Of a DNA stretch of 32,570 bases, positions 1-32,570 are shown in pieces. Positions within the stretch are counted from its first letter, which is position 1. Each line of letters opens with the position of its first letter. The stretch covers positions 1 to 32,570 of the IMG/VR virus record IMGVR_UViG_3300006916_000189; one strand, given 5' to 3'. The translations under genes were made by a program, and so were the position numbers. The notes under the pieces are model-generated. The model saw only the letters and a list, made by a program, of their open reading frames with translations, searched no databases and was not told where the DNA came from. The DNA comes from a virus.

Positions 1-1
1 G

Positions 2-1495
2 CTAGAACCAGTTAACAAGCCTTATAGTAAAAGAACTAGAAGATTTTTAATAGGTGATTCAATCGAGGGTTGGGCTGACGCTATTAAAGTACTAATGAAA
101 TCATATCTTGGTGACAAAAGAAGTTCACGTGTAGAGTTTGACTACTCTGATATACGCCCTAAGGGTGCAATGTTAGTAACGTCTGGTGGTAAAGCACCCG
201 GACCTCAACCACTTAAAGAATGTATAGTAAAAATAACAGGAGTTTTAGACTCAAAAGAGGATGGCGATACGCTCTCCACTATAGAAGTACACGATATAGT
301 TTGCCATATTGCAGACGCCGTCTTAGCTGGTGGAATACGTCGAGCAGCTTTGATAAGTCTGTTCTCAGCGGACGACGAGGAGATGATCTCCTGCAAGTCT
401 GGAAACTGGTGGGAAACAAACCCACAAAGAGGTAGAGCTAACAACTCTGCCGTTCTTATGAGACATAAAATAACTAAAGAGTTTTTTATGGATTTATGGA
501 AACGTGTAGAACTATCAGGAGCAGGTGAACCTGGTATATACTTGAATAATGACAAAGACTGGGGTACAAACCCTTGTTGCGAAATAGCTTTACGACCATA
601 CCAGTTTTGTAATTTATGTGAAGTAAATGCTAGTGATATTGAATCACAAGAAGATTTAAATAACAGAGTGAAAGCAGCTGCGTTTATAGGAACACTACAA
701 GCTGGATATACGGACTTTCACTATTTAAGAGACGTATGGAAAGAAACAACAGAAAAAGACGCCTTAATAGGAGTGTCGATGACGGGGATAGGATCTGGCA
801 CGGTGTTAGGATACGACATGAAGAAAGCCGCTCAATTAGTAAAACGAGAAAACGCAAGAGTCGCGAAAGTGATTGGAATTAATTCTGCAGCGCGATGTAC
901 AACAGTGAAGCCTGCTGGGACGACGTCTCTGGCATTAGGAACATCATCTGGTATTCACGCTTGGCATAACGATTATTATATCCGTAGAGTTAGGGTTGGT
1001 AAAAACGAAAGTATATACAAATACCTAGCTGAAAACCACCCTGCTTTAGTTGAAGACGAATACTTTAGACCTCATGACACTGCTGTTATTAGCATACCAC
1101 AAAAAGCTCCTGAAGGTTCTATTATGAGAAGTGAATCACCATTTCAATTACTTGAACGAATAAAAAAGGTTGCTCAAGAATGGGTTACGCCTGGTCATAG
1201 AAAAGGTAGCAACACTCACAATGTTTCAGCTACTGTTAGTTTAAAAGAGAACGAATGGGAAGACGCAGGAGAATGGATGTGGGATAACAGAAAACACTAT
1301 AATGGTTTGTCTGTGTTACCTTATGACGGTGGAACTTATACACAAGCTCCATTTGAAGATATAACCGAAGGCGAATATCTTAACATGTTACAACACTTAA
1401 CTGATATAAACTTAGAAAATGTTATCGAGACTGAAGACAACACTGATCTTAGTGGTGAGCTTGCCTGCGCTGGTGGTTCTTGCGAGATTACATAG
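2..1495 (+). CDS. rtpR: Adenosylcobalamin-dependent ribonucleoside-triphosphate reductase (class II), C-terminal part
   Basis: This enzyme reduces ribonucleotides to deoxyribonucleotides with a B12-derived radical and feeds phage DNA synthesis. The reading frame is open to the left edge, so the gene is truncated by the window; the ATG at 95 is internal, because the 31 codons before it continue the family sequence (for example DSIEGWADA). About 497 residues are visible of a family length near 740. Numbering from base 2, NPCCEI gives the radical Cys192 and Glu194, and Cys203 is the partner thiol; the spacing equals C408/E410/C419 of the Lactobacillus enzyme. The tail CAGGSC (Cys489, Cys494, three residues from the end) matches its C731/C736 redox pair. 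TVKPAGT and GSNTHNVSATVS are further family blocks. The Cys following the radical Cys replaces the usual Gly. Monomeric RTPR type is inferred from these spacings. Its last 77 bases overlap the next gene. Confidence 0.95.
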   Translation, partial: LEPVNKPYSKRTRRFLIGDSIEGWADAIKVLMKSYLGDKRSSRVEFDYSDIRPKGAMLVTSGGKAPGPQPLKECIVKITGVLDSKEDGDTLSTIEVHDIVCHIADAVLAGGIRRAALISLFSADDEEMISCKSGNWWETNPQRGRANNSAVLMRHKITKEFFMDLWKRVELSGAGEPGIYLNNDKDWGTNPCCEIALRPYQFCNLCEVNASDIESQEDLNNRVKAAAFIGTLQAGYTDFHYLRDVWKETTEKDALIGVSMTGIGSGTVLGYDMKKAAQLVKRENARVAKVIGINSAARCTTVKPAGTTSLALGTSSGIHAWHNDYYIRRVRVGKNESIYKYLAENHPALVEDEYFRPHDTAVISIPQKAPEGSIMRSESPFQLLERIKKVAQEWVTPGHRKGSNTHNVSATVSLKENEWEDAGEWMWDNRKHYNGLSVLPYDGGTYTQAPFEDITEGEYLNMLQHLTDINLENVIETEDNTDLSGELACAGGSCEIT

Positions 1496-1994
1496 CTGTA
1501 AGAAAATAACAGATAATTATAAAACATTTACTATACGAGAGGGTAAACATAGGTCGACAAATGCCTTGAACTATAGTAAGGACACGGTGTTCGGTTGGAA
1601 CATTGAATTTGATTCAAGCGCTATCTACAAAACTGTGGATAGCCTTAATCAATATGATATAAATAAATTAATAGGTTGGAGTGACTGTGGTACTAGCCAT
1701 ATGGATAACTCTATAAGATTTGGCTGGAGATGGTTAAACGATAGTTTAGAAATACACTGGTTTAAACATGAGTATGGAGAGTTTAGTTTTGACCTTATAA
1801 AAAGAGTTAGCATATGTAAAGAACATTACTATGAGCTAACTATATCAACTTGGGATTACAAAATGGGAGTAGATGGTACTTATGTTCACGTACCTAGAAA
1901 TTGTGTACAAAAAAAAAGAAAGTATATGCTATATCCTTATTTTGGAGGAAATGAAACAGCTCCTCACGATATAACAATTAAAATTAAGAATTAA
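1419..1994 (+). CDS. Putative lipoprotein of unknown function, signal peptide overprinted on rtpR
   Basis: A 191-residue protein that I do not recognise. Residues 1-27 look like a lipoprotein signal: charged start (Arg4, Lys6), hydrophobic core LILVVSLPALVVLA, then LHSC with candidate lipidated Cys27 followed by KK. His at -2 is not canonical, and Arg23 is unusual just before the cleavage site. The remainder is polar and rich in Trp, Tyr and His, and looks beta-rich. The ATG at 1419 lies inside rtpR in another frame; the next in-frame Met is about 94 codons further on and would remove almost half of the protein. No SD is present, only an A-rich leader. The stop shares its last base with the start of the next gene (TAATG), which supports a real, translationally coupled gene. 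It could act in the envelope, for example in superinfection exclusion or lysis, but nothing in the sequence shows this. Confidence 0.7.
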   Translation: MLSRLKTTLILVVSLPALVVLARLHSCKKITDNYKTFTIREGKHRSTNALNYSKDTVFGWNIEFDSSAIYKTVDSLNQYDINKLIGWSDCGTSHMDNSIRFGWRWLNDSLEIHWFKHEYGEFSFDLIKRVSICKEHYYELTISTWDYKMGVDGTYVHVPRNCVQKKRKYMLYPYFGGNETAPHDITIKIKN

Positions 1995-2233
1995 TGGGAT
2001 TTATTAAATGGCTTTTTACAGATCATTACTTTAATAATAAGCAAGGTGTTATAAAGTTTTTAGGAACTATAATGTTTGTTTGTTTTGGAGTTTATGTGCC
2101 TGGCCCAGTGCTAGAAGAATACTACGGCGGTTGGATACCTATTTGGCCAGTGTTAGGTTGCTTTGTAGCAATATATGGAGGTTTGATAGGTATAATATAT
2201 CAACCCTATCAAATCTACAAAAGAGTTAAATAA
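1994..2233 (+). CDS. Small two-helix membrane protein
   Basis: A 79-residue protein with two likely membrane segments, about residues 19-38 (VIKFLGTIMFVCFGVYVPG) and 47-69 (around WIPIWPVLGCFVAIYGGLIG), joined by a short loop containing EEYYGGW. The ends are basic (IYKRVK at the C-terminus). It starts within the stop codon of the preceding lipoprotein-like gene (TAATG), so the two are probably co-translated, and it ends three bases before the terminator hairpin. Size and topology would allow a holin or an inner-membrane partner of the lipoprotein, but I see no diagnostic motif and do not assign a function. Confidence 0.8.
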   Translation: MGFIKWLFTDHYFNNKQGVIKFLGTIMFVCFGVYVPGPVLEEYYGGWIPIWPVLGCFVAIYGGLIGIIYQPYQIYKRVK

Positions 2234-2235
2234 AT

Positions 2236-2264
2236 AAAAGGGAGGTCTTACGGCCTCCCTTTTT
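2236..2264. terminator. Bidirectional intrinsic terminator between convergent operons
   Basis: AAAAGGGAGG (2236-2245) pairs perfectly with CCTCCCTTTT (2254-2263); an inner T-G and C-G pair leave a four-base TTAC loop. A run of five T follows on the + strand, and TTTTATTTATTT follows on the - strand. It lies between the + strand membrane-protein gene (ends 2233) and the - strand basic-protein gene (ends 2297), so it can stop transcription from both sides. Confidence 0.92.
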
Positions 2265-2296
2265 GGTTACAGGAACTTTGGGTATGGTGCCCATTT

Positions 2297-2584
2297 TTAC
2301 GTTCCAGGTTTGTTATAATTTATTTTTAATTTTTGTCTTATTTTTTGTAAAAATTTACTGCCTTCAGTTTTTCTCGCATGAACATTATGTTCGTCTTTTT
2401 TACTAGGTTTAAATATAATACCGTCTTTCTTTTTAATTAAAGTTCCTTGTACGTCAGGCGCGTCATCAAAACTCAAACCACCTTTTAATTTCTTAGTTCT
2501 ACCGTATTTTTTCCAAGCGTTAACATTGTACTTTGATCCTATCTCTTCGTTAGGATCTTTCTTAAATTTTCTTATTCTTCCCAT
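2297..2584 (-). CDS. Small basic protein, unknown function
   Basis: A 95-residue, strongly basic protein (about 26 Lys/Arg against 10 Asp/Glu) with no membrane segment and no cysteine. It is the last gene of the - strand virion operon, starting 10 bases after the stop of the giant gene, behind an A-rich leader (AAAATAAAAAAA). Two stretches are nearly pure charge (RIRKFKKD at the start, LQKIRQKLK near the end). Such a protein could bind nucleic acid or be a packaged accessory, but this is inference from charge and position only. I do not recognise the family. Confidence 0.75.
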   Translation of the reverse strand: MGRIRKFKKDPNEEIGSKYNVNAWKKYGRTKKLKGGLSFDDAPDVQGTLIKKKDGIIFKPSKKDEHNVHARKTEGSKFLQKIRQKLKINYNKPGT

Positions 2585-2594
2585 TTTTTTTATT

Positions 2595-5500
2595 TTACCA
2601 GCCGGTGTTCATTCCACCACCTTTTGCGTTTGAAAAACCTGCATTAAACACGTTTTTATTTGGTGATTTTTTCTTTGCTTTTTCATTTTTAGCTTGATCA
2701 GTTTCCCAAAGAGGAATCAAGCCTAGACCAACTCCTATTTTTTCTAACACTGGTCCTTCTTTCGCGTACATGTATTCTAGTATTTTAAAGTTATCATATA
2801 GAGCTCGCTTCGCTGGAAAACCTGTAGTTCCTTGAATTATATTAGCAGCAGCTGATACAGATGGCGCATTTAATGGATCGTCTAATGCACTTTTAAATCT
2901 ATTTTTCTTCATCTCTGCCTGCTTCAAGTCATATGCTGCGTTGTCGAATAGATCAAGTTTTTGACCTATGAAAGGCATTGACCCTAAAAGTTCATCACCT
3001 GCTCCCTCATAATCTTTAAACATCCCATTTTTATTAGATACATATTGATTATAGAATTTAACTCCAGCTTCTTTACCACCAAGTAATATCTTTCCACCAA
3101 CACCAAAACCTGTTAGCAAGCCATCTACCTCCGCATTAAACATTCTCCAAGCTATATCCTCAATCTCTCCTTCTTCAGTGTCGTCGCTAATCAACCAACT
3201 AGTAAACCCACTTGTTAATGCTCCATAAACACTGTTCTGTAGCATACCGTAATTAAATACTTTACCTAGTATTTCTTTTCTGGTTTGAGGATTTTCTATG
3301 TTCTCTATGTCTTCTAAGCTTTCAATATTCCAACCTTTTAAATACTTGTTTAACTCTATATTTGCTTGCCTCAAGTTCTGCATAGAAGTAGTTCCATAAC
3401 TTAGAAAAGCTTTACCACCTACTTTTGTTTGTATACTTCCTGTTTCTACAGGATCACTAGATTGCTGAGTTCTACTACTTAGCTCTTGCCACATTAAATA
3501 TGCTTCGCCGTGAGCTTTTTCATAACCTTCTACTTTCTTATAGTCCTTGATGTTTTCTCCAGTTTTGATATCGTATAATTGACCATTGACTCTATAGTCT
3601 AATCCTAAAAGTTCATTAGTCTTGTTCATCATATAAGTAGTTCCAAACCCATTTGCTTGAGCCCATGAATCCATACCCTTATTTAATACTAAACCTTTTT
3701 GTAGTAACAGGTTCAAGATCGCTCCAGCTTTATTAGTAGATCCATTTAAAGCATCTGTTATTTCAGCATCACTTATATTGATTTTATTACCTAATCTTCT
3801 CGATTTAAGATAATCAGAATTATATAAGTCAATAGTCTCTCTCCAGTATCTACCTTGATGAGCAAAAGCTTTACCAGCTTTCCATGGAGTGTTTCCAGGC
3901 TCAAACATGTAATTTAAATTAGACTGTCCTTGTCTAACAGCACTCCCAACGTTTAAAGCTAATTGAGCTGTAGTCGTTTGATTAACTATATTATTCAACC
4001 CTTGTAGTCCAAAGTTATCACCTATAGGTCTATTACTTCCAGACTTCATTCTCCTTAACATATCTTCTAAAGCAACTCTATATTTAGTTCCGTATGCTAC
4101 TTCTAACTTGTTTAAATTTTCCGGAGTATAATAAGAATCAACAAAGCTAGTATATCCGTTAAGATCTTGATAATACTTTCTAGCGCTTTTATTAACAGTC
4201 ATCATAGCATCACTTTGTATGTTACCCATAACCCAATCAGCTGAGTTTGGCATGTGATATCCTGCAACGCCACCAACTCTTACTAGTTCATTAGCCATTG
4301 ATCTTACATCAGGATTAACTGATATAAATTTATTTATTCCATCAAGATCTCTTTTACTTAAACCAGGTACATCTTCCATACCTTGTTGTTTCCAAGCTTG
4401 TATTCTAACGGCGTCTTGAACTGTCCAGCCGTTAAAAGCTTCGTTATTCAGTGTTTTGTTAAAATCTTTATATGTTTTAAAAACAGTATTAAGACCAGCG
4501 TTATAGTTTCTTTCAAAAGTGTTTTGATCAGAAACAGATCTTTTATAAGTATCGTAAGATTTCTGTTTAACATACTCATAGTCCATCAGTCCTTGCTTAC
4601 CTTTACCAGCCATAGTTTGAATTAACTGTTGGTAATTGTAAGTGTTGTATGGTAATAGTTTTCTCCCTGATGGAGATATTTTTTTAACATTAGCATCCGA
4701 ATACCTTGCATCAGCCTTTACACCAGAGCTATGCTGTATCATGTTATCGAATTGATTCTGCTCTATAGAAGTAGAACTTGCTTTAATAGGTCTAGCTCTA
4801 TCTGTTAAACCTAACTCTTTTACTCTTTTAGAAAATGCTGCTGTGTTAGGAGCTGCATCCTCTAAAAATACAAAGTCATTATAACCAAGAGAAGCAAACA
4901 CATCTACGTAATTAGCTTTAGCTGCTGGATCAGAACTTTCTACTCCAATGTAATGGTCTAAAGGTACTTTAAATTTTCCACCACTTAATTGTTCTAACCT
5001 ATATTGAAAAGCTAGAGCTGTAGCCATATCTCCCTTTCTAGATGTTAAGAAATATAAGCCATCCCATCCATCTTTTCCTTGTTTAATATTTTTATCATAT
5101 ATTCTTTCTACTACTTTATAAGCTTTTGCTTTTTTAGCATTTTTAAAATCACCAAACTCTCCAAAGCTAAATAAATCAGCCGCAGTGTAACTAGGATTTT
5201 CTTGCTGAGCTTCTAATAAATACTTACCAGCATCCTCATTAAATTCTTTAGGGTTTATTTTAAATGTTTTACCATCAGGCATTGTTACATCTATCCTACT
5301 ATCAGTATATAAAAGTGAATCATCTATATCTGACAAATATACTTTCTTTTTTGGCGCATTAGTTCTATTAGCCATTTCAATAGCTTTTTCTCTAACTTTT
5401 ATTTGATTGTAAACCGCAGAAGAAGGTTGTATTTCTAGTGGAACAGCTGAATAGTTTATACCATTTTCTTCAGCTAGCTTTTGTAAATTTAATTCACTAT

Positions 5501-8500
5501 CTTTGTGAACTTTATTTATCTCTGGATTTCCTGCTATTTTATTTACTGTAGTTAATTCTGTTTCCGCAACTTCAGTAGGATTTTCAGGAACTTCTAGCTT
5601 GTTTTCAGGGATATATTCGTTTTGAACTATATTCTGAGAGATTGTATTTACATCTTCTATACGCTTCAGATTTTCCAAAGATCCTTCATTTATTTCATTG
5701 GAATTTTTATTTATTTCTTCAACATATGGTTTTATAATATTACCTACTCCTTCTTCAACCAATGTGCTTTTTAAAGGAGATCCATTTCTTAAATCAATTT
5801 GAATGTCTAATGGTTGTAAATAATTAGTACCTGATAATCTTTCGATACTCCATGGCATTGTTGCGAATTGATTGAGATCAGTGTCATAAGGACCAATTTT
5901 CATCGCTCCTCTATTAAGCGGGTTATCAGCCCATCTTTGTGCATCAACAGTTATAATACCTTGTTCTGCTCTGTCAAGTAACTTAGTTAACTCTTGTTTG
6001 AATTTTTTAGGATTATTTTTATATCTAACCATTAGATCCATAACATTGCCGTTGACAACACCCATTGGTATATGATGCTCAGAGTGTGTTCTTTTGAAAG
6101 CATATGGATCATAGCCTTTGCTCTCTAGGTTTTTAGTTGGAACATAAGCACCTAACTCTAAAGGAGCAGTCGTAATCGTGAAACTTCCTTTAGCAATACC
6201 TTCACCTATATTAGTCTGCATACGCATCCAAGAGAAAATATCATTAGCTATTCTACTCTCTTTTTGCTCTACTGTTACTCCAGCTTTCTTTTCAGCAGGA
6301 GTTAAAGTTACATTACTTAATTGATTATATAACGATGTATACATTCTATTTGACAATGCTTTGTTTGCAGCTATTGTCTCTTCAAAAGTGTAAGGCTTAT
6401 CCGTATAAGGATTAATCCCTTGTTTAGTTAGCCTAGTCTTCAACATAGTAGTATATTCCTTTATATCAGCAGGATCTGTAATTCTACCGTTTTCTAGTTT
6501 TCCTTCTAAAGCTAGTTTCTGAAAGAAACCTTGGATACTTGTTGGCTTATACTTGTATTGTTTAACTCCATCTATTTCTACAACTACTTTTTCTCCTTTA
6601 ACTAAAACTGGATCAGCTTGTATCTTACCAGGACTAGCTATAAAAAACGCGTCAACATCTTTAGGTAGTTTACCCTCGCCTGTGACTCCAATTTCTCCAG
6701 GCATATTCCAAGCATTAGCTATTTTTTCTGATTTATTTTCACCTGGAATCCAAGTACCTAGTCTTTTACTTGTACCGTCTGGACCTATTATTTTAAAATT
6801 ACCAAAACCCATACTCTGATACAGAGCTTGAGTTTCAATAAGACCAGCCATATTTACATCTGTTAAAGCTCCATAAAGAGTGTTACCAAATTGAGCTTTT
6901 TCTATAGGATTATCAGCCCAACTACCCTTACCACTTTGTGTTCTAGCATTCAATATTATATGACCACTTCCATATTTTTCGTATCTTTCATTTAAATCTT
7001 GAGCTAATCTAGGGTAATTGCCACCTTCTACCAAATCACCTTCTAGTTTTTCTACTTTATTATCAGAGTATATACTTCTATTTATGGCATCATCTATTAT
7101 ATTAAGCAACTCTATATCGTTATCTTTAAGAGTTTTATTTAGCTTAGAATAATTTATGTCTACATACTCTAGTATATCTACTTTATTTTTCTTTGATGGA
7201 TCTAAGTTTAAAATATCTCTAGCTAAATTACCTACTTGTTCCGTAGCTTCTGATATTGTTAGTAAACCAGTAGCATCATTAGTTGTTGAAGCAAATTTAA
7301 GATTTGGATCTCTTTTTAATCTAAAGCCAATCGAGTTCAAAGAACCTTCTAGCATAGCATCAGCTTTATCTGCTGGATTTAAATCTCTATATATGTCATA
7401 AGACTCCGCAATGTCTATAGATTCTGGAACACCATTCTTATTAGTGTTAACTTTTACAACAGTTCCATCAATAGGTCTTTCTAATCCATTAACAAAAACA
7501 CTTTTACCATCTGCTGAAAAATATACACCACTCTTTGGTATATCTCCTGATTTAATCTTTCTATCTGATAATACTTCTTTTTCAACTGGATACTTAGTGT
7601 AAGTGTATTCTCCTTTAGAGTTAATCTTAGGAACAAATCCACCAGTATTAGCTGCGCTGCTTTGAGCGTCCATAGCTATATCTCTACCCATGCGTATTGC
7701 TATAGCTCTAGCTAAAGCATCTTTTCTAGTACCTTTAGTAGATGGAGCTTTGCCTTCAGCGTTTACCCATGATAGTATTTCTTCAATAGTAGGTATCTTC
7801 TTTTTAAACTGTAACGGTTGCGATTTACCTTTAACTGTTTCTATTCTAATTTGTTTACCATCAGCGCCTAATTTAGCTTCATAAAAAGGAAACATATTAA
7901 ACTTAGTCAAAACATCTAAATCTATATTGTTTAGTAAGTCTTGATTATTTTTAATAAAATCAATATACTTATTACCGCCACCCATTTTTTTCTTTATGTC
8001 AGCTGTAAATTTATCAACTACAGTTTTATCTATATTGTTTATGTCATTTTGTTTTCCTTCTCCTTTACCTATTGATCCACCAGTTATTTTTGTATCAAGA
8101 GTAGTATTACCCATACCTAATCTAACAACTGCATCTTGAACTTCACCAAGTTTCTCTGTATCTATTACGCCTGACTTAGTGTAAATTGTTCTACCTTGCT
8201 CACCCGGTTTTTGAGTTTCTATTACTATTTCTGGTTGACTTGATTCTACAATGTTAGATTCGTTAGCCATACTTTTAGTATCATCAGTAGACTTAAATTG
8301 GCTGATTTCACCTTCAAAATGATCTTCAAAAGCTTTATAACTTCTTTTCTTTAACTGAGCATTTATATAACCGTTAGGATTTGTGTTTTCAACATTACCT
8401 TGAAGATATGTTTTAACAATACTAGTTAAACCCTGCTTTTCTCCAAACATGTATTGCATGTATTCTTCAGTGTTAAACAACTTTTTAGCTCCAGGCAAGT

Positions 8501-11500
8501 TATATCTTCTGTCTATATCATCTGCTCTAGATTTTATTAAATCTACGTATCTTCTACCCATTGGCCCTAACGCGCTAAGGTTATTTGGATTATAAGAACC
8601 AACCATTTCAAAAGCCACTGTTAATGGACTATCTCCATCTGCTACTCTTTGTTTACCTTCAATAGATAAAACGTTGACTGCATTTTGAGGATCAGACAAT
8701 AACTTATTAATACTTTGAATACCTAAGCTATTATCTTTTTTAACAGATATATCAGCTTCCTTGTTATTTATGTTAAAGTTTTTTAATTTATCTCTAGCTT
8801 CCATTAATTCTTTGGTAGACATATCCTTAAAACCTTTATTAATACCAATAGATGGTACTCCTTCAACTAACATAGTTTGAACTTTAGCAACTTCTTGTGG
8901 TTCAGCTTTAGCTTTACTTTTAGGTATTAAACTTAAAGCAAGCTTTTGAGGATTTGTTGTGGCAGAATAATTACCTGAGGAAGTTTCTAGCTCTACGTCT
9001 TCTGATAAATATTGGTCATTTTCTAAAGCTTTAAGTCTTTTAAACTCTTGAATAAAGTTATCACTCTTTTTACCTTTTTCAGTAGTGATACTAAAATCTT
9101 TTATAAAATCATACACATGCTTAGGATTACTCCAATCCATGTTTTCAAATTCACTTTTACCAGTACCTAATACTCTTTCTATAGTTGAACCTAAAGATTT
9201 AAACAAACCTTTATTTTTCTCAAAAGTTATTTCATTTTTCCCAACCATGTCATGGAATATGTTTATCCATTCAACAGTGTTAGGATTTTCATTAAATGTT
9301 TTTCCACCATTATGTTTTTCAACAGTGTTTTTTAATTTAATAAAAGTTAAAGGATCAATATCACCTTTTATGTTTTCCACAAATCCCTCTACAATTTTAT
9401 CTTGAGATTCCTTAGATATATTGTTCCAAGCTTTATCAGTAATCTTATGTGTTATTTCATGAGTAAATACTGTAGGAGCATTTATTTTCTTAGCCCACAT
9501 TTCATTTATAATCATACCTCCGCCATCTACAGAAACACCTTCTTTCCATGAAACTTTTCCATCAACTTTCTTACCGTCCATGTAAACTTCACCTTCACTA
9601 CTCATGACTAGACCTTTAGAACCTTTGACCTTATCAACATCTACGACGTCTTCAATAATCATTTCTCCTTTGTCAGTTATAAACTTAGGTTTATACTCAT
9701 CTCCTCTTTCAGAAAATTCTTTTGGTCCAAGAACTTCTACTTCCATTTCTTCCCCACCTATATCTTCAGTATATTCTTTACTTAGTTTCTTTGCTCTTTC
9801 TACTTTTAGATTATTTATAGCTTTTTGAACGGTTAACATTTTCATTTCCTTAGCTTCTAATTCTACTAAAGTTTCTTTAAGTTGTTGAATCTCAAGTTTA
9901 TCAGCTGCTGAAGCACCACCGTTAAGCTTGTCTTGAGCTTTAACTTTAGCCTCTATACTAGCTATTTTACCTCTAAGTTGTGCATTGCCATACGATAGGT
10001 TAATGAAAGTGTTTCTTTTACCACCTTCACCTAATTTTTCTCCTTTAGGAAATAATCTAGCGTTTTGTACTATTGCTTCAAAAACAGGTTGCTGTGCTTT
10101 AAGAGTTTGTAGTACTCTATCTACTTGACCCTGTACATTAGGGCTAGGGTTTAATTCTTTAAATTTAGCAGAAAAAGCTTCATTCAAAGAATTAGCAGAT
10201 CCAAGAACATCTATGTCTGTAGCGGTTAAATTACCAGACTCCATTCTCATAAGCATAGGAACGCTCTCGTCGTTTATATAAGTGTTTAGACCATTTAGTG
10301 CATCTTCCATGTTTAATATGGTCTGATACGTTTTAAAACCAGTTATGTTATTATAAGCTTTATTTAGTTTTTCTAATTTTTTTAACTGTGCTTCATTTAC
10401 TATGATAGTTTTTCCAGTAACAGGATGCTGAGTTTTAAAACCATCATTTAAAGGACCACTATAGTCCATAGTTTTTTCACTCTTAATATTTCTTGCATCA
10501 TTAAAGATAGGTCTTTCAATACTATTTTGATTTAATACTGATGGAACTGTTTCTTCTCCCTTTCCTAGTATTTCGTTAACCCCACGCTCTTTGCTCTTTT
10601 CTATTTCTAGTGGATCTAAAGCGTCTATATCTTCCGCTGTTAATGTTTTCTTACCTTCTGGAACTAAATCAGTTTGTTTTAGACTTTTTATTACTTCAGT
10701 AGATGTTTTACTTTTCTTAGCTAAGTTCTTCATCAAAGCCGTTTTCCATTCACCTATCGTGGCTTGTGGATTAATATTTTTTAAGAAAAACATTTGAAGA
10801 TATGTATCAGACAAACTTTCAAAAGACAGAGCATTTAGATTAACTCCTTCACCTAGCACTAAGCTTTCTACTTGTCCACCTCCAGCAATTGCCACTGTTG
10901 ATACTGCAGGAGCTACTAATTGTCTTACACCGGTTGCTGTTAAAGGATTTCTTTGAAACCCTTTAGCTAACATGTTTGATATTTTGTCCGGCTTTACTAA
11001 ACTTAAGCCATGAGAATACTTTAAAAAATCTTTATATAATGAGTTTATTGGTGCAGAACCTAGTACAAAAGCGTAGTTTATATCTTGCTCATCTGAAGAC
11101 ATCATGTTATAACCACCTATAGTAGCAGCCTCTTGCACGCCCATTCCCATCATTTGCGTCCATCTTCTACCAAACATAGATCTACCCATCTTAGTTTGGT
11201 TTAATCCAGTTGTAATAAAAGAACCTAAACCTTCAGTCATACCAGCAGAACTAGATAGTCTGCTAACTGCTCCACCAGCTAGATAAAATTTTCCAGCCAT
11301 TTCTATTATACCTGGAGCTGCTCTAAGAAATCTTTCACCATAACCAGGGTTGTCTATGTCTGCCATAGTATATATATCATCGTAGTCTGGCATTATACCA
11401 AACCTTTGATAACCTTCCATAGCAGCTTTTATTATTTCATTTGGCTCTGATATATTAGATGTACCCATAACATCTCTAGTACCAGCCGCTAAATAATCAG

Positions 11501-13607
11501 TCCAGTGCGATGTTTTTAGTTTTCTTTCATCAATATTTAACTCTAGAGCTTTATTGATAACCATAAAGTCTTGCAATGCCTTGTTATACCGCTGTGCTGC
11601 TAGATTATTTTTTCCTTCAGCTAAAACTAAACCTTCTGGTATAATACCAGTATTGTACATCTCCCTTAACTTTTCAAACAAATACTTTCTATCAACAATT
11701 TGATCTATGTCTGATTCTGGATCGTATCCTCCAACAAACGCTCCTGCAATTTGATCTCCCATACTCATATCTTCAGAGTACCTGTCAATAACTTTTAACA
11801 GTTGACCACCTAAATATACAACTTCACTCATAGCATCATGCCTAGCTCTTTCTAAATCTGCAGGTTCGCTATTAAAAGATAATGTTTGAGCAGCGAAATT
11901 AATACCGTTGTTTATCTCAATAGATTCCTTTGAAGCTTTGTTTTTATCTATAAATTGACCAGTAGTTAGATCATATAATTTAGGTGTACTTTTTAACCTG
12001 TTTTGATCCCAGTTTTCAGAGCTGTTAAAATCAAGTTCACTTCTTTTCTGATTATAACTTTCAACTAATTTCTGCTTTTGCTCTACCCAATCTTGTATAT
12101 TGTTCCTGTTAGCATCTGCATTTCTAAAATCTTCATTTGATTTAGCTTTTAATCCAATAGCTCTTATTTGATCCTGTATAGGCTTTAATTCTTCATGAAG
12201 CTTTTTATACTCACCTTTTAGATATGTTTCTGCTATAATATCTTCTTCATCTAATATTATGTTTTCAGCTTTTACTAGATTATTTAATTTCTTCTTATCA
12301 TCTATGTCTACGGTGTATTCATTCAATAAGTCGTAGTTACTCTTCAATACGTTGAATCTAGTCTTCTGACCACCTAGGTTTGCGTCACCATCTAATATCC
12401 ATTGATTTTGTGGTGCGTTATAAGCTTTAAGAATAGCATCGTTAAATTCTCCTATGTCTCCCACAGGCATAGATTTAGTAGTTCCATCTTTCATTACTAC
12501 GTTAACCTCATCATCAAAAAATCCATCTTCTTGACCCACTTGAGATACTTCTTTTATCTCTCCAGATCTTAATCCCTCTATGAGTTCTCCAAAACCAGAA
12601 GGCATTTCTACCTCTTGCCAGAAACTATCACCTTCACTTGTTAGTAAAGATCCATCATCAGGTCTAGATAAATAATTTAACGATGCTAAGCTATTCGTGT
12701 TTATAGAATTTGATCTATTAAATACAGTTTCTTCATCGTCTTGGAAGCTACCTGAAGTTGTTAATTCATCTGACTCTTGCCCATTTAATGTGTTTGTTAA
12801 TGTAGGTCTTAAGAAACTTTCAAAAGACGCTTGTTGTAGTAGTTCCTTTTGATTCGTTAAATACACACTTTCTAAATCAGCATCTTCATCCGCTATAGCT
12901 TTTCTCTTATCTCTATATGAACGCATCCACTCGTCATCTATAGGGTCTACTTCTTCTAAGTTATAGTTCTTCTCATATAGCTCTTGGTAACGTTGTCTTC
13001 CAAAATCGAAAGAAGGAGTTCTTGTTAATCTATAGTTTTGTTCTTCAAAAAACTCTCCGTTTTCTCCTGCTACTAAAGCATTAGCCATTGTAATAACACT
13101 ACTTGTCCCACCGCTAGCTATATCTAAATCTCTTTGTGTTGGATCACTAGGTTTTACATCTTCTACTAATTCAAATCTTTTTTTGCCTTGTGGGTTATAT
13201 ATTAAATAATTTTCCTTAGCAAATTTATATTCTTTTATTTTTTCTTTCGCTTCTTTACTACCTTCATTCTCCAGCATTACTATCCACTCATCCCAATTCT
13301 CTTGTTTCCAATCGTTCTTAGGAAGCTTTAGTAATTCCTTTACAGGTACTGGCTTGTCTTGCGTAGGAGTATCCAATGAAGTGTTTTCCGAATCGGAAAC
13401 CGTATTGACTGGTGCTGCAGGAACATTGGATTTTTCCTGAACACCTGTTGGCTTTCCCGACTCATCAGTGTTTTCATCATCAACTGCATTTTCTTCTAAT
13501 ACTATACTTGGGTTTTTAGCAAGTAATTCGTCTAATGAATATCCTTTTACGCTAGCAATATTACTTAATGCTTCAGTCGTATAAGTTTTGTCGTTAAATT
13601 TGTACAT
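2595..13607 (-). CDS. Giant 3670-residue polyvalent-type virion protein (LysM-like start, zincin, HAD phosphatase)
   Basis: One uninterrupted frame of 11 kb. Visible parts in order: residues 1-35, a LysM-like piece ending SLDELLAKNPSI; about 36-90, a Ser/Pro/Glu linker; about 755-960, Gly/Ala/Met-rich hydrophobic stretches; about 1150-1290, coiled coil; about 1350-1450, a zinc metallopeptidase motif HEITH (1383-1387) with candidate third ligand Glu1446; an EHH motif at 2510-2512 (RTHSEHHIP); about 2750-2945, a HAD phosphatase with DIDDS (Asp2760, Asp2762), LTSR (Thr2855) and FLEDAAPN (Glu2916, Asp2917); about 3000-3670, a long helical region with Gly-rich hydrophobic segments and a basic tail. 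Known phage polyvalent proteins combine such domains and are thought to be injected with the DNA; that role here is inferred from length, domains and position directly after the internal virion genes. No DxDGD RNA-polymerase motif was found. Start chosen at the first ATG, 12 bases after the preceding stop. Confidence 0.9.
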   Translation of the reverse strand: MYKFNDKTYTTEALSNIASVKGYSLDELLAKNPSIVLEENAVDDENTDESGKPTGVQEKSNVPAAPVNTVSDSENTSLDTPTQDKPVPVKELLKLPKNDWKQENWDEWIVMLENEGSKEAKEKIKEYKFAKENYLIYNPQGKKRFELVEDVKPSDPTQRDLDIASGGTSSVITMANALVAGENGEFFEEQNYRLTRTPSFDFGRQRYQELYEKNYNLEEVDPIDDEWMRSYRDKRKAIADEDADLESVYLTNQKELLQQASFESFLRPTLTNTLNGQESDELTTSGSFQDDEETVFNRSNSINTNSLASLNYLSRPDDGSLLTSEGDSFWQEVEMPSGFGELIEGLRSGEIKEVSQVGQEDGFFDDEVNVVMKDGTTKSMPVGDIGEFNDAILKAYNAPQNQWILDGDANLGGQKTRFNVLKSNYDLLNEYTVDIDDKKKLNNLVKAENIILDEEDIIAETYLKGEYKKLHEELKPIQDQIRAIGLKAKSNEDFRNADANRNNIQDWVEQKQKLVESYNQKRSELDFNSSENWDQNRLKSTPKLYDLTTGQFIDKNKASKESIEINNGINFAAQTLSFNSEPADLERARHDAMSEVVYLGGQLLKVIDRYSEDMSMGDQIAGAFVGGYDPESDIDQIVDRKYLFEKLREMYNTGIIPEGLVLAEGKNNLAAQRYNKALQDFMVINKALELNIDERKLKTSHWTDYLAAGTRDVMGTSNISEPNEIIKAAMEGYQRFGIMPDYDDIYTMADIDNPGYGERFLRAAPGIIEMAGKFYLAGGAVSRLSSSAGMTEGLGSFITTGLNQTKMGRSMFGRRWTQMMGMGVQEAATIGGYNMMSSDEQDINYAFVLGSAPINSLYKDFLKYSHGLSLVKPDKISNMLAKGFQRNPLTATGVRQLVAPAVSTVAIAGGGQVESLVLGEGVNLNALSFESLSDTYLQMFFLKNINPQATIGEWKTALMKNLAKKSKTSTEVIKSLKQTDLVPEGKKTLTAEDIDALDPLEIEKSKERGVNEILGKGEETVPSVLNQNSIERPIFNDARNIKSEKTMDYSGPLNDGFKTQHPVTGKTIIVNEAQLKKLEKLNKAYNNITGFKTYQTILNMEDALNGLNTYINDESVPMLMRMESGNLTATDIDVLGSANSLNEAFSAKFKELNPSPNVQGQVDRVLQTLKAQQPVFEAIVQNARLFPKGEKLGEGGKRNTFINLSYGNAQLRGKIASIEAKVKAQDKLNGGASAADKLEIQQLKETLVELEAKEMKMLTVQKAINNLKVERAKKLSKEYTEDIGGEEMEVEVLGPKEFSERGDEYKPKFITDKGEMIIEDVVDVDKVKGSKGLVMSSEGEVYMDGKKVDGKVSWKEGVSVDGGGMIINEMWAKKINAPTVFTHEITHKITDKAWNNISKESQDKIVEGFVENIKGDIDPLTFIKLKNTVEKHNGGKTFNENPNTVEWINIFHDMVGKNEITFEKNKGLFKSLGSTIERVLGTGKSEFENMDWSNPKHVYDFIKDFSITTEKGKKSDNFIQEFKRLKALENDQYLSEDVELETSSGNYSATTNPQKLALSLIPKSKAKAEPQEVAKVQTMLVEGVPSIGINKGFKDMSTKELMEARDKLKNFNINNKEADISVKKDNSLGIQSINKLLSDPQNAVNVLSIEGKQRVADGDSPLTVAFEMVGSYNPNNLSALGPMGRRYVDLIKSRADDIDRRYNLPGAKKLFNTEEYMQYMFGEKQGLTSIVKTYLQGNVENTNPNGYINAQLKKRSYKAFEDHFEGEISQFKSTDDTKSMANESNIVESSQPEIVIETQKPGEQGRTIYTKSGVIDTEKLGEVQDAVVRLGMGNTTLDTKITGGSIGKGEGKQNDINNIDKTVVDKFTADIKKKMGGGNKYIDFIKNNQDLLNNIDLDVLTKFNMFPFYEAKLGADGKQIRIETVKGKSQPLQFKKKIPTIEEILSWVNAEGKAPSTKGTRKDALARAIAIRMGRDIAMDAQSSAANTGGFVPKINSKGEYTYTKYPVEKEVLSDRKIKSGDIPKSGVYFSADGKSVFVNGLERPIDGTVVKVNTNKNGVPESIDIAESYDIYRDLNPADKADAMLEGSLNSIGFRLKRDPNLKFASTTNDATGLLTISEATEQVGNLARDILNLDPSKKNKVDILEYVDINYSKLNKTLKDNDIELLNIIDDAINRSIYSDNKVEKLEGDLVEGGNYPRLAQDLNERYEKYGSGHIILNARTQSGKGSWADNPIEKAQFGNTLYGALTDVNMAGLIETQALYQSMGFGNFKIIGPDGTSKRLGTWIPGENKSEKIANAWNMPGEIGVTGEGKLPKDVDAFFIASPGKIQADPVLVKGEKVVVEIDGVKQYKYKPTSIQGFFQKLALEGKLENGRITDPADIKEYTTMLKTRLTKQGINPYTDKPYTFEETIAANKALSNRMYTSLYNQLSNVTLTPAEKKAGVTVEQKESRIANDIFSWMRMQTNIGEGIAKGSFTITTAPLELGAYVPTKNLESKGYDPYAFKRTHSEHHIPMGVVNGNVMDLMVRYKNNPKKFKQELTKLLDRAEQGIITVDAQRWADNPLNRGAMKIGPYDTDLNQFATMPWSIERLSGTNYLQPLDIQIDLRNGSPLKSTLVEEGVGNIIKPYVEEINKNSNEINEGSLENLKRIEDVNTISQNIVQNEYIPENKLEVPENPTEVAETELTTVNKIAGNPEINKVHKDSELNLQKLAEENGINYSAVPLEIQPSSAVYNQIKVREKAIEMANRTNAPKKKVYLSDIDDSLLYTDSRIDVTMPDGKTFKINPKEFNEDAGKYLLEAQQENPSYTAADLFSFGEFGDFKNAKKAKAYKVVERIYDKNIKQGKDGWDGLYFLTSRKGDMATALAFQYRLEQLSGGKFKVPLDHYIGVESSDPAAKANYVDVFASLGYNDFVFLEDAAPNTAAFSKRVKELGLTDRARPIKASSTSIEQNQFDNMIQHSSGVKADARYSDANVKKISPSGRKLLPYNTYNYQQLIQTMAGKGKQGLMDYEYVKQKSYDTYKRSVSDQNTFERNYNAGLNTVFKTYKDFNKTLNNEAFNGWTVQDAVRIQAWKQQGMEDVPGLSKRDLDGINKFISVNPDVRSMANELVRVGGVAGYHMPNSADWVMGNIQSDAMMTVNKSARKYYQDLNGYTSFVDSYYTPENLNKLEVAYGTKYRVALEDMLRRMKSGSNRPIGDNFGLQGLNNIVNQTTTAQLALNVGSAVRQGQSNLNYMFEPGNTPWKAGKAFAHQGRYWRETIDLYNSDYLKSRRLGNKINISDAEITDALNGSTNKAGAILNLLLQKGLVLNKGMDSWAQANGFGTTYMMNKTNELLGLDYRVNGQLYDIKTGENIKDYKKVEGYEKAHGEAYLMWQELSSRTQQSSDPVETGSIQTKVGGKAFLSYGTTSMQNLRQANIELNKYLKGWNIESLEDIENIENPQTRKEILGKVFNYGMLQNSVYGALTSGFTSWLISDDTEEGEIEDIAWRMFNAEVDGLLTGFGVGGKILLGGKEAGVKFYNQYVSNKNGMFKDYEGAGDELLGSMPFIGQKLDLFDNAAYDLKQAEMKKNRFKSALDDPLNAPSVSAAANIIQGTTGFPAKRALYDNFKILEYMYAKEGPVLEKIGVGLGLIPLWETDQAKNEKAKKKSPNKNVFNAGFSNAKGGGMNTGW

Positions 13608-13619
13608 TATATTATATAA
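13608..13619 (-). promoter_or_regulatory. A/T-only start leader of the giant gene
   Basis: The 12 bases between the preceding stop and the ATG of the giant gene read TTATATAATATA on the - strand. No SD-like purine run is present. Very similar leaders precede the scaffold gene and the 258-residue gene, so this probably serves translation initiation of the Bacteroidota type; a promoter role cannot be excluded. Confidence 0.45.
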
Positions 13620-15497
13620 TTAAGCGAAGTTTTGAGCTTCGGTTTCGTAATCAGTTTCTTGTGCTATATAATTAGGACCGCCTAAGGCAGATTTAAGTTG
13701 CAGTATTTTAGCAGCGTTAGCAGGTGTTTCCACTTGATCTAACATAGCTTTTAAAATAGCATCCTTGTTCATGTTTATTTGTTCTTTACCATTCTTCTTA
13801 GCATTGTATAAAGATTCATTTGTAACATTACCAACTGCTTCTGGTAAATATGTATCGCCAGTAGCGGCATTACCAGTGTTAACTCCCCAATCTACTATAG
13901 CATCTACTTGTGCAGCGCTTGGATTAGTTATGTTTGTACTGTTCTTTGAGTTGTACGAGTCTAATATTGACTCTGCTTTTAATCTTTTGAATTCAGCTCC
14001 AGAAACATAACTTCCGGTACCACTCTTAGAGCTTGCTGTTAAAAACTTACCAAGTTCTGTAGCTCCAGTAGCTCCTTGTAAATTAGCGTAATATCTTGCT
14101 AATTTATCTAACTCGTCTACAGTATACTTTCTGTCTGGCTCGCCCCAACCAACACCATCTTTACTAGCAGCCATAGCATTACCATTTGTTGTTATATTTT
14201 TAGCACCACCTTGAAGCGGGGCAAAACCTGCGATACCTTCTACAGTAGCTCTTTGACTGATAGCTTGAGCACTACTTGAAGTATTGTTAGCTTTATTAAC
14301 TATAGCTACTAGTTCGCTATTTTGTTTACCTTTAGTTTCTATTAATCTTGTAGCTAACAAATCAGCTGCTCTATTGCGCATATCATCACTACCATCAAAT
14401 ACAGCTTCATCAGAGCTTGTTCTTAATAATTGCCAAAAGTTTTGGTCAATAGGCATTAACTTAACATTTTGAGGTGATGTAACTTTTTCTCTAAGAGCTT
14501 GATTTGCATCATCATAACTTTTTAATGTTTGAGTGGACTTAACAGTTGCAGATTCATTTACAATCTTCTGTGTGGTAGCATTGTAATCTACAGAGAACTT
14601 ATCCCATTGCTGATCTATTTTTTTATCAAAAGTATCTACATCCACAGTATCCCATAAAGTATATCCTTTATTGGCTCCATTTGCTAATAATTCATTATAG
14701 TTAATAAAAAGCTCTTCCATTTCAGGAGGATCATTACTCGCATCATAGTAAGGGTTTTTATAGACTAAACCCACTTTAGACCCATTAGAAACATACTCCA
14801 TTACTCTTCGTCCATTAATAACACCACCATTACTATATGCTATGTTAAAACCTCTTTGCATTTCTGACTGACCTTCTAAAGAAGCTCCTGTTGTTGCATA
14901 AGTTTTAGGTATCATTCTGCTTTCACCGCTATCATATACGAAAGAATCTTCCCAGTTTTGTACGGTTTTATTAACTATACCATTACCGTTATTTCCTAAT
15001 TCTAATATTGTTTGTATGTTTGCTAGTTCTTGATTATATTCTGCCGTTCCAAAAGGTAAAGAAGCTAGAAGATTAGTTTGGTTTTCCAAATGCTCAACCC
15101 ATATTTGACCCATACCGCCTTGTAGATCTTCTTTTGTATCTTGTTTCCCATCATTATCAGCATCTAAATTTGTAGTTCTTACTTTTTTAGCACCAGATGC
15201 TGCATCAGTATATATCTCAAAATTACCATAGGTTTTTGGTGGTATAATTGTTGTACCAACTTTTTTCTTTAAATCAAATAAGTCTTTTTGCTTTTTAGCA
15301 TTTTCTCTAGCTAACCTAGCTTCAGACTTAGCCAAAGCGGCTGCTTCTTGCTTAGCAATTAAAGCATCTCGCTTAGCTTTCTCAGTTAAACTAGCTTTAA
15401 TATTAGCACTTAATTTCTCTGTGCCTTTGCTGATAGCAGCAGATGCTAACCCAAATCTCTTATCAATAACAGCGCCTGGCGCTTCGTAAGTTCCCAT
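13620..15497 (-). CDS. Putative internal virion/ejection protein with EF-hand-like loop
   Basis: A 625-residue protein, placed between an internal virion protein and the giant protein, so probably an internal or ejected structural component. Residues 25-80 are a highly charged Ala/Lys/Glu helix likely to form a coiled coil. Residues 112-123 (DADNDGKQDTKE) have Asp at positions 1, 3, 5 and 9, Gly at 6 and Glu at 12, the ligand pattern of an EF-hand calcium loop, although position 8 is Gln instead of a hydrophobic residue. The C-terminal half is Ala/Asn/Thr-rich and helical. No catalytic motif was seen and I do not recognise a named family. It starts with ATG 18 bases after the preceding stop, behind an A/T-rich leader. 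Confidence 0.82.
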   Translation of the reverse strand: MGTYEAPGAVIDKRFGLASAAISKGTEKLSANIKASLTEKAKRDALIAKQEAAALAKSEARLARENAKKQKDLFDLKKKVGTTIIPPKTYGNFEIYTDAASGAKKVRTTNLDADNDGKQDTKEDLQGGMGQIWVEHLENQTNLLASLPFGTAEYNQELANIQTILELGNNGNGIVNKTVQNWEDSFVYDSGESRMIPKTYATTGASLEGQSEMQRGFNIAYSNGGVINGRRVMEYVSNGSKVGLVYKNPYYDASNDPPEMEELFINYNELLANGANKGYTLWDTVDVDTFDKKIDQQWDKFSVDYNATTQKIVNESATVKSTQTLKSYDDANQALREKVTSPQNVKLMPIDQNFWQLLRTSSDEAVFDGSDDMRNRAADLLATRLIETKGKQNSELVAIVNKANNTSSSAQAISQRATVEGIAGFAPLQGGAKNITTNGNAMAASKDGVGWGEPDRKYTVDELDKLARYYANLQGATGATELGKFLTASSKSGTGSYVSGAEFKRLKAESILDSYNSKNSTNITNPSAAQVDAIVDWGVNTGNAATGDTYLPEAVGNVTNESLYNAKKNGKEQINMNKDAILKAMLDQVETPANAAKILQLKSALGGPNYIAQETDYETEAQNFA

Positions 15498-15515
15498 TTA
15501 TATACTATTTATTAA

Positions 15516-16286
15516 TTAACCACCTTGCATCGAAGCTCCTAATGCTGTTCCAGTTATATCCATAAGACCTCCAAAAGCATTTCCCATTGAAGTCATTCCA
15601 TCGGCTTGGTATTGAGCTTGCTGTGCTTTAGTATTATCTAACAATGCTTGATTTCTATTTAGAGCTTGCATTGTCCTAGCTTCTTCTTGTTGGAAAACCC
15701 ATTGTTCTCCAGCTACCTTAGCTTGTTGTAATCTTTGAGCTTCAGCTTGTTTGGCGGATTGTAATTGTTGTTCACCTTGAGCTCTAAGTTTCTCATTGTT
15801 AACTTCTTGCTGTTCAATACTCGCAGCAACGCTTCTTTTACTTGCAGCAGCTGCGTTAGCTAAAGCAGTAGCACCTCCAGCACCTGTTCCACTAGATCTT
15901 AAAGTATCTAGAGTATTTGCCAATGCTACATCTGTTTCATCCATTTGAATTTGAGCTGCTTGCGTAGCGACACTTAGGTTTCCAAAAGGATTGCTAAGCA
16001 TATCAGAAGTATCTTTAATAGCGTCGTACACATTTGTAATAGCTGCTCTGTTATTTTCTAGTTCTCTTATTTGGCCTTGATAGTTTAATATTTCACCATT
16101 CAAAGCGTTAGCTTTGCCCATAGCCATTATCCCTACTCCAATTTGCCCTGCCGCTCCAATAGCTCCGATGCCCATAGCTTTATTTATAGCTTGCTGTTCT
16201 GGTGTGTTTTGACCAGGAACTTGAAGATTTCCTGGAGTAGATTGGCTAAGTGTTGCTTTTAAAGCTGTTATAGTGTTTAGATTCAT
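15516..16286 (-). CDS. Internal virion protein, T7 gp14-like in type
   Basis: A 256-residue Ala/Gln-rich protein. A Gly-rich hydrophobic segment lies at about 38-57 (MGIGAIGAAGQIGVGIMAMG), suitable for membrane insertion; a conserved-looking block with GTGAGGATALANAAAASKR follows in the middle, then a Gln-rich coiled coil (about 155-235) and a second Gly-rich hydrophobic end. This pattern is typical of small internal virion proteins of podoviruses that help form the ejection channel; sequence homology to T7 gp14 itself is not claimed. The ATG overlaps the stop of the nozzle gene by four bases (ATGA), which implies coupled translation and similar dosage. Confidence 0.82.
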   Translation of the reverse strand: MNLNTITALKATLSQSTPGNLQVPGQNTPEQQAINKAMGIGAIGAAGQIGVGIMAMGKANALNGEILNYQGQIRELENNRAAITNVYDAIKDTSDMLSNPFGNLSVATQAAQIQMDETDVALANTLDTLRSSGTGAGGATALANAAAASKRSVAASIEQQEVNNEKLRAQGEQQLQSAKQAEAQRLQQAKVAGEQWVFQQEEARTMQALNRNQALLDNTKAQQAQYQADGMTSMGNAFGGLMDITGTALGASMQGG

Positions 16287-18055
16287 GATTTAACGAATTT
16301 AGATGAAGCTGCAAATAATTCTTTCAAACCACCAACTTCTGTAGTTTGATCTGTGGACATTCTGACAGTTGCAAAAAATCCTTTAATACCCGTGGTAGGA
16401 TATCCTCCGTAGTTGTCCGGTCCAAATACAACTTCACCATATCTAGGTTCACTATTGTTAACTAAGTTAGCTACATACAAGTTTTCTTTCCTAGCAAATC
16501 CAGCATTATATTGTATATTTTTATTAGTATATTTTCCAGATTCATACGATAGTATTTGAGCTGTAGTATCTCTATGTTGCACCCAAGGTGTTAATGAAGT
16601 AATATCGATGTTCAAAGATACTCCTTCAAAACCAGACGCAAATTCATCAACTTCCCAACCACTATTACCTTCATAAGATATAGTTTGGAAGTTTTTAACT
16701 ATAGATGGATTTGGATTAAAAACAAAGTCTACTAAAGAATCGTTATATATTTCGTAGAAATAATTCCTTGTATTAGTTTGTAAATTATAATGCTTATAAA
16801 TACTATTACCTATAAAGCTATAATAGTTACCTTTTAAACTATCTATAAATGTAGGTTTATAAGTATAAAAACTAGTCCAACCATTTATGTCTTCGTCAAA
16901 AGCTATAGTAGCGTAGCTGTTTATATCTTTATAGTTCTCATCACCCGTGTAATTAGAATTAGGCTGTAATGATAAAACATAATTCTGATTATGTATATCA
17001 TAACCGCCAACAACTTTTGATCTTATATAATAACTTAAATATGAACCTGTGTAATCACCTGGCGTTGATATAATAATAGCTCTACTTAACTCTAAATTAA
17101 ACTTATTGCCTCCTAAGTGATTTATATTTTCTACATACGTTGTAAAGTTTAACTCACTATTAGTGTTGAGTATAGTCAATTGAGAACCTAGCACAGGCCA
17201 GCCATCGTCTTGTAAAAACACAGTTACATCGGATTGACCGGAAGGAACGATGTTGTTTACATCTAGTTCAAAAAACTGCTTTTTAAGTTTCCAATCCTCA
17301 GATATAGTAGCTAGATTATCTCTAAAATAATCAGTCATACCATATCTTGATATTTCAGTCATGCCATCTTTAGATAGTCTCATTACCACCCCTCTGTTCC
17401 TGTCTGTGAAATATTTTCTATACCCAAATTTAGCAAAAGACTCAGGGTTTTTACTTATTCCATATTGACCTGCATAAGGAATAATTTGACCAATAACTAA
17501 GTTGCTAGATGTAACAGCTCCTCCACCTTCTGCAGAGTATATAGCGTCTTTATCTATTAACGCTCTACTAACTTTATTCTCTTGGAATATTATTAAGTTA
17601 GTGTCTTCTGCATATATTTTCTGTATAGAACCATTAGTAGGATCCAAACTTTTTGTTATAGAATCTCCTATACTAAAAACGTTAGTGTCATTAACGCCTG
17701 TTCTAGAATTGTACACTCCAGAATATATTAATGAGTTAAATCTTTTTTCGTTTATCTCTTGATTTTGTGTAGCATAAGCTCTCACGCCTAAGTCAACTAT
17801 AGTATTATTGTAACCACCTCTAATTCTAGACTCTTCTATAAACCAAGAAGATTTTAAAGTTATATCGTCTACAGGTGAGATCAAGCTATTAGGCCAAATA
17901 TATCCATCAACACCCCACTCTGGTATACCTGGATAAACAGGATATCTACCGTCGTTAATAACCTCTCCTTCTGGCACAGATCCACCTATATTGGCTCTTG
18001 GTATTTTCTTTAAAAGAAATGTATTAAAAAACTTAACTTCAATTACTGCTGGCAT
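16283..18055 (-). CDS. Tail nozzle/stabilisation protein, second component
   Basis: A 590-residue, beta-rich protein with many Tyr, Asn and Gly. Segments such as RFNSLIYSGVYNSRTGVND, then IQKIYAEDTNLIIFQENKV and KYFTDRNRGVVMRLSKDGM, look like successive blades of a beta-propeller and recall the P22 gp10/T7 gp12 type nozzle and the crAss-like muzzle protein (recollection, not a search). It begins three bases after the stop of the 1725-residue nozzle protein and may be the C-terminal half of what is a single chain in related phages. There is no signal peptide or membrane segment. Its stop overlaps the next start (ATGA). Confidence 0.78.
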   Translation of the reverse strand: MPAVIEVKFFNTFLLKKIPRANIGGSVPEGEVINDGRYPVYPGIPEWGVDGYIWPNSLISPVDDITLKSSWFIEESRIRGGYNNTIVDLGVRAYATQNQEINEKRFNSLIYSGVYNSRTGVNDTNVFSIGDSITKSLDPTNGSIQKIYAEDTNLIIFQENKVSRALIDKDAIYSAEGGGAVTSSNLVIGQIIPYAGQYGISKNPESFAKFGYRKYFTDRNRGVVMRLSKDGMTEISRYGMTDYFRDNLATISEDWKLKKQFFELDVNNIVPSGQSDVTVFLQDDGWPVLGSQLTILNTNSELNFTTYVENINHLGGNKFNLELSRAIIISTPGDYTGSYLSYYIRSKVVGGYDIHNQNYVLSLQPNSNYTGDENYKDINSYATIAFDEDINGWTSFYTYKPTFIDSLKGNYYSFIGNSIYKHYNLQTNTRNYFYEIYNDSLVDFVFNPNPSIVKNFQTISYEGNSGWEVDEFASGFEGVSLNIDITSLTPWVQHRDTTAQILSYESGKYTNKNIQYNAGFARKENLYVANLVNNSEPRYGEVVFGPDNYGGYPTTGIKGFFATVRMSTDQTTEVGGLKELFAASSKFVKS

Positions 18056-18058
18056 TAT

Positions 18059-21000
18059 TTATTGTTTTGAATAGTACAATGTTTTAGGTTCATTTAGAGA
18101 TGCTTCGCCAAATGCATTTAGCTTACATGTCCAAACCCTACTTTTAGTGGCATCATCTGGTACTGAAAAGTCATATGTGCAAGAATATTCATGATCTCTC
18201 TCTAGTACTGTATTACAATCTGCAGGTGGGGTTGGATTAGTGCCATACGCAACGTAAACCTCTTCCTGTACTGGTAAGCTAGGTGGAAGCCACTTTGTAT
18301 AAGAATAGTTGCCTGGAGTACCTGTTCTTTCATAAAAACCATCTATATACCTCAATGGTCCATACTTAGCAAAAACTTGTATACCATTAGCACCTTGTGG
18401 ATCACCTCCAGATGTATTAGCTATCGCGTTTCCTTCAGCAGCTTCTCTTGTTGCGTAGTAGTCAGTACATAAAAGTAATGGATAAAAAACAAATGTATTA
18501 CCATCTCTATAGTTTATGTCTTCTACATATACATTGCATTTAGCCTTTTCGATAGCGTTTATGTTCTGTGTATTGGAACCGTTTTCTCTAGCTATAACAG
18601 TGCATCCAGTTTTCCTAGCTCTGATGTCCCCTCCTCTAAGGCTTTTCCATCTTCCTGGTATACCGTACAATGGCTTATCGCTTCTAGTAGAACCTCTAAA
18701 GACCCAAGGTTGACCATTTATTTCACCAGCACCACCTGCAGCTAAGTTAGCAGATGCATCTCCTTGCCCAGCATTTAATTGTCCATTTGGACTATAACTG
18801 TTAAATGAACCCATATTAGCTATAAAAACCTTATACTGCCCAGGGTTATCAAACGCAAAGTTAAACGAAGCTTTAACAGTACCTCCACTTACATCTTGAT
18901 TTGTAAATATGCTTTGATTGTTAGTTAAATCTGGAGGACTAGGCGCGTTGAAAAACAACTGCACACCTGAGTCAGCTTCTGATGTTTCTGTTGCTTTTAC
19001 AGATTGTTGGTATGATTTATCAAAAGCCTCTGACAAAGAGTTAGCATCTATAGGTGCAGATTGATAATTACCATTAAATATTTCTTTACAAGGTCTTGAA
19101 TTTATGTCAGAAGCTGATGACCATCCAGAATAATTACCACTAGATGGATTTAAAGCTCTAGTCTGTATGTCAACGGCTGATCTCAATATCCAGTATAATT
19201 CTGGAAATTGCTTGTATTTAGTAAATATATTAACAATCTGAAGGAAAGCCAACCATTCAGGTATTACTTCACCAACATCATCTAATGTTCTTCTCCAGTC
19301 TCTAACTTTTAATTCAAACTCAACGCAAATGTTTACAGTTCCTTGATGTAGATCAACTCCAGGATCATTAACAGGCCAAGGGTGCTGACTGTATCTACCT
19401 ATTTTCCAATTCTTAGTTCTGTAAGTTGGGTTGTTCTGACTCCATATATCTAACGATTGATAACCTAACTCTAATGTGCCTTGCTGATCCCCATAGTAAG
19501 GATAAACCCATTTAACTCTTTTATTGTCATCAACTAATCCACCATCCAAATCCATAGCATTTCCATTGACCCAGTCCCATTTTTTTGAAAGATATATCAA
19601 CTCGGAAGGAACAGGATTCATTGCCCAACCCATTCCAAACCAAGGAATACCTAAAGCTTGAGATTGCTGCCCTCCAGTTACCGTCAAAGGATTAGGTGTA
19701 AATACATTTTGTGGATCAGGGTTAAAGTAATCAGGAGTATTTTTATCTCCAAGATGTACAACTGCTCCATTTAGATAAGGTAAGGTTTCTGGAACAGTTC
19801 CAAAATTGAAATCATTTTCAAACGAAAAATTGTAATAATTGTCTGTCGGCCCGAAAAACCCGTCATTAACGCTTTGAGCGGATACAAAAGCGTTTACAGT
19901 TAAAAAAGAAGATAACCCAACTCCATTAGCGTCTGTAACTTTTATCTCAACGAAGTAGTCACCAGTTGATAATAAGCTATTAGGATTTACCGATAATTCA
20001 GCAGTAGTAACATTCCCTGTATTATTAATGTCTATTATGAAATTGTTTATAGTACTACCACCAACCTCTGCTTGATTAACTATTTCAAATAGTAACTCTT
20101 CTTGATCTCTTGATGAAATACTTGTACCATTATTCGCTTCAATAATCCAAGGACCAATATAATCTTCTTTAAAAGTTATTGTTTGAGGTGAAGTAGGATT
20201 TAAGTTGCCATTAAAGTTAGTAAATGAAGGAGCTATATTTAACAAGTTTCCTCCTATAGTTAACGTTGTTACAACTCCTGAACTAGTGGTTACATCAAAA
20301 GTAAACTCAAAAATTCTTTCATTAACATTTTCTAAAAATACTAATGGTGTGTTAGGCACTAGCTTAATTCTAGCTGTATTACCACCTTGGTATTCCAAGA
20401 TAAATATATTGTTTAACACAGTAGGTGTAGGAAAAGATATGTCAGTTACAAGTAGATTAGACACTGAAACTATATCGGTTATTTGATTTCCTAATAAGTT
20501 TTTAAAATAAAAATTATCAGTAACATATGAATTCGTTGGTAAAAGCGTTTGATCTTCTGGTAAAAAAAAGTTCCAATCTTCTACTTCAAAAGGTAGTGTA
20601 GGATCGCCATTTCTTATTTCCTCATTTAACTCACTTATTAACCCAGCTGATGTTGTTTCCCAGTATATATCTATATTTGATTCAGTAGGCGCTGTTTCAT
20701 ATATTGATAACTGTGGCTGAAAAGCTGTCCATTGTTTATCTTCTTCTAAAGGATCTTTAAAGAAACCATTGTTATAACCAACTACACCTATAGTGTTAGG
20801 GGCTGGTGTAGGAATAGTGTTGGGATTTATAAGCTCAATAGATGGCTCTATAGACGCGAATAAAGGGTTGTTACTTCCATTATAAAAAGGAAATTCTCCA
20901 GATGTACTACTATCTGGAACTTCAACATATGGAGGCATTAAAGCATCAGGTATAACATCATTTAGTGATAAATCTGACTTAGGTCCTATTGTCACTGCTA

Positions 21001-23236
21001 CGTCGTATTTTCCAGGAGCTATATTAAATTGTCTAGTATAATTAACACCAGGATATACTTCCTCTTCTGGAGATGCGAACCCTTCCCACCAGTTAGTTAC
21101 TCTACCATATAGTAAAACACCACTACCATATAATTTTTCATTAGGTCCAACCTCATTTAGTCTTCTAGGTATTTTATTTATATTATCATTAATAAGAGGT
21201 GTAAATGCTACCATATTCTTATCATTGCCTTCACCAAGCCTTCTAGATGGATAACCGTTTAGTAGCCCAGGTAGATATACATTGTAGTAGTCTTGTTCTT
21301 GCTGTTTTACTACAACCTTGTAAGAATACCAACCCAAAGGATTTTTTTCGCTCCATTCGCCAACTTTACCAGTAGCGATTACATTGTTAAATAATACTTT
21401 TAAAGAATATCCAGGCCATTTCCAAACAGCTTCATCATAGCTAGGGCCAGTAACATTTAAATCATTTCTATAAGGAACATATATAGTATCTCCTCCAAAA
21501 CCTGTAGTAGGATTAAAAGGTATGTCACTGCTTGATAATATAACTGGAGATTGCCTTCCATATCTATCAGATAGAACTATACCAACCTGATAGCTTCTAT
21601 TCTGTTTTACGCTATGGTTAGGATATTCTACAGATGCGTTTGTCACAAACGGTCTATTGTATACTACATTAGAAGGTTGCCATTTGTCTGAAAAACCAAC
21701 TCTATACTCTATATTTTTAGGATATGCTTGTCTGTCAAGATAGTTTCCATATATAATTCTATTGCCAGCAACTTCCTGAGTAAGAGCTCTAACTGGAACT
21801 TGATCATAAACTCTTGTTGTCTCTCTTTCAGGTAAAGCTTTGTATGGCTTTTCTGACTTATAAGCATAGAAAGCGTCAGCGAAAACATTATCTTCTAAAG
21901 ATCTACCTTTTATAGTGTCCACTACTCTAATTGATCCTTGATTGCTATCTTTATATAATATCTCTATGCCTTTTATTCTTAAATTTACAAAAGGATTAAC
22001 AACTGGGCTAGGTATTACAAAAGTTACTTCTTGAACAAGGTTTTCCATGAACTTAACTATTGTAGACTCATAGGCTGCTTCTTGATCATTAATCTCCCAA
22101 TCAACATTAGGTTCAGCAGAAGGGACAGAGTTGAAGTAACCATACTGCTTTGGTATAAAGCAAGGTTGAGTAAACGGCGCCATCAAAGAATATTCGCCAT
22201 CTTCAAATTGAAACCTGTAACTAAATCTAACAAACTTATCTTGTAAGAAATCTATATCTCCCTCCCATTCTGAGTCGTAGTTAGGATTTGAGTTTTCAAC
22301 AATCTCAGGTAGCGCAAAAAATTCTTCAGACTTATTTGTCATTGTACATTGTAGCTCTGTTGATACTTCCACAACACACCCTGAACCAGGAGGACCACTG
22401 CTAGATTTTTGGTTTAAAGCGAGTTGTTGCCCATCAACATATCCGTTTCCTACTGTATTTATAGTCAAATCAGTAACCCCACCTGTTGGAGGGAAATTAC
22501 CACTAGGATTAGTCACCCCTGTTATGTTTACAGTAAGACCACTACCTCCTTGACCTACATTAGAAAACATAGAAACACCACAAGAGTTAGGATTATTACT
22601 ACATGTTTGATAACCTGATCCAGAGTTTATTATTGTTAGACCAGTAACAACTTCATCAAATAGTTGAATTGGCTGGTAAGGATAATACTTAGCTACTGAT
22701 ATTTGATCTTCATTAGTATAGTAACCTACTTCTCTATTTATATTTATCTTTCTTGGTTGATTTCTATTGTCTGTCCAAAACAGTAAATCCTCTATTAAAT
22801 TAACGTTATCTATAGGATGTGTTTTTGAAAAATTCAAAAAGTCAAATCTTGTGTCAGTGTTAGTTTCTGGACCTAATATTAAAGTTGGTTGATCACTTCT
22901 TAAATTGTATCTCCAAACATAATGCTTAGATGAAGATGGAGCAAAATTGCTTAACTGATCAGGAGAAGAGTCAGTATAATCCGTCATAAATACAAAAATA
23001 AAATCATTAGATATATCCATATATTTGCCTATTATAGATATATTCTCGCCTGACGTCAAGCCAAAGTCTTCAATAGAAATATTTCCTAAAACATTTTCCA
23101 TTGCGCCAACATCTGGTCCTTCAGATTTTGAAACATTTATGTTTACAGCATTTCTATATTCTCCATTTGGAATTAATCTATCATCTAAATCCTTGTTCAT
23201 CTTTGATTTGATGAACGTATTTTTTACTTCTGCCAT
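18059..23236 (-). CDS. Large tail nozzle protein with inserted adhesion-like domains
   Basis: A 1725-residue structural protein. Residues 1-55 (KMNKDLDDRLIPNGEYRNAV, then VSKSEGPDVGAMENVLGN) are the typical opening of phage nozzle/stabilisation proteins. Residues about 195-285 contain two similar units centred on GSGY (206-209) and GNGY (263-266), with Gly-rich strands and several Cys, a motif I know from phage structural proteins. Residues about 1000-1130 look like a cadherin- or Ig-like domain (starting near NIAPSFTNFNG and ending VKVTD-like strands). The rest is beta-rich, with a Cys-containing C-terminal region that could contact the host. It lies between the connector gene and the second nozzle gene, six bases after the former. 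Being far longer than P22 gp10 or T7 gp12, it probably combines nozzle and receptor-contact roles; the latter is inference. Confidence 0.82.
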   Translation of the reverse strand: MAEVKNTFIKSKMNKDLDDRLIPNGEYRNAVNINVSKSEGPDVGAMENVLGNISIEDFGLTSGENISIIGKYMDISNDFIFVFMTDYTDSSPDQLSNFAPSSSKHYVWRYNLRSDQPTLILGPETNTDTRFDFLNFSKTHPIDNVNLIEDLLFWTDNRNQPRKININREVGYYTNEDQISVAKYYPYQPIQLFDEVVTGLTIINSGSGYQTCSNNPNSCGVSMFSNVGQGGSGLTVNITGVTNPSGNFPPTGGVTDLTINTVGNGYVDGQQLALNQKSSSGPPGSGCVVEVSTELQCTMTNKSEEFFALPEIVENSNPNYDSEWEGDIDFLQDKFVRFSYRFQFEDGEYSLMAPFTQPCFIPKQYGYFNSVPSAEPNVDWEINDQEAAYESTIVKFMENLVQEVTFVIPSPVVNPFVNLRIKGIEILYKDSNQGSIRVVDTIKGRSLEDNVFADAFYAYKSEKPYKALPERETTRVYDQVPVRALTQEVAGNRIIYGNYLDRQAYPKNIEYRVGFSDKWQPSNVVYNRPFVTNASVEYPNHSVKQNRSYQVGIVLSDRYGRQSPVILSSSDIPFNPTTGFGGDTIYVPYRNDLNVTGPSYDEAVWKWPGYSLKVLFNNVIATGKVGEWSEKNPLGWYSYKVVVKQQEQDYYNVYLPGLLNGYPSRRLGEGNDKNMVAFTPLINDNINKIPRRLNEVGPNEKLYGSGVLLYGRVTNWWEGFASPEEEVYPGVNYTRQFNIAPGKYDVAVTIGPKSDLSLNDVIPDALMPPYVEVPDSSTSGEFPFYNGSNNPLFASIEPSIELINPNTIPTPAPNTIGVVGYNNGFFKDPLEEDKQWTAFQPQLSIYETAPTESNIDIYWETTSAGLISELNEEIRNGDPTLPFEVEDWNFFLPEDQTLLPTNSYVTDNFYFKNLLGNQITDIVSVSNLLVTDISFPTPTVLNNIFILEYQGGNTARIKLVPNTPLVFLENVNERIFEFTFDVTTSSGVVTTLTIGGNLLNIAPSFTNFNGNLNPTSPQTITFKEDYIGPWIIEANNGTSISSRDQEELLFEIVNQAEVGGSTINNFIIDINNTGNVTTAELSVNPNSLLSTGDYFVEIKVTDANGVGLSSFLTVNAFVSAQSVNDGFFGPTDNYYNFSFENDFNFGTVPETLPYLNGAVVHLGDKNTPDYFNPDPQNVFTPNPLTVTGGQQSQALGIPWFGMGWAMNPVPSELIYLSKKWDWVNGNAMDLDGGLVDDNKRVKWVYPYYGDQQGTLELGYQSLDIWSQNNPTYRTKNWKIGRYSQHPWPVNDPGVDLHQGTVNICVEFELKVRDWRRTLDDVGEVIPEWLAFLQIVNIFTKYKQFPELYWILRSAVDIQTRALNPSSGNYSGWSSASDINSRPCKEIFNGNYQSAPIDANSLSEAFDKSYQQSVKATETSEADSGVQLFFNAPSPPDLTNNQSIFTNQDVSGGTVKASFNFAFDNPGQYKVFIANMGSFNSYSPNGQLNAGQGDASANLAAGGAGEINGQPWVFRGSTRSDKPLYGIPGRWKSLRGGDIRARKTGCTVIARENGSNTQNINAIEKAKCNVYVEDINYRDGNTFVFYPLLLCTDYYATREAAEGNAIANTSGGDPQGANGIQVFAKYGPLRYIDGFYERTGTPGNYSYTKWLPPSLPVQEEVYVAYGTNPTPPADCNTVLERDHEYSCTYDFSVPDDATKSRVWTCKLNAFGEASLNEPKTLYYSKQ

Positions 23237-23242
23237 TATATT

Positions 23243-24448
23243 TTAGTGTTTAATCCACTTCGACTTACCTCTCATAACTTGAGTAAACGCCTCTAGTTTA
23301 ATATCACTTAATCTTATCTTAGTGTTTCTTAGCTTAGCTCTTTTTTCTTTTTTAAATCTTTGAACTATATACTCAGGTATGTTTCTCTTATTTGCTAAAA
23401 TAGAGTAAGCTATATGAGAGTAAATAGCTTCTTCAGCCATTTTAGGAAACTTCATATCCTCATCATAAGCTAAACCATCAGACACATAGCTAAGAATTAT
23501 TAATTTACCTCTTAAATTACTACTAAAAGAAAATTTACCTTCTCTTCTATCTATAGTAAACCAACCGTTTTCGTTTGTGTATAATGGGTCTAAACCATAT
23601 CTTTCTCCATAAGCAGCTTTCCACCATTGCCAATTATATACATTAGCATTACCAAACATCCATTGAGCCGCTTGACCTGTTATATTTAAATCGTTCGCTT
23701 GTTTCCATCTTTCATTTGTCAATGAAGTTGTTTCAACGTTTTCTCCAAAATTATCTTGTGTAGGTACTCCAAGTTGGTCTTGAGCAGGAACATTATAAGG
23801 ATTGCTAGTTAAAGTAGTAGGATAAATAATATGTTTAACGCCGATAGAGTCAACCCAAGACATTTGAACATAATTAACATAGTCTTGTGGTATTATCAAA
23901 GACAAGCTTGGTGGTATAGTTAACTCTTGAGACTTAACACTTTTTAATGTATCATAACTAAATTCTTGTAAACCTCTTTTAGCATGAAAAATTACATCAG
24001 ATCTTTTAACGTGTTGAATTATTTTATCAGTACCTACGTAGCCAACCATAAAGTTGTTCACCACATCTGTTAAACTAACATATTCATAACCTCCATAGTT
24101 TTCCCATTTAGAAGGTATAACTAACCTGCATCTTATCATACTATTAGCTGGTACAGGCTGGTCATAAACACCTGGGTTAAGTGGATCTTCAAAGTAAATA
24201 GTTACACCATTATTTTCAGAACTATACTGCTCTAAAAGTAAAGGTGTAAAAACAGGTTGAGACGAATTTAAAGGAGAATACTCTATTACATAATTAGCAT
24301 TTCCATCTGTACTTTCATCTACTAACTCAGTGTTAAAAGAGTTGAAATTAAAAAATGTAGTAGGACTAGTTATGTTTATGATCTCTTGTCCCTCATAATA
24401 CTGGTAATTTGTTTCTGTTATTAAACCTCCGTTAGGTGAGTTAGCCAT
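23243..24448 (-). CDS. Connector/ring protein (tail tubular A or P22 gp4-like role)
   Basis: A 401-residue protein. After an N-terminal beta-rich part, a helical block (FMVGYVGTDKIIQHVKRSDV, then IFHAKRGLQEFSYDTLKS) and LIIPQDYVNYVQMSWVD follow; this order is characteristic of head-to-tail connector proteins in podoviruses, and I recall the C-terminal MRGKSKWIKH from crAss-like and marine phages. The C-terminus is strongly basic (residues about 355-401). It would form a ring between portal and nozzle. Its start lies three bases after the preceding stop, and the A/T-rich spacer before the next gene is equally short, so the two connector genes and the nozzle genes form one tightly packed unit. 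Confidence 0.8.
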   Translation of the reverse strand: MANSPNGGLITETNYQYYEGQEIINITSPTTFFNFNSFNTELVDESTDGNANYVIEYSPLNSSQPVFTPLLLEQYSSENNGVTIYFEDPLNPGVYDQPVPANSMIRCRLVIPSKWENYGGYEYVSLTDVVNNFMVGYVGTDKIIQHVKRSDVIFHAKRGLQEFSYDTLKSVKSQELTIPPSLSLIIPQDYVNYVQMSWVDSIGVKHIIYPTTLTSNPYNVPAQDQLGVPTQDNFGENVETTSLTNERWKQANDLNITGQAAQWMFGNANVYNWQWWKAAYGERYGLDPLYTNENGWFTIDRREGKFSFSSNLRGKLIILSYVSDGLAYDEDMKFPKMAEEAIYSHIAYSILANKRNIPEYIVQRFKKEKRAKLRNTKIRLSDIKLEAFTQVMRGKSKWIKH

Positions 24449-24451
24449 AAT

Positions 24452-25156
24452 TTATGATTTTTCGTTTTGATCCTGTTGTTGAGCCATTGCGGATGCTGTT
24501 TGTATTATTTGAGGATCTTTTATTATTATACCAGCATAAGCTAGTATTTTTAATATAAGTTCTGTTTGCTCACTGTCATCGATTTCAAAGTCTTGTCCAG
24601 AGCCTTGTCCTGCCCATATATAAGCTCCATTACTAGAATCAACAGAGTATGCCCATTCTATATCTTTAGGTTTTCTAATATAATTCAATCTAGTATTTCC
24701 TAAAAGATTTAAACCTGTTGGGTAAACATTTATTGTACCTTGTGACGATAAATAATATATTGGAAATTCAGTCGACGGTGCTGTAAGAGGGGATCTAGTC
24801 ATTAAGTTATATTCGTGTACTGAGACTTCTTGACACTCAATAATTGTATTAGAGTTTGGCTTGTAATATACCAGCGTTCCAACTCTATGACAATCTTTAG
24901 GCAGTAAGGTGCTTACATTGTCAGAGGTTTCAAATATACTTATTTTTTCTTCAATGTGCTTAACCCTATTCGCATATGCAGTATCGTTTTCAGGCATTCT
25001 AAGTTGTTGGTTTAAATCTTCGAAATAACTTTCAAATATCTCCAACTGAACCTGTGTAGATGTTTTATTAAATTCTAATGGAGTCATATATCCTCTCTGC
25101 TCTTTATTCAATATAAGTAAAACGGTTTGATATACTGTATTTGCGTTTATTGCCAT
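24452..25156 (-). CDS. Head-tail connector/ring protein, second type
   Basis: A 234-residue protein. The helical N-terminus (NANTVYQTVLLILNKEQRGY, then MTPLEFNKTSTQVQLEIFE) and the middle LPKDCHRVGTLVYYK are features I associate with a conserved connector protein next to the portal in marine Bacteroidota podoviruses. The C-terminus ends in a Gln-rich tail (MAQQQDQNEK). The position, after the capsid gene and directly before the tail-tubular-like gene, supports a ring in the neck of the virion. The ATG lies just downstream of a strong terminator, so expression probably depends on read-through from the capsid operon. The exact ring assignment is uncertain. Confidence 0.72.
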   Translation of the reverse strand: MAINANTVYQTVLLILNKEQRGYMTPLEFNKTSTQVQLEIFESYFEDLNQQLRMPENDTAYANRVKHIEEKISIFETSDNVSTLLPKDCHRVGTLVYYKPNSNTIIECQEVSVHEYNLMTRSPLTAPSTEFPIYYLSSQGTINVYPTGLNLLGNTRLNYIRKPKDIEWAYSVDSSNGAYIWAGQGSGQDFEIDDSEQTELILKILAYAGIIIKDPQIIQTASAMAQQQDQNEKS

Positions 25157-25168
25157 TATTAATATTTT

Positions 25169-25198
25169 AAAAAAAAAGAGCGGCGTTTTGCCGCCCTT
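25169..25198 (-). terminator. Intrinsic terminator upstream of connector genes
   Basis: On the - strand, AAGGGCGGC (25198-25190) pairs with GCCGCTCTT (25184-25176) through nine pairs including one G-U, around the loop AAAAC; nine T in a row end the element, two of them in the stem. It lies 15 bases after the stop of the 258-residue gene and 12 bases before the connector ATG. Confidence 0.92.
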
Positions 25199-25213
25199 AT
25201 ATATAGTTACATG

Positions 25214-25990
25214 TTATGAGAACTTTTTCTCTATAGATTTATAAACTTCTAAACCTTCGTCTGTTTGGAACCAAGCAGCCATTGCTGAATATGGATTTTC
25301 TTCAAAAGGTATGGTCATTAGTTTTTTACCATTACTTCCCCAAGTGAAAACTCTGTTGTCTTGAGATAATTTAACTATGCCAGCTTCTTTTGCTTTTATA
25401 GCAAAATTTCTAAGCATAACATTTTCGTCATTAGCTAGTTCTAAAAATAAAACTGGATTGCTTTTTGCAAGCATTATTAAATCTCTTTTTATTTCCTTAG
25501 AACTCATTTTATTAACACTAGATCCTATCTCAACTCTTAGTATTGCTTCTGCTTGATCAATGTCTATTTCAAAAGCAGTCATCATAGCTTTAGCTTCATA
25601 TTCTAAATAAGCTAAGTCATTGCTAGCTTCTATAACAGCATCTTTTTCACTGAAAGTTTTGTTTCTGTTAGGATGGTATAAAGATAACATTTTTTGTAAT
25701 GCTTGATTTCTTTTAGGAACTCTTAACACTCCATCTTCAAATGTAATATGACCTAAGGTAACTTGACCTTTTTGCTCATCAACAAACGGAGAGTTTTGAT
25801 TTGTAGCATATCTTAATTCTCTCTGAGTGTTTGTACTTTCATCAAAATAAAGGAGTGGTTTTCTAGCTGAATGTCTAGAATTTATTGTGTAATTTAATGG
25901 TGTTCTATTTTGATTTAAATGATAATATCTATCTTTAATCTCCCAAGTATCTTTTTTTACTGTAGGTTTTTTCTTTTCTTTTGTTTCCAT
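25214..25990 (-). CDS. Conserved-looking protein of unknown function between capsid and connector
   Basis: A 258-residue mostly helical protein. The N-terminus is basic and disordered (KEKKKPTVKKD); a block with NYTINSRHSARKPLLYFDE and ELRYATNQNSPFVDEQ follows, then charged helices (about 95-205) and a C-terminal block with FTWGSNGKKLM and ENPYSAMAAWFQTDEG. I recall relatives in marine tailed phages next to the capsid gene but know no function. Virion component, head decoration and assembly chaperone are all possible. Peculiar context: intrinsic terminators lie on both sides, one before its start and one after its stop, so it forms a one-gene unit that depends on read-through or on a promoter I cannot identify. 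Confidence 0.75.
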   Translation of the reverse strand: METKEKKKPTVKKDTWEIKDRYYHLNQNRTPLNYTINSRHSARKPLLYFDESTNTQRELRYATNQNSPFVDEQKGQVTLGHITFEDGVLRVPKRNQALQKMLSLYHPNRNKTFSEKDAVIEASNDLAYLEYEAKAMMTAFEIDIDQAEAILRVEIGSSVNKMSSKEIKRDLIMLAKSNPVLFLELANDENVMLRNFAIKAKEAGIVKLSQDNRVFTWGSNGKKLMTIPFEENPYSAMAAWFQTDEGLEVYKSIEKKFS

Positions 25991-26010
25991 GATATAATAT
26001 AATATAAGTT
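25991..26010 (-). promoter_or_regulatory. A/T-only start leader of the 258-residue gene
   Basis: Between terminator and ATG the - strand reads AACTTATATTATATTATATC. It resembles the leaders of the scaffold and giant genes. No SD sequence is present. TATATT-like hexamers occur, but there is no room for a -35 region and a transcribed leader unless the promoter overlaps the terminator. Confidence 0.4.
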
Positions 26011-26040
26011 AAAAAAGACCCTCATTTTACTGAGGGTCTT
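26011..26040 (-). terminator. Intrinsic terminator after the capsid gene
   Basis: On the - strand AAGACCCTCA (26040-26031 read in reverse) pairs perfectly over ten bases with TGAGGGTCTT (26024-26015), with a six-base GTAAAA loop, and runs into six T (two in the stem). It begins 11 bases after the capsid stop codon. Phages commonly place a terminator here to end the abundant capsid transcript. Confidence 0.93.
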
Positions 26041-26051
26041 AGTAGTTGTTT

Positions 26052-27515
26052 TTATGCTGCTGGGTTAGCAGTAGCTGTAAATAACACGAAGTTATTAGCA
26101 GCTTGAGTCACTAAACATCTTTCAGATAAAAAGTGAATCTGCATAGCATCAAGAGATGAAGTATAAGCTCCACCTACAGAACCAGTCACCCAAGACTTCA
26201 TTCTTCTATCATCCGCTTCAGAAGCTCTGTAACGTACGTGTAAGAATGGTCTACGAATATTTGATCCCATCATTTGATCATAAACAGTAGTTGTACCAGC
26301 TGGAACTAAAACACCATCGATGTCTTTAGTTAACCCTCTAGTAGAAGCATCATTTAGATATTTCCAATCTGTCTTGTAGAAGTCATAAGAACCTCTTCTG
26401 AAACCAGAGAAACCTAAATTTAAAGCCATATCAGCTTCATTGTCAAAAAGACCGTATGAAGTTCCACCGTCATATCCAGCACCAATCGCGCCTAACATAT
26501 CATCAAAATCCAAAGCAGTAGCTCTGTTTAAGAATAACATGTTTTCTTCAATTGCACCTTGCTTATCTAGTTGTTGTAGGATATTATCAAAATCTCCTAA
26601 AGAACCATTAGCAGGAACTGGAGCAGCAGCGAAATCTTCGTATACTAATCCTCTTTCCTCAATAGCAGCAAACATACCTTGTGTACCACCGATCTTGTCA
26701 CCAGCAGGAATACCACTAGTTGCTCCTCTTAGTTCACCTTCAACCATCGCCATTTCAAGATAATCTTCAAATCTTAATCTTGTTTCAGACTCAGACTTTA
26801 AATACCATAAGTATCCAGATGCACCTTCTTCAGTAGCTATTTCTACCCAACCGATTTGTGCAGCATCAGAACCTGATACTTCGAAAAAGTCTTTAATGAT
26901 AATTGGTTTGTTACTAAACTGAGTCAATACTGGCTCAATAGCTGTGTCCATTCCTTCTGTACCTTTAGCAAACTCAGAACCGTAAACAAATACAGTTACA
27001 TTGTCTCCATTAGCTAAACCAGCAGTAGTTAGATCAGCAAACTGATAGCACTCTACAGTAACAGTCCATGTTACGTTTGCGCCTGTTGGAGCAGCAGTAA
27101 CATAAGCTTTTATAGTAGTATAACCATTAGATATAGCAACTGTTTGTCCTTTTCTAATAGCACAGTTACCTGTGTTTTCAGCTGGAACAGTAACAGTGAT
27201 AGAGTTAGCACCAGCAATTACAACAGAATCGTAAGACACGTGTAATCTATTTTGCTCAGACCAAATTACTTGATCAGAAGTCATAGGCATTTCTGCTCCT
27301 ACCATTCTCAAGAAAGCAGATAATGTTCTGTTCCCGTATCTTTCTACTTCAGCTTCGTAAAGCTCAGGTAGATATTGTTGTGAAAAGTTGACGCCGTCCT
27401 CACCGTCAAATTTCAAATAGTTGCTCTCAAGAACAACTTTGTTTTGTGATGGTGCAAGAGATGCTGGAAAAGCTCCAATTCCTCCGGGTGCGCCATTGCT
27501 TACAAATTCTCCCAT
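26052..27515 (-). CDS. Major capsid protein (HK97 fold expected)
   Basis: A 487-residue protein encoded directly after the scaffold gene and followed by a strong terminator, as expected for the most abundant virion protein. Visible features: an N-terminal arm with FSQQYLPELYEAEVERYGNR, a central Thr/Val-rich beta domain (about 90-190) that may be the E-loop/insertion region, a long helix with SETRLRFEDYLEMAMVEGEL (spine-helix-like), and a C-terminal domain ending LSERCLVTQAANNFVLF. The composition (Gly, Ala, Thr, acidic, few Lys) fits a shell protein. It resembles capsid proteins of crAss-like and marine Bacteroidota podoviruses as I remember them. The HK97 fold is inferred from neighbours and pattern. 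The leader upstream of ATG is A/T-rich without SD. Confidence 0.9.
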   Translation of the reverse strand: MGEFVSNGAPGGIGAFPASLAPSQNKVVLESNYLKFDGEDGVNFSQQYLPELYEAEVERYGNRTLSAFLRMVGAEMPMTSDQVIWSEQNRLHVSYDSVVIAGANSITVTVPAENTGNCAIRKGQTVAISNGYTTIKAYVTAAPTGANVTWTVTVECYQFADLTTAGLANGDNVTVFVYGSEFAKGTEGMDTAIEPVLTQFSNKPIIIKDFFEVSGSDAAQIGWVEIATEEGASGYLWYLKSESETRLRFEDYLEMAMVEGELRGATSGIPAGDKIGGTQGMFAAIEERGLVYEDFAAAPVPANGSLGDFDNILQQLDKQGAIEENMLFLNRATALDFDDMLGAIGAGYDGGTSYGLFDNEADMALNLGFSGFRRGSYDFYKTDWKYLNDASTRGLTKDIDGVLVPAGTTTVYDQMMGSNIRRPFLHVRYRASEADDRRMKSWVTGSVGGAYTSSLDAMQIHFLSERCLVTQAANNFVLFTATANPAA

Positions 27516-27527
27516 TTTAGTTTAAAT

Positions 27528-28589
27528 TTATTTTCGTTTTTTAATTTTTAATTTTGATGTATCAACACCGTTAATAGCCTTAACACGCAAACCATTTAGA
27601 TACATTGTATCATTAGGAACCTTTCTAGCTTCAGTTGTTATATTATTAGCGTTAGCTGTAATATCTTTTATTCCATCTGCTTTTCCTTGTTCATAAAAAT
27701 GACTTGCTATTTTGTCTATGTTTTTCGCAGAGTATATAGCTTTGTGGTAACCTGGCGTATCAATAACTGCTCCTTTTTCATCTAAGAACGTCTTTAGAAA
27801 ATTTTGCACGTCAACCTGGTTTTTAGAAACACTTTCTGAATTTGAAATTTTGTATCTAAATTTTTTATCACCTATATCAAAATCGAAACCTTCGAATTTA
27901 TTCTGGAAATAATCATTAGTACTTTTAACAAATTCACTGTGTTGCTTTTTATTTAGCTCTTGGGTCTGCTTGTATCTATTGAAAAAGTTAATAGCCTCTT
28001 GTTGATCTGTAGAACCAGTAGACCTTAACTTAAGATCTTCATAGTATTTATCCTTCATTTCAACTAAATAGTTCTTAGCTTTTGCAATTTCTTCTTTTAG
28101 AGCAAGTTTTTTCTTTTTAACTTCTCGCTCGTCTTCCTCATCTTCATTATATGAAAACTTATCATTTAATGTAAATGTTATTTCTTCAGAATTTAAATGA
28201 GGTTTAGTATTTTTGTAGTATTCATTGAGTAATGTTTGATCGTTAACATTTGAATAATCTGCATTTAACCTAGCGTAGTCTTGTATATCTCCCCCTGTTT
28301 CATTCATAAAACTTATTAGCTTTTCTAAGTTTTCTGGAACTTCTACACTTTTGACTGGCTCTGCAGGTGATTCTTCAGTAGCTGATATCTCAATTATTTC
28401 TTGAACCGCCTCTTCTTGTACGGGAGATTCTTGCACTTCTGGTTTGGATAACTGTTCTTCCACTTCTTGAACATTTTCGGTTTGTTTATTCTCATCCAAA
28501 CGCACTGTGCTTGACTCTGTAGTGGCATCGTTTTCTTTTTTTGTAGGTTTCTTTTTAATAGTTAATTTACCTGATTTACTTTGTGACAT
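27528..28589 (-). CDS. Putative capsid scaffolding protein
   Basis: A 353-residue, highly charged protein between portal and capsid genes, the standard place of a scaffold. Residues 1-20 are basic (KKKPTKKE), about 20-90 are an acidic Glu/Pro/Val-rich, probably disordered stretch, and about 140-220 are charged helices likely to form a coiled coil (EEDEREVKKKKLALKEEIAK). The C-terminus is basic (LKIKKRK), as in scaffolds that contact the capsid shell through a positive tail. No protease motif was seen, so capsid maturation proteolysis is not indicated here. The identification rests on composition and position, not on recognised homology. Confidence 0.75.
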   Translation of the reverse strand: MSQSKSGKLTIKKKPTKKENDATTESSTVRLDENKQTENVQEVEEQLSKPEVQESPVQEEAVQEIIEISATEESPAEPVKSVEVPENLEKLISFMNETGGDIQDYARLNADYSNVNDQTLLNEYYKNTKPHLNSEEITFTLNDKFSYNEDEEDEREVKKKKLALKEEIAKAKNYLVEMKDKYYEDLKLRSTGSTDQQEAINFFNRYKQTQELNKKQHSEFVKSTNDYFQNKFEGFDFDIGDKKFRYKISNSESVSKNQVDVQNFLKTFLDEKGAVIDTPGYHKAIYSAKNIDKIASHFYEQGKADGIKDITANANNITTEARKVPNDTMYLNGLRVKAINGVDTSKLKIKKRK

Positions 28590-28615
28590 AATATAATATT
28601 ATATAATTTAAAAAA
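28590..28615 (-). promoter_or_regulatory. A/T-only leader of the scaffold gene
   Basis: The 26-base gap between portal stop and scaffold ATG is made only of A and T and ends TTATATAATATTATATT before the ATG. The core TTATATAATAT is also present before the giant gene. It probably keeps the start region free of structure; a promoter is possible but not shown. Confidence 0.4.
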
Positions 28616-31018
28616 TTATGGGCTTAAATTGTCTAACCCAAAACCACCTATGTCGTCATTTCCATTTGATTCAAAATTTGTAGGAACTCCGTCTGTTTGT
28701 CGTTGTTCTATCATTTGGCTTTGTTGAGTGGCTTGTATTTGTGTTCTTTTGTCTTTACGATCTTCTATAAATTTTTCTCTCTCCTTGTCTACACCAACTT
28801 TTGCTTGAGCTAACTGCATGTTAAACTCAAATTCTTTTTCCATTAACTGTTGTTTTATTTGACCTTCTTTTTCTAATCTCTGTATCTCGAATTGAGACTT
28901 AGCTTGTTCAAATTGTACATTAGTTTGGTTTAGAGCTTGTGCTTTTTGCATTTCTGCTGCTGCAGCTCTTTCTGCTGCTTGAGCATTAGCTTGTGATTGA
29001 GCTTGTATATTAGCTTGTTGTTGTTGTTGATCTTGAGCTTGTTTCTTTAGTCTTCTTTGTTTTAATACTTGATTAGCTAGCTTTAGGTTTTTTATCTCTC
29101 TTAAATCTATAGCATCTTCTAGAAATATTTGACCAGACTGCAATGCTACTTGTATATTTTGCTCTAGCATTTGCTTTTCATCCTCGTCTGGTTCTAGTTC
29201 TAAGAATATGCCAAAGTCATGTAAGTTTAAATGTATTAACTCATGTAAAGTCTCTGTATTAAACTTAGATATACTTTTAGTTAAAACCTCTTTTGTTAAT
29301 GGAAACTTTATGGCATCTGCAGCTCTTAATGCTATATTTTCACAAGATCTTAATGTTAAGTATAAACTAGACTGTAATATATGTCTTGTTGCAGTATTAG
29401 AGTTTGCTGCTGCTAATTTCTGTAAACCTACTAAAGAATTAGGATCAGGAGAGCTACCATCTCTAGCTTCGTTTAATCCGGTTACATCCCTAATCATTTG
29501 TAAATAATACTGATAAGTCTGTATGAGTGAAGCTATTTTAGCTTGACCACTAGAAGATTGTAGTTCCTGTATTGGAACTTTACCATGGTTTAAGTCTCCA
29601 TCTTGCGTTAAAGATCTACCTACTATACTACCAGTCTGGAAGTACATATTCAACGCTTCTTGAGGATTATAATTAGTTCCATTTCCTAAGTCAACTTCAG
29701 CTAAACCATCTACATCTAAATAAACTCCATCAGGAGTTACCCTAGACATCACTTGCTGCAGCTTAAGGTGGGTTAACTGAATCATATCAGCAAAACTAGT
29801 AATTCTAGAAACTAGTGATTCTATACGTCCCTTATACATTCTAGGAGCGCATATGCTATAGTTCATATTTACTTTTACACTATTAGCAAATGGTCTAGTC
29901 ATATTTTCAGCTAACCTCCAATCAAGCATCATCTCCATACCTAGTATTTTAGCGCCGCTGTATAACACTTCTATACTTCTAGATACTCTATCAAAATTAT
30001 CATTTGGTTCAGGAGAAAAAGTATCTGGCTTTTCTAAAGCTTTTTCTAATCCATTATCAGTATATTTTATTTTAAAAACCTGATCCATATAGGATTTCCA
30101 CTCGAAATATAATACTTGAACAGTTTGATTATCGCTTCTACCGTTCCAGTTTCTAGTATATTCAGTATTACCTTGATACTGTTGTATCTTTTTTAATTCT
30201 TCCTCACTTAACCATGGAAATTCTTTTTTTATTTCTACTAAAGGAATAGATTTAACTTCCCCTACGTAGTATATGTCTTCAAAATTAGGATCTTCCGTAT
30301 ATGAATAAACAATATTTGCAGGATCTACGTACTCAACAGTAACACCGTTAGATTTATTAAAACTAGTTTTAACACATCCTATACCAAGAACAGCTAAATC
30401 ATAATTTAATCGCCTATTAGTTAATTCGTATTTGTTATTAGCTAGTACATTTGATATTAATTCTTCTTCAGCTATTTCTATAGACTGCTTATAATTTAAT
30501 TGCAAATGTAATTTAATATCTTCTTCATTTTCTAAACCTAATCTAGACGCTTCACCACTACTTATATCAACTCCAGTAGATTGTTTTATGGCAGCTAATA
30601 ATTCCCTTTGCCTTACGTCTTTTAATAGTTTATTCGCGTATGAAGTTCTTTTAGTATTAGAAGTAGGATCTTGAGCGTAAGCATTAATAGCATAACTACG
30701 GCTTGATATACCATTTACAACGATATCAACAAACTTAGGTATTACAGGGACGTTTTGCCAATCTAAATTTAAATATGATAAGTCACCGTTTATAGACAAT
30801 TCATCTTTATATTTCTGTATAGGTTGTTCTCCCCTAGCATAAAGTCTTAGTCTGTGAAAATTATTATAATTCATTATAAAACGCTCTCCACCTCTATTGT
30901 TTCTAAACCATTCCCCTTCGATAGCTCTAGCTACTCTAAGACCATAATCATTTGTTAATTTTTCCTCAGTCGAAACTACTTGATCTGGAAATGAACTATT
31001 AGTACTGCTATAAATCAT
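28616..31018 (-). CDS. Portal protein
   Basis: An 800-residue protein that forms the dodecameric ring through which DNA enters and leaves the head. Evidence: position directly after the terminase gene, length typical of podovirus portals, and the block VTGLNEARDGSSPDPNSLVG followed by LQKLAAANSNTATRHILQ (about 505-545), which I recognise from portals of marine and crAss-like phages; VEYVDPANIVYSYTEDPN (about 228-245) is another portal-type segment. Residues about 655-760 are a Gln/Ala-rich coiled coil, probably the barrel or an extension into the head. The C-terminal 40 residues are Gln-, Asn- and Gly-rich. The ATG follows the terminase stop with no gap (TAAATG), indicating coupling. Confidence 0.9.
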   Translation of the reverse strand: MIYSSTNSSFPDQVVSTEEKLTNDYGLRVARAIEGEWFRNNRGGERFIMNYNNFHRLRLYARGEQPIQKYKDELSINGDLSYLNLDWQNVPVIPKFVDIVVNGISSRSYAINAYAQDPTSNTKRTSYANKLLKDVRQRELLAAIKQSTGVDISSGEASRLGLENEEDIKLHLQLNYKQSIEIAEEELISNVLANNKYELTNRRLNYDLAVLGIGCVKTSFNKSNGVTVEYVDPANIVYSYTEDPNFEDIYYVGEVKSIPLVEIKKEFPWLSEEELKKIQQYQGNTEYTRNWNGRSDNQTVQVLYFEWKSYMDQVFKIKYTDNGLEKALEKPDTFSPEPNDNFDRVSRSIEVLYSGAKILGMEMMLDWRLAENMTRPFANSVKVNMNYSICAPRMYKGRIESLVSRITSFADMIQLTHLKLQQVMSRVTPDGVYLDVDGLAEVDLGNGTNYNPQEALNMYFQTGSIVGRSLTQDGDLNHGKVPIQELQSSSGQAKIASLIQTYQYYLQMIRDVTGLNEARDGSSPDPNSLVGLQKLAAANSNTATRHILQSSLYLTLRSCENIALRAADAIKFPLTKEVLTKSISKFNTETLHELIHLNLHDFGIFLELEPDEDEKQMLEQNIQVALQSGQIFLEDAIDLREIKNLKLANQVLKQRRLKKQAQDQQQQQANIQAQSQANAQAAERAAAAEMQKAQALNQTNVQFEQAKSQFEIQRLEKEGQIKQQLMEKEFEFNMQLAQAKVGVDKEREKFIEDRKDKRTQIQATQQSQMIEQRQTDGVPTNFESNGNDDIGGFGLDNLSP

Positions 31019-32570
31019 TTATTTTTTAATTTTTGAAAGAAATCCTTCATTGTCGTATTTTTTAAACTTTAAACCAAGTTTAGGTATAATTCTATCTGCT
31101 GTGGGTTTGTATTTATTCTTGTTACAAGCCATTATAGCTAACCCTGAACTTATTGAAGCATCATGCTTTGTTCTATTGTTTATATTAAATATAGCCCAAT
31201 CTTCTAATGTCTTTTGTAGATACATATCCCCATATCCATGTTGTAATAAACCTACATGCTCTTCTATATAACTTTCAATAGCTGCTGCATGAGCTTGTTT
31301 TATATCCTCACTTGAATTTGGTATTCCACCAACTTCTCTTTCTGTTGTTGAAAGTTTGTTCCAAACTTTGTCAGGTCTATTCATTGAAAAACCTCTATAA
31401 CCTCTTCGTTTTAAATAGTACAATAATCTTGGCTTATTGTTTTCAGCAAGAATAGGCATTCCATAAAACACTAATGACATTAAAACGTCTTCAAAAAAAG
31501 TTTCTGCTGTTTGGGGTCTTGATATGTATTCTAAAAAGAAATGATTAGGCGGTACGTCTTCCATACTGAATTTAGTCAAACCATGTAAAGCTCCATTAGA
31601 ACCTTTACCGTCTACTGTTCCTGATATATCATAACTATCACAGCCGAAAGCACCAACGTGTTCATTACCAGGGTATTTTACCCCATTCTTTATAATCACT
31701 CTATTTTGGAGATTTTTAGGAGGAACCCACGATATTAGAAATCTACCGTTATTATTTGGATAAAAAATAACCTCAGTATCTTTAACACCGTTTCTCCATT
31801 GGAAACTTCCTCGTGTTACATTAGCTAAGTTATTTACTTCTTCATTGTAATCTATCTGTTCATATATTTTAACTAGATTAAATAAAGATTGTTTTGCTTC
31901 ATCTCTAAAAGCATGTTGTTCAGTTCTTGGAAATTGTCTATAGTATTCATTTAAACTATCTTGATCTGACTTTAAACCATCTACTTCATTTTCCCAGTGC
32001 TCAATTACTCCTGTTTCAATTTTGATACCATCAACTCCGATTGTTTTATCTTTTGGCGTAGTGAATACAGGTAGTCCAAAAGTATCCATGAATCCTTCGT
32101 AGTTCCACTCCATAGGGATGAAAAGAGAGTAGAGTCCAGAACTTGTCTGTCCATTTCTATTTCTTTTTGTAGCGTCTGAATTGTAGTATAATTTTTTGAA
32201 GTTGTTTCCACCTTTGTCTAATGCGTTTGAGGTCGATCCCATCATACACTTACCTACGATTCTACGTCCTAGTCTTAGTGTTGTTTTCGTAACCCTCCAG
32301 TTATTTAATATATTATCAGGTCTTTCCCATTTACCACTCTCATCATGAGCTAGTATCTTTAGCTTCTCACCATCATAAGAGTTATCTCCTGTGTTTTTCC
32401 AATCTATTGTTGTGTCTAATCCTTCTAGTTCTGCTAGTTTGACATTGTCATCTAGTTTACGTCTAGTAAGTTTTGAAGCTGGGACTCTATATGCCAGTTC
32501 GGTCTTAGGACGATCCATACCATCCTGGATCGGCTTGAAGAAAAACGGATAGTTAACGGATATCGGGACA
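31019..32570 (-). CDS. terL: Terminase large subunit, C-terminal part (Walker B to nuclease)
   Basis: The packaging motor ATPase and genome-cutting nuclease. The frame is open to the right edge: upstream of the ATG at 32518 the codons continue as NYPFFFKPIQDG without a stop, so this ATG is internal and the Walker A part lies outside the window. Numbering from that ATG: Walker B ILAHDE with Asp59/Glu60; coupling motif around CMMGSTSN (91-98); the RNase H-like nuclease acids Asp294 (FGCDSYD), Glu359 (LAEN) and Asp453 (KHDASISSGLA). All three nuclease acids are present, so the enzyme appears intact in this part. The C-terminus is basic. The stop is immediately followed by the portal ATG. A small terminase subunit is not in the window. 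Confidence 0.93.
   Translation of the reverse strand, partial: VPISVNYPFFFKPIQDGMDRPKTELAYRVPASKLTRRKLDDNVKLAELEGLDTTIDWKNTGDNSYDGEKLKILAHDESGKWERPDNILNNWRVTKTTLRLGRRIVGKCMMGSTSNALDKGGNNFKKLYYNSDATKRNRNGQTSSGLYSLFIPMEWNYEGFMDTFGLPVFTTPKDKTIGVDGIKIETGVIEHWENEVDGLKSDQDSLNEYYRQFPRTEQHAFRDEAKQSLFNLVKIYEQIDYNEEVNNLANVTRGSFQWRNGVKDTEVIFYPNNNGRFLISWVPPKNLQNRVIIKNGVKYPGNEHVGAFGCDSYDISGTVDGKGSNGALHGLTKFSMEDVPPNHFFLEYISRPQTAETFFEDVLMSLVFYGMPILAENNKPRLLYYLKRRGYRGFSMNRPDKVWNKLSTTEREVGGIPNSSEDIKQAHAAAIESYIEEHVGLLQHGYGDMYLQKTLEDWAIFNINNRTKHDASISSGLAIMACNKNKYKPTADRIIPKLGLKFKKYDNEGFLSKIKK

Follow-up and report, generated by a model that had tools for sequence, protein, structure and literature searches.

Analysis of a 3670-residue protein encoded by an uncultured virus, of its operon and of its relatives suggests that this giant is the largest of three ejection proteins of a Bacteroidota podovirus, delivered in the manner of phage N4 and carrying swappable enzymes; we put the probability of this reading at about 0.7. 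The window, meaning the whole stretch of DNA analysed, is the entire IMG/VR record IMGVR_UViG_3300006916_000189 (32,570 bases), a genome fragment, and its sequence points to a marine Bacteroidota podovirus with a portal of the Pervagoviridae/Pachyviridae/Elemovirus kind. The first-pass annotation of the window had proposed an ejected protein of polyvalent type from a podovirus of this phylum, a proposal now supported by synteny with proteins verified by MS/MS, by motifs and folds, and by hundreds of relatives. These results delineate a family of ejection-type giants, present in several hundred or more contigs from uncultured viruses, and place a Pnkp-type phosphatase in proteins that are probably injected, which makes testable what phages carry besides DNA.

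The giant gene and the virion operon

The giant gene, a single minus-strand frame of 3670 codons, runs from 13607 to 2595. Given its base composition, a stop-free run of this length has a probability of about e^-329. The GC fraction at its three codon positions is 0.46/0.34/0.20, and 385 and 551 stops interrupt the two alternative minus-strand frames over the same interval; open-frame and codon-GC statistics agree with the frame as originally drawn at 2595-13607. The minus-strand operon runs from the terminase-like gene and the portal to a 1725-aa protein, the 590-aa structural protein, the 256-aa protein, the 625-aa protein and the giant, a layout resembling that of N4, with portal, capsid and tail genes ahead of the last three. 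The features of the operon are:

31019-32569, minus strand, cut by the window end: terminase-like gene, assigned from gene order
28616-31018, minus strand: portal protein (phrog_6547, E 1e-142; matched by 87 phage records)
16283-18055, minus strand: 590-aa structural protein (phrog_14478, virion structural protein, E 9e-43)
15516-16286, minus strand: 256-aa protein, putative first ejection-type gene (homologue upstream of 110 of 116 giants; phi38:1 gp099)
13620-15497, minus strand: 625-aa protein, putative second ejection-type gene (gene order; position of N4 gp51 and phi40:1 gp100)
2595-13607, minus strand: giant 3670-aa protein, putatively of ejection type (open frame, coding signal, operon-end position, relatives)

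Within the giant, the following regions were delimited:

13497-13607, minus strand: N-terminal family motif, residues 1-37 (iterated profile; start of about 30 giants)
11025-11924, minus strand: N-terminal core of type W, residues 562-861 (in 17 of 129 giants)
9063-9512, minus strand: predicted zincin module, residues 1366-1515 (invariant ligands, structure model)
9447-9461, minus strand: HExxH motif HEITH, residues 1383-1387
9270-9272, minus strand: predicted third zinc ligand, the invariant Glu E1446
7653-8468, minus strand: middle block, residues about 1714-1985 (phmmer matches in up to nine relatives, a minority)
5862-6293, minus strand: EHxxP region, residues 2439-2582, with EHHIP at 2510-2514 (matches in relatives L044 and L045)
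4674-5387, minus strand: HAD phosphatase domain, residues 2741-2978 (motifs; Pnkp-like fold; phrog_415 in relatives)
2706-4640, minus strand: conserved helical C-terminal block, residues 2990-3634 (constant part of the family)

Among the large genes of the virion operon the giant comes last, and in that sense its placement at the operon end stands; it is not strictly the last gene, because a small basic ORF of 95 aa (2297-2584, minus strand) directly follows it. Beyond this ORF lies a convergent gene that matches B12-dependent ribonucleotide reductase (E 6e-36).

Searches with the whole 3670-aa protein against Pfam and PHROGs gave no significant match, and searches of the PDB by sequence with the giant and its profiles gave chance-level matches only. 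A weak match to ADP-ribosyltransferases (E 0.08) covers residues about 2132-2179. The start of the protein had been described as LysM-like, a description that must be dropped: the first 90 residues match neither LysM nor any other Pfam family even at E 10, and the family motif of about 37 residues stands there instead. By iterated profile, this motif is absent from all other ORFs of the examined loci. Nor were the proposed hydrophobic segments borne out, the highest 19-residue Kyte-Doolittle mean in the giant being 1.23, below that of a usual transmembrane helix; the N-terminal core is still less hydrophilic than the remainder of the chain. Among 129 giants, this core is of type A in 90 and of type W, as in the window, in 17, never of both, and comparison of the two types revealed no detectable relation between them.

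An uncultured family and its cultured counterparts

A first family scan from the single giant sequence yielded no confirmed relative; the way to relatives led through the neighbouring 590-aa gene and afterwards through the C-terminal block of the giant. Viral contigs were scanned twice, with patterns taken from the HAD domain and then with patterns taken from the C-terminal block (the best 80 matches of each scan were read), which gave at least 511 and at least 584 confirmed stretches, respectively, the latter in IMG/VR. The 116 complete, non-identical giants range from 2094 to 3697 aa (median 2840). Because 110 of these 116 have a homologue of the 256-aa protein upstream and all 29 long contigs of the family carry a phrog_6547 portal, we consider the family to be one viral lineage. 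In contig G028 (that of L251; 26644-28850), numerous stops, including all three codons, interrupt the portal frame, which may be a pseudogene or poorly sequenced. Matching contigs from metagenome-assembled genomes look mostly misbinned, their names ranging from Aliivibrio to Woesearchaeota, but Flavobacteriaceae, Cryomorphaceae and Saprospiraceae bins are among them.

In the nearest relative found (contig G001/L012), the probable major capsid protein is 97% identical to that of the window and the 590-aa protein 89%. Identity falls to 33% in the 625-aa protein, and the giants share 90 N-terminal residues at 47% and one stretch at 21%, with weak similarity by profile in the core and the zincin. 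Thus, in a sister contig (L012/L022) with a capsid protein at 97%, the giant is almost unrelated to that of the window. Judging from these sequences, the genes that would be ejected appear to be the fastest changing of the operon, and this rapid divergence, set against 97% in the capsid gene, argues for the ejection reading.

The 87 phage records found by the portal search include Manatee Spring podovirus (51% identity), Maribacter phage Panino (45%), 68 Flavobacterium elemo phages (42%), Cellulophaga phages of the Calle/phi38:1 type (34%) and Baltivirus (28%), and Tenacibaculum phage Gundel (26%). Every portal-matching phage inspected has a giant gene, encoding 3859 aa in Manatee Spring, 1829 in Panino, 3694 in the elemo phages, 1691 in the Calle/phi38:1 type, 1871 in Baltivirus and 2482 in Gundel. 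The gene stands at the end of the operon in all of them but Gundel, whose copy is found just upstream of the terminase gene. Pairwise comparison of these giants with that of the window showed no similarity at E 10, searches of isolate phages with the window giant and with the conserved block of a typical relative gave no match, and the latter search, covering 50,697 phage records, detected no homologue. By sequence, then, the family appears to be without a close relative among the cultured phages searched. Part of the C-terminal block was found in Gundel (E 1e-37), and the type-A core is common to most uncultured giants and to isolate proteins verified by MS/MS.

The operon-end genes gp099, gp100 and gp101 of phi40:1 carry the record note 'annotation based on experimental MS/MS proteomics analysis', as do gp120, gp121 and gp123 of phi18:3. 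Because the syntenic phi40:1 and phi18:3 proteins are so verified, we infer that the window giant is likewise a virion protein and that it is packaged; the assignment is strengthened by the 256-aa protein, whose profile matches phi38:1 gp099 (E 8e-8). The same observations, namely the small-medium-giant gene order seen both in N4 and in the MS/MS-verified Cellulophaga phages, the type-A core shared between the family and verified isolate proteins, and a gp099 homologue upstream of nearly all giants, argue for ejection. Against this reading, the window giant has a W core and no direct similarity to the MS-proven proteins, whose cores are of type A.

The predicted zincin and the HAD phosphatase

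The zincin motif reported at first pass proved real. The expected number of HExxH motifs by chance in the window giant is 0.009, as it contains only 21 His, and an iterated profile started from the window found the module in 70 of 88 giants, with H1383, E1384 and H1387 invariant in 69 of 69 aligned relatives and E1446 in 70 of 70. Any HExxH occurs in 107 of 116 complete giants compared with a chance of about 0.004 per protein, although these are not 107 independent events because the sequences are related. In the structure model, the motif and the Glu lie on helices (mean pLDDT about 70, most of the core 80-95). Foldseek returned nothing under E 0.001 for the model, and in a second fold comparison lethal-factor catalytic domains (Z 4.0-4.3) were the sole natural zincins among the matches listed, a weak resemblance with no bearing on toxin identity. 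The module is thus a predicted zincin, mainly from its invariant residues together with a weak fold match. Of the two folds that had been anticipated, structure modelling gave a clear one for the HAD domain and a weak one for the zincin (Z about 4.3).

The invariant ligands would also suit an earlier suggestion for this protein, that of a precursor cut up by its own zincin; its effectors would be released inside the head or once injected. Self-cleavage has been suggested in print for polyvalent proteins, among which P1 DdrB is processed before packaging and was suggested to cut itself (PMC5512222). Yet nine of the 116 complete giants lack any HExxH, some of them with 2439-3547 aa, the module of L084 lacks the motif, and N4 gp50 is packaged whole despite its HExxH subdomain. 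Since relatives lacking HExxH stay giant, obligatory self-cutting is not supported; self-cleavage is possible, if rather doubtful, and is not needed to explain the data.

The HAD assignment was likewise upheld. Motifs I-IV (DxD, T/S, K, D) are all present (D2760, D2762, T2855, K2897 and D2917, with R2857 in addition), the domain occurs in 102 of the 116 complete giants, and the domain of the window, which is divergent from its relatives (about 30%), has kept the catalytic residues. Its model has a Rossmann-like HAD fold whose nearest solved structures are the 3'-phosphatases of T4 Pnkp and bacterial Pnkp1 (top three matches Z 11.5, 11.2 and 11.1), ordinary HADs scoring about 9 and below; Foldseek gave a weak match. 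Forty-nine of 55 family members match phrog_415, 'polynucleotide kinase', the match lying over the HAD in the one member whose coordinates were checked. Fourteen of the 116 complete giants and the metagenome-assembled contigs L120, L121 and L125 have the C-terminal block, which matches no Pfam family, but no HAD, so the HAD is a separable module. The EHH previously noted at 2510 forms part of an EHxxP motif that recurs 140-235 residues upstream of the HAD, and a looser [KRTSN]..EH pattern precedes the HAD in 51 of 78 relatives.

In some relatives (L106, L089, L109, L116 and others), a P-loop kinase is nested in the HAD between motifs I and II. A strict pattern found it in a single frame in 18 contigs, whereas the HAD of the window giant has no kinase insert. 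The nested kinase (10079-10771 in L106; also in contigs among L126-L154) shows similarity to AAA_33, Zeta_toxin and phrog_505 (polynucleotide kinase); in the PDB its top match is an entry annotated 'metallophosphoesterase', which we take to be the kinase domain of Clostridium thermocellum Pnkp, and T4 Pnk matches more weakly. In L087 an ART-PolyVal-like insert (9479-10021; E 0.0019, below the Pfam cut-off) occupies the same place as the kinase. The inserts were a P-loop kinase and an ART-like domain rather than inteins, which had been considered as their source. In L112, an insertion of about 140 residues, of unknown type, lies close to the HAD end (3868-4395). Contig IMGVR_UViG_3300025131_000066 (L154, L156) carries two kinase-HAD copies in opposite directions, possibly an assembly palindrome.

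Relative to T4 Pnkp and Pnkp1 (Z 9.9-11.5), which resemble the giants in that some of these have a kinase in the same chain, identity is 8-11%, the HAD sits in a giant virion-operon protein, and the kinase of the relatives is nested rather than in tandem. Because of the Pnkp-like fold, the phrog_415 profile and the nested kinase of relatives, nucleic-acid ends are the substrate we favour for the HAD. T4 Pnkp repairs tRNA cut by a host anticodon nuclease, and an injected HAD, with the nested kinase where present, might similarly heal nucleic-acid ends cut by host defences at entry. This proposal, for which the Pnkp-type fold, the phrog_415 matches and the likeness of the kinase to polynucleotide kinases speak, is tentative and on the unlikely side, because the window giant has no kinase insert, HAD folds act on many substrates and the nested kinase also resembles zeta toxin. 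Moreover, an Rnl2-type RNA ligase was detected, weakly, in only two of 29 long contigs; its general absence argues against a complete phage-only tRNA-repair pathway, and tRNA repair by a ligase of the phage itself is not supported for the Rnl2 type. The more specific idea that this marine lineage injects, with its DNA-ejection machine, a premade Pnkp-type end-healing enzyme (including the nested kinase in some members) for ends cut by host defences, with the HAD cap as a slot for exchanging injected effectors, we regard as speculative and improbable.

Proposed delivery and comparison with known systems

We propose that the phage head would contain the giant and that, at infection, this protein would be ejected into the host before the DNA or together with it, accompanied by the 256-aa and 625-aa proteins as N4 gp50 is by gp52 and gp51. 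The N-terminal core (residues about 560-860) may take part in envelope passage and the helical C-terminal block probably serves packaging and assembly, with the swappable enzymes situated between them. The HAD would be an active phosphatase, acting early in infection and most likely on nucleic-acid ends or a related phosphate ester, and the zincin an active metallopeptidase directed at the giant chain itself or at a host protein. The invariance of the zincin ligands and the HAD motifs argues for this enzymatic part of the proposal; the weak zincin fold match and the mostly absent end-repair RNA ligase count against it. A take-over or anti-defence role, raised at first pass, is possible.

Alternatively, the giant could be mainly a structural ejection or channel protein whose enzyme-like domains are dispensable or packaging aids. 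Cellulophaga phages do use smaller syntenic proteins (1691-1871 aa) with no zincin or HAD detected, relatives without HAD and without zincin exist, and the viral fold neighbours include, weakly, an internal virion protein. Nevertheless, in chains that otherwise change quickly, the active-site residues of the zincin and the HAD belong to the best conserved positions, making a mainly structural role unlikely.

The preferred reading, delivery of enzymes by an ejected protein, has its closest known parallel in N4 (Schitoviridae). The small, medium and giant proteins of N4 are ejected and form the envelope passage (PMC12633501), and gp50 requires its C-terminal region for encapsidation, its N-terminal region serving injection (PMC5512222); for crassviruses, ejection by partial unfolding has been modelled (PMC10172136). 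Both N4 and the window have a trio at the virion operon end (150/644/3500 and 256/625/3670 aa, respectively), and both giants combine an HExxH subdomain with a large helical C-terminal part. Unlike gp50, the window giant has no RNA polymerase match by sequence, carries a HAD phosphatase instead and has its zincin before rather than after the middle cargo. Homology of the blocks of the family to gp50 was not supported, the A-type core giving a weak hint at most and profile comparison being not significant. That the giant is a gp50-like virion RNA polymerase with a polymerase domain too divergent to see is very improbable: its size, operon place and plan of HExxH plus helical C-terminus are those of gp50, but no polymerase was found among PDB sequence matches of the giant or its C-terminal profiles and none of its blocks matches gp50 convincingly, so we do not class it with the N4-type polymerases.

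The giant fits the definition of a polyvalent protein (Iyer et al. 2017, PMC5512222), the injection part of that definition being presumed from synteny with MS/MS-verified virion proteins. Like polyvalent proteins, it joins unlike domains in one chain (here zincin and HAD), lies in a late or virion-gene context and has a zincin-like HExxH with a downstream Glu; relatives have ART-like and zeta/Pnk-like kinase inserts. By Pfam, the window giant has no match and the ART-PolyVal match of L087 stays below the cut-off; some viral fold neighbours are annotated as large polyvalent proteins. Differences are that no phosphatase or HAD is named in the main text of PMC5512222 and that the constant C-terminal block has no Pfam match.

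The giants of phi40:1 (gp101), phi18:3 (gp123) and the elemo phages share with the window the operon place and a homologous portal, and with most of the uncultured family the type-A core; the elemo giant also has the zincin module in common with the window family (E 2e-8). They differ in having no HAD and no conserved C-terminal block detected; giants of the phi38:1 and phi19:3 types have half the length and no HExxH, and the window has a W core rather than that of the Cellulophaga and elemo giants. The N-terminal core and the HAD cap emerge as sites where effectors may be swapped, and elemo phages on Flavobacterium and Gundel on Tenacibaculum offer cultured systems for parts of the giant. The elemo giant (9983-21067 in L005) contains a DUF3293 domain (Pfam E 1e-12, residues 1323-1392) just ahead of its zincin. 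The giant of ctfjg026, the closest annotated phage (741-12320 in L004), contains HExxH twice, as HEFGH at residues 1615 and 2500; the latter copy falls in a stretch common to Gundel.
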